DNA from: an uncultured Fluviicola sp. | Lineage (GTDB): Bacteria > Bacteroidota > Bacteroidia > Flavobacteriales_D > Crocinitomicaceae | DNA: 64,000 nucleotides | NCBI RefSeq assembly: GCF_902168135.1 | Contig: NZ_CABHOL010000018.1 | Span: 53,128 to 117,127, forward strand | Reading direction: 5' to 3' | In this document: in pieces, positions 1 to 64,000 of the stretch | Layout: each line of letters begins with the position of its first letter | Position numbering within the stretch: position 1 is the stretch's first letter | Position numbers and translations under genes: made by a program | Notes under the pieces: generated by a model | What the model saw: only the letters and a program-made list of their open reading frames with translations | Told to the model about the DNA's origin: nothing | Databases searched by the model: none

Positions 1-104
1 CGCGTCATGCGAAACCCAAAGGTTGCAGCCCGCCATTAAAAAACTAAGACTCCCCGTTCGTAGTAAAAAATGTTAGACGTCAACAATCTCACTGCATGGG
101 TTTA

Positions 105-124
105 TCTCCCGCACGTGCGGGAGA
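105..124. repeat. Perfect 20-bp GC-rich palindrome
   Basis: Bases 105-124 form a perfect palindrome with half-site TCTCCCGCAC. It sits 13 bases before a second perfect palindrome (138-153). Both are far richer in GC than their surroundings. It could be a cruciform or RNA hairpin, a dispersed intergenic repeat, or the terminator stem of a gene left of the window; no U-tract follows on either strand. Confidence 0.6.
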
Positions 125-137
125 ATGTTATTTACAC

Positions 138-153
138 CCCGTCAGCTGACGGG
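138..153. repeat. Perfect 16-bp palindrome
   Basis: Bases 138-153 form a perfect palindrome with half-site CCCGTCAG. It lies just downstream of the 105-124 palindrome, and the two together look like a paired structural repeat unit in a gene-free stretch. No function can be read from the sequence. Confidence 0.55.
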
Positions 154-327
154 CGAATAACGATTTAAAGATACAAATTTTGCTCCCACAATCAAAGGAT
201 ACTATATGAAATCTATGAATTTTAACAGTCAGAAGTAAAAAGCCATTGATTCAAAAATAAATAGCGGTTGACCAGGATTAAAGTCTTCTTGTTAAATTAA
301 TCCTATTTTTACATCAAAATTGTTAAA

Positions 328-1116
328 ATGGAAAAGATTGGAATTATTGGATGCGGGAATTTGGGATTGGCTTTATTGAAAGGGTTTCGCAAACAATATC
401 CCAACGCTCAGTTATTCGGTACACGCAGAACCATTGCGGACCTGGTTGATTTTGGAGATGATAAAACACATTTTACTTCCGACAACAAAGAGGTGATCAA
501 ACAGTGTGATTACCTGATTATTGCGTTAAAACCTTATACCATTTTATCCTTTTTGAAAGAGCACAAGGATTTTTTTGATGTCAAAAGACATACAATCATT
601 AGTGTTGCAACCGGAATCACCCTGGACGAAATCAAAACAGCTCTTGAGTTTACAGAAGTTTCCCTTTATCGCGGAATGCCTAATACCGCAGCCGATGTTC
701 AGGAAAGTATGACGGCTTTAACCGGATTGACAGATCCTTTGGACAGGAAACAGCAAGTGAGCGAATTATTCCATGCTATCGGTGATATTGTATGGATCGA
801 TGAGCAATTGATGGAATCTGCAACTATTCTGGGCGCTTGCGGAATTGCTTACGTTTTGCGCTTTATCCGTGCCATGATCCAGGGCGGAATCGAAGTTGGT
901 TTCGATGCAAAAACTGCAAATAAGATCGTTAGTCAAACTGTAAAAGGCGCTGCACAGCTTTTGATCCAAAACGGATTGCATCCGGAGGAAGAGATCGACA
1001 AGGTAACAACTCCTAAGGGCTGCACGATTGTGGGATTAAACGAAATGGAGCACAGCGGGTTTAGTTCAGCTTTGATTAAGGGAATTGTGACCAGTTATCA
1101 GAAGATTGAGCGTTAA
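328..1116 (+). CDS. proC: Pyrroline-5-carboxylate reductase
   Basis: This gene encodes the last enzyme of proline synthesis, which reduces 1-pyrroline-5-carboxylate to L-proline with NAD(P)H in the cytoplasm. The 262-residue protein has the usual family length. An N-terminal Rossmann fold opens with the dinucleotide motif GCGNLG (residues 8-13). The conserved RGMPNTAADV stretch lies near residues 115-124. The all-helical C-terminal dimerisation domain (about 160-262) carries the family signature TTPKGCTIVGL. The start ATG is preceded by an A-rich stretch and no alternative start is better. It stands alone, about 150 bases before a helicase gene on the same strand, so it is probably monocistronic. 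Confidence 0.93.
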   Translation: MEKIGIIGCGNLGLALLKGFRKQYPNAQLFGTRRTIADLVDFGDDKTHFTSDNKEVIKQCDYLIIALKPYTILSFLKEHKDFFDVKRHTIISVATGITLDEIKTALEFTEVSLYRGMPNTAADVQESMTALTGLTDPLDRKQQVSELFHAIGDIVWIDEQLMESATILGACGIAYVLRFIRAMIQGGIEVGFDAKTANKIVSQTVKGAAQLLIQNGLHPEEEIDKVTTPKGCTIVGLNEMEHSGFSSALIKGIVTSYQKIER

Positions 1117-1256
1117 AAACGCCTCTGAAACCCAATTAATATGTGGCTTCATCTATATATGTAGATATTCCGATTTTGCGACATTTGAATAGTGTAATAT
1201 CGCCATGTTGAAAAGTCGAAATATCGAAAAGTATCGGGATTCCAAGGACAAACCCG

Positions 1257-1264
1257 TACCTTTG
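1257..1264 (+). promoter_or_regulatory. -7 promoter element directly before helicase start
   Basis: TACCTTTG matches the Bacteroidota -7 consensus TAnnTTTG exactly and ends four bases before the ATG at 1269. No TTG is seen at the usual 19-base spacing. If active, transcription would begin at or beside the start codon, giving a leaderless mRNA. Confidence 0.45.
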
Positions 1265-1268
1265 GGCC

Positions 1269-2579
1269 ATGAATAATTCAATTCCCCCATTCTCTCTTGA
1301 AAAACTCGGCATTTCTTCTCTCAATGAAATGCAGCAGCAAATGCTTGAGTCTTCCAAAACGACCCCCGAAATTATTTTACATGCACCTACAGGCTCAGGT
1401 AAAACGGTCGCTTTCTTGCTGACCGCCCTTGGGAAATTGAACAAAGAACAAAAAAGCGTTCAGTTATTGATTATCTCGCCAACGCGCGAGCTTTCTATTC
1501 AAATTGAAGATGTATTCAAAAAGTTAAGTACCGGTTTCAAGGTCAATACCTGCTACGGTGGCCATTCCATGCGCGTGGAAGAAAATAATCTTTCTGTTCC
1601 TCCTGCTGTGTTAATCGGAACTCCGGGAAGACTTGCTGATCATGTCAGAAGGAATAACATCGATTTATCCGAAGTTCATACACTGGTTTTGGATGAGTTC
1701 GACAAATCGCTTCAAATGGGATTTGAATCCGATATGACGGAGATTATCCGGGAATTACATTCACTTCACAATAAATACCTGGTTTCGGCAACGAAATTAC
1801 AGGCCATACCCACGTTTACAGGTATTCAAAATCCTAAAACAATTGATTTCCTGGTTGAGAAAAGCCACCGGATCAATTATTTTGGGGTCAATATGGTTGA
1901 TTCTGACAAATTGGGCTTACTGCTGGAATTGTTGTGTAATCTCCCGGAAGGAAAAACAATTATCTTCTGCAATCACCGGGAACCTGTTGTGGAAATTGTC
2001 GACTATTTGAAAGAAAACGGAGTGATTGCAGCTGCATACCATGGCGGAATGGAACAGGATGACCGTGAACGGGCGTTGATCCGTTTCAGGAATGGGAGCG
2101 CGGATTTTTTGGTGTCAACGGACCTTGCAGCTCGTGGCCTGGATATTCCGGCTGTTGAGCATGTGATTCATTATCAATTACCGCTGAAAGAAGCAGAATT
2201 CATTCACAGGAGCGGCAGAACCGGTCGACAAGACGCTGACGGAGTAGTGTTCATGTTCCTGGATTCAAAGAAAAACATTCCGGCTTTTATCCCGAAGCAT
2301 CATGAATATGAGATAATTCCCAATGAACCTCTTCCTGAACGTCCGAAATGGAAAACCATTTACATCAGTGCAGGGAAGAAAGACAAAGTCAATAAGGTTG
2401 ATATTGTAGGATTCCTGCATAAAACCGGCGGATTAAGACCTGATGAGATCGGACTGATTACCGTGATGGATTACAGTTCTTTTGTAGCCATCAGCAGTGA
2501 AATCGCAGAAGAAGTCGTTCCGGAATTGAGGGATAAAAAGATTAAAGGCAAGAAACAGAAGATTGGTTTCGCAAGATGA
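1269..2579 (+). CDS. DEAD-box RNA helicase, DbpA-like
   Basis: This is an ATP-dependent RNA helicase, probably acting on ribosomal RNA during large-subunit assembly. The 436-residue protein has two RecA-like domains: Walker A APTGSGKT (about 39-46), PTREL (71-75), TPGR (118-121), motif II as DEFD rather than DEAD (142-145), SAT (173-175) and HRSGRTGR (313-320). The last 80 or so residues resemble the DbpA RNA-binding (RRM-like) domain, including KVDIVGFLHKTGGL. In E. coli DbpA this domain binds hairpin 92 of 23S rRNA; the same role here is inference. The start codon lies four bases after a -7 promoter box, so translation may be leaderless. Confidence 0.88.
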   Translation: MNNSIPPFSLEKLGISSLNEMQQQMLESSKTTPEIILHAPTGSGKTVAFLLTALGKLNKEQKSVQLLIISPTRELSIQIEDVFKKLSTGFKVNTCYGGHSMRVEENNLSVPPAVLIGTPGRLADHVRRNNIDLSEVHTLVLDEFDKSLQMGFESDMTEIIRELHSLHNKYLVSATKLQAIPTFTGIQNPKTIDFLVEKSHRINYFGVNMVDSDKLGLLLELLCNLPEGKTIIFCNHREPVVEIVDYLKENGVIAAAYHGGMEQDDRERALIRFRNGSADFLVSTDLAARGLDIPAVEHVIHYQLPLKEAEFIHRSGRTGRQDADGVVFMFLDSKKNIPAFIPKHHEYEIIPNEPLPERPKWKTIYISAGKKDKVNKVDIVGFLHKTGGLRPDEIGLITVMDYSSFVAISSEIAEEVVPELRDKKIKGKKQKIGFAR

Positions 2580-2580
2580 T

Positions 2581-2694
2581 TAACCGCAAAGGCATAGAGA
2601 AAAAACTTTAAATTCTTTGCTAACTCTCAAGCGTTGTTCTTGAGTATGAAATTTTGTTTTGGTAAATCCCCTTTGCGTCTTCGCGGAAAAAACT
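2581..2694. repeat. Degenerate inverted repeat with CGCAAAG arms
   Basis: The left arm (about 2582-2600, AACCGCAAAGGCATAGAG) and the right arm (about 2669-2690, CCTTTGCGTCTTCGCGGAA) are imperfect reverse complements of each other around a small CTCAAG/CTTGAG hairpin (2625-2645). Similar fragments occur at 19240-19260 and 62730-62750. It lies between two convergent genes and may also end transcription. Confidence 0.45.
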
Positions 2695-3121
2695 ATTGAA
2701 ATTCAATCGTAGGAAATCGTTTCATTGTCTCAATAACAACCTCCGGTGTTGGATTGGCCAACTTGCGTTTCTGCGTATCGATCCAGGCACCGTCGATTGT
2801 AATAGTCGCACACAACTCCCCTTTTTGGTTAGTTAGCAAATGCTGCATGGTCCAGCGTGATCCATCCTCAGCAATCGATTTGATTGCAAGGCTGATTGTT
2901 ACTTCATCATGCATGTGGATTTCTTTCCTGAAAACACATTCCTCACGGAATAAGATCGGTCCGAAATGATTTTCCTGCATTAACTTTAATGAAAGGCCCA
3001 AATTATTCAACACCTCCACACGTTGCTGAGCTCCCCAATCGTAATAAGCGCTGTGTCTGACATGATAATTGGGATCCAGGTCCGACCAGCGTATAGATAT
3101 TACTTTGTTAAACAATTCCAT
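2693..3121 (-). CDS. Acyl-CoA thioesterase, hotdog (4HBT) family
   Basis: This is a 142-residue hotdog-fold protein of the YbgC/4HBT type, which hydrolyses acyl-CoA thioesters in the cytoplasm; the natural substrate cannot be told from sequence. The early motif WSDLDPNYHVRHSAYYDW matches the family's active-site region, in which an Asp and the following N-x-H segment precede the long central helix. The remainder alternates beta strands typical of the fold. It is transcribed alone, convergent to the helicase and divergent from the carbamoyltransferase gene. It could equally be annotated as a thioesterase of phospholipid or amino-acid catabolism. Confidence 0.8.
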   Translation of the reverse strand: MELFNKVISIRWSDLDPNYHVRHSAYYDWGAQQRVEVLNNLGLSLKLMQENHFGPILFREECVFRKEIHMHDEVTISLAIKSIAEDGSRWTMQHLLTNQKGELCATITIDGAWIDTQKRKLANPTPEVVIETMKRFPTIEFQ

Positions 3122-3304
3122 CCTTATTTTTTGATGTAAAGTTACAAAATATTTATGCGTGCAGAATATTATCCGGTTTCAACAGTTAATTCTTAATGAA
3201 TAATATCAGCCTGCTCTTGCTTCCTATGATTAATGAATTAATTTTGTTCCTCATCAAAATGAACTGGCGTTTTTAGCGTTAGTGAAACAGAATAAATTGC
3301 GCGA

Positions 3305-5170
3305 ATGAAAAAAGTCTTAGGGATTTCTGCCTTCTATCATGATTCGGCTGCTGCCCTGGTTATTGGAGGTAGAATTATTGCCGCAGCTCAGGAAGAACGA
3401 TTCACGCGCGATAAGCACACTCCGGATTTCCCGGTGCAGGCTGTAAAATATTGCCTGGAAGAAGCCGGACTTGAGATTGATGACCTGGATGCGATTGTAT
3501 TTTACGATAAGCCGCTCCTGAAATTTGAACGCCTGCTTCAAACTTATTATTCCTTTTCCCCGAAAGGGCTTGTTTCTTTCTTAAAAGCAATTCCTGTTTG
3601 GATCAACGAGAAGATGTTCCTGAAGAAAATGATTCATGACGGTTTAAAGGACGTAGGAGCTTACGATAAAAAGAAAGTAAAAATGCTTTTCCCGGAACAT
3701 CATTTGTCCCATGCTGCAAGTGCTTTCTACCCTTCTTCATTCCCGGAATCAGCAATTCTAACGATCGATGGGGTTGGTGAATGGTGTACCGCTTCAATTG
3801 GTTTGGGGAAAGGCGAAAAAATCGAATTATTACGTGAAATGGAATTCCCGCATTCTGTGGGATTGCTTTATAGCGCGTTTACATATTACTTAGGATTCAC
3901 GGTTAACTCCGGGGAATACAAATTGATGGGGCTGGCTCCTTATGGAAATGAACATGCCGATCAAACCCAGGAATTCATCAAAAAGATAAAATCAGAACTG
4001 GTTGATATTAAAGAAGATGGATCAATCTGGTTAAACCAAAAATACTTCAACTACGCAACCGGACTCCGCATGGTTCACGACCAAAAATGGAAAGAACTGT
4101 TTGGTGTTGCACGAAGAGAAGGCGAATCCGAACTGGAACAGGTCCATTGCAACCTGGCAATTGCTATTCAAAAGGTAACGGAAGAAATCGTCATCCTGAT
4201 GGCTAAAGAAGCGAAACGTCAGACCAATTCCGACTATTTATGCATGGCTGGCGGAGTTGCACTGAATTGTGTGGCAAACGGAAAACTGCTGGAAGAGAAT
4301 ATTTTCAAAGAAATCTATATTCAGGCTGCTTCCGGTGATGCCGGCGGAGCTTTGGGGGCTGCTTTGGCGGTTTCTCACATGTATTTCGAAGAAGAGCGTG
4401 TGATTGATTACAAGTACGATCAGATGAACGGAACTTATTTGGGCCCGGATTATTCGGAGAAAGAAATTCAATCGATGAATAAGCGTACGAATGCACGCTA
4501 CAAGAAATACGATGATTTCGGTGATCTGACCAAATTTACAGCTTCGAAACTGGCCGAAGGAAATGTGGTTGGCTGGTTCCAGGGAAGAATGGAATTTGGT
4601 CCGCGCGCTTTGGGTAACCGAAGTATCTTAGGAGATGCGCGAAATCCCGAAATGCAGAAAAAATTAAACCTGAAAATCAAATACCGCGAAGGATTCAGAC
4701 CTTTTGCACCTTCTGTTTTGGCTGAAGATGCCCGCGAGTATTTCGATCTGCAGGCCGATTCGCCATACATGCTTGTTGTTGCACCGGTAAAAGAAAGCAG
4801 AAGACTAAAATTGCCTGACAATTACAACGATTTGCCCTTATGGGAGCGTTTGTACCATCAGCGAAGTGATTTGCAATCGATTACCCACTTAGATTTCTCA
4901 GCTCGTGTGCAATCAGTTTACAAAGAGACAAACCCGCGTTACCATGCATTAATTCAGGAGTTTAAGAACCAAACTTCTTATGGATTAGTGGTGAATACCA
5001 GTTTCAATGTAAGGGGTGAACCGATCGTTTGTACTCCATATGATGCTTTCCGGTGTTTTATGAGTACGGAAATGGATTACCTGGTTGTAGGAGATTTTGT
5101 ATATACTAAAACCGAACAGGAGGATTGGGAAAACAAAGAGAAATGGATGGTCAAATTTAAAATGGACTAA
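3305..5170 (+). CDS. Carbamoyltransferase, NodU/CmcH family
   Basis: This 621-residue enzyme belongs to the family that transfers a carbamoyl group from carbamoyl phosphate, via carbamoyl-adenylate, onto hydroxyl groups of sugars or secondary metabolites (NodU, CmcH and TobZ are known members). The N-terminal kinase-like (Kae1-related) domain has YHDSAAAL (11-18) and the metal-binding HHLSHAASAF (132-141). The C-terminal domain carries GRMEFGPRALGNRSILGD and later VNTSFNVRGEPIVC. It is the first gene of a tight four-gene block with an SGNH hydrolase, a DUF5989 protein and an SxtJ-like protein, so the acceptor is probably an envelope glycan or lipid rather than a nodulation factor; that is inference. 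Five bases separate it from the next gene. Confidence 0.92.
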   Translation: MKKVLGISAFYHDSAAALVIGGRIIAAAQEERFTRDKHTPDFPVQAVKYCLEEAGLEIDDLDAIVFYDKPLLKFERLLQTYYSFSPKGLVSFLKAIPVWINEKMFLKKMIHDGLKDVGAYDKKKVKMLFPEHHLSHAASAFYPSSFPESAILTIDGVGEWCTASIGLGKGEKIELLREMEFPHSVGLLYSAFTYYLGFTVNSGEYKLMGLAPYGNEHADQTQEFIKKIKSELVDIKEDGSIWLNQKYFNYATGLRMVHDQKWKELFGVARREGESELEQVHCNLAIAIQKVTEEIVILMAKEAKRQTNSDYLCMAGGVALNCVANGKLLEENIFKEIYIQAASGDAGGALGAALAVSHMYFEEERVIDYKYDQMNGTYLGPDYSEKEIQSMNKRTNARYKKYDDFGDLTKFTASKLAEGNVVGWFQGRMEFGPRALGNRSILGDARNPEMQKKLNLKIKYREGFRPFAPSVLAEDAREYFDLQADSPYMLVVAPVKESRRLKLPDNYNDLPLWERLYHQRSDLQSITHLDFSARVQSVYKETNPRYHALIQEFKNQTSYGLVVNTSFNVRGEPIVCTPYDAFRCFMSTEMDYLVVGDFVYTKTEQEDWENKEKWMVKFKMD

Positions 5171-5175
5171 GCAAA

Positions 5176-6387
5176 ATGATGAATAAATTCAAAGCGTTCG
5201 TCAAAGCAAATAAACGGACATTCATTGTCCTGATTTTGGCAGTTATCAGTTTGTTCTCCTACAATGTTACCAAGAATGGCATCGGTTCTGAGGTCTTTGG
5301 CTGGCTGCGTTTGTGGAAATACTTGTCGCTGCTGTTTATTCTTACCTGCTTCTATTTGCTCTTCCTGAAAGGAAAACGGGTAATTCTGGCGAATCTTACA
5401 TTGATTGCTTTACTCCTGTTCTTACTGGAAACAATCTTGTTTTTTGTTCTGGGAATGCCTTCCGCATTCAAAAAAGATTTCAGCATCCCGGACCTTCCGG
5501 AAAACCACATTGCGCGACAGGTTGGAGCAACTTACTATCCTGACAGCGTTTACCACGAAGTAAAAGTAAACGGTACCGATACTGTTTTCGACGTGCATTT
5601 CGCAATCGATCACATGAATAAACGCATTACCCCGGATTTCGATTCCACGAAAACAAAATACAACCTGTTTTTTGGGTGTTCCATTGGTTTCGGTTATGGG
5701 TTGGAAGACAATCAGACACTGGCTTATCATGTTCAGGAACAGTCTCCGGATGCCAATTCTTACAATTTCTGTATTTCGGCTACGGGTACAAACCACATGC
5801 TGGCGCAATTCCAATACCGCGATTTATCGAAACAAGTTGCCGAAAAAGACGGGTGCGGCTACTACATTTTCTTCTGGGACCATATATATCGCGCAATCGG
5901 AACGATGCACCGCTATACGGAATGGCTGCATTTAGCGCCTTACTATGAGATGAATGACGGGAAATTGGTCCGCAACAAACTGTTTAAAGACGGGCGTCCT
6001 TTTGTTTCCGGATGGTATGAACGTCTGTACCAAACCAACATTGTGAAGTATTTCGAAGCTGATCTTCCATTGAAACTGAATGATTCACACTTCGACCTGG
6101 TGACAGAAATGGTGCTGGAAAGTAAGAAAGCATACACCAAACAATTTGGTAACGACAAGTTTTACCTCGTTTTCTACCCGAATTATATAGCCTATACTCC
6201 GGAAGAAATGCGCATTTTTAAATCGTATTTGACCAAAAAGAGGATTAAGTTTATAGATTTGTCAAATACAATTAAGTATTACGGGAAATACACCCTTGAC
6301 GGAGATTCTCATCCGAATTCGGAGACAAACAAATTAATGGCAAAATACCTACTTCAGAAAACGATGCTGAAGGAAAAGAAGAATTAA
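5176..6387 (+). CDS. Membrane-anchored SGNH-type hydrolase
   Basis: The 403-residue protein starts with three likely membrane spans (about 14-30, 47-65 and 68-93), followed by a soluble domain. That domain has a GCSIGFGYG motif, whose Ser169 is in the position of the SGNH nucleophile, and a C-terminal DGDSHPN segment (375-381) matching the D-x-x-H dyad. The family includes esterases and acyl- or acetyltransferase-like enzymes of envelope glycans. It starts five bases after the carbamoyltransferase (ATGATG; either Met is possible) and precedes the DUF5989 and SxtJ-like genes, so it is probably part of the same pathway. The substrate is unknown. Conservation in the soluble domain outside the motifs cannot be judged by eye. 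Confidence 0.75.
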   Translation: MMNKFKAFVKANKRTFIVLILAVISLFSYNVTKNGIGSEVFGWLRLWKYLSLLFILTCFYLLFLKGKRVILANLTLIALLLFLLETILFFVLGMPSAFKKDFSIPDLPENHIARQVGATYYPDSVYHEVKVNGTDTVFDVHFAIDHMNKRITPDFDSTKTKYNLFFGCSIGFGYGLEDNQTLAYHVQEQSPDANSYNFCISATGTNHMLAQFQYRDLSKQVAEKDGCGYYIFFWDHIYRAIGTMHRYTEWLHLAPYYEMNDGKLVRNKLFKDGRPFVSGWYERLYQTNIVKYFEADLPLKLNDSHFDLVTEMVLESKKAYTKQFGNDKFYLVFYPNYIAYTPEEMRIFKSYLTKKRIKFIDLSNTIKYYGKYTLDGDSHPNSETNKLMAKYLLQKTMLKEKKN

Positions 6388-6401
6388 AATTTGAAAACTA
6401 A

Positions 6402-6551
6402 ATGGAATTTTTACGCGACTTATGGCGCTTTATGAAAGAGCGAAAGAAATTTTGGCTGGCACCGGTAATCATTATCCTGTTATTGATCGGGGTTCTGATC
6501 GTTTTCGGTGGTACCAGCGCTATTGCACCGTTCATTTATTCCTTGTTCTAA
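6402..6551 (+). CDS. DUF5989 small membrane protein
   Basis: This 49-residue open reading frame starts MEFLRDLWRFMKERKKFW and continues as one hydrophobic span, ending APFIYSLF. The pattern (amphipathic basic start, RKKFWL, one membrane helix, SAIAPFIY end) is what I know of the DUF5989 family, which is found next to carbamoyltransferases and SxtJ. It starts 14 bases after the SGNH gene and ends 12 bases before the SxtJ gene, so all four genes are likely co-transcribed. A role as a membrane scaffold or adaptor for the carbamoyltransferase is only a guess. Confidence 0.82.
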   Translation: MEFLRDLWRFMKERKKFWLAPVIIILLLIGVLIVFGGTSAIAPFIYSLF

Positions 6552-6563
6552 GTCCCCGATTTC

Positions 6564-6941
6564 ATGAGTGCTCCGAAACAAAAAGCTTCCAATCCCGCTA
6601 AAACGGTTCTGACTATCGTTGTAGGTTTTGTATTGATCTATTTGATTACCAAATGGAAATGGAGTTTGTCCGTAGCATTCTTTGTCGGACTTGCCGGTGT
6701 GCTTTCTGATTTCATTGCCAAATGGATCGATTTCTTGTGGATGAAACTGGCTCTTGTTCTCAGCTACATCGTTCCGAATATTGTTCTGAGCCTCATTTTC
6801 TACCTCTTCCTCTTCCCGATTGCCATGCTCACAAAACTTTTCGGAAAGAAAGACCCGATGCATTTGAAAAACACAGCTTCTACCCTTTTTAAGCACAACG
6901 AAAAAGTGTTCGATAAGGCTTATTTTGAGAAGCATTGGTAG
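6564..6941 (+). CDS. SxtJ-like membrane protein
   Basis: This 125-residue protein has two to three predicted membrane spans (about 14-30, 34-52 and a long hydrophobic stretch 60-88) and a basic soluble C-terminus. It resembles SxtJ, the protein of unknown function encoded next to the carbamoyltransferase SxtI in saxitoxin clusters and next to NodU-type enzymes in many bacteria. Here it closes the carbamoyltransferase-SGNH-DUF5989-SxtJ block with a 12-base gap. SxtJ is sometimes proposed to assist the carbamoyltransferase, but no activity can be read from the sequence. Confidence 0.78.
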   Translation: MSAPKQKASNPAKTVLTIVVGFVLIYLITKWKWSLSVAFFVGLAGVLSDFIAKWIDFLWMKLALVLSYIVPNIVLSLIFYLFLFPIAMLTKLFGKKDPMHLKNTASTLFKHNEKVFDKAYFEKHW

Positions 6942-6969
6942 TAGTCAAACAGTAAGTTTCTAAATTAAT

Positions 6970-7287
6970 ATGTTAACCGTCACCTACCGTTTCAACATCC
7001 ATTCCGGGCAAAACGAAGCATTCGAACAATCCTGGAAAGAAGTTACCAAACTGATTTACCGGCATTGCGGCAGTTTGGGTTCCCGACTTTACAAAGCTTC
7101 TGAAACTTCCTATATAGGAATTGCACAATGGCCCGACAAGCAAACCTTGGATCATTCAAGCCTGGAAGGTTTTGATCCGGAAGATTTGCGTTCCAAAATG
7201 CGTTCCTGCTGCACATCCATCGAAAAACTGGATGAACTGGAATTGATTCATGATTTGTGGGCGGAAGAGTTATTTGGCATTAGTTAA
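6970..7287 (+). CDS. Antibiotic-biosynthesis-monooxygenase-like (ABM) domain protein
   Basis: The 105-residue protein looks like a single ferredoxin-like alpha/beta dimeric barrel of the ABM family. It opens with VTYRFNIHSGQNEAFEQSW, and the central part LGSRLYKASETSYIGIAQW fits the family's strand-helix pattern. Members include quinol monooxygenases and heme-degrading enzymes, but many have no known activity. It lies 28 bases after the SxtJ-like gene on the same strand and may ride on that transcript, which then ends at the hairpin at 7319-7352. Confidence 0.6.
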   Translation: MLTVTYRFNIHSGQNEAFEQSWKEVTKLIYRHCGSLGSRLYKASETSYIGIAQWPDKQTLDHSSLEGFDPEDLRSKMRSCCTSIEKLDELELIHDLWAEELFGIS

Positions 7288-7318
7288 TACCTTAGTGTCG
7301 TAAAAAATGTTTCATTTG

Positions 7319-7352
7319 ATCTTCTGTAAAATTATTCAGAAGATTATTTTTT
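7319..7352 (+). terminator. Intrinsic terminator after ABM gene
   Basis: ATCTTCTG (7319-7326) pairs perfectly with CAGAAGAT (7337-7344) around a 10-base AT-rich loop, followed by TATTTTTT. It ends the upstream plus-strand block and separates it from the NACHT gene. Confidence 0.75.
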
Positions 7353-7380
7353 GAATAATTTAGAGTCTAATCTACATTTA
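7351..7380 (+). promoter_or_regulatory. Promoter of NACHT gene
   Basis: TTG at 7351-7353, then exactly 19 bases, then TACATTTA (7373-7380), one mismatch from the Bacteroidota consensus TAnnTTTG. The box ends one base before the first ATG (7382) and seven before the second (7388), so the mRNA is probably leaderless or nearly so, and the second Met may be the true start. Confidence 0.6.
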
Positions 7381-7381
7381 A

Positions 7382-9217
7382 ATGAACATGGAAATTATAG
7401 ACCCAATTTCTGAAATTATTGTTTCTAATATTGATAGTCTTTATGATGCTACAAAGAATTTCATCACTGATACTAACCAAAAGATTAAATCTCAATTAAA
7501 AACAACCTTTTCCAAATATTTGGAAAGTATTAAAAGAAAATATTCTAGTACCAAAACAATAATATACAGGGATACACCTCAATCAATTGAAAAATTTTAT
7601 GAACCCATAGATCTTTTTAATGATACTATCAACTTATCAAACCCTGATATTTCAGACTTGGTTAGTATTGGTAAACCTATCATAATTACAGGAACAGGTG
7701 GTTCAGGTAAATCAACTTTTTTAAAGTATTTATTGTTGAATTCGATTGAAAAAACGAAATTAATTCCTTTATTTATTGAGTTGAGGGATGTTGAGAATTC
7801 CAAACAAAGCCTACTTGAATATATTACGTCTTCCCTTCAATTAAAAAAGGTAAAATTGGAATCCCCATATCTCGATCTGGCTTTTAGAAAAGGAAATTTT
7901 CTTTTTTTGCTTGATGGATTTGACGAGCTTTCACTTGATTTTTCTACTGGTATTGGTGAAGAGATTGAGTTATTAACGCAAAACTACACGAATTGCCATT
8001 TTATCGTAACATCTAGACCCGGCAAGCAGTTTATCGCATGGACAAATTTTGTAGAACTTCATACAACACCATTAACATTGTCAAAAGCAGTAAGTTTGGT
8101 AAGGCGTCTAAATTTTGATCCAGAAATTAAACAGAAGTTTATTTTGGAATTAGAATCATCATTGTATAATTCTCATAGATCCTTTTTTGAAAACCCACTC
8201 TTACTTTCCATAATGTTAATAACGTATAGAGACAGTGCCTCAATTCCTTCTGAATTACACAATTTCTACTATTTAGCATTTGAAGCTTTATATTACAGGC
8301 ATGATGCCTCAAAGTCTTTTAAACGGCCAACTCTTACTGGTTTACCTGTGAATAAAGGAAAAGACATTATGGCAGCATTTTCTTTGACAACATATTTAAA
8401 GACAAAAACCTCATTTAATAAACACGAATTAGATGATTTTTTAAAAAATGCAATGAGGCTAGCTGATTGTGAGTGCGTTTTGGATGACTTAATTGTGGAT
8501 TTACTTCAGTCTTTTTGCATGTTGCTTCAAGATGGAACGCTTTATGAATACACTCACCGTTCTTTTCAAGAATATTTTGCAGCATGTTATCTTGTTTCAA
8601 CGAGCGAGCAAAATCAAATTATTTTAATAGATCAGTTTGTAAAAAAAGCAGACACTGATATAACCTTGCAGCTAGCTTATGGAATGAACCCCAAACTTGT
8701 AGAAGAAAAGCTGATAATTCCTTTTTTAACTCGCTTTAGAGAGCGTATAGGATATAAATCCAAATTAAATAAGACTGTTTTTAAAAAATTTGCTCGAGAG
8801 TATTTTGATGATGTATTAATTGATCTGAATAGAGATGCTTCCTTGACTGTTCGTAATGTAAATAAATTGAAAACGAAGGGAGAAATAGAACCAAAGGTTT
8901 TAGATCTGATTACAACACGGTTATTAATTAAGATCTACGATATAGATAATAATTTTATTGTTACAAAAAATAACAAATTACCTAAATTGAGCTTTATAAA
9001 ATATCAATTAGATGAATCAGGGAAACCTATTAAAAATATGATGATTGATGAGTATCCACTCAGTACAGCTTTAAAAGATGAGGCCTTGCTTGAATGGTTT
9101 ATGATGCATTCTATCGAATCAAGGGTACTTGAAAAACTTATCAATTTAGAAGAAGAGTTGAGAATTAAAAACAAATTTAATAACGATTTATTTTTAAAGC
9201 TATTAAATAATCAATAG
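7382..9217 (+). CDS. NACHT-domain STAND NTPase, candidate anti-phage protein
   Basis: The 611-residue protein carries a NACHT module: Walker A GTGGSGKST (104-112), Walker B LFLLDGFDEL (174-183), sensor FIVTSRPG (207-214) and the late signature THRSFQEYFAA in the winged-helix region near residue 390. An N-terminal segment of about 95 residues precedes it, with a basic helix and YRDTPQSIEKFYEP. The last 200 or so residues are helical and unfamiliar. Bacterial NACHT proteins are known NLR-like anti-phage sensors; a short C-terminal sensor form fits, but I cannot assign a clade. The gene is visibly richer in A and T, and in AAA/AAT/TTA codons, than its neighbours. It has its own promoter and is isolated between core genes by hairpins on both sides, which suggests horizontal acquisition. 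No adjacent effector gene is seen. Confidence 0.85.
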   Translation: MNMEIIDPISEIIVSNIDSLYDATKNFITDTNQKIKSQLKTTFSKYLESIKRKYSSTKTIIYRDTPQSIEKFYEPIDLFNDTINLSNPDISDLVSIGKPIIITGTGGSGKSTFLKYLLLNSIEKTKLIPLFIELRDVENSKQSLLEYITSSLQLKKVKLESPYLDLAFRKGNFLFLLDGFDELSLDFSTGIGEEIELLTQNYTNCHFIVTSRPGKQFIAWTNFVELHTTPLTLSKAVSLVRRLNFDPEIKQKFILELESSLYNSHRSFFENPLLLSIMLITYRDSASIPSELHNFYYLAFEALYYRHDASKSFKRPTLTGLPVNKGKDIMAAFSLTTYLKTKTSFNKHELDDFLKNAMRLADCECVLDDLIVDLLQSFCMLLQDGTLYEYTHRSFQEYFAACYLVSTSEQNQIILIDQFVKKADTDITLQLAYGMNPKLVEEKLIIPFLTRFRERIGYKSKLNKTVFKKFAREYFDDVLIDLNRDASLTVRNVNKLKTKGEIEPKVLDLITTRLLIKIYDIDNNFIVTKNNKLPKLSFIKYQLDESGKPIKNMMIDEYPLSTALKDEALLEWFMMHSIESRVLEKLINLEEELRIKNKFNNDLFLKLLNNQ

Positions 9218-9240
9218 TAATTACGAATCATTTACTTATG

Positions 9241-9272
9241 AGTTTAACGCGAGATATCTCTTCGCGTTAACT
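9241..9272. terminator. Hairpin between convergent NACHT gene and his operon
   Basis: TAACGCGA (9245-9252) pairs with TCGCGTTA (9262-9269), extended outward by AGT/ACT with one bulged T. The interior GAGATATCTC is itself palindromic. It ends two bases before the hisIE stop and lies at the convergence of two transcription units, so a two-way terminator is likely, though neither strand has a strong U-tract. Confidence 0.5.
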
Positions 9273-9273
9273 G

Positions 9274-9861
9274 CTACTTCGTCCTTCCATCCAAAACATC
9301 CAACACCTCTCTAAAATCAACCTGCCTCGCGCGCAAAAGGACTAAATAATGAAACAACAAATCAGCAGCTTCTTCTTTGAAAAGCTGTGGTTCATTTCGC
9401 ATAGCTTCTATAACGATTTCTACTCCCTCCTCCCCGACTTTCTGCGCAATTTTAGGCAATCCCTTTTCAATCAGCGACTGAATATACGATCCTTCTTTGG
9501 GAGTCGTAAATCTCTCATCAATGGTGTCGATCAATTTGCGGAGTGTATCGAATGAACGTGATTCTGCTTCGCCGAAACAGGAGATTTTGCCAGTGTGACA
9601 AGTCGGACCTTTTGCCTTGGCCTTTATGAGTAAAGTATCTTCATCACAATCCAAAGACCAGTCGACCAATTCCAGGTAATTGCCTGAAGTTGCTCCCTTG
9701 ACCCACAATTCATTCCTGGAGCGTGAAAAGAAGGTAACTAATCGGGTTTCCAAAGTCTGCTGAAAAGAAACTTCGTTCATATACCCCAGCATCAGCACCT
9801 GGTTGGTTTGTGCATCCTGTATAATTGCCGGAATCAATCCGTTTTTGTCGTATTTCATCAT
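9274..9861 (-). CDS. hisIE: Phosphoribosyl-AMP cyclohydrolase / phosphoribosyl-ATP pyrophosphatase (HisIE)
   Basis: This bifunctional 195-residue enzyme catalyses histidine steps 2 and 3: the C-terminal domain removes pyrophosphate from PR-ATP and the N-terminal domain opens the adenine ring of PR-AMP. The N-terminal cyclohydrolase half (about 1-100) shows SLDCDEDTLLIKAKAKGPTC with the metal-binding Asp and Cys residues and HTG just after. The C-terminal helical pyrophosphatase half (about 108-190) has GEEGVEIVIEA. It is the last gene of the his operon, five bases after hisF. The start could be either of two consecutive ATG codons. Confidence 0.95.
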   Translation of the reverse strand: MMKYDKNGLIPAIIQDAQTNQVLMLGYMNEVSFQQTLETRLVTFFSRSRNELWVKGATSGNYLELVDWSLDCDEDTLLIKAKAKGPTCHTGKISCFGEAESRSFDTLRKLIDTIDERFTTPKEGSYIQSLIEKGLPKIAQKVGEEGVEIVIEAMRNEPQLFKEEAADLLFHYLVLLRARQVDFREVLDVLDGRTK

Positions 9862-9866
9862 TTGTT

Positions 9867-10622
9867 CTAATTTCTAATTCTAATTGTTTTACTCAGTTCG
9901 TTTTTCAATTCCGGAATAGCAATCTCTCCGAAATGAAAGATACTGGCGGCTAATCCGCCGGTAACGTTTGTTTGTGTGAACAGCTCTTCAAAATGAGCAA
10001 CTGTTCCTGCTCCGCCGGATGCAATTACAGGAATGCTAACAAGTTCCTGCAGTTTTTGATAAAAATCCAGTGCAAAACCGTCTTTGGTTCCGTCTCCATC
10101 CATAGAAGTAATGAGTAATTCCCCTGCTCCGAGTGAAACAACCTTCATAATCCATTCAAAAGCTTCTATTCCAGTGTCATTTTTCCCACCGTGTGTATGG
10201 ACGGTCCACCCGCTGTTGACTTTCCGGATATCAACTGCCGCCACAACACATTGTTTGCCGAACTGATCTGCCAGTTCTGTGATTAGTTCGGGACGTTTAA
10301 CCGCCGATGAATTGACAGCTATTTTATCGGCTCCACTCCTCAGTAAGGTACGTGCGTTTTCAACGGAGGAAATCCCGCCTCCGACAGTAAATGGAATGTT
10401 TACCTGCTCCGCAACTGCTTTTACCACCGGGACAAAAGTTGATCTTTTCTCGTTCGTAGCCGAAATATCCAGCAAAACCAATTCGTCGGCACCCTGAGCA
10501 GCATAAAATCGGGCCAATTCAACCGGATCTCCGGCATCCCGAATTGCCTCAAAGTTCACACCTTTTACGGTTCTTCCGTTTTGAATGTCCAAACAGGGGA
10601 TGATTCGTTTATAAACCTGCAT
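9867..10622 (-). CDS. hisF: Imidazole glycerol phosphate synthase, cyclase subunit
   Basis: HisF is the cyclase half of IGP synthase. It is a TIM barrel that joins PRFAR with ammonia delivered from HisH to make imidazole glycerol phosphate and AICAR. The 251-residue length is standard. The catalytic aspartates are visible as [12 protein letters not shown] (Asp12) and AAVDIRKV (Asp131). Phosphate-binding loops appear as FTVGGGI and VIASGGAG. Its start overlaps the hisA end by 14 bases, indicating coupled translation, and hisH lies upstream in the same operon. Confidence 0.96.
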
Positions 10623-11337
10623 CGTTGAATTGTTTTAGTTCACTTAGTGTTATTTTTCCGTCCAGCAGTGCTTTCCCAATAACACATGCATAACAGCCTG
10701 CTTTCCGGAGTTCTTCCAAATCGGATAACGATTCTACTCCACCGCTTGCAATCCAAAGCTGATCCGGAAATTGGTAAACGAGTCTTTCGTACAAGGCTAC
10801 ATTCGGACCGGATCCTGTGCCGTCTTTTTGAATATCCGTTGTTAAAATGGTTAATCCTTTGAATGAACTGAAATAACGCATAATCTCTTCCAGTGTTTTA
10901 CCCGAATCATCCTGCCATCCGTTGATTTTTAGCTTATTTCCATCCGTGTCCAGCGCTAGGATAAATCGTTCCGAACCGAATGTTTTTATCCAGTCGACCA
11001 CTTTTTCCGGTTCATTCACACACAAACTTCCGATTACGACCTGGTTGGCACCGGAATTCAACAGTCTGTCAACATCTTCAGCAGTTTTTATTCCTCCTCC
11101 AAAATCTACTTTTAATCCTGTTTGAGAGACAATTTCCCGCATCAATTCTTGATGAATTAACCTGCCCGCTTTAGCACCTGACAAATCTACCAGGTGCAGA
11201 TGCTTCAAACCATGAGATGCAATCTCGGAAGCATACGCAGCGGCATTCCGCGGATAAATTGTTTGTTGTCCGTAATCTCCCCGGAATAAGCGGACAACTT
11301 CATTGTTTATTAAATCAATTGCGGGTATTGCTATCAT
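10609..11337 (-). CDS. hisA: ProFAR isomerase (HisA)
   Basis: HisA is a TIM barrel that isomerises ProFAR to PRFAR in histidine synthesis. The 242-residue protein has [19 protein letters not shown] with Asp8 and LALDTDGNK with Asp130, the two catalytic acids of the family, plus phosphate-binding VDFGGGI and WIASGGV. It overlaps hisH by four bases (ATGA) and hisF by fourteen. It is the usual paralogue of hisF and shares its half-barrel repeats. Confidence 0.95.
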
Positions 11338-11972
11338 GTGTTTAAAAATTGAGTTAGTAATTTTTCTCCGGCTCTACCACTCTTTTCAGGGTGAAACTGG
11401 ACTCCGAAGAAATTGTCTTTTTTGAGTGCTGCGGAAAACGGAGCCGGATAATTGGCGACACCCCAGGTATTTTCGCAAATCTCAGCTGCATAACTGTGAA
11501 CGAAATAAAACACCTCAGATCTTCCGTTTAATACGACATCGTTCCAACCGATATGAGGGATGGGGTATTTTGCACGTAAGTCAGGTGCTATTTCTGCAAC
11601 ACCATCGGTTTGCCATTTGGCAAACTGGCAAATTTGCGGAGTTGCTAATTGTGATTTCAGGGATCGGACCGAAGCCTGGAAAATCTCCAAACCATAAAGG
11701 TTTCCTTCTTCATTCCAACCACACATCAACTGCATTCCCAGGCAGATTCCCAATACAGGCTGCTCCAAAGTCGGGATAACCAGATCGAGTCCTTTTTCAC
11801 GTAATTGCTCCATGGCACTTCTGGCATGACCTACTCCCGGAAAAATTACGTGTGTTGCAGACCTGATTTCCTTTTCATTGTCCGTTAAAACAATGTCATA
11901 ACCCAATCTTTTAAAGGCCTGCCGGATTGAAAACAAGTTTCCTGCCCCATAATCAATAACTGCTATTTTCAT
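11334..11972 (-). CDS. hisH: Imidazole glycerol phosphate synthase, glutaminase subunit
   Basis: HisH is the class I glutamine amidotransferase that hydrolyses glutamine and channels ammonia to HisF. The 212-residue protein opens with IAVIDYGAGNLFSI, carries the nucleophile elbow GICLGMQLM (Cys78) and ends with the FHPEKSG block (His194, Glu196), completing the triad. It overlaps hisB by one base upstream and hisA by four bases downstream, consistent with translational coupling of the operon. Confidence 0.95.
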   Translation of the reverse strand: MKIAVIDYGAGNLFSIRQAFKRLGYDIVLTDNEKEIRSATHVIFPGVGHARSAMEQLREKGLDLVIPTLEQPVLGICLGMQLMCGWNEEGNLYGLEIFQASVRSLKSQLATPQICQFAKWQTDGVAEIAPDLRAKYPIPHIGWNDVVLNGRSEVFYFVHSYAAEICENTWGVANYPAPFSAALKKDNFFGVQFHPEKSGRAGEKLLTQFLNT

Positions 11973-13108
11973 CAGAGCTCATTTTTAGTTGTCGGCAGAA
12001 GATCGAAATTTCCATTTCTGCGTTTGGCCATCAAAATGGCTTTTGCAAATGCTTTAAAGACAGCTTCGATCTTGTGGTGTTCGTTTTCACCCTTTGCTTG
12101 AATATAAAGGTTACAACGCGCTGTAAAACAGAATGATTTAAAAAAGTGCTGAACCATTTCCGTTGGGAGCTTTCCCACAAATTCGCGCTTCAGTTCTACT
12201 TCCCAAATCAATTCCGGCCGGCCTCCAAAATCGATCGCGCAAGTTGCAACACAGTCATCCATGGGCAGACAGAATCCGTAACGTTCAATACCGCGCTTGG
12301 AACCCAGTCCCTGATCAATTGCAAGACCAAGAGTCAAAGCAGTATCTTCTATGGTGTGGTGTTCATCGATTTGCAAATCACCATCAATATTCAATTCGAT
12401 GTCCATTTGTCCATGCCGTGCAAGCTGTTCCAGCATGTGATCGAAAAAGGCAATCCCGGTTTGAATTCTTGAAATTCCCGCGCCGTCCAAATCAAGACTT
12501 ATAAGACAATCTGTTTCTGAGGTGGTTCTGCGTACACTTACCTTACGAGTGCCTAAACGCAAATCAGCAACCAAATCGGACCAGTTTGCAACTCTCCGTT
12601 GAATGACCATTTCCAGTTCCTCTTTTGAATACTGCAATTCCGAACCGCATTCAATTACATGCGTTTCCAGTAAAAAGACTTTGCAGCCAAGATTTCTGGC
12701 TAGTTCAACATCTGTCCAGCGGTCACCTATAACAACCGAGTTTTCCAGATCGTACGATTCGGAAAAATACTTGCTCAACATTCCTGTACGCGGTTTTCTA
12801 TTCGGAGATTGTTCTTCCGGAAAAGAGCGGTCGATAAGTACTTCCGAAAAAACAATTCCTTCGCTTTCCAGGATATCAAGCATGAGTTGATGCGGGCCTT
12901 CAAAATCTTCAAAGGGAAAACTTTCCGTCCCCAATCCATCCTGGTTTGATACCAAAACGAGTTCGTACTCATTCCAGGAAACAATGGTTTTCAGGGTTGA
13001 GATCACCCCTTTCAAAAATTGAAGTTTCGAATAGGAATCAACCTGGTAGCCGATCGGTTCTTTGATGATTGTACCATCGCGGTCAATAAATAGCACTTTT
13101 TGTTTCAT
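11972..13108 (-). CDS. hisB: Bifunctional histidinol-phosphatase / IGP dehydratase (HisB)
   Basis: This 378-residue fusion carries a HAD-type histidinol-phosphate phosphatase at the N-terminus and imidazole glycerol phosphate dehydratase at the C-terminus, as in E. coli. The HAD half (about 1-165) opens with VLFIDRDGTI (Asp9 and Asp11) and has VIGDRWTDVELA. The dehydratase half (about 185-378) shows the manganese-binding DHMLEQLARHGQ, DEHHTIEDTALTLG and ENEHHKIEA. The start overlaps hisDC by four bases (ATGA) and the end overlaps hisH by one. Having both activities here means the operon needs no separate histidinol phosphatase. Confidence 0.95.
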   Translation of the reverse strand: MKQKVLFIDRDGTIIKEPIGYQVDSYSKLQFLKGVISTLKTIVSWNEYELVLVSNQDGLGTESFPFEDFEGPHQLMLDILESEGIVFSEVLIDRSFPEEQSPNRKPRTGMLSKYFSESYDLENSVVIGDRWTDVELARNLGCKVFLLETHVIECGSELQYSKEELEMVIQRRVANWSDLVADLRLGTRKVSVRRTTSETDCLISLDLDGAGISRIQTGIAFFDHMLEQLARHGQMDIELNIDGDLQIDEHHTIEDTALTLGLAIDQGLGSKRGIERYGFCLPMDDCVATCAIDFGGRPELIWEVELKREFVGKLPTEMVQHFFKSFCFTARCNLYIQAKGENEHHKIEAVFKAFAKAILMAKRRNGNFDLLPTTKNEL

Positions 13109-15462
13109 AATGTCTCCATAATTTGAATAAATCGATTATTTGCTTCAGGTGTTCCAACGCTTACCCGCAAAGTATCCGAACAATTGAATTGCCCGCTTCT
13201 GTCGCGAACCACTATTCCATTCTCAAGCAGTATTTCATAAATAGCGGAAGCATTCGGAATCCGGAAAAGAATGAAATTGGTTTCTGACGGAAAAACGGTT
13301 GTGACCGAAGGCAGCGATTTCAGAAAAACAGTCAGGCGTTCCCGTTCCCGGATAATCTCAGCATTCAGTTCATTCCATTGAATCTCTTTTAGAGCTTTTA
13401 CAGCTGTTTCCTGGACGACAGAACTCAAATTATAGGGCGGTTTTATCCGGTCTAAAGCAGTGACCCAAGCTTTCGGAGCAATTGCCATACCGATGCGCAG
13501 GCCGGCCATTCCATACCCTTTTGAAAGTGTTTGGATAACGATCAAATTTGAATAATTGATCACTTCATCGGATGCTGAAGAGCCCACCGGACAAAAATCA
13601 ATGTAAGCCTCGTCAATAATGACCAATCCGTTGAATGCTTTTACAATTTCAAGCAATTCTGTTTTCGGAATGCGATTTCCCGTTGGGTTATTCGGATTGC
13701 AGAGCACCAATAGTTTAGCTTCTTCTGCCTGAAGTAAAATTTCCGATACTGAAATCTGAAATTGGCTATCCAGGTTGATTTCCAAGGGTTTTAAACCATT
13801 TATTCGGGCGAGCACCGCATACATTCCGTAAGAAGGATTCAAAAAAGCAACGGAATCCAAAAATGGAGTTCCGGTCAAACGAAAAATCAAATCCAGCACT
13901 TCGTCAGATCCGTTCCCTAAGAATACATGCTCGGGATTAAATCCTTTAATCTCACTTATAACCTTTTTAAGTTCCTTTTGTTTCGGGTCCGGATAACGGT
14001 TGTAAGCTGTCTCAAACGCATGCTCATTGGCATCCAGGAAGATCTTTCCAGAACCGTCAAACTCATCCCTGGCCGAACTATAAGGCTGAACGTTCCTTAA
14101 ATCCGTGCGCAAAAAACGTGTTATATCTATCTCACTCTCAAGAATCGAAGCGATCGATAGACCTGCTTCCGGTTCACTCTCACTCTGTTTCAATTCCAGC
14201 CGTATCTTAACCGCATTCGCATGTCCCTGCAGTTCTTCTGCTTCTGCCATCGTGATGACCGTTTGCCCCAGGTTTTCAAGTCCCTCATCGCTGATTTTTT
14301 GATAAGTAATCTTTTTCACAAAAGAATCCAGGGAAACTCCGCTGTAAGCTTTTGCAAAACCGGAAGTCGGCAGGGTGTGATTCGTTCCTGACGCGTAATC
14401 TCCGAAACTCTCCGCCGTATTTTGCCCGATAAACACGCTTCCTGCATTGGTAACCTTTGCGACTATCTCATCTTCGTACCGTCCCATGACGATCAGGTGT
14501 TCAGGCGCGTATGAATTGATGATTTCCGGCCATTTCTCCACTCCTGTTACAATTGCCAGACTTGAATCCAAGGCCGTTTTCGCTATTTCTTTTCGTGGAA
14601 GAAGTTTCAACTGCCTGCTCACTTCTTCCAGAACCTTTTCGAGGAATCCTGCTTCCTCCGTTAGGAAAACAACTTGTGAATCCTGGCCGTGTTCTGCCTG
14701 TGCCAGCAAATCCGCTGCGATAAAAGAAGCCGGTACCGATGAATCTGCGGCAACAAGCACTTCCGAAGGCCCTGCAGGAAGGTCAATGGCTATCCCAAGG
14801 CTTTGAGCAAATACTTTTGCAGCTGTGACATATTGATTTCCGGGACCAAAGATTTTATCCGCTTTCGGAATGGTTTCTGTTCCGATACTCATGGCTGCAA
14901 TAGCTTGCGCCCCGCCCGCTTTGTAAACCAAATCAATTCCGGCCGTTTTAGCAGCAAACAGAATTGCAGGATGGATCTTTCCCTGCTTATTGGGAGGAGT
15001 ACACAAGAAACGAATCGGGTTACCGGCAATTTTAGCAGGAATTCCAAGCATCAGAACTGTTGAGAACAAAGGAGCTGTCCCGCCGGGAACATAAAGTCCG
15101 ACGGTTTGGACAGGTACGGATTTTCTCCAGCAAAAAACGCCGGGAGCTGTTTCCACTTCATGATCCCTGTTTTCCTGAGAACGGTGAAAACGCTCGATGT
15201 TTTTAGCGGCAACCCGTATTGCCTGTTTTAATTCCGGTGAAACCAGTTTCTCAGATTCTTCAAACTCTTTTTCATCAACCAGTAAACAATCCGGAGCAAC
15301 GCCGTCAAACTGAAGGGTAAAATTTCTCAATGCCCGGTCTCCGTTTTTTTCGATTTCCCGGAACACATCCGAAACGAAAGAATCCAGGTTGACAGAAATT
15401 TCTTTTTGGCGTTCAATAGCTTGCTGCAACTCAATGACGGATGGATTTATCAGTGTTCTCAT
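13105..15462 (-). CDS. hisDC: Histidinol dehydrogenase-histidinol-phosphate aminotransferase fusion (HisD-HisC)
   Basis: One uninterrupted frame encodes HisD (about residues 1-425) and HisC (about 447-785), joined by a linker rich in Glu and Ser. HisD oxidises histidinol to histidine with NAD and zinc; motifs include GPGNQYVTAAK, GPSEVLVAAD, LLAQAEHG and GHANAVKIRL. HisC is a class I PLP aminotransferase; motifs include DANEH, FLGNGSDEVLD, CNPNNPTGN, IIDEAYIDF and the PLP lysine in TLSKGYGMAGLRIG. In most genomes I know these are separate adjacent genes, with hisC starting near the NVQPYSSARDEF block. I chose the ATG at 15462 (MRTLINPS), two bases after hisG ends; an upstream ATG at 15492 would overlap hisG by 28 bases. 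No internal start with a ribosome site is evident. Confidence 0.93.
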   Translation of the reverse strand: MRTLINPSVIELQQAIERQKEISVNLDSFVSDVFREIEKNGDRALRNFTLQFDGVAPDCLLVDEKEFEESEKLVSPELKQAIRVAAKNIERFHRSQENRDHEVETAPGVFCWRKSVPVQTVGLYVPGGTAPLFSTVLMLGIPAKIAGNPIRFLCTPPNKQGKIHPAILFAAKTAGIDLVYKAGGAQAIAAMSIGTETIPKADKIFGPGNQYVTAAKVFAQSLGIAIDLPAGPSEVLVAADSSVPASFIAADLLAQAEHGQDSQVVFLTEEAGFLEKVLEEVSRQLKLLPRKEIAKTALDSSLAIVTGVEKWPEIINSYAPEHLIVMGRYEDEIVAKVTNAGSVFIGQNTAESFGDYASGTNHTLPTSGFAKAYSGVSLDSFVKKITYQKISDEGLENLGQTVITMAEAEELQGHANAVKIRLELKQSESEPEAGLSIASILESEIDITRFLRTDLRNVQPYSSARDEFDGSGKIFLDANEHAFETAYNRYPDPKQKELKKVISEIKGFNPEHVFLGNGSDEVLDLIFRLTGTPFLDSVAFLNPSYGMYAVLARINGLKPLEINLDSQFQISVSEILLQAEEAKLLVLCNPNNPTGNRIPKTELLEIVKAFNGLVIIDEAYIDFCPVGSSASDEVINYSNLIVIQTLSKGYGMAGLRIGMAIAPKAWVTALDRIKPPYNLSSVVQETAVKALKEIQWNELNAEIIRERERLTVFLKSLPSVTTVFPSETNFILFRIPNASAIYEILLENGIVVRDRSGQFNCSDTLRVSVGTPEANNRFIQIMETL

Positions 15463-15464
15463 AA

Positions 15465-16322
15465 TCAGGAAACCATTTTTTCGATGGGACAAACCAGGAT
15501 TCCTTCAGCACCTTCCGATTTAAGACGCTGTACGACCTGCCAAACTTCTTTTTGTTTCACTACCGAATGAACGCTGACCCACCCTTCAACAGCAAGCGGA
15601 AGGATCGTCGGACTTTTCATTCCCGGGAGGATTTCACAGATGGTCGATAGTTTTTCTTTAGGAGCATTCAGCAGAATGTATTTGTTTTCATTTCCTGCCA
15701 AAACGGATTGGATGCGGAAGAGCAGCTGATCCAGCAGGGCTTGCTTTTCAACATTGAAATCCGGTCCTTTGATCAAAACTGCTTCGGAATACAGGAAAGG
15801 AAAAACCTCCCGCAGGTTGTTTTGAAACAAGGTGTTCCCAGTGGAAACAATGTCCGCAATACTATCCGAAAGGTCCAGGGAAGGTGCAATTTCTACCGAT
15901 CCGGAAATGGTGTGTATTTCGGCTGTAATCCCATTCTTTTGCAAATATTTCCGGACAGAATTCGGATATGAAGTAGCAATCCGTTTTCCCTGAAGGTCTT
16001 CCAATGTTTGGATTTCGGAAGTCTTTGGAACAGCAAACGACAACCGGCATTTTGAAAAATTCAGTGCCTGAACGATTTCCACGGGAGTTTCATCTTCTTC
16101 CAGGAGATTGGAACCTACAATCCCCAGATCCACCACTCCGTCGGCAACATATTGCGGAATATCGCTGTTGCGAAGAAATAAAAGTTCTGCCGGGTAATCC
16201 GATGTGATGACTTTAAGCTGTCCGTCCCGGTAATCGATTTTCAGGCCGCATTCTTTGAGCAGTTCCAGGGAACCTTCCCGGAGCCGACCTGATTTTTGTA
16301 GAGCAATAATTAAACGTTTCAT
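15465..16322 (-). CDS. hisG: ATP phosphoribosyltransferase, long form
   Basis: HisG catalyses the first step of histidine synthesis, joining ATP to PRPP, and is normally feedback-inhibited by histidine. From the ATG at 16322 (MKRLIIALQKSGRL) the protein has 285 residues. This is the long form with a C-terminal regulatory domain (about 210-285), so it needs no HisZ. Typical blocks are VDLGIVGSNLLEE, KRIATSYPNSVRKYL and DIVSTGNTL. A longer frame from 16364 runs back towards the attenuator and is unlikely. It is the first structural gene after the leader peptide and attenuator; its start lies about 50 bases downstream of the terminator U-tract. Confidence 0.95.
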   Translation of the reverse strand: MKRLIIALQKSGRLREGSLELLKECGLKIDYRDGQLKVITSDYPAELLFLRNSDIPQYVADGVVDLGIVGSNLLEEDETPVEIVQALNFSKCRLSFAVPKTSEIQTLEDLQGKRIATSYPNSVRKYLQKNGITAEIHTISGSVEIAPSLDLSDSIADIVSTGNTLFQNNLREVFPFLYSEAVLIKGPDFNVEKQALLDQLLFRIQSVLAGNENKYILLNAPKEKLSTICEILPGMKSPTILPLAVEGWVSVHSVVKQKEVWQVVQRLKSEGAEGILVCPIEKMVS

Positions 16323-16370
16323 CTGTAAAATTAGAGCCTGACCTTCAAAAGAGTATTGAAACAAAATGAC

Positions 16371-16403
16371 AACAAAAAACCCGCTTGAAAGCCAAGCGGG
16401 TTA
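16371..16403 (-). terminator. his operon attenuator terminator
   Basis: On the minus strand, AACCCGCTTG (16402-16393) pairs perfectly with CAAGCGGGTT (16387-16378) around a five-base loop, followed by a U-tract (16379-16374). It lies between the His leader peptide and hisG. Its 5' arm can instead pair over nine bases with the segment at the leader stop codon (16445-16437), giving the antiterminator; see the leader peptide entry. Confidence 0.92.
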
Positions 16404-16445
16404 AAGAATTATAGATATACAATCATCTCACCATAGCGCTTAGCT
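16390..16445 (-). promoter_or_regulatory. Antiterminator pairing of the his attenuator
   Basis: RNA segment AGCUAAGCG (16445-16437, which contains the leader stop codon) is complementary over nine bases, with one G-U pair, to CGCUUGGCU (16398-16390), the 5' arm and loop of the terminator. A ribosome stalled on the His codons would leave the first segment free and favour this pairing. A ribosome reaching the stop codon would cover it and let the terminator form. No third hairpin is needed. Confidence 0.75.
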
Positions 16446-16484
16446 GTGCATGTGATGATGATGATGGAATTGTGTCATTTTCAT
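16440..16484 (-). CDS. hisL: Histidine operon leader peptide
   Basis: A 14-residue frame reads MKMTQFHHHHHMHS and stops. It has five consecutive His codons (CAT CAT CAT CAT CAC) and a sixth after one Met. It sits immediately ahead of a perfect terminator and hisG, the classic arrangement for ribosome-mediated attenuation: scarcity of charged tRNA-His stalls the ribosome and lets the his genes be read. A strong promoter box ends four bases before its ATG, so the transcript may start at or within the first codon; the second Met (16478) could then be the real start. The peptide itself is presumably short-lived and has no other function. Confidence 0.92.
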   Translation of the reverse strand: MKMTQFHHHHHMHS

Positions 16485-16488
16485 GGTA

Positions 16489-16520
16489 CAAATGTAGAGC
16501 AATTATTTTAATTGCAACAA
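16489..16520 (-). promoter_or_regulatory. his operon promoter
   Basis: On the minus strand TACATTTG (16496-16489) is an exact TAnnTTTG -7 box. Two TTG triplets precede it, at 18 bases (16517-16515) and 21 bases (16520-16518), bracketing the usual 19-base spacing. Predicted transcription starts at about 16485-16482, at the leader ATG. Confidence 0.75.
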
Positions 16521-16686
16521 AATCAGTAAAAAATGTTTAAAATCAGTTGGCCAGTTAGCCTGTTCCTCTCTGGTTGCAGAGCATATAACATTCTATAATG
16601 GAATTTAATACAGATCTAGATGTAATTCCGTATCAGCCGCGGCTGATTACGTCCGTGAATTAAGTGGAATTGCTTATCTTTAATTT

Positions 16687-17262
16687 ATGGGATTTCGAAA
16701 AATATGCTACTCGTTTATTTTGGCAATTGCTCTGTTTTCGTGTGGAACAGGGTCGTCTTCCGGATATCATAACTTCGCTCCTGACGTTTTAAATAAAAAC
16801 CCTATTGACCTTAGCAATAAATTGTTCTTTATAGGTCCGCAGATTGACACTTTAAAAATGGTTATTCAAGCTGATTGTGATTGCTGTGCAAGTAACCTCG
16901 CTTTTATCAATGACAGCGTCTTTGTTTTCGAGTCTTTGTGTCTGGAGGGAGACGATTACTTCAAAGGAACTTATTTTAATTTCAAAAACATGGTCTTTTT
17001 GAAATTTCATCCGATTACGGTTTCGTCCATTCATTATCCGGGAGAAGACAACGAAACAACCTGGGAAAAAGCAAGTGATTCTGTTTCTTATTCACTACTT
17101 CACTTTTCTACACTGAAATCCGAATGGGTAATTGCTGCTTCTTACGGAGAGGACACGGATTATGGAATGTGTAACCGAAGTATTTCTGTAGAGAAATATC
17201 TTGATCGTTTAAAATTCCTGGGAGTATATGACCGATTGGAATTATCTCATGATTTAAAATAA
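16687..17262 (+). CDS. Hypothetical lipoprotein
   Basis: The 191-residue protein has a lipoprotein signal peptide: a basic start, a hydrophobic core and lipobox LFSC with the lipidated Cys at residue 19, then a Ser/Gly-rich linker. A pair of cysteines (CDCC) near residue 64 and a few later Cys residues could form disulfides outside the inner membrane. I do not recognise a family. It is followed 31 bases later by a membrane-protein gene on the same strand, so the two may be co-transcribed. Confidence 0.65.
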   Translation: MGFRKICYSFILAIALFSCGTGSSSGYHNFAPDVLNKNPIDLSNKLFFIGPQIDTLKMVIQADCDCCASNLAFINDSVFVFESLCLEGDDYFKGTYFNFKNMVFLKFHPITVSSIHYPGEDNETTWEKASDSVSYSLLHFSTLKSEWVIAASYGEDTDYGMCNRSISVEKYLDRLKFLGVYDRLELSHDLK

Positions 17263-17293
17263 CTTTACATTAAAGATCATCTAAAACTAGCAT

Positions 17294-18010
17294 ATGTCAG
17301 AATTTGTTACCTACGAAAAATTTGCAACCATCGGAGAATTGAAGGAATTCGTTGAATTGTTGCAGGAAAATAACATCCCTTATGAATTGGAAGATGATAT
17401 CCAGTTGTTAGATGCCAGTTTCGCGAACCCAAATCATCACCGGGATTATCGGATTAAATTGCAACAAGCTGATTTTGAAAGCGTCAACGAATTGCGAAAC
17501 TCCATAGCTCTTTTAGAATTAGACCGGGTAGATCCGGATTATTACCTCTTTGACTTTACGGATGAAGAATTGATCGATTTGATATCCAAACAAGATGAAT
17601 GGAGTCCTTTCGATTTTCAATTGGCACGGAAGATCCTGAAAGATCGTGGAAAGGAAATTGGTTCTCAACAAATGGATGAATTAAAGAATTCCAGAATAAA
17701 AGAACTTGCAACAGTGGAGAAACACAGTATTGGCGGAATAGTTTCCGGTTATATTCTCACTGCATTTGGTGGTGTACTTAGCTTTGTCATCTATGGATAC
17801 ATTAGCACCTTACTTGTCTTGATAGGACTCATTATCGGCGGATACATTGTTTCCAGCAAAAAGACGCTTCCAAACGGAGAGCGCATATACACATACGATG
17901 ATTCAGATAGAAAACAAGGGAAAATCATTTTGATTATTGGAGCTCCCATGTTGATTATTTCAGTACTAATTAGACTTTGGGGAACTTTGGAGTTCTTATC
18001 TTCCTTTTAA
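17294..18010 (+). CDS. Hypothetical membrane protein with DUF2007-like N-terminus
   Basis: The 238-residue protein begins with a soluble region (about 1-75) of the kind seen in DUF2007-type putative signal-transducing proteins: FATIGELKEFVELLQENNIPYEL and a later D-F-E-S-V-N-E-L element. An acidic helical stretch follows, then membrane spans at about 152-188 and 212-232 with a short hydrophilic loop between. The role is unknown. It follows the lipoprotein gene by 31 bases. Confidence 0.6.
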   Translation: MSEFVTYEKFATIGELKEFVELLQENNIPYELEDDIQLLDASFANPNHHRDYRIKLQQADFESVNELRNSIALLELDRVDPDYYLFDFTDEELIDLISKQDEWSPFDFQLARKILKDRGKEIGSQQMDELKNSRIKELATVEKHSIGGIVSGYILTAFGGVLSFVIYGYISTLLVLIGLIIGGYIVSSKKTLPNGERIYTYDDSDRKQGKIILIIGAPMLIISVLIRLWGTLEFLSSF

Positions 18011-18053
18011 CTCAATCGCTATTGAATTAATAGTCATACTGATCATTCCACAT

Positions 18054-18188
18054 TTAAACTTTCACTTTTAATTCCCGCTTCAATTTCCGCAACTTAACCA
18101 CACGAAACTTCTTGTAAGGTTTCTTCCGAAGAATCCAGACCAAAATAAAAACAACAACTATCAGCCAAAGAAGCAAAAGAAATAACAT
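18054..18188 (-). CDS. Small single-span membrane protein
   Basis: This 44-residue frame encodes about 20 very hydrophobic residues at the N-terminus (MLFLLLLWLIVVVFILVWIL) followed by a strongly basic tail with ten or more Lys and Arg. It lies 10 bases downstream of hemB on the same strand, so it could be translated from the hemB message. The start is the only ATG in the frame. No family is recognised; it is a candidate small membrane protein, and chance cannot be excluded at this length. Confidence 0.45.
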   Translation of the reverse strand: MLFLLLLWLIVVVFILVWILRKKPYKKFRVVKLRKLKRELKVKV

Positions 18189-18198
18189 TTCAATTCAA

Positions 18199-19173
18199 TT
18201 AGGAATTCGCCATCATCCTCGCTGCATTCGGTGCAAAATACGTCAAAATCCCATCTGCCCCTGCCCTTCTGATGCTCAACAACATTTCCATTACCGCGCG
18301 GTCATAATCCAGCCAGCCGTTTTTGGCAGCAGCGTAAACCATCGCACATTCTCCGCTAACATTGTAAGCAGTTACCGGAGTTGCAAAGTTCTCTTTCAAT
18401 AAATGGATGATGTCCAAATAGCACAAAGCCGGCTTCACCATGATGAAATCCGCTCCTTCGGCAATATCCAGTTCCGCTTCAATCAACGCTTCACGCTTGT
18501 TTGCAGGATTCATCTGGTAAGTCTTTTTATCACCGCTTTTTGGCGCGGAATTCAAAGCGTCACGGAATGGCCCGTAAAATGCACTGGCATATTTAGCTGT
18601 GTAAGACATAATCGACACATCCTGGAAACCTGCTGCATCCAGCTCGTCGCGGATAAAGCCTACTCTTCCGTCCATCATGTCCGAAGGACCGATGATGTCG
18701 ATTCCTGCCTGCGCCTGCGCAACCGACATTCTTCCTAAGATATCCAAAGTGGGATCGTTGACAATCTTTCCATCAACCACCAAACCGTCGTGTCCGTCTG
18801 AAGAATACGGGTCCAAAGCCACATCCGACATCAAAACCGCTTCCGGGAACTTCTCTTTCAGCGTGCGGATAATATGCAGGTAGAAATTCTCATCCGCATA
18901 ACTGTAACTTCCGATCTGATCTTTCAAATGCTCATCCACGGCTGGGAACAAATCGAAAGTCATAATCCCCAAATTCATCCATTTCTCGAATTCCGGTAGT
19001 AGTTGGTCAATACTCCACCGGTAATTGCCCGGTAACGAAGAAACTTCCTCTTTGATATTTTTTCCATCTTTCAAAAACAAAGGATAGATCAAATGCTGAG
19101 CACCCAATTGTGTTTCTTCAACCATTGCTCTGATGGCTGCGCTTTTGCGGTTTCTTCTCGGACGGATATTCAT
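18199..19173 (-). CDS. hemB: Porphobilinogen synthase (delta-aminolevulinic acid dehydratase)
   Basis: HemB condenses two 5-aminolevulinate molecules into porphobilinogen for heme synthesis. The 324-residue protein has both Schiff-base lysines, Lys194 in SYTAKYASAFYGPFRDA and Lys247 in FIMVKPALCYLDII. The metal region reads DVALDPYSSDGHDG (117-130). The three zinc cysteines of the E. coli type are replaced, which marks the magnesium-type enzyme known from Pseudomonas and plants. It starts MNIRPRRNRKS, normal for the family, and is transcribed with at most the small membrane-protein frame behind it. Confidence 0.96.
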   Translation of the reverse strand: MNIRPRRNRKSAAIRAMVEETQLGAQHLIYPLFLKDGKNIKEEVSSLPGNYRWSIDQLLPEFEKWMNLGIMTFDLFPAVDEHLKDQIGSYSYADENFYLHIIRTLKEKFPEAVLMSDVALDPYSSDGHDGLVVDGKIVNDPTLDILGRMSVAQAQAGIDIIGPSDMMDGRVGFIRDELDAAGFQDVSIMSYTAKYASAFYGPFRDALNSAPKSGDKKTYQMNPANKREALIEAELDIAEGADFIMVKPALCYLDIIHLLKENFATPVTAYNVSGECAMVYAAAKNGWLDYDRAVMEMLLSIRRAGADGILTYFAPNAARMMANS

Positions 19174-19408
19174 AAGCGATTTTTAATTATTTCACCTTTA
19201 GCTAAATAGACAATAAAAAAATCCTTTCTGAGGAAATCTGCGTTCCTCTGCGGGAAATTTTAAATGAACTTGTACCCGCAAAGTTAATCAGAATCGGGAA
19301 CTATTCGTTCAAATAGGCGTTTTAAACAATTCTGTTTCAGAATTATCAACAAGGAAGTTCCATTAACATTTTTTTGTATATTTTCGTCTGTATGTTAACG
19401 AAGAAACA

Positions 19409-20305
19409 ATGCGACTTATGAATAAGCTATTAACTACTTTCACAGTAAGTACCGGGATTGTACTTCTGATTAGCTCCTGTGGTTCGGAGGAAGAAAAAAA
19501 GCCTGAAATAAGCAAAGAAGTCATTGATCCCAACAGCTCTTTGAATGCTAAATTTGACGACAAGATCTTTAGCATCCCTTCTCCCATGCAGATGGCGATG
19601 CTGCTGGAAGAATCCAAATCACCCTACAACGAGTTCCTGTTGAATGATCTGGACAAAGTGGGGGATTATACTTCAGAATATAAAAAAGCAATGAACCTTG
19701 GGATTTATGGGACAGATCTCGGATATGTTTCTATTTACAAACAGAACAGTATTGCATTAAAGTATCTTTCCACCATTGAGAAACTGACCAGTAAACTAGG
19801 TTTGGAAGGAGCTTTCGATAAAGATTTTATGTCCCGATTCGAAAAAAATTCTACTAACAAGGACTCCATGATGGTGATTGTTTCCGATGCCTTTAAAAAA
19901 TCGGATAACTTCCTGAAATCGAACAACCGTAAAAGTGTTTCCGCACTAATCCTGGTTGGAGGATGGATTGAGTCCATGTATTTGGCCTGCAATATCAATA
20001 AGGAACATTCCAATCAAAAAATCCTTGACCGCATTGCGGAGCAGACGGAAACCCTGAATACGATTATCGAGCTTCTTTCGGATTATAATAAAAAAGGAGA
20101 ATGGGATGAATTGATCGCGGATATGAAAGATTTGAAATTCTATTTCGATCAGATTACGATCAAGTACGAGTATATGGCTCCTATAACCAATGCAAAAACA
20201 AAGACCACTACTTTGAGACATAAAACAGTGGTAACCGTTGATTCCAGCACCCTGAACTTTATTAATCAGAAAATCGAAGCCATTCGAGGAAAAGTAATCG
20301 AATAA
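19409..20305 (+). CDS. Hypothetical lipoprotein, first gene of ABC transporter operon
   Basis: The 298-residue protein carries a lipoprotein signal with lipobox ISSC (Cys24), then an acidic linker. The rest is predominantly helical and without a recognised motif. A start at the fourth codon (19418) would also leave an intact signal. It is separated by 11 bases from the next secreted protein, which is 26 bases from a large ABC transporter, so the three probably form one unit serving the cell envelope. Confidence 0.6.
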   Translation: MRLMNKLLTTFTVSTGIVLLISSCGSEEEKKPEISKEVIDPNSSLNAKFDDKIFSIPSPMQMAMLLEESKSPYNEFLLNDLDKVGDYTSEYKKAMNLGIYGTDLGYVSIYKQNSIALKYLSTIEKLTSKLGLEGAFDKDFMSRFEKNSTNKDSMMVIVSDAFKKSDNFLKSNNRKSVSALILVGGWIESMYLACNINKEHSNQKILDRIAEQTETLNTIIELLSDYNKKGEWDELIADMKDLKFYFDQITIKYEYMAPITNAKTKTTTLRHKTVVTVDSSTLNFINQKIEAIRGKVIE

Positions 20306-20316
20306 TACTAGTCATT

Positions 20317-20739
20317 ATGAAAAAGTTAGCACTATATAGCATTTTTACTTTATTCGTTGGGTTTGGAGTAAATGCACAGGATTGCGAAACCCTGGTAAAG
20401 GATTGCGAAACCATCCTGAAAGGAAAACAAAAGAACTTTGTCTCTGACGGACAGGTTTATACCGCTTTTTTGGATCGTGAGAAGGCTGAATTTAAAACCA
20501 CTTTCTTCGGAGGAACAACATACCGGATTGCTGCTACAGCAGGAACAGACGATGAATACGTGATTTTTACAGTGAGAGACCTGGATGGAAATGTCCTGTT
20601 CTCAAACAGAAAGTATAAGAATTCAAATTATTGGGATTTCAAAGTTCCAAGAACGATTCCGGTTGTTATTGAAACGGAATTGGACATGGACAAAAAGATC
20701 ACCGGTTGTGCCGTAATGATGATCGGATTCAAGAGATAA
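20317..20739 (+). CDS. Small secreted protein
   Basis: The 140-residue protein has a typical signal peptide ending VNAQ near residue 21 and a mature domain of mostly beta strands. The mature N-terminus contains an in-frame 21-base near-repeat coding twice for DCET, suggesting local duplication. No family is recognised. It sits between a lipoprotein and an ABC transporter in the same orientation with very small gaps, so it is probably periplasmic or outer-membrane associated and functionally linked to them. Confidence 0.55.
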   Translation: MKKLALYSIFTLFVGFGVNAQDCETLVKDCETILKGKQKNFVSDGQVYTAFLDREKAEFKTTFFGGTTYRIAATAGTDDEYVIFTVRDLDGNVLFSNRKYKNSNYWDFKVPRTIPVVIETELDMDKKITGCAVMMIGFKR

Positions 20740-20765
20740 TAATTTTTAAATAAACACCCGTAAGC

Positions 20766-23700
20766 ATGAGTGAACGCATACTCCGCGCTCTAATGCAGTT
20801 ATTCGCGATTATCGCGAAAGTTGATGAAGTAACAGACCCTACTAGCGAAGCCATTGAAAGTTCCAATGGAAGAAGAATCGTAGAAGCATTTTTACGAACA
20901 GAATTGAACGATGAATTACTTCAAAAGTACATTCAGTTGTTTGATGAATTCTTATTAGTTCACCACCAGGGATCCGGAAAGAAAGACGGACAGCGCAAAA
21001 GAACATCCGTAAACTCCGTTAAAGTTCTGCGAATTTGTGCCCAGATTAATGAAGAACTTACCCAGCGACAGAAAATGATCGTGTTGTTGCGTATTTTCGA
21101 CTTTATCCACGCAAACGACCAGGTTCATGAGCAGGAACAGGAATTTGTGCACACCGTTTCCGAATCATTCAACATCCCTGATTTTGAATACCAGCAGTTA
21201 AAGGCTTTTGTTGAAGCAAATAACGACACGATCCTCGATGATGAGCATTTTATGTACATCACAGAAAAGGACCTGAACCTTTCACATGCGAAATTGATTA
21301 AGATGGAAGGTTTTGACGGTTCCATTTCGGTAATTCGCCTGGAAAGTGTCAATATCCTGTTTTTCAAATACTTTGGTCACGACGAGTTGATCCTCAACGG
21401 ACAGATTGTTTCCAACGAACGACGACATATCTTAAACCAGGGATCTACCCTGCGTACCAACAAATCGGCACCGATCTACTACAGTGATGTGATTTCCAGG
21501 TTCCTCAATGATGCGAACCGCGAAAAGATCACATTCAAGGTAGATCATTTGCAATTCCATTTCAACAGTGGAAAAATTGGTCTGCACGAAATCAATTTCA
21601 TCGAACAATCCGGGAAGCTTCTCGGAGTAATGGGTGGCTCGGGCGCAGGAAAATCGACATTCCTGAACGTCCTTAACGGAAATTACACACCTTCTCACGG
21701 TGCGGTAACTATTAATGGTGTGGATCTTCACCGGGAAAAGTCCAAACTTGAAGGAGTAATCGGTTTTGTTTCGCAGGATGATTTGCTGATCGAAGAATTG
21801 ACCGTTTTCCAAAATTTATATTTCAACGCAAAACTTTGTTTCAACGATCTTTCCGAATCCCAGTTAAAGAAAAAAGTACTGGACCTGCTCTCGGATATCG
21901 GTTTGGGAGATGCAAAACATCTGAAAGTAGGAAGTCCGCTTGAAAAAACCATTTCCGGAGGACAACGAAAACGTTTGAATATTGCATTGGAACTGATCCG
22001 CGAACCGGCAGTCATGTTTGTGGATGAGCCAACCTCAGGACTTTCTTCCAGGGATTCCGAAAACATTATGGACATGCTCAAAGAACTTTCCCTTAAAGGA
22101 AAATTGATCTTTGTAGTAATCCACCAGCCATCATCGGAGATCTTTAAAATGTTCGACAAATTATTGATCCTCGATCAGGGAGGTTACCCGATATTTGACG
22201 GAAACCCGATTGACGCGGTTGTGTATTTCAAAACGCATGTACACCACGTAAATGCAAACGAGCGTGAATGCCCTATTTGCGGTAATGTGAACCCGGAGCA
22301 GATTTTCAATATCATCGAATCGAAAGTAGTTGATGAATACGGGAACCAGACAAAGGTGCGAAAAGTCACTCCGAGAGAATGGAACGAGCGTTATTTGTCC
22401 CATTACAAGAACCCGGATATTGAAGAGATTAACGAACCCGTTAAAGGAACTTCACGTATTGCTAATAAAATCCGTCAATTTAAGGTTTTCTTCCTGAGAG
22501 ATGTATTGAGTAAGCTGGCAAACAAGCAATACATGTTTATCAATATGCTCGAAGCACCAGTCCTTGCTGCCATCCTTTCGTTCTTTGTGAAGTTTTTCAA
22601 TACAGACGGAAAAGGACACGAGGATTATGTATTCTACGAAAATGAGAATATTCCGCAATATTTGTTTATTTCGGTTGTTGTGGCCCTATTTCTCGGACTG
22701 ACCGTTGCCGCCGAAGAAATTATCAAAGACAAGAAAATCCTCAAACGCGAAAGTTTCCTGAATTTATCCCTGGGATCATATTTATGGTCAAAAATCCTGA
22801 TCATGTTCATGGTTTCTGCTATCCAGACTGCTTTCTTTGTGCTGATCGGAAACCTGATCCTGGAAATTCATGGGTTATGGTGGGAATACTGGGTGATTCT
22901 CTTCTCTACTTCCTGTATGGCGAATGTTTTGGGACTAAATATTTCGAGTGCATTTAACTCAGCGAAAGTAATTTACATCATTGTTCCGTTACTGATTATT
23001 CCACAATTGATTTTCTCCGGAGTCATTGTAAAATTCGATAAGCTGCACCCTATTTTCTCCTCGAACAATGAGGTTCCATGGATAGGAAACGCGATGGCTT
23101 CCCGGTGGGCATATGAGGCTTTAGCTGTAACACAGGCAGTTGACAACGAGCATGAAGAACGTCAATTCGACTTGCATCAAAAACAAAGCAATGCCAGCTG
23201 GAAAAGGGATTACTGGATACCGGAAATGAAGAACCAACTGACTATTTTGGCAGATAAAAAGTCGTCCTTAAAAGATTTTGAAAAAGCAAAGCGCATTTTA
23301 TCCAAGGAGGTGGAAAAGGAAGTTTCTAATTGGGGAAACCTGGAATGCAAAGATTGTGTAGCCGGCTTGAGTAAACTGCAAAAAGGAAAATCTTCTGTAC
23401 AGGAAGTGCAGTTCAATATCGGTGCTTTCCTTGAAACGTTGAAAAAACAATACAATCTGAACTACAACCAGACAACGGAACAATTGGACCAGCTGGTCTT
23501 AAAAATGGGAGAGAAAAATTACGAAGCTTCCCAGGCCGCATTTATCAACGAAAGTTTACAGGATTTGGTAACCAATCGCACGGAAGTTCAGAAAATCATT
23601 GTTACGGACGACGAATTGATCCAAAAAGACGATCCTTTATACATGGATCCGAAAAACACGCGTTTGCTGGATGCTCCGTTCTATACTTACAAAAAATACT

Positions 23701-23843
23701 GGTTTGGAATTCCTATGAGTACTTTTACGGCAAACATTTTAGTTTTGTGGGGAATGACAATCCTTTTGATTGTAGCACTTTATTACGACTTGCTCAGAAA
23801 ATGCCTGACACTATTTTCCCGGAAATCCGGAAGCAAAGCATAA
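20766..23843 (+). CDS. ABC transporter, fused ATPase and ABC2-type permease with TerB-like N-terminus
   Basis: The 1025-residue protein has an N-terminal helical region (about 1-165) resembling TerB-type domains, then a link region. The ATPase domain follows, with Walker A GGSGAGKST (about 290-298), signature ISGGQRKRL and Walker B VMFVDEPTSGL, of the ABCG/White type. A small cysteine pair (CPICG) follows the ATPase. The ABC2 permease with about six spans covers the second half, including FLNLSLGSYLWSKIL and a final span near the C-terminus. A helical insert with two cysteines (ECKDC) separates spans five and six. The substrate is unknown; export of lipid or a signal is typical of the class. 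It ends the operon that starts with two secreted proteins. Confidence 0.85.
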   Translation: MSERILRALMQLFAIIAKVDEVTDPTSEAIESSNGRRIVEAFLRTELNDELLQKYIQLFDEFLLVHHQGSGKKDGQRKRTSVNSVKVLRICAQINEELTQRQKMIVLLRIFDFIHANDQVHEQEQEFVHTVSESFNIPDFEYQQLKAFVEANNDTILDDEHFMYITEKDLNLSHAKLIKMEGFDGSISVIRLESVNILFFKYFGHDELILNGQIVSNERRHILNQGSTLRTNKSAPIYYSDVISRFLNDANREKITFKVDHLQFHFNSGKIGLHEINFIEQSGKLLGVMGGSGAGKSTFLNVLNGNYTPSHGAVTINGVDLHREKSKLEGVIGFVSQDDLLIEELTVFQNLYFNAKLCFNDLSESQLKKKVLDLLSDIGLGDAKHLKVGSPLEKTISGGQRKRLNIALELIREPAVMFVDEPTSGLSSRDSENIMDMLKELSLKGKLIFVVIHQPSSEIFKMFDKLLILDQGGYPIFDGNPIDAVVYFKTHVHHVNANERECPICGNVNPEQIFNIIESKVVDEYGNQTKVRKVTPREWNERYLSHYKNPDIEEINEPVKGTSRIANKIRQFKVFFLRDVLSKLANKQYMFINMLEAPVLAAILSFFVKFFNTDGKGHEDYVFYENENIPQYLFISVVVALFLGLTVAAEEIIKDKKILKRESFLNLSLGSYLWSKILIMFMVSAIQTAFFVLIGNLILEIHGLWWEYWVILFSTSCMANVLGLNISSAFNSAKVIYIIVPLLIIPQLIFSGVIVKFDKLHPIFSSNNEVPWIGNAMASRWAYEALAVTQAVDNEHEERQFDLHQKQSNASWKRDYWIPEMKNQLTILADKKSSLKDFEKAKRILSKEVEKEVSNWGNLECKDCVAGLSKLQKGKSSVQEVQFNIGAFLETLKKQYNLNYNQTTEQLDQLVLKMGEKNYEASQAAFINESLQDLVTNRTEVQKIIVTDDELIQKDDPLYMDPKNTRLLDAPFYTYKKYWFGIPMSTFTANILVLWGMTILLIVALYYDLLRKCLTLFSRKSGSKA

Positions 23844-23887
23844 AAAAACAGTAGGGGTGTCTCGATTTAACCGAGATACCCCTGCTG
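23842..23887 (-). terminator. Terminator between ABC gene and fabG
   Basis: A 16-bp stem with G-U pairs (23849-23864 with 23872-23887; left arm begins CAGTAGGGGTG) has a seven-base loop. On the minus strand it is followed by seven U residues (23848-23842), so it terminates fabG. It can also fold on the plus strand, below the ABC transporter gene, with a weaker U-tract. It resembles the hairpins at 24781 and 61148. Confidence 0.8.
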
Positions 23888-23942
23888 TATTAAACTAATT
23901 TATTTCAATTGTTACATCAACAATCCTCCACTTCGTTCAGGA

Positions 23943-24689
23943 TTACATAAGCATTCCTCCACACACGTGAAGTGTTTGTCCTGTAACATAAGCTGACATA
24001 TCAGAAGCTAAGAAAACCACCGCGTTAGCAACGTCGATAGGTTGTCCTCCTCTTTTCAATGGAATAGAATTTCTCCATTCTTCCACTACTTTTTGGTCCA
24101 AAGCACCTGTCATCTCTGTTTCGATGAACCCGGGAGCAATGGCATTACAACGAATACTTCTTGATCCCAATTCCTGTGCAACGGATTTTGTAAATCCGAT
24201 CAAACCAGCTTTAGAAGCCGCGTAGTTTGCCTGACCTGCATTTCCGCTTACACCAACTACAGATGACATATTGATGATAGATCCCGAACGTGCTTTCAAC
24301 ATCGGACGTTGAACCGCTTTCGTAAGGTTGAATGCAGATTTTAAATTCGTATTGATTACTTCATCCCACTGCTCTTCAGTCATACGCATCAAAAGCGTGT
24401 CGCGTGTAATCCCTGCATTATTTACAAGAACATCAATTGTTCCGAATTTCTCAACTACATCATCAACCAGTTTTTGTGCCTGGTCAAAATTCGCTGCGTC
24501 TGATTTAAATCCAACAGCTGTTCCTCCGTTTGCTGTTAATTCAGCCTCTAAAGCACGCGCTTTTTCTTCTGAAGACAAATAGGTGAATGCAACTTTTGCA
24601 CCTTGTTTTACACACTCTTCTGCAATTGATTTACCTATTCCTCTGGATGCTCCGGTAATTAATACAACTTTATTATCTAATAATCCCAT
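23943..24689 (-). CDS. fabG: 3-oxoacyl-[acyl-carrier-protein] reductase
   Basis: FabG reduces 3-ketoacyl-ACP with NADPH in fatty-acid elongation. From the ATG at 24689 (MGLLDNK) it has 248 residues, the usual length; an ATG 21 bases earlier would add an untypical tail. It shows the short-chain dehydrogenase motifs TGASRGIGKSIA, NNAG, the catalytic Ser in INMSSVVGVSG and Y-x-x-x-K in YAASK. It stands alone, away from other fab genes, with its own promoter and terminator. Confidence 0.94.
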   Translation of the reverse strand: MGLLDNKVVLITGASRGIGKSIAEECVKQGAKVAFTYLSSEEKARALEAELTANGGTAVGFKSDAANFDQAQKLVDDVVEKFGTIDVLVNNAGITRDTLLMRMTEEQWDEVINTNLKSAFNLTKAVQRPMLKARSGSIINMSSVVGVSGNAGQANYAASKAGLIGFTKSVAQELGSRSIRCNAIAPGFIETEMTGALDQKVVEEWRNSIPLKRGGQPIDVANAVVFLASDMSAYVTGQTLHVCGGMLM

Positions 24690-24707
24690 GTATAGTTTTT
24701 TGGTCTT

Positions 24708-24715
24708 CAAATATA
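24708..24715 (-). promoter_or_regulatory. -7 promoter element of fabG
   Basis: On the minus strand TATATTTG (24715-24708) is an exact TAnnTTTG match 18 bases before the fabG ATG at 24689. No TTG stands at the 19-base spacing. Confidence 0.5.
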
Positions 24716-24773
24716 GGAAAGGTTTCCTTTATACACACGAAATGAATGGCGAACTTATCCGCAATGAAACGTT

Positions 24774-24813
24774 TAAAACAGTAGGGACGTAAAATTTTGC
24801 ATCCCTACTTTTT
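24774..24813. terminator. Two-way terminator, GTAGGGA-type hairpin
   Basis: GTAGGGA (24781-24787) and TCCCTAC (24802-24808) close a stem with an AAAA/TTTT inner part. TTTTT follows on the plus strand, and on the minus strand the stem is followed by TGTTTTAAAC. It lies between the 3' end of the porin gene and the fabG promoter, so it probably ends porin transcription. It belongs to the same family as 61148-61180. Confidence 0.7.
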
Positions 24814-24816
24814 CTA

Positions 24817-26526
24817 TTAATTAAAGAAATCCCACGAAACTCCAAATCGCAGCTGAAGCGGCGTCACCGGGTAACCTACTCCTTCGAAATTGGTTGGTTT
24901 TACAAATGTCTGCTCAATATTCTCTACCCGGACAAACCATCTGAAGTATCCTAAGTCAAACTGACTGTAAAAATGCAGTTTCATCATATCGTTGAATTGT
25001 CTCAACGAATTGACGAATGTGTAAGTATTCATTTGCGGAACGAAATCCAGCAACTGATAGTGGCTGATATAACCGATTTCAATTCCGGTTACTGTTTTTA
25101 GTTTTTTAGCCTTGAACAATCCGCCATTGTAAGCAATACGTCCGGAGAACATCCAGTTTGGAAGCAGATCGCCTGTACTTTCACGGTAACTTGCTCTTCC
25201 CTGTACCAATAATTTCTTGTATGAGTATTCAAATCCTGCCTGTATTCCCAATACATTTAAGGAGATCAACGTATCTTGCCTCCATTTGTTCTGAATGAAA
25301 ACCGGCATTTTGGAGTTGTTTTCCACGAAAGCCTGGGCAAAGAACGGAACAAAACGATTTTTATTCGTCCAACTCACATTTAAAGCACTTTTAGTGAATA
25401 GTTCTTTATTCGTCCAATTATAAGCCAATGTATTTCCGTAATAAGCACGCTGGTAATTTTGCGGATATTTCCTGCTGAATGATCCACCTGCAGAAAATAC
25501 ATTTGTTCGGAAAGTTTTTTTTGCTTCCGCTGTGATTTGGGTTTCCCCATTCGCACCGACAAAGGTATAATTAGCTGCCGCGTTAAGCATATATCCTTTG
25601 ATGTTCATGTCCAAAGCCGCAAAACCATGAATTTCCGTAGTATCCTGGTGTACCAGCATATTGTCATAATCCCAGTACCTGGCCCCTAGTCCGGCCTCGA
25701 TATTAAATCCCCGGTTCTTATAAAACACACCACCGTTCATTTTTAGAGAAGCTAATTCCCAGTAATCTACAGTGCTTAAAGAGTCGTAATTGTAGAAACC
25801 ATAAATTCCCTCCAATGTATCTGTTTCGAGGTAACGCAGGTTTTGAATATCTAATCTCGGTTGCAGGAGTAACCCGATCTTTTGCAAAGAATCTTTGGTG
25901 AATGAAATGTAGTTCTTCCAGTCGATGTGAAATTCTTTGATCTTATTTTCAGTATTCGATTTATCTACTTCCTGGAACTGCAGGGCAAATCCCTCCCGAA
26001 CAGAATCGCCGATCGTTCCATTGCTCAAACGATTGTTGCTTCCGTAGAAAGAAACATCCAGGATAGTTCCGTAGTAGCGCGAACGATGCATAAGCATCAG
26101 CTGTGCGGTGTTGCGTTCAAAACTGGAATTCCGGAGATTACCTGCCGTACTGTTACGGATATAATCAAACTGGATAAATGTATTTGAATCAATTGCCTGT
26201 GTATAGGTAATTTTTCCAAACTGGGCAGACTTAGACCCCATGGAATATTCGAATGCAATGTGCGGAATGGAAGAAAATCTTCGCAATTGAGGTTTTACCC
26301 AAACGGTATTCAAATCGGCAAATGAAAACCGGAACAGAAAAGGATTAAAGTCTCCCGGGAGAGTGTGCTGATACGTTGCCAGGTTTGCATCTACCGAATC
26401 CAGCCTGCCGGAAATCCGGTGTCCCGGTTTTAATGAGTCCTGGAAGTAATTTCCAAAGGGGGATTGGGCCAGGCCGGAAAGCTGGCAGAAGGCAACGATG
26501 AGTAAAAACAAAGCCCACTTCTTCAT
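24817..26526 (-). CDS. Putative outer-membrane porin
   Basis: The 569-residue protein has a signal peptide (MKKWALFLLIVAFCQLSGLAQ, counted to about residue 21) and then strand-rich sequence with alternating aromatic residues throughout, ending in a C-terminal strand GVSWDFFN. Aromatic C-termini are typical of outer-membrane barrels. The overall pattern matches the Bacteroidota putative porin family (Porin_10-like), though I cannot exclude another barrel family. It is transcribed alone; rpsT lies upstream behind a terminator. Confidence 0.65.
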   Translation of the reverse strand: MKKWALFLLIVAFCQLSGLAQSPFGNYFQDSLKPGHRISGRLDSVDANLATYQHTLPGDFNPFLFRFSFADLNTVWVKPQLRRFSSIPHIAFEYSMGSKSAQFGKITYTQAIDSNTFIQFDYIRNSTAGNLRNSSFERNTAQLMLMHRSRYYGTILDVSFYGSNNRLSNGTIGDSVREGFALQFQEVDKSNTENKIKEFHIDWKNYISFTKDSLQKIGLLLQPRLDIQNLRYLETDTLEGIYGFYNYDSLSTVDYWELASLKMNGGVFYKNRGFNIEAGLGARYWDYDNMLVHQDTTEIHGFAALDMNIKGYMLNAAANYTFVGANGETQITAEAKKTFRTNVFSAGGSFSRKYPQNYQRAYYGNTLAYNWTNKELFTKSALNVSWTNKNRFVPFFAQAFVENNSKMPVFIQNKWRQDTLISLNVLGIQAGFEYSYKKLLVQGRASYRESTGDLLPNWMFSGRIAYNGGLFKAKKLKTVTGIEIGYISHYQLLDFVPQMNTYTFVNSLRQFNDMMKLHFYSQFDLGYFRWFVRVENIEQTFVKPTNFEGVGYPVTPLQLRFGVSWDFFN

Positions 26527-26542
26527 GAAACTTTATTAAAAC

Positions 26543-26580
26543 ACAAAAAGGTCTTATCGCCATTTGGCAGACAAGACCTT
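26543..26580 (-). terminator. rpsT terminator
   Basis: On the minus strand AAGGTCTT (26580-26573) pairs with AAGACCTT (26555-26548), with an inner GCC/GGC stem, followed by TTTTTG. It lies 20 bases after the rpsT stop and just before the putative porin gene start. Confidence 0.75.
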
Positions 26581-26600
26581 CTCATTCTTGAATGATTTTC

Positions 26601-26852
26601 TTATAATTTATTCACAGCAACTGTCAAGCCTGATTTCAGGTTCGCAGCCTTGTTTTTGTGAATGATATTACGCTTAGCCAATTTATCCAACATAGAAACT
26701 ACTGCAGGCAATAATTCGCTTGCTTCTTTCTTATCTTTCAAAGAACGTAGCTTACGTACTGCATTACGAGTTGTTTTGTGTTGGTACTTGTTACGCAAAC
26801 GCTTAACATCGTTAGAACGAATTCGTTTTTGTGCTGACTTGTGATTTGCCAT
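26601..26852 (-). CDS. rpsT: 30S ribosomal protein S20
   Basis: The 83-residue basic protein begins [22 protein letters not shown], the hallmark of S20, which binds 16S rRNA near the foot of the small subunit. Length and the helical Lys/Arg-rich composition fit. It lies 29 bases downstream of two tRNA-Glu genes on the same strand, with no separate promoter of the expected form, so it is probably read from the tRNA promoter at 27056-27085. Confidence 0.95.
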
Positions 26853-26881
26853 TTTTTTCTTTTATTACAAACTAAAATTTG

Positions 26882-26953
26882 CAGCCCATAGGAGAATCGA
26901 ACTCCTGTTTCCAGGATGAAAACCTGGCGTCCTAACCACTAGACGAATGGGCC
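26882..26953 (-). tRNA. tRNA-Glu (UUC), copy 2
   Basis: The minus strand reads GGCCCATTCGTCTAGTGG at the 5' end, with anticodon stem CCAGG/CCTGG around loop TTTTCAT, giving anticodon TTC for Glu. The T-arm contains GGTTCGATTC-like AGTTCGATTCT and the acceptor closes with ATGGGCT. No CCA is encoded. It is identical to copy 1, 11 bases upstream. Confidence 0.95.
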
Positions 26954-26964
26954 AACTAAGTTGG

Positions 26965-27036
26965 CAGCCCATAGGAGAATCGAACTCCTGTTTCCAGGAT
27001 GAAAACCTGGCGTCCTAACCACTAGACGAATGGGCC
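26965..27036 (-). tRNA. tRNA-Glu (UUC), copy 1
   Basis: Identical in all 72 bases to the tRNA-Glu at 26882-26953, with anticodon TTC in loop TTTTCAT. It is the first gene after a strong promoter and heads a likely tRNA-tRNA-rpsT transcript. Exact identity indicates recent duplication or ongoing gene conversion. Confidence 0.95.
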
Positions 27037-27055
27037 GTTTTTGAATTTCGGAGTG

Positions 27056-27085
27056 CAAATATACTTGGATTTTTCCTATTTGCAA
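27056..27085 (-). promoter_or_regulatory. Promoter of tRNA-Glu/rpsT unit
   Basis: Minus strand TTG (27085-27083), exactly 19 bases, then TATATTTG (27063-27056), a perfect match to the Bacteroidota promoter consensus. Transcription is predicted to start about 15 bases before the first mature tRNA. Confidence 0.85.
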
Positions 27086-27105
27086 GCTTTTCAAATGCTT
27101 TTTTT

Positions 27106-27792
27106 CTAAAAAATATCAGTGTCCTCAGCTTCAAATTTGAAACCCAGACGTTTACCGGTTGACATTTGACTGTTCGCTTCGATCTCGTGCATTTGGAAAA
27201 CGGTCACTTTTGACACGATTTCATAAGGCGGAGTCAGCAAATCGAAGTCTAAAGCGTACGCAAATGACACGTGAATAATGTTGGTAAGGATTGCATCCGT
27301 AAGGACGGAATTGGTCAAATCACGGAATAAAAAGCCCAGCTGCCCCTTTCCTTCAACCATGAAATGTTCGTCCTTATTGATGAAAATACGCCCGATAAGA
27401 TACCCCAGATCATTTCCCCGGTTCTTCAAATAAGATTCCGCCAGGAAATTATAAACATTGATAATCCCGAAGTAACCGCGGGTCTTGTCTTCCTTCAGAT
27501 AATCGGTCTGCCAAAGCGGATGTTCGTCGGGCAGTTTGAATACATTGGTGTGCATTTGAAAAACAAGTACATCACTCCCGATATAAACCTGAACCTGGAA
27601 CTCCCCTTTATATTCGACGTGTAAGCGGATCCTGCTGTCATCAATAGAGGCCCGAAGCGCTCCGATTTCCGCTAATAAATGTGTTTTAAAGCGTTCAAAA
27701 TGATTTTTGGTATCCTGGAAAATATCTTGTTTTAAACCGGCTTTTCGGACCAAAATTTCCTGTATGACTTTTCGTGATTGTTCCATGTTCAT
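27106..27792 (-). CDS. Hypothetical protein
   Basis: From the ATG at 27792 (MNMEQSRKV; the Met at 27786 is equally possible) the protein has about 228 residues, no signal peptide and no membrane span. A longer frame from 27831 would begin inside the proS terminator and is rejected. The middle part is strand-rich with many aromatic residues (GEFQVQVYIGSDVLVFQMHTN without a clear motif). I do not recognise a family. It lies downstream of proS on the same strand, behind a terminator. Confidence 0.6.
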   Translation of the reverse strand: MNMEQSRKVIQEILVRKAGLKQDIFQDTKNHFERFKTHLLAEIGALRASIDDSRIRLHVEYKGEFQVQVYIGSDVLVFQMHTNVFKLPDEHPLWQTDYLKEDKTRGYFGIINVYNFLAESYLKNRGNDLGYLIGRIFINKDEHFMVEGKGQLGFLFRDLTNSVLTDAILTNIIHVSFAYALDFDLLTPPYEIVSKVTVFQMHEIEANSQMSTGKRLGFKFEAEDTDIF

Positions 27793-27810
27793 GTTGTTTC
27801 GTATCCGTAA

Positions 27811-27845
27811 AAATAAAAAAGCCGGAATCAAAATCCGGCTTTTTT
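27811..27845 (-). terminator. proS terminator
   Basis: AGCCGGA (27820-27826) pairs with TCCGGCT (27834-27840) around a seven-base loop and is flanked by A-runs on the left and T-runs on the right. It therefore works for the minus-strand proS, which ends 19 bases upstream, and could also stop plus-strand reading. Confidence 0.85.
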
Positions 27846-27863
27846 ATGAATTCTAATTGAATT

Positions 27864-29339
27864 CTAATATGCTTTCGCAAAAACCACACGTCCTTTTGAC
27901 GGTGCTCCCGTAACCATGCATTTACCGGGTTCTGAAGCAATATCGATAGGAATACAGCGAATGGTTGCTTTTGTTTCTTCTTTGATCTTAGCTTCTGTTT
28001 CTTTTGTTCCGTCCCAGTGAGCCATGTAGAATCCGCCTTCTTTTTCCAGTTTCGTTTTAAATTCTTCGTAAGTATCCACCTGGTGCATATTCTGATCGCG
28101 AAATTCATTTGCTCTTCGAAGCAGATTTACCTGGATTTCATCCAGTAAAGAACGAATTGAAGTGCCGATGTTATCGATATTCATCGCGTATTTTTCTTTC
28201 GTATCACGACGAGCGATCTCCACTACTCCGTTAGCCAAATCTCTTGGTCCGATAGCCATACGAACCGGAACTCCTTTTGCTTCGTATTCGGCAAACTTCC
28301 ATCCCGGACGCTTTTGATCGTCCGCATCGTATTTCACTTTTATCTTCAGCTCTTTCAATTCAGCAGAGATTTTTGCAACCGCTTCATTGATCATTTGCAG
28401 CTCCTCGTCTGTTCTGTAAATCGGAACGATAACCACCTGGATCGGCGCCAATGCCGGTGGTAAAACCAATCCTTCATCATCCGAATGGGTCATAATCAAA
28501 GCCCCCATTAAACGCGTAGAAACTCCCCAGGAAGTGGCCCACACATATTCCAGTTTCCCTTGCGCATCACTGAATTTCACCTCAAAGGCTTTTGCAAAGT
28601 TCTGACCTAAAAAGTGAGATGTTCCCGCTTGAAGGGCCTTTCCATCCTGCATCATTGCTTCAATACAATACGTATCATCTGCTCCTGCAAAACGCTCGCT
28701 TTCTGTTTTATGTCCTTTAATGACCGGCATAGCCATGTATGTTTCTGCAAACTCGGCATAAACATCCAGCATCTGTTCTGTTTCGCGGATTGCCTCCTCT
28801 TTTGTAGCATGAGCCGTATGTCCTTCCTGCCATAAAAATTCGGATGTACGCAAAAATAAACGCGTTTTCATTTCCCAGCGAACGACGTTTGCCCACTGAT
28901 TAATCAAAATCGGCAGATCGCGATAGGATTGGATCCATTTTTTGTATGAGTTCCAGATGATTGTCTCGGATGTCGGGCGTACAATTAATTCCTCCTCCAG
29001 CTTCGCATCCGGATCAACAATAACTCCACCTCCATTCGGATCGTTCTTTAGTCGATAATGCGTTACAACAGCACATTCCTTTGCAAAACCATCTACGTGA
29101 GAAGCTTCTTTGCTCAAATAGCTCTTGGGAATGAATAAGGGGAAGTACGCGTTCTGGTGACCGGTTTCTTTGAATTTTGCATCCAGGATGTCGCGCATGT
29201 TTTCCCAAATAGCATAACCATAGGGCTTGATTACCATCATTCCTTTAACATCCGAGTGTTCTGCAAGATCAGCTCTGGAAATTAAATCATTATACCACTT
29301 TGAATAATCTTCGGCGCGAGTAGCGTACTTCTGTGACAT
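27864..29339 (-). CDS. proS: Prolyl-tRNA synthetase, short archaeal/eukaryotic type
   Basis: ProS charges tRNA-Pro. The 491-residue protein is the short class II form lacking the editing insertion, with the archaeal/eukaryotic-like start [22 protein letters not shown]. Class II motifs appear as [14 protein letters not shown] (motif 2 region) and later blocks, and the anticodon-binding domain begins near [11 protein letters not shown]. The C-terminal end, [14 protein letters not shown], matches the zinc-binding-like tail with a Tyr C-terminus known in this type. Length and start are as expected. It is divergent from the lipoprotein gene at 29427. Confidence 0.95.
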
Positions 29340-29426
29340 TTTTGAGTATGTTAAATTTTAAGAATAAAAACGTAAAATTAGAAATAAATCAGCTATCTTT
29401 AATCAAACCTTTTAATCTTTATCATC

Positions 29427-30377
29427 ATGTACAAAGCATTAAAATTCGGAGTTTGCCTGACAACTGTTGTGTCTCTTGCAGGATGTAGTTCTTCTGAGCA
29501 TTTCATGCAGGATGACGTCTACAATACGCGTACTCCTATCATGCCTCCGGGAACGGATTTGAATGATGTCACCGACTACGCTACATTTGTAGCAAAGAAA
29601 GAGCAAACAGAAGTGCCTCAGGAGCGTACAACTTATGTTTCTCAGCGTCAATACTACGATTATTTCTATAACAGTCAGTATGTTTTCTACGGATACTCTC
29701 CCTATTCTCCAATTACGGGCTTAGGTTATTACGGATACAGTAATTTCTATACGCCGTATTACTTCATGGGTTACGGGTACGGATACGGTTACAACGGATT
29801 TGGAAATCCGCATCCTTACGGTTATAGCAGCGCATATGTCAATCCTTATTATCCTTACGGACAATCTTACTACGGGAACACCTCCTGGAATTCTCCTATA
29901 AGTAAACCGGGAAGCACACCGGGGAACTTGTCGAGTGCACATGCCGGGACGTCTGCAGGAAGAATGGGTTCATCAAACACGGGGACAGTGTATTATGAAA
30001 ATAAGTTGATCGCAAAACCATCGAATCGCGGATTTGCGGTTAGTGGAAGAAATACCGTGGCTAACTCATCACCTGTTATTACCAATTCAGGAAGTAACGG
30101 CAGAGTTTCGACAACTTCTTCGAGACCAAGAGAATCTGTCCGACCGGTAGTCGCAGGCCGTACATCGACCGGGGAAAGAAGCGGTACATATACCCGTTCA
30201 GAGTCAAATTCAGGTATCAGTAACCGCTCAACAGGAGAAAACAGAACAATTAATACAAATTCCACTACACGAACGAGCTCTCCAACTATTAGAAGCAGCA
30301 GCGGCAGCTCCGGAAGAAGTGTTAGCTCACCAAGTCCAAGTTCAGGAGGTGGATCAAGAAGTGGTGGTAGACGTTAA
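29427..30377 (+). CDS. Hypothetical lipoprotein, Tyr/Gly- then Ser/Thr-rich
   Basis: The 316-residue protein has lipobox LAGC with Cys20, a first half rich in Tyr, Gly and Pro (about 75-150, with repeated YGYG-type motifs), and a second half of low complexity rich in Ser, Thr, Arg and Gly. This looks like an extended, disordered surface lipoprotein rather than an enzyme. It is followed 10 bases later by an outer-membrane transport protein, so the two are likely co-transcribed and co-located in the outer membrane. No family is recognised. Confidence 0.6.
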   Translation: MYKALKFGVCLTTVVSLAGCSSSEHFMQDDVYNTRTPIMPPGTDLNDVTDYATFVAKKEQTEVPQERTTYVSQRQYYDYFYNSQYVFYGYSPYSPITGLGYYGYSNFYTPYYFMGYGYGYGYNGFGNPHPYGYSSAYVNPYYPYGQSYYGNTSWNSPISKPGSTPGNLSSAHAGTSAGRMGSSNTGTVYYENKLIAKPSNRGFAVSGRNTVANSSPVITNSGSNGRVSTTSSRPRESVRPVVAGRTSTGERSGTYTRSESNSGISNRSTGENRTINTNSTTRTSSPTIRSSSGSSGRSVSSPSPSSGGGSRSGGRR

Positions 30378-30386
30378 AACAACTAA

Positions 30387-31877
30387 ATGAGATTTCAACT
30401 AACTTTGGCTTCAGTTCTTACCGGAGCCTTTTTTGCGTTCGGACAGAGCGAGGTAGATGTGTACAGATTATCAAACACTTACGTTCAGGGATCTGCAAGG
30501 TTTGATGCTATGGGCGGTTCTTTCGGTGCTTTAGGTGCAGAAAGCGGTTGCATCGGCATTAACCCGGCAGGATTCGGAAGGTCTTCTGTAAGTTCATTTT
30601 CCTTTGGTGCTTCGGGTACAACTATGAAAACTACTTCCCATTTCAGAGGGAATGGTGAAGCCGTTTCAATGGGAAATTCTTCCATGGATGATTTTAAATT
30701 CCGTATTCCGAATTTGGCAGGAACTGTTGTAAGTGATGTGTCCAGTTCAAATTCAGGATTGATTTATACGCAGATTTCTTTCGGGATGAACCGGGTAGCG
30801 AATTTTAATAATTCATTCAATTATGGCGGTCAGCAATTTGAATCTTTGCTGGATGTATTTGCTTCACAGGCATCAGGAATCGACCCGATTGATCTTTACA
30901 ACTACGAGCCATATACATCTTCACTAGCCTACCAAACTTACACCATTGATCCGGATGCGAACAACGATTATTACCCGAGACTGAATTCAGGAGATGTCAT
31001 ACATAATCGCACGGTTCTAAATAGCGGAGGAATTAATGAGTTCTATGTTGCACTTAGTGCCAACTACCTGGATAAAATTTATTTTGGCGCCTCAGTCTCA
31101 TACAATACGCTCAATTTTTCCGAATCGGTTATTCACAAGGAAACACTTATGGACACCAGCGGAGTTTCCCTTCGTTCCTTTGTTTATCAATATGATTACA
31201 AAACAAAAGGTGGTGGTACGAATTTAAAACTGGGAGCCATTTTTGTTCCGACCGACTGGTTCCGTGCAGGTATTGCCATCCACACTCCTACTTTCTATCA
31301 AATAACCGATGAAGCTACTGCAGATATGCAGGCTGTGCATAATTACGGGAAAGAAGTAGTAGATCCAAGCTTTATTCCTGCTTACAAATACAAATACAGG
31401 ATCTGGACCCCGACCAAATTTGTAGGGTCTTTTGGTTTCGTATTTGCAGATAACGGCTGCATCAATGTGGATTTGGAATATTTGAATTATGGCTGGGGAA
31501 GAATAAAGTCTACCAATGATGAAGCATATCTTGCCAGTGATTATTCCTTTCAGAACAACACCATCAAATCTCAGATGGTGGACGCATTGAATATCCGCAT
31601 TGGCGGTGAATGGGCTATCAATAATACTTTTTTTATTCGCGGAGGTTATGGGTATTATCCAAAGGGAGACACTTTAGCCAGAAGCTACGGAAACTCTTTC
31701 AGCCAAACAATCAGCGGCGGCTTGGGTTTCCGGATCAATCGCGTCTATCTGGACCTTTCGGTACGTTACTTAACAACAAGTTCCGTTTATAAAGCGTTTT
31801 ATGAAAGCCGTACAGATTTGGACATCGTAAATACGACATTCAATATCGGAATGCAGTATAAATTCGATTACAAGTGA
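30387..31877 (+). CDS. Outer-membrane transport protein, OmpP1/FadL-like
   Basis: The 496-residue protein has a signal peptide ending near FAFGQ (residue 20). A mature N-terminus follows with YVQGSARFDAMGGSFGALGAESG and INPAG, the pattern of the Bacteroidota OmpP1/FadL/TodX family, which takes up hydrophobic compounds through a 14-stranded barrel. The C-terminus is a strand ending MQYKFDYK. It follows a lipoprotein gene by 10 bases, and its last 10 bases overlap the convergent gene at 31868. The substrate is unknown; such proteins are sometimes labelled hemin receptor without evidence. Confidence 0.72.
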   Translation: MRFQLTLASVLTGAFFAFGQSEVDVYRLSNTYVQGSARFDAMGGSFGALGAESGCIGINPAGFGRSSVSSFSFGASGTTMKTTSHFRGNGEAVSMGNSSMDDFKFRIPNLAGTVVSDVSSSNSGLIYTQISFGMNRVANFNNSFNYGGQQFESLLDVFASQASGIDPIDLYNYEPYTSSLAYQTYTIDPDANNDYYPRLNSGDVIHNRTVLNSGGINEFYVALSANYLDKIYFGASVSYNTLNFSESVIHKETLMDTSGVSLRSFVYQYDYKTKGGGTNLKLGAIFVPTDWFRAGIAIHTPTFYQITDEATADMQAVHNYGKEVVDPSFIPAYKYKYRIWTPTKFVGSFGFVFADNGCINVDLEYLNYGWGRIKSTNDEAYLASDYSFQNNTIKSQMVDALNIRIGGEWAINNTFFIRGGYGYYPKGDTLARSYGNSFSQTISGGLGFRINRVYLDLSVRYLTTSSVYKAFYESRTDLDIVNTTFNIGMQYKFDYK

Positions 31878-33400
31878 TTGTAATCTTTAATTGCTTTTGA
31901 GAAATCTGTTTTGTCTAATTTCGAATTGATCCATGCCGGAAGGTGGAAATAATCAAGGATAACCCGCTCCTGCTGGTCTTTCATTAATTCAGCCACTTCT
32001 GTTTTCATTTTCGAAAGTATTTCATTTCGCTGCGTAATATTCATACTCTTTGCCAGCTTTCGCAGGTGCTTGATCACTACATTTTCGATTTCGTAATCAC
32101 GGTCATGCTTACTCAGGTAGCGGTTCGTTGATTTGATAACATATTCCAGGAAGTCATAATTTTCAAGCTCCAAATGGATGATCAGGTTGAAAATACGCGC
32201 AAAACTGTAAATGTCCTGTCTCAAACGCTGTTCATTATCATTCAAGACCTCATTTAGTGTGGAAAGCGCTTTTTTGTAATCACCGATACCAAAATAGGTA
32301 TATGCCTGATTATAGCTGAACAAAATATTTTGTTCCTTCGAAACTTTATCGTCCAGGTCGCGCAATCTTATCCGAACTTCATCGGCTAATTTGGCGGAGG
32401 CTTCAAAATTTCCTGTGGCATGGTTTAATGCAAACTCTCCGTTGTAAGAAATCGTGAAAATACGCAGGGACAAATCCGTAGAGTTAAAACCCTTATTTCC
32501 TTCCAGGGAACGGATTTCGTTAACAACATTCGTTGCTTCTTTGAATTGCTTATTATCTATGTAACAGCGTAGTAAATGAGAAAGTGTCAGGATATAACGC
32601 TGGCCCAAATCCTCTTTTATCAGCGGATTATTGTCCAGGATATCTTTTGTGCGGTTAAAAAACTGGAAACTGTCTTCGTAATTCCTGTTTGTTGCAGCAC
32701 ACAATCCTTTGATGTAGTAACACATCGAAGAAGCGCGCGTTGAGAGCGCCGTATTCTTTCCTTTAATCAAATGATAATCGGAAATGTCTTCTACAATTTT
32801 TCGTTCTTCTTCATTCCTGGTGAATCCTCCGGAACGGAATATTAAATTGATCTTTGAATAAATAACCTGGTATTCTGCCAAATTTCTCAGTTTAGCAATT
32901 ACAAGCTCTTCCTCTTCTATGATATCATCGAGGTTCCTTGAAAACTCACCGTCTTCATAAGCCGCTTCCAACAGCTTTTTCTCCCAGGCAATCAATTCGT
33001 ACCAATAATAAAACTCTTCGTGTTCGATAGCCAGACTTTTTGCGCGCTGAACAAACTTTTCACACTCTTTATAAAGTGCTTTATTGTAAAGAATTTCCAC
33101 GTTTTTCAACTCCTGTTTCAGGATGCTGGAAGCAGATTGCTCCGAGTAATAAACACGTAAACTTTTTAAGATAAGCCGGTATAAATGATTTTTCTCAGAA
33201 GGCAAATGTTTTACAAAAGTCTCATTCTGAAAGAATTCCTTTAAATCTTCTTCTCTGTACGCACCTTGCTTTTCTATAAAATCAAAAATTTTCAGGTAGT
33301 TCTTCTCGCCGGATTGTAAAGCCGAAGAAAGTTTAAAAAAACGCTTCTCAGATTTCGTCAACGACTTGATTAATTTGTACAGTTCGTTTGAAGGTTTCAT
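31868..33400 (-). CDS. Hypothetical helical (TPR-like) protein
   Basis: From the ATG at 33400 (MKPSNELYKLIKSLTKSEKRFFKL) the protein has 510 residues, no signal peptide and no membrane span. It is almost wholly helical, with repeated pairs of amphipathic helices consistent with TPR-like repeats, for example FSYNQAYTYFGIGDYKKALS. Similar proteins of unknown role occur in many Bacteroidota. A longer frame with nine extra residues lacks support. Its 3' end overlaps that of the OmpP1-like gene by 10 bases. Confidence 0.65.
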   Translation of the reverse strand: MKPSNELYKLIKSLTKSEKRFFKLSSALQSGEKNYLKIFDFIEKQGAYREEDLKEFFQNETFVKHLPSEKNHLYRLILKSLRVYYSEQSASSILKQELKNVEILYNKALYKECEKFVQRAKSLAIEHEEFYYWYELIAWEKKLLEAAYEDGEFSRNLDDIIEEEELVIAKLRNLAEYQVIYSKINLIFRSGGFTRNEEERKIVEDISDYHLIKGKNTALSTRASSMCYYIKGLCAATNRNYEDSFQFFNRTKDILDNNPLIKEDLGQRYILTLSHLLRCYIDNKQFKEATNVVNEIRSLEGNKGFNSTDLSLRIFTISYNGEFALNHATGNFEASAKLADEVRIRLRDLDDKVSKEQNILFSYNQAYTYFGIGDYKKALSTLNEVLNDNEQRLRQDIYSFARIFNLIIHLELENYDFLEYVIKSTNRYLSKHDRDYEIENVVIKHLRKLAKSMNITQRNEILSKMKTEVAELMKDQQERVILDYFHLPAWINSKLDKTDFSKAIKDYNHL

Positions 33401-33535
33401 AATACAGGAGTTTCTCAAATTTAACAAAATCTTTTAATCCTAGCTTTTTTTTTAAAACAATTTGACTTCTTCCGGGTAATGAATCTGAGGAGGTTATGTC
33501 TTTTAGCATTGAAATCCTAAGAGAAAGATCAACTG

Positions 33536-33597
33536 GTTTAAAGTTCAAACGTTCAACTACTTTTTATTTTAACTTTTTGAACACTTAAACTTTTGAG
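33536..33597. repeat. GTTCAAA-type inverted repeat
   Basis: Left arm GGTTTAAAGTTCAAACGTTC (33536-33553) and right arm with TTTTTGAACACTTAAAC (33573-33590) are imperfect reverse complements. The same sequence family recurs at 34783-34858 and 63714-63805. It is intergenic, between two minus-strand genes. Confidence 0.45.
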
Positions 33598-33604
33598 CTT
33601 GTTT

Positions 33605-33637
33605 CAAATAAAAAAAAGGTTGCATAACACAACCTTT
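33605..33637 (-). terminator. Terminator of LysM glucosaminidase gene
   Basis: On the minus strand AAAGGTTG (33637-33630) pairs with CAACCTTT (33622-33615) around a seven-base loop, followed by a run of about seven T residues. It lies 35 bases after the stop of the gene at 33673. Confidence 0.85.
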
Positions 33638-33672
33638 CACAAACAACAACAATAAACTTCAACGCAGCTAAA

Positions 33673-34680
33673 CTAACGAAGAAGGATCTTTTGTCCTTTT
33701 TGGACAGTTACTTTTTCGGATGTGAATCCGTTCATTTTCACGAGGCTTTTTAACTTGATCCCTTCTGCCTGGGAAATCTCGATCAACGTAATATCTTTTG
33801 AAGCAGTGTAAGTGACGTCTTTGCAGCGGGACCTGCTTCTTTTCGGTTCGATGTACACAATATCACCCGGCTCCAGCATGTCTTTTTTATCAACGAAATT
33901 GTTGTATTTATACATCTGCCACATTGCCAATTCGTATTCCTTAGCAATTTTGTAATAAGTATCCCCTTTTCTTGCGACTACAAATTTCACATCATTCTTA
34001 TTTTCTTTTGCAATGTGATTTTCATATTTCAAACATGCTTCATCGATCTTCATGGAAGAAACCGGCTTGTTCACGGCAGATTCTTTGGGTTTTGTTTTTG
34101 AACCTGTACTTTCTTTTGCATTAGTTGCAAGCAATTCAGTTCCTTTTGCTCCCGGAGCAGTTTTATCATCGTATTCATACAATCTCAAACGCTCAATCAG
34201 ATCAATCAGTTTTTCCGCATATTCCGGATGAGTTGCATAACCTGCTTTTTTCAATCCTTTTGCCCAATTTTTGTAATCATCTACCGGAAACTGAAACAAA
34301 CCTGCATAACGCGGTTTCTGTGTAAGAAACAAGCTGTGGTCATTGTAAGAATCCGTTGCAGTGGGGTACTTTCTAAAACACTCGCCCTTCGCATCATCAT
34401 CAAAATAAATCTTCTCGCCTGTCCAGTTGCTGCATTTGATCCCAAAGTGGTTATTGGCTTCGGTTGCAAGCGGTGAATTCCCACTTGCACTTTCAAGCAG
34501 TCCTTGCGCAAGCGTAATACTCGCAGGAATACGGTAAGTCAGCATGTGCTCAACAGCCACATTCGACCACATGTTCACATAATCTGTTTGTGTCATTTTT
34601 GCGGGAGTTCCTCCTCCAAAAGCGGAAAAAGAAATTCCAAATCCTACAATTGCTAAGCTCTTCATCATATTAAAAGGCAT
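33673..34680 (-). CDS. Secreted N-acetylglucosaminidase with LysM domains
   Basis: The 335-residue protein has a signal peptide (a later Met at 34668 or 34665 may be the true start), then a GH73-type glucosaminidase domain (about 35-165). Its conserved Glu lies in LAQGLLESASGNS, and NNHFGIKC and YPTATDSYNDHSLFL are also typical. Two LysM modules follow (about 235-285, FVVARKGDTYYKIAKEY, and 290-335). Such enzymes cleave the glycan strands of peptidoglycan and LysM holds them on the wall. The likely role is cell separation or wall turnover. It is monocistronic, downstream of the acyl-CoA reductase gene. Confidence 0.85.
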   Translation of the reverse strand: MPFNMMKSLAIVGFGISFSAFGGGTPAKMTQTDYVNMWSNVAVEHMLTYRIPASITLAQGLLESASGNSPLATEANNHFGIKCSNWTGEKIYFDDDAKGECFRKYPTATDSYNDHSLFLTQKPRYAGLFQFPVDDYKNWAKGLKKAGYATHPEYAEKLIDLIERLRLYEYDDKTAPGAKGTELLATNAKESTGSKTKPKESAVNKPVSSMKIDEACLKYENHIAKENKNDVKFVVARKGDTYYKIAKEYELAMWQMYKYNNFVDKKDMLEPGDIVYIEPKRSRSRCKDVTYTASKDITLIEISQAEGIKLKSLVKMNGFTSEKVTVQKGQKILLR

Positions 34681-34782
34681 TGAATTCTCTCCAGAATACG
34701 CAAAAGTATAAACTTGGTTACAAAAAATGTTGAAAACTTTGAATTCAATTGTTAATAACTCTGCTATCCCGGATATTCAATG

Positions 34783-34858
34783 GGTTGAAATGTTCAAATA
34801 GTTCAAAACAAATACTTCCTTAAAAAAAAGCATTTTAAACTTTTTGAACACTTGAACC
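34783..34858. repeat. GTTCAAA-type inverted repeat overlapping reductase 3' end
   Basis: Left arm 34783-34808 and right arm 34833-34858 match as reverse complements at about 22 of 26 positions (core TGTTCAAA-x-AGTT). The right arm encodes the last seven residues and stop codon of the acyl-CoA reductase gene, so the repeat has been recruited as its 3' end or arose there. Confidence 0.6.
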
Positions 34859-35911
34859 TTCTTGCCAGGAAAGAGAATTCAACCAGGCGCAAGTGTCTAC
34901 TCCATCCGCAAAATCAGTGATGTCCGGGGCCTGAGCTTTCCCAAAAGGAATAAAACCGTGGCCAACAACCGCCTGAAGTTCTTCCTGCAGTTCGTCGATC
35001 CGTTTCAGAACATCCGATTTATTCTCGTAAAATTCATAATAGATCACAGATAAAGGTGCGTGAAGTCCTTCATCCTCTTTCAGCATAAACACATTGTTAT
35101 CCAGGAAAGGAATTTGGTTCATTAAGTAAACGGTGCGATTGTAATCGTAGTTATTACCGTATTTATGATGCTGGATCAAATATGCCTGGTCCAGAAAGTT
35201 TTCAAAGATTCGGTTGAGATTAAACCCAGCAGGAAGAAACAGTTTGGAAACATTGCGGCATCCCATCCCGAAGAAATCAAAACAATCGGAACTAAGCAGA
35301 CTTAACTCCTCATTTGTTTCCGAACCATCCAAAATTGCAACTGAAGTTCTGTTTTTTCTAAAAAGGTGCGGAACATGTCCGAAATAAGTTTCAAACTGAG
35401 CTATTGAGCTATTGCTTCCTGTTGCGATAACGGCATCATACGCTTTTATTGGTCCCAGGGAAATCCGGATGTATTCTTTTAAATCCGGGTTCCATTCATA
35501 CATCCATTCGATGAGTTTCATGGGAATGCGTGTATCGGAACTGCTTAATTTGCACAAAGCCTTATTTCCGGTAATCAGTACGCAAAGCAAATCATGAAAT
35601 CCTACAAAGGGAAGGTTTCCGGCCATGATCAGGGCAATTGTTTTCGGTTTAGAGGTAAATTTATAACCATTCGAAAACTTTTCAAGCGATTCTTTTTCAG
35701 TTAAATGAATGATTCCGTTTAAAGCTTTTATACAATTCTCTTTGGTAAACCACGGATTTATCTGGATTTCTTTATTGATTAATCGCTGAAAACTTTGAAA
35801 TTCATCTTCCGTTAATCCACTTTCATAACCCGGCCATTCTTCATTCTGAGTAAATGCACTTAATGCTTTTCTAAGCTGACCGAAAATCTCAATTATTGCT
35901 CTCTTTTCCAC
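34835..35911 (-). CDS. Acyl-CoA reductase, LuxC family
   Basis: The 358-residue protein resembles LuxC-type acyl-CoA reductases, which use NADPH to turn acyl-CoA or acyl-protein into aldehyde. Family features include TIALIMAGNLPFVGFHDLLC near residue 90, a region with FFGMGCRNVSKLFLP that probably holds the catalytic Cys, and VVGHGFIPFGKAQAPDITDFADGVDT near the end. The start codon is GTG at 35911, four bases after an exact -7 box, so the message may be leaderless. A ferredoxin gene lies divergent next to it, the usual neighbour in Bacteroidota. The C-terminal SSVQKV is encoded by a repeat arm. Confidence 0.82.
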   Translation of the reverse strand: MEKRAIIEIFGQLRKALSAFTQNEEWPGYESGLTEDEFQSFQRLINKEIQINPWFTKENCIKALNGIIHLTEKESLEKFSNGYKFTSKPKTIALIMAGNLPFVGFHDLLCVLITGNKALCKLSSSDTRIPMKLIEWMYEWNPDLKEYIRISLGPIKAYDAVIATGSNSSIAQFETYFGHVPHLFRKNRTSVAILDGSETNEELSLLSSDCFDFFGMGCRNVSKLFLPAGFNLNRIFENFLDQAYLIQHHKYGNNYDYNRTVYLMNQIPFLDNNVFMLKEDEGLHAPLSVIYYEFYENKSDVLKRIDELQEELQAVVGHGFIPFGKAQAPDITDFADGVDTCAWLNSLSWQEGSSVQKV

Positions 35912-35915
35912 GGTG

Positions 35916-35923
35916 CAAAGTTA
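35916..35923 (-). promoter_or_regulatory. -7 promoter element of acyl-CoA reductase gene
   Basis: Minus strand TAACTTTG (35923-35916) matches TAnnTTTG exactly and ends four bases before the GTG start, giving a predicted leaderless transcript. Confidence 0.5.
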
Positions 35924-35956
35924 AGTTCTCCGGTAGGAATTCCGTTATTTTTTTGA

Positions 35957-36361
<405 letters not shown>

Positions 36362-36417
36362 AAAGGGCGAATTATCCTTAAATTGTAACACATTTACTTT
36401 TTTGGCGTTTTAGTGTT

Positions 36418-37536
36418 ATGAAGGTTTCATTCTGTTTAATAGCTTCACTTTTAATTTCACTCCAATCCCTGGGGCAATTTGACGCGTATTCGAGGGAGAA
36501 CGAACTGGCACTCCTGCTGGACTCTATTCGCGGGTCGAAAAACAATGCAGGTAAAGAGAACTGGAACAAAGAGTTTAAAAAACTGATCGAACAGACACTC
36601 CACGAGCCGACCGTTTTCGACATCACATTTACAAAACTAAGAACACTTGGTGTTATTGACAGTCCGGATAAATTGGTCCGTATTGTGAACTGGAATGTAG
36701 AACAGGACGATGGAACACAAAAATATTATGCTTACGTACTTCATCGAAACTCCTTAAAAGACACAAAGCACAAAGTAATCGAATTAATCGACAAATCTTT
36801 TTTATTAACTGCCAAACCGGAAGAAACGCTGGCAGCCGACATGTGGTACGGCGCTTTGTATTACCAAATCATTCCGGTAGAGAAAGCAAACAAAACGTAT
36901 TACACGGTTTTAGGCTGGGATGGCGGCACAAGAATGAGCAATACCAAGCTGATTGATGTGATTGCTTTTTCCGGCAACAGCTTAAAACTGGGGTACCCAC
37001 TCTTCAAATCGGGAAGTACAACCATGAAACGCCTGTTTTTCGAACACTCGGAGCGTTCCGTCATGTCTCTGCGCTATGAACCTGAATACAAACGCATTAT
37101 TTTCGACCATTTAATGCCGGAAACCCCAACCATGGTTGGTTTTTATGAATTTTACGTTCCGGACATGTCTTACGATGCATTTGTCCTGGAAAACAATCGA
37201 TGGATATTGAAAGAAGACGTTGTCGGGATCAATAAAAAAGACAATATTGTTTCAGTTGCTTCTGTTGACAAAAACGGAGAAGTAACGGTATCCTCCACTC
37301 CCGGCAAATGGATTGATCCTACCGGTGAAGGAAAAGGTTCTGCAAACGATGTTCACGTAGCAGTCATGCCCGATTCAGATGCTTTGAACACAACCGAGGA
37401 AAGCAAGAAGCCAGTTAAAAAGGACAAAAAAGAGATGACTGCACTGGAAAAATACGAATTAAAGAAGAGGCACAAAAAGGATGAAGAGCCTCCTACAACA
37501 CTCAATTCGGGCAGGAAAAAGAAGCCAAAAAAGTAA
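36418..37536 (+). CDS. Hypothetical secreted protein
   Basis: The 372-residue protein has a clear signal peptide (hydrophobic core to about residue 20, ending SLGQ), a mixed alpha/beta body, and a Lys-rich low-complexity tail (about 320-372). The body includes VRIVNWNVEQDDG and IIPVEKANKTYYTVLGWDGGT, a pattern I have seen only in unnamed Bacteroidota proteins. It is transcribed between a ferredoxin gene and the Pur-alpha-like gene. The function is unknown. Confidence 0.62.
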   Translation: MKVSFCLIASLLISLQSLGQFDAYSRENELALLLDSIRGSKNNAGKENWNKEFKKLIEQTLHEPTVFDITFTKLRTLGVIDSPDKLVRIVNWNVEQDDGTQKYYAYVLHRNSLKDTKHKVIELIDKSFLLTAKPEETLAADMWYGALYYQIIPVEKANKTYYTVLGWDGGTRMSNTKLIDVIAFSGNSLKLGYPLFKSGSTTMKRLFFEHSERSVMSLRYEPEYKRIIFDHLMPETPTMVGFYEFYVPDMSYDAFVLENNRWILKEDVVGINKKDNIVSVASVDKNGEVTVSSTPGKWIDPTGEGKGSANDVHVAVMPDSDALNTTEESKKPVKKDKKEMTALEKYELKKRHKKDEEPPTTLNSGRKKKPKK

Positions 37537-37553
37537 AATTACGGCTCAAAATT

Positions 37554-37583
37554 TTGTATATCAATAATAAACATCCATATTTG
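37554..37583 (+). promoter_or_regulatory. Promoter of DUF3276 gene
   Basis: TTG at 37554-37556, 19 bases, then CATATTTG (37576-37583), one mismatch from TAnnTTTG. It ends 24 bases before the ATG at 37608. Confidence 0.55.
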
Positions 37584-37607
37584 CTTTGCTGCAACCCTTA
37601 ATAAACT

Positions 37608-37919
37608 ATGCAAAACGAATTGGATTACGACTCTCAGCGAGAAGTCTTTACTAAAATTGTCAAGGCCGGCAAACGCACTTATTTCTTCGACATCAAAGCT
37701 ACAAAAGGCCAGGATCACTACATTACCGTTACAGAAAGTAAGAAGGTAAATATCAATGGAAAAGAAGCTTTTCAAAAGCACAAAGTTTTTCTTTACAAGG
37801 AAGATTTTGATAAATTTTCAGAAACCTTACTTGAAGTGATGAATAAAGCCAATGAACTCAATGCCGGAGAAAGTTCAAATCCTTCCTATACGAGTGATGT
37901 TCACTTTGAGGATCTATAA
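37608..37919 (+). CDS. DUF3276 Pur-alpha-like nucleic-acid-binding protein
   Basis: The 103-residue protein matches the DUF3276 family of Bacteroidota and spirochaetes, a single PUR-like domain that binds single-stranded DNA or RNA. Diagnostic parts are QREVFTKIVKAGKRTYFFDI and DHYITVTESKK. It is probably a dimer forming one Whirly-like fold. It has its own promoter and lies upstream of the parAB block. The role in the cell is not established. Confidence 0.85.
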   Translation: MQNELDYDSQREVFTKIVKAGKRTYFFDIKATKGQDHYITVTESKKVNINGKEAFQKHKVFLYKEDFDKFSETLLEVMNKANELNAGESSNPSYTSDVHFEDL

Positions 37920-38027
37920 ACTTTGAACAATCTTTCAACATCCTGCTCGTTGAAAAAAATAGCAGGAAAAAATGGCGTTTAGGTCATTTCAATAACTTAT
38001 CTTTATCCACAAATTTACAGTGCTCTT

Positions 38028-38840
38028 ATGGGTAAAATTATCGCAATAGCGAATCAAAAAGGTGGTGTTGGCAAAACAACTACAGCAATTAATTTGGGTG
38101 GATGTTTTGGTGTTTTGGAGTACAAAACATTGCTGGTCGATGCCGATCCGCAGGCAAATGCTACCTCTGGAGTTGGACTTGATCCAAAAAACTCCCGCAA
38201 CATTTACGATTGTTTGATCAATGATGTACACCCGTCAGAATTGATTATTCCAACAAGTAATCCTAATCTGGACATTATCCCTTCCCACATCGACCTGGTT
38301 GGTGCTGAGCTGGAGATGATCAACATGCCGAATCGTGAGCAGATGCTGAAGCAGGCGCTTGACAAAGTGAAAGATCAATACGATTTCATTATTATCGACT
38401 GCTCTCCTTCCCTGGGTTTGATTACTGTAAATGCCCTGACAGCAGCAGATTCTGTAATGGTACCCGTTCAATGTGAATACTTTGCATTGGAGGGCTTGGG
38501 GAAATTATTGAATACGATCAAGATCATTCAGGGGCGTTTGAACCCTGAGCTGGAGATTGAAGGAATTGTTCTAACAATGTACGATACGCGTTTACGCCTG
38601 GCAAACCAGGTTGTAGAAGAAGTGAAAACACATTTCCAGGATTTGGTTTTCGACACGGTAATCCACCGCAACACGAAATTGGGAGAAGCTCCAAGTTTCG
38701 GTGAAACCATAGTCATGCACGAGGCTACCAGCAAAGGGGCTATTAATTATTTGAATTTCGCACGTGAAATTCTTCAACGAAATGATTTAACAAAAATCGG
38801 TAATAACGACAAACAATTTCAAGTAGGGAATGACATCTAA
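38028..38840 (+). CDS. parA: Chromosome partitioning ATPase ParA/Soj
   Basis: ParA moves replicated origins by ATP-dependent binding to the nucleoid. The 270-residue protein has the deviant Walker A KGGVGKTT (11-18) and the later switch IIDCSPSLGLITVNAL. Its length is standard. Its 3' end overlaps parB by 11 bases, so the two are translated together. It heads the block parA-parB-DUF5683-dapB-lepB-WbqC. Confidence 0.95.
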   Translation: MGKIIAIANQKGGVGKTTTAINLGGCFGVLEYKTLLVDADPQANATSGVGLDPKNSRNIYDCLINDVHPSELIIPTSNPNLDIIPSHIDLVGAELEMINMPNREQMLKQALDKVKDQYDFIIIDCSPSLGLITVNALTAADSVMVPVQCEYFALEGLGKLLNTIKIIQGRLNPELEIEGIVLTMYDTRLRLANQVVEEVKTHFQDLVFDTVIHRNTKLGEAPSFGETIVMHEATSKGAINYLNFAREILQRNDLTKIGNNDKQFQVGNDI

Positions 38841-39756
38841 TCCGAAAAAACGTTCAGCTTTAGGAAAAGGATTGGGAGCTTTATTGGAAAGTTCTTCATC
38901 AGATAACAGCACAGCAACCGCACCAGCGGTAACTCCGACTGCCGTTTCAGGCGGCGTGGCATTGATTCCGATCAGTTCTATCGAAGCGAATCCATTCAAT
39001 CCGCGCACAAATTTCGAGAAAGATGCATTAAACGAATTGAAAGATTCCATTGCAATTCACGGGATTATCCAGCCTTTAACAGTTCGAAAACTGAGTAAAG
39101 ATAAATATCAGCTGATTTCCGGTGAAAGACGTTTTCGTGCATCTCAGTTAGCAGGATTAGAAGAAGTACCGGCTTACATTCGTGTTGCGAATGATCAGTC
39201 CATGCTTGAAATGGCTTTGGTTGAAAACATTCAGCGTGAAGACCTGAATGCAATTGAAGTGGCTCTCTCCTACCAGCGATTGATTGATGAGATTGGTTTG
39301 ACACAGGATCAATTATCTCAAAAAATATCGAAAGGAAGAACAAGTATTACCAATCATTTACGCTTGCTGAAACTTCCTGCCGAGATTCAGCTTGGCGTGC
39401 GCGACAACCTTATTTCAATGGGACATGCACGTGCATTGGTATCTTCAGGAGACGAAAACCGTCAATTGGATCTATACAGGCAAATCATTGATTTCCAGCT
39501 TTCTGTTCGCGAGATCGAAGAACTGATCCGTACAAACACTTCGCGCACCAGTGAAGAAACACCAAACGTACCGAAAACAGCTTCCACTCCGGAACTGTCG
39601 ACTATACAGGAAGTTTTCAAAAATCACTTAAGCGACCGTATTTCTTCGAAAGTAGAGATTAAGAAAACACATTCGGGAAGCGGTAAGATCTTGATAAACT
39701 TCTCCTCTGAGGTGGATTTAAATCGAATCATCGAACTGTTGAACAAAACGCAATAA
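38830..39756 (+). CDS. parB: Chromosome partitioning protein ParB
   Basis: ParB binds parS sites, loads and slides as a CTP-dependent clamp, and works with ParA. The 308-residue protein has the CTP-binding box GERRFRA (98-104), ENIQRE (132-137) and a helix-turn-helix with LSQKISKGRTSITNHLRLL (about 157-175). The C-terminal part is the dimer domain. It overlaps parA by 11 bases and the next gene by one base. Confidence 0.95.
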   Translation: MTSNPKKRSALGKGLGALLESSSSDNSTATAPAVTPTAVSGGVALIPISSIEANPFNPRTNFEKDALNELKDSIAIHGIIQPLTVRKLSKDKYQLISGERRFRASQLAGLEEVPAYIRVANDQSMLEMALVENIQREDLNAIEVALSYQRLIDEIGLTQDQLSQKISKGRTSITNHLRLLKLPAEIQLGVRDNLISMGHARALVSSGDENRQLDLYRQIIDFQLSVREIEELIRTNTSRTSEETPNVPKTASTPELSTIQEVFKNHLSDRISSKVEIKKTHSGSGKILINFSSEVDLNRIIELLNKTQ

Positions 39757-40313
39757 TGCACAAAATCGTTGGTGTTTTCATTTTAGTTTGGTTTTCACTT
39801 TATGTAAACGCCCAGGATTCTCTTGCTGTTGCTTCTCCGAAGGATTCCGTTAAAACACATTCCTGGAAAAGGGCTTGTCTTTTCTCTGCTGTCGTACCTG
39901 GCTCCGGTCAGATTTACAATCACATCGCTATGCCGAAAGGCAAGAAAAAGGCCTATTGGAAAGTTCCGCTGATTTATGCCGGACTGGGAGCAACCACCTA
40001 TTTTGTGGTTAAGAACAACATGCTGAAGAACGATTATCGTGCAGAGTACGAATCCCGTAAAGTTGGCAATGCGCCCGGGAATTTCCTGGAATACGACGAT
40101 CAAAGTCTGCTTTCTTTATACGCCCAGCATCGAAACCGGCGTGATTTTGCCATATTGGGAATGGGACTTGTTTATATCTTGAATATTGTGGATGCTGGAG
40201 TTGAAGCTCATTTTGTCAATTTCGACATCAGTGAAGATTTGTCACTCTCCATTCATCCCACAACTTATTTCCCGAATGCTTACGGAGTTTCTTTTCAATT
40301 TAAATTTCGTTAA
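39756..40313 (+). CDS. DUF5683 membrane protein
   Basis: The 185-residue protein has a signal peptide ending near NAQD, then SAVVPGSGQIYNH, which is the DUF5683 signature, and two more hydrophobic segments. It overlaps parB by one base (TAATG) and precedes dapB. This position between parB and dapB is common in Bacteroidota, but the role is unknown. Confidence 0.82.
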   Translation: MHKIVGVFILVWFSLYVNAQDSLAVASPKDSVKTHSWKRACLFSAVVPGSGQIYNHIAMPKGKKKAYWKVPLIYAGLGATTYFVVKNNMLKNDYRAEYESRKVGNAPGNFLEYDDQSLLSLYAQHRNRRDFAILGMGLVYILNIVDAGVEAHFVNFDISEDLSLSIHPTTYFPNAYGVSFQFKFR

Positions 40314-40339
40314 AAGTTAAATTCAGAAGCTGAAAACAG

Positions 40340-40347
40340 TATTTTTG
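40340..40347 (+). promoter_or_regulatory. -7 promoter element before dapB
   Basis: TATTTTTG (40340-40347) matches TAnnTTTG exactly and ends six bases before the dapB ATG at 40354. It could provide a leaderless internal promoter within the block; no TTG at 19 bases. Confidence 0.4.
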
Positions 40348-40353
40348 CGCTAC

Positions 40354-41076
40354 ATGAAAATCGGACTGATCGGATACGGGAAAATGGGAAAAGCGATTGA
40401 GCGCATTGCTCTGGAACGCGGACACTCCATTGTTTATAAGGTAGATTCCAAAACAACTATTGACCAGGTTGACTTGAGTCAGGCAGATGTTGCAATAGAA
40501 TTCACTCAGCCGGGATTGGTGATCAAGCATATTGAGACTTGCCTGGAGCAGAAAACTCCGATTGTTGTCGGAACAACAGCCTGGCAGGACCAATTGCCCT
40601 ATGTTGCTACTTTAGTAACCGAGAAAACAGGTTCTTTGCTTCACGCATCTAACTTCAGTGTCGGAGTAAATATTCTTTTCAACATCAATGAAAAACTTGC
40701 TTCCCTGATGAATCCGCATCCGGAGTATAAAGCACAAATTGAAGAAATCCATCACATCCAGAAACTGGATGCTCCGAGCGGAACAGCGGTTTCCCTGGCA
40801 CAGGGTATTCTTCAGAATAATCACAATTATACTTCCTGGAAATCAGAAACAGGTTCCTGGCCGGAAACTTCGGAGCACGAGCTTCCGATACAGGCTTTGA
40901 GAGAACCCGATGTTCCCGGAACACATACTATTTCATATACTTCAAACGTAGATACTTTAACCCTGAGCCACGAAGCACATTCCAGAGACGGATTTGCCCT
41001 TGGCTCTGTCATTGCAGCTGAATTCCTACACGGAAAAAAAGGAGTTTACACCATGCGCGATGTACTAGCATTTTAA
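40354..41076 (+). CDS. dapB: 4-hydroxy-tetrahydrodipicolinate reductase
   Basis: DapB reduces HTPA with NAD(P)H in the lysine and diaminopimelate pathway that also feeds peptidoglycan. From the ATG at 40354 (MKIGLIGYGKMGKAIE) it has 240 residues with the nucleotide motif GYGKMG. The catalytic block is IEEIHHIQKLDAPSGTA, containing the conserved His pair and Lys. An upstream TTG would add only three residues. It lies in the par/lepB block. Confidence 0.94.
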   Translation: MKIGLIGYGKMGKAIERIALERGHSIVYKVDSKTTIDQVDLSQADVAIEFTQPGLVIKHIETCLEQKTPIVVGTTAWQDQLPYVATLVTEKTGSLLHASNFSVGVNILFNINEKLASLMNPHPEYKAQIEEIHHIQKLDAPSGTAVSLAQGILQNNHNYTSWKSETGSWPETSEHELPIQALREPDVPGTHTISYTSNVDTLTLSHEAHSRDGFALGSVIAAEFLHGKKGVYTMRDVLAF

Positions 41077-41085
41077 TTCAACCCT

Positions 41086-42960
41086 ATGAACGTACTTTAT
41101 TATTTCTTGTTCCTGCTTCTTATCCATCCGATCATTTCTTTGTGGTGGAAATCTTTTGAACGAATGGGAGCTAAATCCTGGCAGGCATTTGTACCTGTTT
41201 ACAATTATTACCTTGTTTTCAAGTTCGGAGCAGGTAAACCATGGTGGTGCTTGTTGATGTTCATTCCCGGAATTCATATCGTGATGTGGATGGTAGCAAA
41301 TGTTTCCTACATCAGAAGATTCGGATTTTATTCCATTGCAGATACACTTCAGGGAATCTTCTTTCCTTATTTAATCTTATGGAAGATCGCAAACGATCAA
41401 AATTTACCGGCGCTTACTCCTACCAACTGGGCAAGTCCTGTTGAAGCTGCAAAAAGAGCAAATAGCGATCACCTTGCATTGTTTCTGGCTTTGCCGGTTA
41501 TTGGGCATCTTGTTGCATACGTTTTTTCCTTCCGCTCAAAAAGAATCGGAAAGAAATCTGCGATCAAAGAATGGGGAGACTCTATCATTTTTGCACTGGT
41601 TGCAGCGAGCATTATCCGTACATACGTTTTTGAACCATTCCAGATTCCTACAGGTTCCATGGAGAAAACCTTATTGGTCGGGGATTTCTTATTCGTAAAC
41701 AAATTGGCTTACGGACCGAAAGTTCCTGTTACGCCTCTCTCCTTCCCTTTGGTTCACAACACCATTCCCTGGATCAATGTAAAATCCTATATGGGAATCG
41801 AAAAAAGCAATTACTACAGATTGCCCGGATTTGGAAAGGTAAATCGTTACGATGTGATGGTATTCAATTATCCGTCCGGAGATACTGCGATTTATGATCC
41901 CCGCGTGCCAAATGGTTTGATGGGACACGACTACCACCAGGTTGTAAACAGCGAGGCTTTGTGGTATTGGTTCCAGGAAGCATCACAAACACACCGTGAA
42001 GCTTTCCAGACTCTTCAGCAGAAAGCCATGACAACCGGGGAGAATGCAGAAACCCTGATCATGGATAGTTTGGGTGGCGAATTTATCCAAAACGTTGAAA
42101 AATGGAGAAACAAGGCAAGAACAGCAATTGCAAGCGGAGTGACTTATTCTCGCGGAGGAATGCCTGAAAAAGGATTGAACTACATCGAACATTACGGGGT
42201 CATTTACAGACCTGTTGATAAGCGTGAAAACTACATCAAGCGATGTGTGGCAATTCCCGGAGATGAAATCGAGATTAAGAACTCTGTTTTGTATATCAAC
42301 GGAAAGCCGGCGAAAGTATTCCCGAATCAAAATATGGCTTACACAATAAACCCTTCAGGAGAACCTTTATTGGAGCGTTATTTAACTTCTTTGGGATTAT
42401 CACAAAATGAGGGCGATTATGTAATGAATGGTAACGGAATAGAAGTTGTATACTTAACCAGTTCAAAACTGGCAGAGTTAAAGAGATTATCTCCGAAAAC
42501 TTCTTTTGACTTATACCTAACGCCTCAGTATTCGGATAATAAAGCATACAAGCCAACGAATTCCGAATTGATCCGCAACCTGGACAATTTCCCGAAGGAT
42601 TTTTATGTCAACAATACGGTTAGTGATTTTACGAAATTCAGAATCCCTGCAAAAGGTGCTATCGTTAAATTGACTAAAGACAACATCGCATGGTACCGCA
42701 GAGCAATCACTGCTTATGAAGGTCACAAGCTACAGGAAAAAAATGATGGAATTTACATTGACGGTAAGAAAGCAATCACTTACAAGTTTGCCATGAATTA
42801 CTACTGGTTAATGGGAGACAACCGCTACAACTCTGCAGATTCAAGAGTTTGGGGATATGTCCCGGAAGATCACGTAGTAGGAAAAGCATCGGTGGTTTGG
42901 TTCTCAAAAAGTGCATTTACAGGTGTTCGTTGGGACCGCTTGTTTACAAAGATCCAATAA
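41086..42960 (+). CDS. lepB: Signal peptidase I with DUF5684-like N-terminal membrane domain
   Basis: LepB cleaves signal peptides from exported proteins. The 624-residue protein is much longer than the E. coli enzyme (324). Residues 1-100 form a separate membrane domain of DUF5684 type (SWQAFVPVYNYYLVFKFGAGKPWW). The catalytic Ser191 lies in IPTGSMEKTLL, Lys385 in YIKRCVAIPGDEIEI, and box D in GDNRYNSADSR (577-587). Long insertions (about 270-370 and 410-560) fall between the catalytic boxes, as usual in Bacteroidota. It starts nine bases after dapB ends. Confidence 0.93.
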   Translation: MNVLYYFLFLLLIHPIISLWWKSFERMGAKSWQAFVPVYNYYLVFKFGAGKPWWCLLMFIPGIHIVMWMVANVSYIRRFGFYSIADTLQGIFFPYLILWKIANDQNLPALTPTNWASPVEAAKRANSDHLALFLALPVIGHLVAYVFSFRSKRIGKKSAIKEWGDSIIFALVAASIIRTYVFEPFQIPTGSMEKTLLVGDFLFVNKLAYGPKVPVTPLSFPLVHNTIPWINVKSYMGIEKSNYYRLPGFGKVNRYDVMVFNYPSGDTAIYDPRVPNGLMGHDYHQVVNSEALWYWFQEASQTHREAFQTLQQKAMTTGENAETLIMDSLGGEFIQNVEKWRNKARTAIASGVTYSRGGMPEKGLNYIEHYGVIYRPVDKRENYIKRCVAIPGDEIEIKNSVLYINGKPAKVFPNQNMAYTINPSGEPLLERYLTSLGLSQNEGDYVMNGNGIEVVYLTSSKLAELKRLSPKTSFDLYLTPQYSDNKAYKPTNSELIRNLDNFPKDFYVNNTVSDFTKFRIPAKGAIVKLTKDNIAWYRRAITAYEGHKLQEKNDGIYIDGKKAITYKFAMNYYWLMGDNRYNSADSRVWGYVPEDHVVGKASVVWFSKSAFTGVRWDRLFTKIQ

Positions 42961-42968
42961 TTTCATTC

Positions 42969-43556
42969 ATGCCGGCTGTTTTTCCGATTGCCTATTTTGG
43001 AAGCGTTCGTTACTTCCAGGATTTGGTAAAGTTCAAGCAGGTTGTTTTTGAGAATACCGATCATTTACCGAAACAAACCTTCCGCAACCGGATGGTGATT
43101 TTAGGTTCACAAGGATCACAGGTGCTCACTATGCCTCTTGAAAAACCCTTCGGATCAAAAACAGCCACAAAAGATGTCTTGGTTTCGTACCAGCAAAACT
43201 GGCCTTTGCTCCATTGGAAAGCATTGAAAACTGCTTATGCCTCTGCACCCTATTTTGAGCATTACGCTTCTGATATAGAAAAATTGCTTTTCAAAAAACA
43301 TCAATTCCTGGTTGATTTTGACCTGGAAATCACGCAATTCTTTTTTGATACCTATCAATTGTCCGTTGATTTTTCGTTCACAGAAAAGTACGAGGCTTCA
43401 TACCCGGAAGATCACCGGACTTGTGACTATGAAAATTTAAAAATGACCGGAGAATACAACCAGGTATTATTTACTCAAAAGCAATTCAATCCACAGGTTT
43501 CTATTCTTGATTTGTTATTCTGCGAAGGTCCTATCGGACGTAGGTTAATCATTTAA
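42969..43556 (+). CDS. WbqC family protein
   Basis: From the ATG at 42969 (MPAVFPIAYFGSVRYFQDLV) the protein has 195 residues and the WbqC-like pattern: the YFGSVRYF start, NRM with an LTMPLEKPFGSK-like stretch, and WKALKTAYASAPYFEHY. The family occurs in O-antigen and other clusters, with unknown activity. A longer frame starting at 42849 would read 118 bases back into lepB and is rejected. It starts eight bases after lepB. Confidence 0.82.
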   Translation: MPAVFPIAYFGSVRYFQDLVKFKQVVFENTDHLPKQTFRNRMVILGSQGSQVLTMPLEKPFGSKTATKDVLVSYQQNWPLLHWKALKTAYASAPYFEHYASDIEKLLFKKHQFLVDFDLEITQFFFDTYQLSVDFSFTEKYEASYPEDHRTCDYENLKMTGEYNQVLFTQKQFNPQVSILDLLFCEGPIGRRLII

Positions 43557-43642
43557 GTGCATTTTTCAAAAAATTAAACCATTGAAAAACAGTTATTTAT
43601 ATTTTTTAATGATTTTTTATCTGTTTTTTTTCACCTGATCAG

Positions 43643-43672
43643 TTGCATTTCAAATTACTTGTTGTATATTTG
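43643..43672 (+). promoter_or_regulatory. Orphan consensus promoter
   Basis: TTG (43643-43645), exactly 19 bases, then TATATTTG (43665-43672), a perfect consensus promoter directed into a 75-base gene-free stretch. No plus-strand gene follows; a hairpin does. See the candidate RNA. Confidence 0.7.
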
Positions 43673-43676
43673 TTAT

Positions 43677-43750
43677 GATTTAGGTGGTTAGGTTAGGTTG
43701 ATTAGTGAATGGAGTTAGGACGCCCGTCTTAGCTCCATTTACGCTTTTAG
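43677..43750 (+). ncRNA. Candidate small RNA ending in hairpin
   Basis: A transcript from the promoter at 43643-43672 would start near 43677. It runs through a GGTTAGGTT direct repeat and reaches a long stem (43708-43739; AATGGAG pairs with CTCCATT and the inner stem adds GACG/CGTC), followed by a U-rich stretch. This gives an RNA of about 65-75 bases, with at most a seven-codon frame (MELGRPS). It would touch the 3' end of the convergent gene at 43747 as antisense. A chance promoter, or a terminator for the convergent gene alone, is the alternative. Confidence 0.4.
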
Positions 43751-45129
43751 GGCTTTGCCAACTCCACCAGTGTTCCTTTATTCGTTTTTTGATTCTTATA
43801 TTCGAAGGGTAATCTTTCGCGGTATAGATACTTTTTCTGTGTCGATTCGAATGGACGATAGATGTAATAGACACTGTTTCCCTTAATCTGGATATTCTCC
43901 GGGTATTTAAACCGTAATTCAACCGGAAGACTCAATTTCCCCGTATTTGTATCAAAATGCCGCAACTGTGCTTTTCCTGCAAGTTCGTAGTGAATATATA
44001 TTTCCCCTGTTTCATAATCCTGTATCAAATGCTTCTTCCACCCGTTCTCTTTCGGCTGCAAATGATAATAGATCGGGATGCTGTCAATAAGATCTCCCTG
44101 GTAAGAATATTTGAAAAACAAATTCTTGTAATGGTCGAACAGGAAAACCGAATCGTTTCGCTCAAAAATCGGTGCGTAAAGTTCTTTGTAGTAAATGGAG
44201 TTGGTGAAATAGTACATCCCAACCCAAACCTCTTTATCAACTCCTGTTTCGTTTTCTTTTTCCTTAGCCCACAATTTTGTCCGGACATCTACCCATTTAA
44301 ATTCAGAACGGTAAAGTTCCATCATCAGATCATCCTGTACTTTAGCGATTTTGCGGTAGCTTGAATCAACAATATCAAAAGTAAAATAATCAAAGGCCGG
44401 ATAATTCGGATTGAAATTTGAAAAATAATATTTCGTAAAAGCTGTATCTACAATCGGGGCAATATAAGTCATGTAGTATTCTTTTTCGATTTGCGCTATT
44501 TGGATCTGCCGGTTTTTTTGAAGGATTCCGTAAACATTTTTCTCTGTCAGCACATGAGGATTCCCCCTGTAATCGCGGATCAGCTCCTCCCCTTTTTCGG
44601 GTAATGGAATTTCTCCCAGCAGATTAGATCCGTCGTAAAGAACCAATTCTGTTCCTTTCTTCAAATTTTTCGGATAGGTTAACAATAGCAGGTTATTGTC
44701 CGGCAAAAACTCAAAATCGTTTACAGAAACACGTGTCGACTCGAAAACCGTATCCGGAACTCCTATCGGTTTCACAACCACTTCATCTATTAAACGTTCT
44801 TTGGAATAATACATGCGGGCCTGGATAGTTAGCGTGTCAGATGGTTTTCCAGGGAACACTTTTGCAGGAATTTCCTCAAGCAGGTTGAATGCAATATGTT
44901 CCAGTTCAAAACGGGTTATTTCCCTGGTTGAAACACGGAAATACGCGGTCCCTTTTAAAGAAGTATACTGAGACCCAACCAATGAATCTCCCTGGTATTG
45001 CCGAATATATGCCCTTGAAACAGGATCCCCGTTACTTCGGTCTTTGGTGATGATCCGAACCGTGGTTGTTTGACTAAATGCGGTTGATGAGATTAAGAGC
45101 AGAAAAGCAAGGTATGTTATCGACTTCAT
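43747..45129 (-). CDS. Hypothetical secreted protein
   Basis: The 460-residue protein has a signal peptide ending FSQT near residue 20, then an N-terminal beta-sandwich-like region (about 22-110). Its opening VRIITKDRSNGDPVSRAYI resembles the carboxypeptidase-regulatory-like fold that many Bacteroidota envelope proteins carry. The larger C-terminal part has periodic beta strands with many Tyr and Asp residues, perhaps a propeller. No family name can be given. It is monocistronic, downstream of the ilvE terminator. Confidence 0.62.
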   Translation of the reverse strand: MKSITYLAFLLLISSTAFSQTTTVRIITKDRSNGDPVSRAYIRQYQGDSLVGSQYTSLKGTAYFRVSTREITRFELEHIAFNLLEEIPAKVFPGKPSDTLTIQARMYYSKERLIDEVVVKPIGVPDTVFESTRVSVNDFEFLPDNNLLLLTYPKNLKKGTELVLYDGSNLLGEIPLPEKGEELIRDYRGNPHVLTEKNVYGILQKNRQIQIAQIEKEYYMTYIAPIVDTAFTKYYFSNFNPNYPAFDYFTFDIVDSSYRKIAKVQDDLMMELYRSEFKWVDVRTKLWAKEKENETGVDKEVWVGMYYFTNSIYYKELYAPIFERNDSVFLFDHYKNLFFKYSYQGDLIDSIPIYYHLQPKENGWKKHLIQDYETGEIYIHYELAGKAQLRHFDTNTGKLSLPVELRFKYPENIQIKGNSVYYIYRPFESTQKKYLYRERLPFEYKNQKTNKGTLVELAKP

Positions 45130-45172
45130 GACTGTTAATTTCTCTAGAGATGCAGGGTTATCCCATTTTCCA

Positions 45173-45210
45173 TAAAAAAATAGTGGGTACGTGATTAATC
45201 ACGTACCCAC
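45173..45210 (-). terminator. ilvE terminator
   Basis: A perfect 28-base palindrome (45183-45210; half-site begins GTGGGTACGTG) is preceded on the plus strand by seven A residues, giving a U-tract on the minus strand. It is 24 bases after the ilvE stop. Confidence 0.85.
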
Positions 45211-45234
45211 CTGTATTATTACCTGATAATAACA

Positions 45235-46302
45235 TTACAATTTCAAAAGCCAGCCAAAGCTGTCTTCAATTTTTCCTGATTTGAGATCATCCAGATAAGC
45301 ATGTACCTTCAATGAGAAAGTACGTGTCTCAACCGGAGGAAGGATCAAATCTTCATCCCTGTAACCGATTTTAGCAATATGCGCAATGGTTGCTGCAGTT
45401 CCTGCTCCAAATGCTTCTGTCAAACGACCTTCTTTATGGGCCTGCACAACTTCTGCAACTGAAACTTTACGCTCTTCTACAGGCATTCCCCATAACTTTG
45501 CAACTTCTATCACCGAACGCTTGGTAATACCTCTAAGGATAGTATCACTTTCTTCAGACGGAGTAATCAATTTTCCGTCGATCACGAACATGACATTCAT
45601 TGTTCCTGATTCTTCGATGTACTCGTGTGTTTTTCCATCCGTCCAAACCAACTGATGGTATCCTTTCATTTGACCCAATTTAGCAGGATACAAAGCAGCA
45701 GCATAATTCCCTGCTGTTTTTGCTCTTCCCACCCCGCCAGCTGATGCTCTTGTGTAGAACTCTTCAATTTTCACATTCACGGGCTCATTATAATAAGCCC
45801 CAACCGGACATGCAAAAATTACAAAGCGATACGTATCAGAAGGACGGATACCGATATATTCGTCAGTCCCAAACAAAAAAGGTCTCAAATACAATGAGTA
45901 TCCTTCCTTATTCGGTATCCAATTACTTTCAATCTCAACGAATTTGCGCGTCAGTTCAACGAATACATCTTCAGGAATAACAGGCATGCACATGCGCTCA
46001 CAAGATTCTTCGAATCTTTTTGCGTTCATATCCGGTCTGAAGATGGCCACTTCACCACCGTCCATTCTGTAAGCTTTCAATCCTTCAAAAATTGACTGCC
46101 CGTAATGGATAACAGACGTAGCAGGGTGCATGGAAAGCGGTCCAAATGGAATAATCTCAGGATCCTGCCATGCCCCATCTTTGTAATCCATGATCAGCAT
46201 GTGATCGGAGAAAACTCTACCAAACGGCAAGTTATTCCAATCAACAGCATTTAGTTTAGACTCTTTAGTAAGAGTAACTTTAATATTGTCTTGTAATATC
46301 AT
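45235..46302 (-). CDS. ilvE: Branched-chain amino acid aminotransferase
   Basis: IlvE interconverts Leu, Ile and Val with their keto acids using PLP. The 355-residue length and the eukaryotic-like layout fit the class IV aminotransferases of Bacteroidota. The PLP lysine is in GRAKTAGNYAAALYPAK; GYHQLVWTDG and EESGTMNVMFVI follow. The start region is VTLTKESKLNAVDW. It is alone, with a strong terminator. No leader peptide or T-box-like element is visible upstream. Confidence 0.94.
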   Translation of the reverse strand: MILQDNIKVTLTKESKLNAVDWNNLPFGRVFSDHMLIMDYKDGAWQDPEIIPFGPLSMHPATSVIHYGQSIFEGLKAYRMDGGEVAIFRPDMNAKRFEESCERMCMPVIPEDVFVELTRKFVEIESNWIPNKEGYSLYLRPFLFGTDEYIGIRPSDTYRFVIFACPVGAYYNEPVNVKIEEFYTRASAGGVGRAKTAGNYAAALYPAKLGQMKGYHQLVWTDGKTHEYIEESGTMNVMFVIDGKLITPSEESDTILRGITKRSVIEVAKLWGMPVEERKVSVAEVVQAHKEGRLTEAFGAGTAATIAHIAKIGYRDEDLILPPVETRTFSLKVHAYLDDLKSGKIEDSFGWLLKL

Positions 46303-46452
46303 AACGACTAATAGTTATGCGAATATACCTAAATTAGTTGACGATTCCATGCACATCCCAGAAGTAATTCCAATATTTGCAGCAACATATATTCTTAATA
46401 TAACCAAATTAAAATGCCAGGACTTACAACACTTTCATTGAAAAACCATTCA

Positions 46453-47562
46453 ATGAGAAAACTACTTCTTTGCTTTTGCCTGGTTCTCGTTTCTTCCGTT
46501 CGTGTTTTCGGACAGACGCATTCCTTTAGCGGGAATATCGGGAAATATCCCATATACCTGGAATTCACGATTGATGGAGCCTCAGTCGAAGGGTATTACT
46601 TTTATAAAAACAAACTGGTTGACATTTCATTATCCGGCAGTCATAAATCCGGATTAATTACACTGACTTCCAAAGATGTTTATGGCGAATATGCTGAAGA
46701 TCCTGAGGTTTTTAAGTTTAAATGGCCCGGTAAACTCATTGAGGGAACATGGACTTATAAGGGAAAAACAAGTTCTCTAAAGCTGATACCGCTGACTGCA
46801 AAAGAAACGAGCAGCCCGAAATGTGCTAATCCCTATTTCAAAAAGGAGGCAGCTGATTTGAGTGATCTGAAAAAAGTGAAAATAGGACTTTTTAAATTAA
46901 AGCAAGACGGACCTGTCACCATCATTAACACTATAAAAATCAGACCGTTCACAGAACTACTCACAGGTATTCATCTTTTCCGTATTGATTCGGGAATGGT
47001 TGCAGAGAAACAGAAAGAAGCTAATTTGTACTTAGAATATTTGCAGCTTTCAGAATTTCTGACAAGCCTGGAATGTGCTTCCTACTCTGCTTATGGTTCT
47101 GATTATGATTTCAGCGTTTCGAATATCTCGGTTTCCAACGACCTGATATGCTTCTCTGTTTTTACAGCATTCTACTGTGGCGGTGCACATCCTGACGAAA
47201 TGAATTACGGGGTTAATTTTGATCTAAGCACCCATCAAAAAATAAGTCCTTCCGACTATTTGATCGAGGGGAAAGATTCTGAATTTGAAGAACGGATTTT
47301 CACATATTTGTCCCGGGAAAACCCCGGATACTTTGATGCTGAACTACCTAATGATGAACTGCAATGTGAATACAATAACCAGGAACTATGGACTGTCGAT
47401 TGCGAATTCACTTTTACGGTCGAAGGATTAAAACTTCTTCCGTCATTTCCCCACTACAAAGCTCCCTGCCTGGATCCTGAATGGGCTGTAATTCCCTATT
47501 CAGAACTAAAAACAGCTATAAAACCTGAATTCTACAGCAAATTAAATAAGTTGAAGCATTAA
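46453..47562 (+). CDS. Secreted DUF3298-domain protein
   Basis: From the ATG at 46453 (MRKLLLCFCLVLVSS) the protein has 369 residues with a signal peptide to about residue 21. The longer frame adds 13 residues without signal character. The second half has FTAFYCGGAHPDEMNYGVNFDLSTHQKISPSD, characteristic of the DUF3298/RsiV-type fold, and a late FTFTVEGLKLLP. The first half may be a DUF4163-like partner domain. Such proteins are extracytoplasmic; here the role is unknown. recQ follows 12 bases later. Confidence 0.72.
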   Translation: MRKLLLCFCLVLVSSVRVFGQTHSFSGNIGKYPIYLEFTIDGASVEGYYFYKNKLVDISLSGSHKSGLITLTSKDVYGEYAEDPEVFKFKWPGKLIEGTWTYKGKTSSLKLIPLTAKETSSPKCANPYFKKEAADLSDLKKVKIGLFKLKQDGPVTIINTIKIRPFTELLTGIHLFRIDSGMVAEKQKEANLYLEYLQLSEFLTSLECASYSAYGSDYDFSVSNISVSNDLICFSVFTAFYCGGAHPDEMNYGVNFDLSTHQKISPSDYLIEGKDSEFEERIFTYLSRENPGYFDAELPNDELQCEYNNQELWTVDCEFTFTVEGLKLLPSFPHYKAPCLDPEWAVIPYSELKTAIKPEFYSKLNKLKH

Positions 47563-47567
47563 CTTTG
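47560..47567 (+). promoter_or_regulatory. -7 promoter element before recQ
   Basis: TAACTTTG (47560-47567) matches TAnnTTTG exactly; its first three bases are the stop codon of the upstream gene. It ends seven bases before the recQ ATG. Confidence 0.4.
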
Positions 47568-47574
47568 TAAACCG

Positions 47575-49467
47575 ATGTCAAACAAAAGTGTTGAAATTCT
47601 TTCCAATTATTGGGGCTATTCTCAGTTTCGTCCGCTGCAGGAAGAGATTGTTGATGCTGCTATTTATGGAAAAGATGTATTGGCGCTTTTGCCTACGGGC
47701 GGTGGAAAATCAATCTGTTTCCAGATTCCGGGAATTGCCCGTGAAGGAATCACTATTGTAGTTTCTCCTTTAATTGCTTTAATGGAAGACCAGGTAACTC
47801 AGCTTCAAAAAAGGGGAATTCGGGCAAAAGCTTTAACCAGTGGTCTTTCATTTAGAGAAATTGACATCCTGCTTGACAATGCCAAATTCGGAGGCGTTGA
47901 TTTTTTATACATTTCTCCCGAACGTATTCAAACGCGCTTATTCCAGGAGCGGGTCAAACAAATGGAAATCGGGTTGTTTGTAGTTGACGAAGCGCACTGT
48001 ATTTCCGAATGGGGCCACGATTTCAGACCTGCTTATACAGAGGTTGCGAAATTGCGGGAATTCCATCCGGAAGTACCGATCATGGCTGTTACAGCCACAG
48101 CCACTCCAAAAGTCAAGGAAGATATCATTACCCATCTAAACCTGAAAAACCCGGAAGTATTTGAGGCTCCTTTTGACCGAACGAATGTCAGCTATGAAGT
48201 TTATCATGTTTCCAATAAGCTGGATGCTATCACAAAATGGATTCACAAGAATCCGGGAGATGTTGGGATTATTTACTGCCAGACGCGTAAAAGTGTGAAA
48301 GACGTTATGATCTATCTGCAGGCAAGGAACATCCGGGCAAACATGTACCATGGCGGCATGAATTCCAAAGAGAGAAGTCTTGCTTTATCCGATTGGCTGT
48401 CTGAAAAAACACCTGTCATGGTTGCTACGAACGCTTTTGGAATGGGAATCGACAAACCGAACGTGCGTTTTGTGGCTCATTACGAAATCCCCAATAACCC
48501 GGAATCTTATTTCCAGGAAGCAGGAAGAGCCGGACGTGACGGTAATCAATCCCGAACTTTTGCTTTTATTGAACCGGCCGACATAGACGAAATAGCGGAA
48601 CGGGTATTGGCACAATTTCCAAGCACCGACAAGATTAAGCTGATTTACAGGGCCTTATGTAATTACCTAAAGATTGCGATTGGTTCCGGCGAACATGAAT
48701 CTTATGTATTGCAATTCAATGATTTCGTTAAGAAATTTAACCTGAATATCCAGGAAGTTTACCCTGCATTCAAGCTTTTGGAAATGAACGGAAGTATCTT
48801 GTTTTCAGAACAGGGATTAAAAGGTTCGCGAATTAAGATCAGCATTGACAACACGCATTTATATGGGTTCCAATTAAAGAATCCGGTTTTGGACCCGTTG
48901 ATTACCTGGGTATGCCGGAATTATAGTGACGTTTTTGATTCCTTTTGCGAATTGGATGAAACAGAAGCCTGTAAGCGGCTGAAAATTTCAGCAAGTGAGT
49001 TGGAGCGCCAGCTTCGTTACCTGGAGGAACACGGAATTATTGACATTACGTGGCGCACGGATCTCCCGATGGTGACTTTCCTGCACGAACGTTTTCCGGA
49101 TGATTACGTGGAATTAAAACCGGAGGTTTATCATTTCCGAAAAGAACGTGCTTTGGAACGCATGAACGTCATGAAACGTTTTGTTGAAGAGAGGCACTGC
49201 CGGCCACAATTCATTATTTCCTATTTCGGACAGAAAAGTAATCCCTGTGGTAAGTGTGACTACTGCCTGGAACAGCGTTTACTGGAAAAGCATCCGCGAC
49301 TTGAACTGGAATTGATCGCATTATTAGAAGGTAATGCCATGACTTTGGCTGAAATTATCGCCAGGTTTGACACTTCTTATTCTGCAAAAATCAAGACAAC
49401 TCTCAAAGAATTGATTAACGAAGAACGGATTACTTTTAGTGAACAACGTTTTTCCCTTCCCCGGTAA
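47575..49467 (+). CDS. recQ: ATP-dependent DNA helicase RecQ
   Basis: RecQ unwinds DNA 3' to 5' in recombination and repair. The 630-residue protein has Walker A LLPTGGGKS (about 38-46), DEAH with the RecQ loop VVDEAHCISEWGHDFRP (137-152), HYEIPNNPESYFQEAGRAGRDG, and zinc cysteines including GKCDYC. The C-terminal end lacks a clear HRDC domain and has a short winged-helix-like tail. It is downstream of the DUF3298 gene and overlaps the convergent repressor gene by 32 bases at the 3' end. Confidence 0.94.
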   Translation: MSNKSVEILSNYWGYSQFRPLQEEIVDAAIYGKDVLALLPTGGGKSICFQIPGIAREGITIVVSPLIALMEDQVTQLQKRGIRAKALTSGLSFREIDILLDNAKFGGVDFLYISPERIQTRLFQERVKQMEIGLFVVDEAHCISEWGHDFRPAYTEVAKLREFHPEVPIMAVTATATPKVKEDIITHLNLKNPEVFEAPFDRTNVSYEVYHVSNKLDAITKWIHKNPGDVGIIYCQTRKSVKDVMIYLQARNIRANMYHGGMNSKERSLALSDWLSEKTPVMVATNAFGMGIDKPNVRFVAHYEIPNNPESYFQEAGRAGRDGNQSRTFAFIEPADIDEIAERVLAQFPSTDKIKLIYRALCNYLKIAIGSGEHESYVLQFNDFVKKFNLNIQEVYPAFKLLEMNGSILFSEQGLKGSRIKISIDNTHLYGFQLKNPVLDPLITWVCRNYSDVFDSFCELDETEACKRLKISASELERQLRYLEEHGIIDITWRTDLPMVTFLHERFPDDYVELKPEVYHFRKERALERMNVMKRFVEERHCRPQFIISYFGQKSNPCGKCDYCLEQRLLEKHPRLELELIALLEGNAMTLAEIIARFDTSYSAKIKTTLKELINEERITFSEQRFSLPR

Positions 49468-50257
49468 CTGTTCTTTTTAAATCAATAATCTCGCGCTGTA
49501 ATTCCTGAATACTCTTTGTGAGTGTTGAATCATCGATACGCATTTCCGGAAGGCTTGGAGAAATATAATTGACGAATTTCCACATTTCCACGATATCGTT
49601 CACATTCACATAATAAGGCAGGTATAAAGGATTTGTAGAGCACAATTCAAACGACTGTTGTGTTTCGATAAAGTTGTTGACGATTTTGAAAACAATCCCG
49701 TCATCTTTTGTCACTACGATACATGGGGTACCGTTTCGGATGCTTCCCCAATTCTGAATGTATTCAGCTACTACAAAAGAGCCTTCATCTACCGGAGGCA
49801 TGGAATCTCCCATGATCGGAAACGAACGGTATTTGCGGTTTTTAGACAAGAACGGCAGACTGAATGTCGGAAGTACTTTCAGATAATCCGGATCTGCATA
49901 ACCTGTTGTGTAACCTGCTCTCGCCTGCTGCGGGATCAATTCGATCATTTCATTGTCATCTGCATCAACAAGCGACGTTAAAACGCGTAAATTCTTTCCG
50001 TTGATATCAGCATACAGACCGGAACTGATGGTTGTCCAGTCGCTTTCTGTAAACGTGGAAAAATCTTTGGTGAGCAAATCGTCGATCGGAACAGCATAAT
50101 ACTGGCTTAAAGCAATCAGTGTATCAATTCCGGGTTCTGCAATTTCATTTTCATAACCGGAATAACTGCTGCGTGTCAACCCCAAATCAGATGCTACTTC
50201 TTCCTGTGATTTTTTCTTGCTTTTGCGAATCAGTTTTAAATTGTTCCCTAACTTCAT
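49436..50257 (-). CDS. XRE-family transcriptional repressor with S24 (LexA-like) peptidase domain
   Basis: From the ATG at 50257 (MKLGNNLKLIRKSKKKS) the protein has 273 residues. The N-terminal helix-turn-helix (about 5-60; QEEVASDLGLTRSSYSGYENEIAEPG) binds DNA. The C-terminal S24 domain has an Ala-Gly pair (114-115) in the cleavage-site position, the Ser152 motif GDSMPPVDEGSFVV and Lys191 in VFKIV, the LexA-type dyad. Self-cleavage on DNA damage or another signal is therefore possible. A coiled stretch with many Lys and Glu ends the protein. A palindromic operator lies on its own promoter. It is convergent with recQ, overlapping it by 32 bases. Confidence 0.85.
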   Translation of the reverse strand: MKLGNNLKLIRKSKKKSQEEVASDLGLTRSSYSGYENEIAEPGIDTLIALSQYYAVPIDDLLTKDFSTFTESDWTTISSGLYADINGKNLRVLTSLVDADDNEMIELIPQQARAGYTTGYADPDYLKVLPTFSLPFLSKNRKYRSFPIMGDSMPPVDEGSFVVAEYIQNWGSIRNGTPCIVVTKDDGIVFKIVNNFIETQQSFELCSTNPLYLPYYVNVNDIVEMWKFVNYISPSLPEMRIDDSTLTKSIQELQREIIDLKRTVTGEGKNVVH

Positions 50258-50270
50258 GGTGATCAAATTT

Positions 50271-50288
50271 TAATCAAATATATGATTA
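50271..50288. promoter_or_regulatory. Putative operator of XRE/S24 gene
   Basis: TAATCA-N6-TGATTA (50271-50276 and 50283-50288) is a perfect inverted repeat that covers the -7 box of the repressor's own promoter. Binding of the dimer would block RNA polymerase, which fits autorepression; not shown experimentally. Confidence 0.6.
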
Positions 50289-50304
50289 TTTTTTAATCTA
50301 ACAA
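50275..50304 (-). promoter_or_regulatory. Promoter of XRE/S24 gene
   Basis: Minus strand TTG (50304-50302), exactly 19 bases, then TATATTTG (50282-50275), a perfect consensus promoter 17 bases before the ATG. Confidence 0.85.
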
Positions 50305-50324
50305 TAGAGCTGTGTATTTTTTAT

Positions 50325-51020
50325 TCAAAAAGAATAATTATTCAAATCAATTGAGCGCAGTACCAAGCCCTCTGATTCTCTTGATATATACGAGAAATAA
50401 AGGCTTATCTTCGAATTAACTTTCAGACAAAAAGCTACCCGATTGTTTCCAAAAATATCATCGGACGGGTAAGCGATCAATCTTGTATCGTCGAATTTTG
50501 TCACTTTGACATAATCCAGCAATTCTTTAATTGTCTCATAACTCAGAGCGGTTTCTCCCATTGTCTCGTAGAGGTCTTCTATTCTACCCTGCTTGATTTG
50601 AATTAAATTCTCCCGGAAAAGTTTGGCAGATTGTTCAAACATTTCCAAATTTCCGGCTATGTACCTATGACGGGTTCCACGATCATAAACATCTATTACT
50701 CCATACTTTGTTTTTGTTTGTTTTAGTTTTCGCTGAAAATGCATGAGATCTTCTTGCCAGTTGTCATTTGTAAGAGTATCTTTTAAATGCAGGGAAATGA
50801 CTGTTCCGAATTGGTAATAAATTGCATCGTAAAATAACAGATCCGATTCCTGTTCATTTACCGACTCATTGAAAAGCTTTTCGTATTTGGCCCTAAACTC
50901 CAGCTTTTCGTTCATTTCAAGTGCCTTCTTAATCTTTGCGGGACTTGGGCAAGCCGTTAGCAAGTTCATTGCCAAAACAATTGAAACCGATTTAAAAAGT
51001 GATGTTCCCGAAAATTTCAT
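50325..51020 (-). CDS. Hypothetical lipoprotein
   Basis: The 231-residue protein has a lipoprotein signal with lipobox LTAC (Cys24), then a helical region with charged residues and a C-terminal part with beta strands. No family is recognised. It lies 18 bases downstream of the YihY/BrkB gene on the same strand, so it may be the last member of that operon. Confidence 0.6.
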   Translation of the reverse strand: MKFSGTSLFKSVSIVLAMNLLTACPSPAKIKKALEMNEKLEFRAKYEKLFNESVNEQESDLLFYDAIYYQFGTVISLHLKDTLTNDNWQEDLMHFQRKLKQTKTKYGVIDVYDRGTRHRYIAGNLEMFEQSAKLFRENLIQIKQGRIEDLYETMGETALSYETIKELLDYVKVTKFDDTRLIAYPSDDIFGNNRVAFCLKVNSKISLYFSYISRESEGLVLRSIDLNNYSF

Positions 51021-51038
51021 GGTTAGACAGTTAATTGT

Positions 51039-51974
51039 TCACCCTTTCCTCCGCTGCTGCATATGCTGAAGCAGTTTATGTACTTCGAAGACGATCGGCC
51101 TCCCAATTAATTCCGAATAAACCTTCACGAATTTCGCTCCCAGGAAAATAATCTGGGAAGTGTAGTACATCCATGCCAGGAAGATCAATAAAGTTCCCGC
51201 AATTCCCATCTGGCTGCCGAAAAAGAAATTAGTCAGGTAAAATTTCAGTCCGATTTGTCCCACATGCAGCAGGCAAGCAGTAAGCAAACCACCGGAAAGA
51301 GCAAGCTTCCACTGGACTTTTCCATCGTGCAGGAATTTATAGACCAACGCAAACAAAAGCGTATTGATTCCTACCGAAACCAGCTGACCGACAACTTCCA
51401 TACCCCATTTCGACTGCATATGAAGTAAGCTGAAAAGCTCACCGCTGACCGATAAGAAAATAGTTTCCGCCGTATAAAGCAATACGATAGAAACACCAAA
51501 AACCGCCAGCATGAAAACAGAAATCAGTTTCGTGAGAACCGTGTAAAAGATCTTTATTTTACGGTCATCAATCTTTACATGGATATCATAGAATTCATTA
51601 ATACTCATACGAAGCGATGAGATTAATGCGGAACTTGAGAACATCAACGCAACGATCCCGATGATATTCAGCACGACACTGCTTTTTTCAAAATGTACAT
51701 CCGATAAAAAGGCCAAAATACCGGAGCTGTCTTTTAATCCCACCTGCTCTTCAAGTAATACTTTAATCAAACGCAGGATTTCGTCTTGTCCCATGATCTT
51801 TCCGAAACTGATAACAGCCAGGTAAATGATCGGGATAATGGCAAAAACCGCATAGTATGCAAGTGCTGCACCGTGAAAAAAAGAATTCTCCTGGAAGAAT
51901 TCCAGGAACGTCCGTTTGAACAGGTGAAGAACCTCTCTCCAGTTAAGCTTTGGTATTCTTGCTTTTGAGCTCAA
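51039..51974 (-). CDS. YihY/BrkB-family membrane protein
   Basis: The 311-residue protein has about six membrane spans and the YihY/BrkB family pattern: FFHGAALAYYAVFAIIP near residue 36, and later ALVYKFLHDGKVQWKLALSGG and IFLAWMYYTSQIIFLGAKF. The family is named after a serum-resistance factor and RNase BN but has no proven activity. It overlaps the ABC ATPase gene by 32 bases, so the two are translationally coupled; an ABC ATPase working with a BrkB protein as membrane partner is unusual and inferred only from context. Confidence 0.85.
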   Translation of the reverse strand: MSSKARIPKLNWREVLHLFKRTFLEFFQENSFFHGAALAYYAVFAIIPIIYLAVISFGKIMGQDEILRLIKVLLEEQVGLKDSSGILAFLSDVHFEKSSVVLNIIGIVALMFSSSALISSLRMSINEFYDIHVKIDDRKIKIFYTVLTKLISVFMLAVFGVSIVLLYTAETIFLSVSGELFSLLHMQSKWGMEVVGQLVSVGINTLLFALVYKFLHDGKVQWKLALSGGLLTACLLHVGQIGLKFYLTNFFFGSQMGIAGTLLIFLAWMYYTSQIIFLGAKFVKVYSELIGRPIVFEVHKLLQHMQQRRKG

Positions 51975-52881
51975 TGCGTTTTACTTTTTTAAGCGATTTG
52001 TCTGCATGTAGTACAATTGTCTGTTTATCAGTAGTCCTGAAAAAAGATTTCCAGTATGCACCAAAGAACACTGCATCTGTAAACTCCACTTCAAAACCAC
52101 CATTTTTGACAACTTTATACTCACAAGGTCGAAATAATATTTTAGTTTTCCCTGCTTTCAGTTCATTTAATTCTCCGAAATAAGTCCCTTCATCGAAACT
52201 GGAAGGATTGAAATAAAAGGCTTTCGGGGTATCTACACGACTGAATTTCCCCTTATTCAAAAAAGCGATCCTTCCGCACCACTGCATCACTTCATCGCCT
52301 TCATGGGAAACCAAGATACAAAGCGTATTGCGGATTTCTACCAGTTGTTTGATATATGCACCGATCTTCAGCCTTAAATGCGCGTCCAGATGAGAAAAAG
52401 GTTCATCCAGCAGCAATACTTCCGATTCCAAAGCAAGCGCACGTGCAATAGCTAACCGCTGCTGCTCTCCGCCCGACAAATAACGCGCCTGCTGGGTTGC
52501 TTGTTCATTCAATTCAACCAAATCCAGTAATTCATCACAAAAACGTTCGCGATCCTTTTCATGCAGATGCAGGATCTTCACACGAATATTTTCCCTTACC
52601 GTATGAAAAAGGTCCAGGTTAAAATCCTGGTTGACCAATTGAATCTCAGGATGTCCCGGAATCAAGCGTTCGGACGGACCAGGAACACGCTCACCGTTCC
52701 AGTATACATTTCCTTTGGAAGCATCCAAAAGACCTGCTGTAATCTTTAAAAGTGTTGATTTTCCGCCACCGCTCGCTCCCACAATCCCGAAGACTTCACC
52801 GGGCTGCAGATCGATAGAGATTCCATTCAGAATCTTCTTCTGTTCGTTGTATGCAAAATGGACCTGCTGTATCGAAAGCAT
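51943..52881 (-). CDS. ABC transporter ATP-binding protein
   Basis: The 312-residue protein has Walker A GASGGGKS (35-42), the signature LSGGEQQRLAIARAL, Walker B VLLLDEPFSHLD and a His switch (LVSHEGDEVM). The layout is that of PotA/FbpC-type importers with a short C-terminal regulatory region (about 230-312). No permease gene stands beside it; instead it overlaps the BrkB-family gene by 32 bases and shares one base with a small upstream gene. The substrate is unknown. Confidence 0.88.
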   Translation of the reverse strand: MLSIQQVHFAYNEQKKILNGISIDLQPGEVFGIVGASGGGKSTLLKITAGLLDASKGNVYWNGERVPGPSERLIPGHPEIQLVNQDFNLDLFHTVRENIRVKILHLHEKDRERFCDELLDLVELNEQATQQARYLSGGEQQRLAIARALALESEVLLLDEPFSHLDAHLRLKIGAYIKQLVEIRNTLCILVSHEGDEVMQWCGRIAFLNKGKFSRVDTPKAFYFNPSSFDEGTYFGELNELKAGKTKILFRPCEYKVVKNGGFEVEFTDAVFFGAYWKSFFRTTDKQTIVLHADKSLKKVKRIELKSKNTKA

Positions 52882-53300
52882 TAATTACGTAATTCCTTTG
52901 GAAATGCACTTAATACAATGTAAACTCCGGGAACCGGATTTTCTACCACTTCGTCATCGTTCAGGTAAACCTTCAGTTTTTGATGATCGTGGTCGATAAT
53001 GTACTCATCCAGGCATTTTTCAGAAAACACGATAGGTGTGGCTCCTTTCTCTCCGTGAAAGATAAATTGGATCACATCCTGGATCTCATAATGAAAAGCC
53101 TTCCCTTCCCCAATTTCTCCAGCCAAAACAAAAGGCTGGTCACGAACAATCTCCAGCACATCCGAAGAATCAGTCAAACGGAACTCATCCTCCCATTCGT
53201 AGCGGATATTTTCTGGGGAATCTTTTCCTTCATGCTTTTCCTGAGCATATTCTTCCGAAAAAGAATTGTTTTTTAGAAATACTTGAATTGAGTACGACAT
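52881..53300 (-). CDS. Hypothetical protein upstream of ABC ATPase
   Basis: The 139-residue acidic protein begins MSYSIQVFLKNNSFSEEY and has no signal peptide or membrane span. Many Asp and Glu residues and alternating strands fill the middle. Its stop codon shares a base with the ABC ATPase start (TAATG), so the two are translationally coupled. No family is recognised. It may be an accessory or regulator of the ABC/BrkB system. Confidence 0.6.
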   Translation of the reverse strand: MSYSIQVFLKNNSFSEEYAQEKHEGKDSPENIRYEWEDEFRLTDSSDVLEIVRDQPFVLAGEIGEGKAFHYEIQDVIQFIFHGEKGATPIVFSEKCLDEYIIDHDHQKLKVYLNDDEVVENPVPGVYIVLSAFPKELRN

Positions 53301-53335
53301 TTTACTTTTTATGAGATCAGAAACAAAGATACTTA

Positions 53336-53462
53336 ATTATTGAATTGCGAATTACCAATTACGAATTCCAAATTAAATGATAAATTCCTTAACCATCGAA
53401 CCTGCCCCCCAAACAGTCACTCAATTAGTAATTAGTAATTCTTTAATTGGTAATTTTTAAAA
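53336..53462. repeat. AATTACCAATTACG inverted repeat
   Basis: Left arm GAATTACCAATTACGAATT (about 53348-53366) and right arm AATTAGTAATTAGTAATT followed by TTAATTGGTAATT (about 53423-53455) are imperfect reverse complements around a C-rich centre (CCCCCC). Similar AT-rich arms are frequent in Bacteroidota intergenic regions. It precedes rlmI, and the right arm ends near its -7 box. Confidence 0.45.
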
Positions 53463-53463
53463 C

Positions 53464-53471
53464 TATCTTTG
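53464..53471 (+). promoter_or_regulatory. -7 promoter element of rlmI
   Basis: TATCTTTG (53464-53471) matches TAnnTTTG exactly, 16 bases before the rlmI ATG at 53488. No TTG at the 19-base spacing. Confidence 0.45.
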
Positions 53472-53487
53472 CACAAAATTTCTTGTT

Positions 53488-54657
53488 ATGTACTCCAGTG
53501 TTCAATTACTTCCTCACAAAACGCAATCTATGGAACGCAGACATCCGTGGATTTTTTCGGGCGCTTTGAAAGAGATGCCGAAATCTATAGAAGATGGTGA
53601 AGTGGTTGCTGTGTTGGACTCGCGAAACAATGAAATTGCGAAAGGGCATTTCCAGCATGGCTCCATTGCTGTCCGAATCCTCACTTTCAACAAGGAATTG
53701 ATCGACCAGGATTTTTTCAATAAGCGCATTTCCGATGCTGTGGAACTACGCAAGAAACTGCATTTGTTCAGAGAAGATAACTCCATCTGCAGATTGGTCC
53801 ACGGCGAAGGAGACGAACTTCCCGGATTGGTTATCGATTATTACGGCGGAGTGGCTGTTATCCAATGCCACAGTTTGGGTATGTACCTTCAGATCGATTT
53901 GATCAAGAATGCATTGGTCCATGCTTTGGGAACTGATCTGACAGCCATTTACAACAAATCCAAAGAAACACTTCCGGGAAGAATTCCTGTAGAAGATGGT
54001 TATTTGTACGGAACTTGTGAAACTCCGCATATAGCCCTGGAAAACGGTGTGAAATATCAATTAGACTGGATTACCGGCCAAAAAACAGGTTTTTTCATCG
54101 ATCAGCGTGAAAACCGTGCGTTACTGGCCAAATATGCTGAAGGATGCAAAATTCTGAATACTTTTTGTTACTCGGGCGGATTTAGTTTAGCAGCTTTAAA
54201 AGAAGGTGCAAAAGAAGTTCATTCACTGGACAGCTCCAAAAAAGCCATTGAACTGACAGATGCAAATATTGAATTGAACGGCTTTAAAAACCATCAATCC
54301 ATTGTTGCGGACGCCATGAACTTTATCCGTGAAACCGGGGAAGAATACGACATTATTATCCTGGATCCGCCTGCGTTTGCGAAACACCGGGATAAAAGAC
54401 ACCAGGCAGTACAAGGGTACAAACGTTTGAATGCAATGGCCATTCAGCACATTCGTCCCGGAGGACTGCTTATGACTTACAGTTGTTCGCAGGTAGTTGA
54501 CAAACAATTATTTACCAATACGATCATTGCCGCAGCTATTGAATCCGGAAGGACTGTTAAGATCCTGGAACAATTGCACCAACCGGCAGATCACCCGATT
54601 AATGCATTTCACCCGGAAGGGGAATATTTAAAAGGGCTGCTTTTACAGATCATCTGA
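53488..54657 (+). CDS. rlmI: 23S rRNA (cytosine-C5) methyltransferase RlmI-like
   Basis: The 389-residue protein is a class I SAM-dependent methyltransferase of the RlmI/RlmK family, which methylates a cytosine of 23S rRNA. The N-terminal PUA domain starts near VQLLPHKTQSMERRHPWIFSGA. The SAM pocket includes LNTFCYSGGFSLAALKEGA, and the active-site region is DPPAFAKHRD with the later catalytic Cys in YSCSQVVD. It overlaps the MATE gene by one base and probably heads an operon with it and fmt. Confidence 0.9.
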   Translation: MYSSVQLLPHKTQSMERRHPWIFSGALKEMPKSIEDGEVVAVLDSRNNEIAKGHFQHGSIAVRILTFNKELIDQDFFNKRISDAVELRKKLHLFREDNSICRLVHGEGDELPGLVIDYYGGVAVIQCHSLGMYLQIDLIKNALVHALGTDLTAIYNKSKETLPGRIPVEDGYLYGTCETPHIALENGVKYQLDWITGQKTGFFIDQRENRALLAKYAEGCKILNTFCYSGGFSLAALKEGAKEVHSLDSSKKAIELTDANIELNGFKNHQSIVADAMNFIRETGEEYDIIILDPPAFAKHRDKRHQAVQGYKRLNAMAIQHIRPGGLLMTYSCSQVVDKQLFTNTIIAAAIESGRTVKILEQLHQPADHPINAFHPEGEYLKGLLLQII

Positions 54658-55994
54658 TGCTGGATATACGCTATAAGAGCATTTTAACAGTTGCTCTTCC
54701 AATGATGCTCAGCGGATTCATTCAATCCGTTATTTCCATAACTGACGCTGCTTTCTTAAGCCGTTTCAGTAAATTGGCTTATGATGCATCCGGAAGTGCC
54801 GGATTGTGGTATATTACCATGTACATGGTTTTCATCGGGCTTGGTGATGGAGCACAAATTGCTATGGCCCAAAAAGTAGGCGAAAAGAATGAAAGAGGAT
54901 TTGCTGCAGTTTTCCAGTCAAACTTTGTAATCCTTTTTATCGCAGCTATAATCTTGACGTTGCTGGTCCAGCTTGGCATGCCGGCACTGATGAATTACCT
55001 GGTCACAAACAGCGAACTGGCAAAAGCCGAACAATCTTTTTTGGAAATTCGAAGTTATTCATTCTGGGCAGCTACTATTACCATCAGTATTCAGGCTTCT
55101 TACCTGGCAGTAGGAAAAACCTCCCTTGTACTGATCACCTCATTGATTGCAGCGCTTTCAAACATTGTGCTGGACTACCTACTGGTATTTGGTGTCGGAC
55201 CATTTCCCCGTTTAGGGCTGGAAGGTGCGGCAATAGCTTCTACCGGTGCTGAATTTTTAGCAATGCTGTTCCTGCTCGCTACTTTGATCGGAGGAAAACT
55301 GAAGAATCAGTATCCTGTCTGGAAAGAGAACTTCATCAGCAAATTGCAAGTGAAGGAAAACCTCAAAATAGGTATCCCCTTATTGTTTCAGGGAATTGTG
55401 GCACTTTCCATTTGGACTATTTTCTTTATCTGGATCGAACAAATGGGCGGAGACAATCTGACAGTATCCTTAAACATCCGCTACATCTATTTCCTGGCTT
55501 TTATTCCAATTTGGGGATTTGCGGCTGCTACCAAAACATATATCGCACAATATTTCGGAGCGAAAGAATTCGACAAAATCCCTGTCATACAGCGGAGAAT
55601 CCAACTCCTGACAGTTTGTTTCCTGGTGCTGACATTCCACGGCTCCATCTTTTACCCGGAGACATTGATCCGTTTGGTTTCGGAACACCCGGAACATGTA
55701 GCTAAAAGCGCGCAAATCCTCCGCATAGTCAGCGGTTCTATATTCATTTACGGTTTGGGGAGCGTTTATTTCCAAACCATCAGCGGAATCGGGAAAACAC
55801 GGACAACTTTTTTAGTGGAATGCCTGGCAACCACTTTATACATTCTTTTCGCTTACCTTTTTATTAAAGTCTGGAACTGGCCTGTTCAATGGGTTTGGCT
55901 GGTCGAATACGTTTATTTTATCACGATGGGATTCACTTCCTTTATGTACCTGAAATGGATCAATCGAACTACAAATAAAATTGCTTATGAATAA
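54657..55994 (+). CDS. MATE family efflux transporter
   Basis: The 445-residue protein has about 12 membrane spans and the MATE (NorM-like) pattern, with two related halves. The first begins RYKSILTVALPMMLSGFIQSVI. Such proteins export drugs or metabolites in exchange for sodium or protons. It shares one base with rlmI and overlaps fmt by eight bases, so it is in the middle of a coupled operon. The substrate is not predictable. Confidence 0.88.
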   Translation: MLDIRYKSILTVALPMMLSGFIQSVISITDAAFLSRFSKLAYDASGSAGLWYITMYMVFIGLGDGAQIAMAQKVGEKNERGFAAVFQSNFVILFIAAIILTLLVQLGMPALMNYLVTNSELAKAEQSFLEIRSYSFWAATITISIQASYLAVGKTSLVLITSLIAALSNIVLDYLLVFGVGPFPRLGLEGAAIASTGAEFLAMLFLLATLIGGKLKNQYPVWKENFISKLQVKENLKIGIPLLFQGIVALSIWTIFFIWIEQMGGDNLTVSLNIRYIYFLAFIPIWGFAAATKTYIAQYFGAKEFDKIPVIQRRIQLLTVCFLVLTFHGSIFYPETLIRLVSEHPEHVAKSAQILRIVSGSIFIYGLGSVYFQTISGIGKTRTTFLVECLATTLYILFAYLFIKVWNWPVQWVWLVEYVYFITMGFTSFMYLKWINRTTNKIAYE

Positions 55995-56940
55995 TTTACG
56001 CATCGTTTTCATGGGTACCCCCCATTTTTCAGTTGGAATCCTGGAAGCTATTCAAGCTGCGGGATTGAATTTAGCAGGAATCGTAACCGTTGCAGACAAA
56101 CCGGCAGGAAGAGGCCAAATCATGCATGAGAGCCCGGTGAAACAATTTGCCCTTGAACACAAAATTCCGGTCCTTCAACCTGTAAAATTGAAAGATCCCG
56201 AATTCCTGGATCAGTTAGCCGCTTTAAATGCAGATGTTTTTGTAGTAGTTGCTTTCCGTATGCTTCCGACTGAAGTTTGGAAAATGCCGAAACTCGGAAC
56301 ATTTAACCTGCATGCATCCCTGCTTCCCGATTACCGCGGAGCTGCTCCGATCAATTGGGCCATTATTAACGGAGACAGCAAAACAGGAGTAAGTACATTC
56401 TTCATTGACGAAGCAATTGACACCGGAAATGTGATCGGTCAAACAGAAATGATGATCTCCGAAGACGAAAGCGCCGGAGAACTGCACGACCGGATGATCG
56501 AAACAGGCGGAAGTTTAGTTGTAGATACCCTTAACCGCATTGCGGCCAATGAAGTAAATCCTATCCCGCAATCCGAGTTGGGAACAAATATGCGTCCGGC
56601 TCCGAAATTGTTCAAGGAGAATACTCAAATAGACTGGAATGCAAATCCTGCAGCGATCCACAACCTGGTGAGAGGATTGAATCCGTATCCGTCAGCCTGG
56701 ACAACCTGGAAAAACTCAAAAGGAGAACTGAAGAATGTGAAGGTTTTTAAAACGCGGATTACGGAACAAAAAGGAAACGGGTCGATTGGTTTATCATCGA
56801 CAAAGACCCGGTTATTTGTTGATACCAACCAAAAACAACTCGAAATTTTGGAATTCCAGGTGGAAGGAAAGAAGAAAATGACCTCAAAAGAGTGGTTGGT
56901 GGGAAATAATCCATCCGATTGGACCATTCCTTTGAACTAA
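55987..56940 (+). CDS. fmt: Methionyl-tRNA formyltransferase
   Basis: Fmt transfers a formyl group from 10-formyl-THF to initiator Met-tRNA. From the ATG at 55987 (MNNLRIVFMGTPHFS) it has 317 residues, normal for the family. The catalytic region is NLHASLLPDYRGAAPINWAI, followed by GVSTFFIDEAIDTG. The early loop KPAGRGQ and the C-terminal RNA-binding domain (about 205-317) are present. It overlaps the MATE gene by eight bases. Confidence 0.95.
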   Translation: MNNLRIVFMGTPHFSVGILEAIQAAGLNLAGIVTVADKPAGRGQIMHESPVKQFALEHKIPVLQPVKLKDPEFLDQLAALNADVFVVVAFRMLPTEVWKMPKLGTFNLHASLLPDYRGAAPINWAIINGDSKTGVSTFFIDEAIDTGNVIGQTEMMISEDESAGELHDRMIETGGSLVVDTLNRIAANEVNPIPQSELGTNMRPAPKLFKENTQIDWNANPAAIHNLVRGLNPYPSAWTTWKNSKGELKNVKVFKTRITEQKGNGSIGLSSTKTRLFVDTNQKQLEILEFQVEGKKKMTSKEWLVGNNPSDWTIPLN

Positions 56941-57049
56941 ATTTCATCGTGGAAAAGCCCAAATTCGTCTGAAAACCCCTAAAAACAGGGGTGCTTATCA
57001 ACAAATGCGTTTATTTATCAACAAAATCGGCGCTTTTTAGTGTTTGGTC

Positions 57050-57079
57050 TTGGTAGAGAAGCATATTCATATATTTTTG
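57050..57079 (+). promoter_or_regulatory. Promoter of HU gene
   Basis: TTG (57050-57052), exactly 19 bases, then TATTTTTG (57072-57079), a perfect consensus promoter. Transcription would start about 36 bases before the ATG at 57120. Confidence 0.85.
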
Positions 57080-57119
57080 TTGTGTTAATTATTAGAAATC
57101 ATTCAAAAAAAACCAAACT

Positions 57120-57392
57120 ATGAACAAAGCAGAATTAATTGATGCGATTGCTTCTGAAGCAGGATTGTCTAAAGCTGATGCTAAAAAAGCATTGGATGCA
57201 TTTGTAGGTGCTACAGCTGGAGCATTGAAAAAAGGAGACCGTATTTCTTTGGTAGGATTCGGATCTTTCTCAGTTTCTAAGCGTGAGGCTAGAACTGGTC
57301 GTAACCCACAAACAGGAAAAGAAATCAAAATCGCAGCTAAGAACGTAGTACGTTTCAAAGCTGGTGCTGAGTTATCCGGAGCGGTTAACTAA
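57120..57392 (+). CDS. hup: DNA-binding protein HU
   Basis: HU is a small dimeric protein that bends and compacts DNA. The 90-residue protein has the classic layout: NKAELIDAIASEAGLSKADA helices, then GDRISLVGFGSFSV, and the DNA-gripping arm ARTGRNPQTGKEIKI. Codons are those expected of a highly expressed gene. It has its own consensus promoter and terminator, so it is monocistronic. Confidence 0.96.
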   Translation: MNKAELIDAIASEAGLSKADAKKALDAFVGATAGALKKGDRISLVGFGSFSVSKREARTGRNPQTGKEIKIAAKNVVRFKAGAELSGAVN

Positions 57393-57416
57393 GAACGATA
57401 TTCTTTAGAGAAAAGG

Positions 57417-57457
57417 TCCTCTTCTCGGCTTAGCCGTGAGGGGGATTTTTTTTGCTC
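57417..57457 (+). terminator. hup terminator
   Basis: TCCTCTTCTCGGC (57417-57429) pairs with GCCGTGAGGGGGA (57433-57445) with one mismatch and some G-U pairs, followed by TTTTTTTT. It is 24 bases after the HU stop. Confidence 0.9.
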
Positions 57458-57651
57458 GAGAATAAACCACATAGAGCACATAGAAATGAGTTTTAATTTT
57501 TGTATGCTTCTTTAATTTTTTTCACAAAAAGTGGTTAAATCCTTATTTACTGCATTTGGGTCACCGATCTATACACTTCAGGAGATAGCCCATTCATTCA
57601 CTTTCGATCTTAGTCATTTTTAGATACATTGGCTGATAGAAAATACTATTA

Positions 57652-58557
57652 ATGAGAACGCTCAGCAATCCTTCTCTCTACAAAAACGGCCAGATGATGG
57701 TGCGTGTCGGTGAAACCGGCAACGTCTTCAATTTGTCGTCCTTAAAGGATTTTGAGCGATCAATGACCTCTCATTGTTTTGCCATTAAGTTTGTGCGAGA
57801 CGGAATCGAGCGCTATACCATTAACAACCATTCGTATACGGTTCATTCCGGCTCATATCTTTTAATGAACGGCTACAAGGAAGGCCACGTAATTATTGAC
57901 AGCGAAAAGGATGTAAAGGGCATGTGCCTGAATATTTCAAACGAGCTGATTGCAGATATTGTTTCAACCATTCAGGCTCCCGACACGCCTGTTTCCGACC
58001 TGGAGCTATCCAACTTCTTTTACAGTAAAGAATTCCTGGAGAACCAATACCACGCCCCACACACGGAACTGGGACGAAAACTTCAGTACATAAACAACAG
58101 TATCAATAACCAGACCTTTACCCATGATCTGGTAAACCAGGAACTATTCTACCAACTGGCTGAGGCATTGGTCAGTGACCAGGTACAGGTTTTCAAGCAG
58201 CTTCAATCCATCAAAGCAGTGAGAAACGAAACACAACGTGATTTATGCCGTCGTGTTTTAAGAGGAAAAGAGTTCATTGATTCCAACTATTCGGAATTAC
58301 TAACCATTGAAAATATCGCACATACAGCCGGAATGTCCGAGTACCACTTCTTCCGCTTATTCAAACAAGTGATAGGCCTTACACCCTATCAATACATACT
58401 CTCCGTGAGATTGAAAAATGCAGCCCTTTTACTAAAAGCAGACTATTCGGTTTCCGACACGGCTATTTCAACAGGATTTACAGATATTTATTCCTTTAGT
58501 AAAGCATTTAAGAAGCATTACAAAATTCCTCCTACTCATTATTCAACCAGGTTTTAA
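57652..58557 (+). CDS. AraC-family transcriptional regulator
   Basis: The 301-residue protein has a C-terminal double helix-turn-helix (about 205-300): LLTIENIAHTAGMSEYHFFRLFK and then VSDTAISTGFTDIYSFSKAFKKHY, the AraC signature. The N-terminal half is a cupin-like ligand-binding domain (NHSYTVHSGSYLLMNGY). It precedes, on the same strand and at about 100 bases, an outer-membrane barrel gene that it may control; that is inference from position. The effector is unknown. Confidence 0.88.
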   Translation: MRTLSNPSLYKNGQMMVRVGETGNVFNLSSLKDFERSMTSHCFAIKFVRDGIERYTINNHSYTVHSGSYLLMNGYKEGHVIIDSEKDVKGMCLNISNELIADIVSTIQAPDTPVSDLELSNFFYSKEFLENQYHAPHTELGRKLQYINNSINNQTFTHDLVNQELFYQLAEALVSDQVQVFKQLQSIKAVRNETQRDLCRRVLRGKEFIDSNYSELLTIENIAHTAGMSEYHFFRLFKQVIGLTPYQYILSVRLKNAALLLKADYSVSDTAISTGFTDIYSFSKAFKKHYKIPPTHYSTRF

Positions 58558-58663
58558 AACCGTTCAACACGGAATAAACTCTTTTACACAAATTAGTACT
58601 AATTTACAAGCAACTTCTCTCGAAATAGGACATCTTTGTAAGACAGTTCTATTTTCAATACCC

Positions 58664-61123
58664 ATGACCAAAACACACTTCAATTCCATTATTCTATTCC
58701 TTTCTTTTTTTATACTTCAATCTTTTCAGGACCTATCTGCACAGCAAATTAGTGTTTCAGGAAAAGTCAAGGGAATTGATCCGCAATCACCACCGATCGT
58801 AAGATTGTGTCTTGCTTCCGATTCTTCATTGGTAAAAGCCGCAATCAGCGATTCATCGGGGAATTTTGAACTGGAGATTTCAAAAACGGGAACATTTGTC
58901 GTCATTATCGACCAAATAGATTACCAGAAATACGTAAGTCCCGGTTTTCAGATAGATTCAACGGTTTCACGCATCGAATTGCCTGAAATTTCAGTGAGTG
59001 CACCTGTTACCGCGCTAGACGACGTCGTTATCACCGTTAAAAAACCATTTATAGAACGTAAAATTGACCGCGTTGTTGTAAACCCTGATGCACTTGTCGG
59101 AGGTTCCGGAACAACAGTCCTTGACCTCCTGGAAAAAGCCCCAGGGATTACGGTAGATATGAACGGGAATATTTCTTTAAAAGGAAAAGCCGGAGTACAG
59201 GTTTTCATAGATAACAAACCTACATATATGTCGCAGGAAGATCTTGCCGGCTATTTGCGCTCATTGCCTTCAAACATGGTTGCTTCCATTGAGATCATGA
59301 CTAATCCGCCTGCCAGGTACGATGCTTCCGGGAATGCCGGGATCATCAATATCATTTTGAAAAAACTGAAGGAAAAAGGATTTAACGGTGGAATTACCCT
59401 GAGCTACGGCCAGGGAAGGTATTACCGCACCAATAACAGCTTCAATTTCAATTACCGTGTCAGCAAGATCAATCTCTTTTCAACTCTGGGCTGGAGCCAA
59501 AACAATTCATACCAGGACCTGGATATCAATCGTTATTACTTCACCCCGGATGGTCAGACAAGCTCTTCTTTTTTACAGAATTCTTATATCAAAAGGGAAC
59601 ATGGTGGAAGGTCCGCTAAGATCGGGATGGATTGGTACGCAGGTAAGAAGTCAACAATTGGCGTTGTGTTTTCAGGATTTTACAATCCTTCCAAAACCAG
59701 TCACGACAGCCATGCTTCCATTTTAGCGGCAGACAATTCGACTTCAGCTTTGGTTTCCGCCTATACGATGGCTGAAAATAGCTGGTACAACGGAAGTGCG
59801 AATGTGAACTACACCCTGAAAATAGACAGTTTGGGAAAAGAACTTGCTGTTAATGCGGATTATATCAGATACACGTCGAACCAGGACCAAACACTGGACA
59901 ACCAGGTCAGAACTCCGGACGGAACTCCTGTCAGCAACCTGAACTTGTATTCTTCACTGCCTGCTGACATAGCCATCAAAACCGCGAAAGTAGATTATAC
60001 AAATCCTTTAAAAAGCAATAACAGATTGGAATTCGGGATCAAGACCGCTTTTGTAAACACGGATAACACAGCAGATTTTTACGATGTAGACGCAAATGGT
60101 ACCCAAACTCCGAATTACACCTTTTCAAACCGTTTCCTCTATAAGGAAAATAACAACGCAGCTTATGCGAATTATGCTCAGGAATGGGGAAAGTTCGGTA
60201 TGCAGCTGGGGGTGCGTTTTGAAAGCATACAAATGAACGGGAACCAATTGGGAAATGCTTTGGTCAGTGATTCCAGCTTTAAGCGCATGTACAATAGTTT
60301 GTTTCCTACGGCTTATTTTTCTTACAGTCCGGACAGCTTGAAATACCACCAGTTCAACATGTCTTTCGGCAGAAGAATTGATTACCCCAACTACCAGGAT
60401 ATGAACCCCTTCACTTACCCGATGGACGCATATACTTACTACGCCGGAAATCCTTATTTAAAACCGACATTTTCATACAATTTCGACATTACATACTCGT
60501 ATAAAAACGTACTTTCCATAACCCTTGATTACAGCCTCGTTCATAACCTCATTAATGAGACCAACGAACAGGTAAACAACATTTATTACAGCCGCCCCGG
60601 AAATTACGGGAACCAAACAACCTATGGAATAAGCGCCAGCGGAGAGTTTAATCTAACCAAATGGTGGAATGTCCAGTACTATTCCGAGTTGAAAAATATC
60701 GGTAATAACACGGTGATTTATGATCAGCCATTGGTGGGTAACAGATGGTATTGGTACGTTGGCCCTGCATTCCGCTTTACAATCACCCAAAAATTCTCTG
60801 CAGACCTTGCAGGATTCTACCAAACACGTATTTTGTCCGGTCAATTTCTGACAATTCCTGTTGGTTCCATCCGGGTTGGGCTGGCTTACAAAATTCTGAA
60901 AGAACAGGGTTCCGTTAAACTGAACCTATCCGATATCCTTTACACGAATCAACCGGGCGGAGACATTCGCAACATTGCAAATTCAAAAGCAAACTGGCTG
61001 AGTAAACTGGATACACGGGTTTTAACAGTGAACTTCTCTTACCGCTTCAGCAAAGGAAAAGCATTGAATGCACGTCAGTCAGGAGCTTCCGATTCGGAGA
61101 AGCAGCGGGTTAATGCGAATTAA
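58664..61123 (+). CDS. TonB-dependent-receptor-like outer-membrane beta-barrel protein
   Basis: The 819-residue protein has a signal peptide ending LSAQ near residue 27, then a carboxypeptidase-regulatory-like domain (about 30-115). A plug-like domain follows (about 125-230; VLDLLEKAPGITVDMNGNISLKG and PPARYDASGNAGIINI), and a long strand-rich barrel finishes the protein, of the outer-membrane beta-barrel family typical of Bacteroidota. It lacks an obvious partner SusD gene, so it is not a typical polysaccharide locus. The last residues are polar rather than aromatic. A hairpin terminator follows, at 61148-61180. Confidence 0.82.
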   Translation: MTKTHFNSIILFLSFFILQSFQDLSAQQISVSGKVKGIDPQSPPIVRLCLASDSSLVKAAISDSSGNFELEISKTGTFVVIIDQIDYQKYVSPGFQIDSTVSRIELPEISVSAPVTALDDVVITVKKPFIERKIDRVVVNPDALVGGSGTTVLDLLEKAPGITVDMNGNISLKGKAGVQVFIDNKPTYMSQEDLAGYLRSLPSNMVASIEIMTNPPARYDASGNAGIINIILKKLKEKGFNGGITLSYGQGRYYRTNNSFNFNYRVSKINLFSTLGWSQNNSYQDLDINRYYFTPDGQTSSSFLQNSYIKREHGGRSAKIGMDWYAGKKSTIGVVFSGFYNPSKTSHDSHASILAADNSTSALVSAYTMAENSWYNGSANVNYTLKIDSLGKELAVNADYIRYTSNQDQTLDNQVRTPDGTPVSNLNLYSSLPADIAIKTAKVDYTNPLKSNNRLEFGIKTAFVNTDNTADFYDVDANGTQTPNYTFSNRFLYKENNNAAYANYAQEWGKFGMQLGVRFESIQMNGNQLGNALVSDSSFKRMYNSLFPTAYFSYSPDSLKYHQFNMSFGRRIDYPNYQDMNPFTYPMDAYTYYAGNPYLKPTFSYNFDITYSYKNVLSITLDYSLVHNLINETNEQVNNIYYSRPGNYGNQTTYGISASGEFNLTKWWNVQYYSELKNIGNNTVIYDQPLVGNRWYWYVGPAFRFTITQKFSADLAGFYQTRILSGQFLTIPVGSIRVGLAYKILKEQGSVKLNLSDILYTNQPGGDIRNIANSKANWLSKLDTRVLTVNFSYRFSKGKALNARQSGASDSEKQRVNAN

Positions 61124-61147
61124 TTCTTTTGAAAGAATTAAGATTCC

Positions 61148-61180
61148 AAGTAGGGGTGAAAAATTTTTCGTCCCTACTTT
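61148..61180 (+). terminator. GTAGGGG-type terminator
   Basis: A 16-bp stem (61148-61163 with 61164-61179; outer AAGTAGGGG pairs with CCCTACTT, inner AAAAA/TTTTT) with G-U pairs and a T-rich continuation. It ends the barrel gene. It shares its core with the hairpin at 24781-24808. Confidence 0.75.
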
Positions 61181-61265
61181 ATTGATCATTTCAAATTAGC
61201 AGTTTTCGACAAATAGTTCTGCTACGACCTGCGTAGTTTTATCTCATAATTTTTAAAATCAGTTT

Positions 61266-62663
61266 ATGAGAATATACTACCTGCTTGTTTTTTTAATGCC
61301 GCTGCTTATAGCTCCGAATTCAGGAAAAGCTCAAATATCAGCCGGTTTGGATAGCGAGCTGCAGCATACGCTCGATAGTATGAAAACAGTTCTCGGTGCA
61401 AAATCGTTGAGTGCAGCCATCCAGGTTTCTGATGGTTCCGTCTGGGCTCATGCTGTCGGAACGTCTTCTGTTTCAGAAGACGTAACCTCCAATGACGCGT
61501 ATTTAATTGGAAGTGTCGCCAAAACCATCACTTCAGCCTGTATTTTGCAGTTGGCGGATGAGGGCACATTGAATCTGGATGACAGCCTGTACGAATGGCT
61601 ACCGACAATGCCATACATTGATACAACTATTACGATCCGGCAGTTGTTGAACCACACAAGCGGGCTTTATGACGTATTAAGTCACCCGCACCACCAGGAT
61701 TCGCTTTTAGCTGACATGTCGCGAATCTGGACACCTGAAGAGCTGATAGACCGGTTTATTTCACCACCGATTTTTCAACCCGGAGCTTCGTGGTCATACT
61801 GTAACACCAACTACTTCCTGTTGGGAATGATTATTCAGGAAGCAACCGGAAATCCGTTTTATACAGAACTACGCAACCGATTCTATGACCCTTTGGGATT
61901 AAGTACTTTTTTCATCCCTGCTTTTGAAACTGTCACAGCACCGATAGCGCACGCATGGCTGGATATTACCGGAGACGGAATTTTGGACGATGCTCATAAT
62001 TTCTACATGAGTTATCTTTCATTAAATTCCACAGCAGGAGCTGCAGGTGGCTACTTCTCTACTCCAACCGACTGTACCAAATGGATGCGAAAATACATGC
62101 GCGGGGATCTGCTGTCACCTTCCGTGATGGCAGAAGCGAAAACAACCATTACAGTGGGAGGCAATATTCAACAATACGGATTAGGCTTAATGCATAAAAC
62201 CAGCGGTTTCCTCGGTTATGAAGCCTACGGGCACGGTGGTGACCTGGTTTACCATGCTTCTTCCTGGTATTTTCCGGAATTCGATCAAAGTATCACCGTT
62301 TTCACCAACGACAACACTAAAAACTCCTGGACACTGCTGCCTGTGGTACGTGAGCTGCTGCGAACTTATGTAAATAATCAAACAGCTTCACTGGAGGAAA
62401 ACCAGATCAGCAATATCTCTGTAGGTCCGATACCTTTTACGGATCAAATAACCATTTCCTGGGATAACACCGATTCAGATGCAGTGACTCTGGAACTGGA
62501 AGATTCGTTCGGAAGAAAGATAGATCCTACCGTGATTTTGGTACAAAACGAATACCATTTCCAGGCACAAATTAAAGATCTTGAAAGACTTCCTGCCGGA
62601 GTTTATTTTGTGAAAATCACCGGAGAAAACGGTCGGACAAACACATTGAAAATATTGAAGTAA
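61266..62663 (+). CDS. Secreted serine hydrolase (beta-lactamase family) with T9SS sorting domain
   Basis: The 465-residue protein has a signal peptide ending near KAQ (residue 23), a class C beta-lactamase/penicillin-binding-like domain (about 30-375) and a C-terminal type IX secretion sorting domain (about 390-465; ISVGPIPFTDQITI and the final LPAGVYFVKITGENG). The active site shows S-x-x-K in GSVAKT (Ser83, Lys86), the Y-x-N motif as YCN (178-180) and an HGG motif. Such enzymes are mostly peptidases or esterases, not antibiotic resistance. It would be secreted to the cell surface by the type IX system; the substrate is unknown. Confidence 0.88.
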   Translation: MRIYYLLVFLMPLLIAPNSGKAQISAGLDSELQHTLDSMKTVLGAKSLSAAIQVSDGSVWAHAVGTSSVSEDVTSNDAYLIGSVAKTITSACILQLADEGTLNLDDSLYEWLPTMPYIDTTITIRQLLNHTSGLYDVLSHPHHQDSLLADMSRIWTPEELIDRFISPPIFQPGASWSYCNTNYFLLGMIIQEATGNPFYTELRNRFYDPLGLSTFFIPAFETVTAPIAHAWLDITGDGILDDAHNFYMSYLSLNSTAGAAGGYFSTPTDCTKWMRKYMRGDLLSPSVMAEAKTTITVGGNIQQYGLGLMHKTSGFLGYEAYGHGGDLVYHASSWYFPEFDQSITVFTNDNTKNSWTLLPVVRELLRTYVNNQTASLEENQISNISVGPIPFTDQITISWDNTDSDAVTLELEDSFGRKIDPTVILVQNEYHFQAQIKDLERLPAGVYFVKITGENGRTNTLKILK

Positions 62664-62880
62664 CTGGTTAGGAAGAAGATTCTATGCGTGTATTACACTT
62701 ATTTTCAATTGCGCAAAAAAAGAGATTCGGGCCCTTTGCGTCTTCGCTGACCGCATGTCGCCAAAGCTTTAGCGGCGGCACAAGCTTCTGCGCAAGCGTT
62801 GGCTTTGTGGCGGACGAACCTGGAAACAACGAATTGAAAAATAACCGGTAAAGCAATTAGAATACCCTTGATTTACGAAG

Positions 62881-62918
62881 AAAACGCCCTGCTTGAAAAA
62901 GTTCAGGGTGTTTTTCTT
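62881..62918 (+). terminator. Intrinsic terminator
   Basis: AAAACGCCCTG (62881-62891) pairs with CAGGGTGTTTT (62904-62914) around a 12-base loop, followed by TTTCTTT. It is 218 bases beyond the hydrolase gene and 118 before trmH and could end reading through from the former. Confidence 0.8.
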
Positions 62919-63023
62919 TGAATCGAATCCAACATAGCAACAAGGCAATATAGCCATATTGGAATGTTATGACATCCCGATATGTTCAAATTGCTAAATC
63001 GCATAGTTTCATTGTAAAATCAC

Positions 63024-63031
63024 TAGTTTTG
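63024..63031 (+). promoter_or_regulatory. -7 promoter element of trmH
   Basis: TAGTTTTG (63024-63031) matches TAnnTTTG exactly and ends four bases before the trmH ATG at 63036, predicting a leaderless transcript. No TTG at 19 bases. Confidence 0.45.
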
Positions 63032-63035
63032 CAGC

Positions 63036-63713
63036 ATGAAAAACGAATTGCTTCACGCATTTTACGAGTTGATCCCTGAAGTAAAAGGTCAGTTATTTGA
63101 AGAAATTGCATCCAAACGCACACGTTATCTAACCGTTCTTTTAGAAGAAATTTTCCAGGAACACAACGCCAGTGCGGTACTTAGAAGCTGCGACTGTTTC
63201 GGGATACAGGAATTGCATGTCGTTGAAAGCAAAAACCAGTACAAAGTACAGCGTGATATTGCCCGTGGTGCAGGAAGATGGGTCGACCTTTTCAATTATA
63301 ATGAAGGTCCTACTCCATTGCTGGATGCTGTTTCGAAATTGAAATCACAGGGATATAAGATCGCAGCCCTTACACCGGACGCAGAACTTTCCATTTTCGA
63401 TTTACCCCTTGATCAGCCGGTTGCTCTTTCCTTCGGAACGGAATGGGAGGGGATTTCAGATGAAATCCGTGAAATTGCCGATTACAAAGTCTCTATCCCA
63501 ATGGTTGGTTTCACAGAAAGTTTCAATGTCTCCGTTTCAGTGGCACTTACTTTACAGGCTTTGAGACAGCGATTGATCGAATCAGATATCAACTGGAAAC
63601 TAAATGAAGAAGATCAAACAGATATTAAATTGAAATGGTGTCAGCGCTATATGCGCAATGGAGATGTAGTCAGAAGAGAATTGGAAAAACGGCTTCAAAG
63701 TCCTAACAGCTAA
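63036..63713 (+). CDS. trmH: tRNA (guanosine-2'-O)-methyltransferase, SpoU family
   Basis: TrmH methylates the 2'-hydroxyl of G18 in tRNA. The 225-residue protein is a SPOUT (SpoU) enzyme with the N-terminal block NASAVLRSCDCFGIQELHVV and the knotted SAM site SFGTEWEGISDE, IPMVGFTESFNVSVSVAL. The C-terminal extension is as in TrmH. The start ATG is immediately after a promoter box. It is followed by repeat-rich sequence and then the THX gene. Confidence 0.9.
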   Translation: MKNELLHAFYELIPEVKGQLFEEIASKRTRYLTVLLEEIFQEHNASAVLRSCDCFGIQELHVVESKNQYKVQRDIARGAGRWVDLFNYNEGPTPLLDAVSKLKSQGYKIAALTPDAELSIFDLPLDQPVALSFGTEWEGISDEIREIADYKVSIPMVGFTESFNVSVSVALTLQALRQRLIESDINWKLNEEDQTDIKLKWCQRYMRNGDVVRRELEKRLQSPNS

Positions 63714-63805
63714 AGTGTTCAAAATATTCAATTATTCAAAGAGGCTTCTCAAAACAATTAGTTTGAACCGTTTAAACATTTTTGAACCTTTTAAACTTTT
63801 TATAT
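63714..63805. repeat. GTTCAAA-type inverted repeat
   Basis: Left arm GTGTTCAAAATATTCAATTATTC (63716-63738, written as pattern GTTCAAA repeats) and right arm with TTTGAACCGTTTAAACATTTTTGAACC (63761-63787, pattern TTTGAAC repeats) are partial reverse complements. It is the same family as 33536-33597 and 34783-34858. Confidence 0.45.
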
Positions 63806-63826
63806 CCTGTAAGTCAAAGAGAAAGT

Positions 63827-63834
63827 TATATTTG
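63827..63834 (+). promoter_or_regulatory. -7 promoter element of THX gene
   Basis: TATATTTG (63827-63834) matches TAnnTTTG exactly and lies 34 bases before the ATG of the THX gene. No TTG stands at 19 bases upstream. Confidence 0.5.
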
Positions 63835-63868
63835 TATGACTTTTCGAACTAAAAACAAATAAACTATT

Positions 63869-64000
63869 ATGGGAAAAGGTGATATCAAGACGGCAAAAGG
63901 AAAACGTGTAAACGGATCCTATGGTAATACCCGTAAAAGAAAAAAAGCAACTACAACGGCAAAACCTGCTGCTAAGAAATCTGCGGCAGCTGATAAGGCT
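63869..64000 (+). CDS. 30S ribosomal protein THX, partial
   Basis: The first 44 codons of a small basic protein run off the window. The start MGKGDIKTAKGKRVNGSYGNTR matches bacterial ribosomal protein THX, which sits in the head of the small subunit. The continuation is Lys- and Ala-rich, longer than the bare THX core, as is common in this group. It has an upstream -7 box. Confidence 0.85.
   Translation, partial: MGKGDIKTAKGKRVNGSYGNTRKRKKATTTAKPAAKKSAAADKA

Follow-up and report, generated by a model that had tools for sequence, protein, structure and literature searches.

A putative histidine attenuator ahead of hisG in a Fluviicola genome, with a pairing arm that probably hides the hisG start codon in many flavobacterial relatives

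Four elements were located ahead of hisG in the window (the whole 64-kb stretch of Fluviicola DNA that was analysed): a leader frame rich in histidine codons, a protector hairpin (predicted), a putative antiterminator strand and a hairpin that resembles a terminator. Together they very likely constitute a ribosome-mediated attenuator, which, given ample charged histidyl-tRNA, would stop transcription short of the his operon. In many flavobacterial relatives the same RNA probably hides the hisG start codon as well, and there a single arm seems to be shared by a transcription terminator and a translational lock. The attenuator core would be ordinary; the extra layer is clearest in the relatives.

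All elements were read on the minus strand. The leader frame (MKMTQFHHHHHMHS, 14 codons, and stop codon TAA) occupies 16440-16484, with its ATG at 16484 and the TAA at 16442-16440. It holds the five consecutive His codons described in the initial annotation (codons 7-11, 16466-16452) and a sixth at codon 13 (16448-16446), together designated H. A run of at least four His codons occurs once in the six frames of the window, namely in this leader; 100 first-order Markov copies of the window contained on average 0.08 such runs, and none of five. A promoter -7 box of the TAnnTTTG type (TACATTTG, 16489-16496) was read 4 nt upstream of the leader ATG. The putative antiterminator strand U (AGCTAAGCG, 16437-16445) spans the leader stop codon and is complementary to CGCTTGGCT at 16398-16390 (nine pairs, one of them U-G). 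The 5' arm of the terminator, T1 (AACCCGCTTG, 16393-16402), is followed by the loop GCTTT (16392-16388) and by T2 with its T tract (16371-16387), of which the 3' arm CAAGCGGGTT covers 16387-16378 and the T tract extends to about 16371; the stem AACCCGCTTG/CAAGCGGGTT is a perfect 10 bp (16402-16393/16387-16378). The first gene, hisG, lies at 15465-16322 (ATG at 16322, TIGR00070 above cut-off). Direct reading thus agreed with the initial annotation in the order of promoter, His frame, U, stem with T tract and hisG, in the nine-base segment able to pair with the 5' arm, in the perfect stem and in the coordinates.

Two elements were absent from that annotation. The His-codon region is predicted to pair with P (GGTGAGATGATTGTAT, 16432-16417), a segment 3' of the leader stop codon that carries GATGAT, complementary to His codons; this protector hairpin, H:P (16419-16473), would enclose U. 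A further arm, D (TGAAGGTCAGGC, 16336-16347), situated about 14-25 nt upstream of the hisG ATG, can pair with T1 and the loop at 16397-16386 (12 pairs, three of them G-U). Folding of the minus-strand leader RNA, which had been proposed as a check, gave -30.4 kcal/mol for 115 nt (z -2.97; 0 of 200 shuffles as good). Judged by complementarity, H:P, U:T1, T1:T2 and T1:D are possible, mutually exclusive pairings.

With ample histidyl-tRNA the ribosome would reach the leader stop codon and cover U, T1:T2 would form, and RNA polymerase would halt near 16371. Under histidine starvation the ribosome would stall at the first His codons, H:P would open, U would capture T1 and transcription would proceed. 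If no ribosome were present H:P would hold U, so that termination would be the default. A second step may follow in the relatives: where T1 is used in the terminator, D would close the hisG start and leaked transcripts would stay untranslated; where T1 is captured by U, D would take T1 over and the hisG start would be open. This takeover is a timing argument, D being made before the hisG start, with the loop as a foothold.

HisG was present in 12 of 14 Fluviicola genomes; the family had it in 68 of 150 genomes and the class in 136 of 296. A subset of all hits, 182 hisG loci, formed the main set, and a further set of 79 loci was taken from named genomes (79 of 80 were tested, L214 being too short; L039 had just 129 nt of upstream sequence). 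In each locus the short frame richest in His over eight codons was sought within 380 nt upstream of hisG, three or more His counting as a pass. Such a frame was found upstream of hisG in 171 of the 182 loci, against 10/182 on the reverse strand and 118/3640 base shuffles, and in 75 of the 79 named loci; the loci share kinship, so these counts are not independent events. The remaining 11 of the 182 had no His-rich frame within the 380 nt searched. Conservation of the leader His codons in relatives, a check set by the initial annotation, was therefore borne out, and the counts suggest that members of the class Bacteroidia that have hisG usually carry a histidine attenuator ahead of it.

Of 213 loci, 166 have TAnnTTTG, which we take to be the Bacteroidota-type promoter consensus, within 75 nt upstream of the His run; shuffles gave an expectation of 10.7. 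The distance from the G of the box to the leader ATG was 4-5 nt in all 12 Fluviicola loci, and we infer that the leader mRNA is nearly leaderless.

A terminator-like hairpin with a T tract was present in 156 of the 182 loci and in 69 of the 79 named loci; 26 of the 182 had none by the criteria used. Covariation of the stem was scored on an alignment of 101 of 112 reference loci (L013, L016, L038, L039, L042, L056, L165, L186, L194, L198 and L201 were omitted for an odd D or start). T1:T2 was paired in 99.5% of cells, with two-sided changes in 5 of 11 pairs. Free folding from T1 to hisG was done for 15 loci and gave T1:T2 as the dominant structure in 14 and T1:D in one (L048). Since T1:T2 wins at equilibrium, folding of this kind cannot reveal a switch, which would depend on ribosome position and timing. 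Leaders that are His-rich, end in HHSS or HHFHHSS and have no terminator were seen in L063, L111, L118, L119, L125, L135, L148, L151 and others; these distant members of the class may have another type of leader control.

Pairing of T1 and loop with D was surveyed in 139 of the 182 loci, which were also those tested for U:T1 under a strict threshold (an energy of -8 kcal/mol or better, matched by no more than 1 of 100 shuffles). Skipped were the 26 loci with no terminator, 6 with the terminator more than 130 nt from hisG and 11 with less than 18 nt between the two. T1 and loop paired with D at this threshold in 73 loci. On the alignment of 101 loci T1:D was paired in 93.3% of cells, a percentage that is partly circular because part of the alignment was selected on this pairing; 8 of 11 pairs had two-sided changes, loop columns included. 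About ten Flavobacterium rows were misaligned at D and scored as unpaired. Slid controls reached at most 44.7% of cells and 6 two-sided pairs. Within Fluviicola alone 96.5% of cells were paired and 3 of 12 pairs had two-sided changes (slid versions, at most 56.3% and 2). When T1 and loop were tried against the D of other loci, the own D ranked first in 8 of 79 loci; for Fluviicola the figures were 2 of 12 and a mean rank of 3.5. The mean loss on swapping was 6.0 kcal/mol (1.8 in Fluviicola). The own D is seldom best because one word is common to most loci, and the swap is weak evidence for the specificity of T1:D.

Folding of the relatives also placed D in a pairing with the hisG start (D:S). 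This was tested in a D set of 79 loci chosen with a less strict limit (no more than 3 of 100 shuffles as good), to which L004 and L013 had been added by hand. Outside Fluviicola, 44 of 67 loci had D:S pairings matched by at most 2 of 200 shuffles, compared with 2 of 67 when the partner offered to D was a control segment of hisG, about 40-67 nt into the gene. The corresponding numbers in Fluviicola were 2 of 12 (L008 and L009) and 0 of 12. In the window 165 of 200 shuffles were as good, and the pairing is absent. Both T1:D and D:S were found in 38 of 79 named loci. On the alignment, for which D:S was not a selection criterion, 88.0% of cells were paired (slid versions, at most 40.7%), and two-sided changes affected 34 cells, a number reached by 0 of 500 shuffles. 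The count of D:S pairs with two-sided changes, 5 of 9, is in itself no evidence, since 34 of 500 shuffles reach it too and slid versions give 4 to 6. Shared ancestry and the conserved N-terminus of HisG can be the source of part of the agreement.

Synonymous sites in the hisG start were compared in 50 of 62 distinct loci, those with a readable motif. Where Leu codon 4 starts with C, D has G in 22 of 25; where it starts with T, D has A in 14 of 24 and G in 7 of 24. Changes at these synonymous sites favour the pairing. In Flavobacterium the loop GTACA, D (TTGTACTC) and the hisG start (ATGAGTAC) change together, as do the loop GAGCAA, D (TTCGCTC) and the start (ATGAGCAAA) in L093. Counter-cases were L061 and L069, whose loop GTACA is unfit for their own D, and L163, whose start is unfit for D; the Winogradskyella loci L195 and L197 keep the loop:D pairing without D:S.

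T2 was then made unavailable, and the mean probability that bases around the start codon are unpaired was compared. Among 99 loci that combine a TGAG start with either D or a TGAG-type terminator loop, this mean went from 0.43 to 0.60; it rose by more than 0.1 in 74 of them and fell in 1. Among 19 such loci whose starts differ it went from 0.50 to 0.63, with 10 rising and none falling. The 54 loci that lack D showed no shift (4 rose, 4 fell), and neither did the 12 Fluviicola loci including the window (none rose, 1 fell). As pairing potential, a start hidden by an arm that could pair with the terminator arm instead was thus found in flavobacterial relatives. In the window T1:D is present, D:S is absent and accessibility is unchanged, so the second lock is not claimed for this genome.

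These results bear on two readings of D. We put about even weight on the one in which the flavobacterial T1 arm and loop are a decoy of the hisG start, D choosing between decoy and real start. One switch sensed by the ribosome would then both stop transcription and lock leaked transcripts, and Fluviicola would be a lineage in which the lock has been partly lost. Because loop, D and hisG start codons change together, the attenuator would in this decoy reading shape the coding start of hisG. The other reading takes D by itself, its pairing with T1 or with the hisG start being a stabilising or translation-blocking hairpin and no switch. It is a serious possibility, short of an even chance: it fits the free folds, where T1:D is minor, and the state of Fluviicola, where T1:D is kept though D:S is absent in most loci and accessibility does not respond. 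Against it, the same D bases in the relatives fit both partners, each with two-sided changes, and accessibility responds in the greater part of the 99 loci with a TGAG start.

On the other side of the terminator, no more than 5 of 100 shuffles matched U:T1 in 175 of the 213 loci, and the strict threshold was passed in 75 of the 139 tested. The placement of U is general: among the 175 it overlapped the stop codon in 89, was wholly coding in 84 and lay downstream in 2. A ribosome completing the frame would therefore cover U, since 173 of the 175 loci have it at the leader stop or earlier. That the stop codon lies inside the antiterminator strand, as the initial annotation proposed, holds for the window and for those 89 loci. 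U:T1 was paired in 95.4% of cells within Fluviicola, where no pair had a two-sided change; the helix varies too little there to show covariation. Folding predicted H:P in every one of the 12 Fluviicola loci (-13.7 to -17.9 kcal/mol). Tested as a duplex, it passed the limit of 5 in 100 shuffles in 9 of these 12 and in 88 of 213 loci overall, where about 10.7 were expected.

The initial annotation had described a compact attenuator of two structures, U:T1 against T1:T2, with no protector, whose untranslated leader would read through by default. U:T1 is indeed more widely supported than H:P at the same threshold. The prediction of H:P throughout Fluviicola, the duplexes that pass there and the large excess over expectation in the whole set nevertheless make this form unlikely, and a conserved arm D that pairs with T1 and the loop is a further departure from two structures. 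The attenuator with a protector hairpin is preferred. Its parts as found are the His leader, a terminator (by sequence and covariation), an excluding antiterminator (by pairing and position) and a predicted protector hairpin. Ribosome-mediated histidine attenuation in a member of the Bacteroidota, the broader proposal, is thus well supported by the conserved His leader, the covariation of T1:T2 and the position of U at the stop codon; its two-structure form is not supported.

Very improbable is a DNA operator, in which the word repeated in U, T2 and D, with its complement in T1, would bind a regulator and the RNA pairings would be a by-product of inverted repeats; D and T1 are also an inverted repeat in DNA, yet the word changes while complementarity stays (two-sided changes), the terminator loop changes too, and the set is linked to the His frame. 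A T-box or other aptamer-type leader that senses histidine, beside an accidental His-rich frame, is scarcely credible: Firmicutes and Actinobacteria do have T-boxes ahead of histidine genes (PMC9413887, as far as its available text goes), but none was among ten weak Rfam matches in 16280-16620, two tRNAs were the only matches at gathering score in the window, and the His frame is conserved. No leader family was found by Rfam at gathering score in the whole window or at relaxed E in 16280-16620, where a weak match to Trp_leader scored 15 bits against 41 needed.

The remainder of the his operon (9274-15492, minus strand) comprises hisD-hisC in one frame, a bifunctional hisB, hisH, hisA, hisF and hisIE. 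Gene models of the operon were above cut-off except hisA, for which TIGR00007 scored 221.9 bits, slightly under 228.95. The hisD-hisC frame is a single one of 795 aa (13105-15492, minus strand), with TIGR00069 at residues 40-431 and TIGR01141 at 462-793. Of the 69 loci whose sequence extends to the junction, 9 read through it in frame with no stop (Fluviicola L001, L003-L007, L010 and L011, and in addition L229). No such fusion appears in the available text of PMC8305728. In L008 and L009 hisD and hisC are separate, and within Fluviicola strong D:S pairing coincides with this separation; D:S is absent in the window, L002-L007 and L010, and intermediate in L011 and L012 (12 and 25 of 200 shuffles). 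Elsewhere in the genome of the window (G000), PF04715 (anthranilate synthase I, N-terminal) had no match, while 14 of 14 control genomes matched; the usual route to tryptophan may not be the one used here. PF00682 had one match in this genome. Two tandem tRNA genes with identical scores lie at 26882-27036 (minus strand) of the window.

Leader-peptide attenuation is textbook knowledge for Proteobacteria, and a comparative study of 2004 reportedly listed attenuators in Bacteroidetes/Chlorobi. The enterobacterial his attenuator, hisL, has a run of His codons in the leader, a protector, an antiterminator and a terminator, with hisG as first gene. The window likewise has a His run, a predicted protector, an antiterminator, a terminator and hisG first in the operon. 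It differs from hisL in a shorter leader, a TAnnTTTG-type promoter almost at the ATG, a U placed over the stop codon, the extra arm D and the lack of an Rfam leader match. For Bacteroidota, the available texts hold only hints of leader-peptide attenuation (PMC9723704; PMC7366714). Strong clues for it were described before amino-acid operons of Flavobacterium psychrophilum, together with a structured 5' element of hisG that is conserved in Flavobacteriaceae and has no Rfam hit (PMC9723704, available text). This is very probably the same element in relatives; His codons, the D arm and start-codon pairing are not named in that text. Leader-like frames were described in Bacteroides thetaiotaomicron (PMC7366714), and in the available text of a work on the his genes of this superphylum attenuation appears once, as background (PMC8305728).

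Precedents for a terminator coupled to a hidden ribosome-binding site are vmlR (PMC9226507) and tlrB (PMC6851288) of Bacillus subtilis, both in so far as the available texts describe them. The vmlR leader senses antibiotics and hides the Shine-Dalgarno sequence, whereas in the flavobacterial relatives the terminator arm and loop would mimic the start codon. The tlrB/yxjB leader resembles the arrangement in the relatives in having a terminator and a hairpin that keeps readthrough transcripts untranslated; it differs in that no overlapping antiterminator is identified in the available text and the signal is tylosin-dependent stalling. No description of the decoy-loop lock was found in searches of the open-licence literature on the subject. 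On present evidence the histidine attenuator would be a further case of a known mechanism and the decoy-loop lock a new variation. If the second lock is real, it would be an amino-acid attenuator in which one RNA arm governs both transcription and translation, with a terminator loop that copies the start codon.
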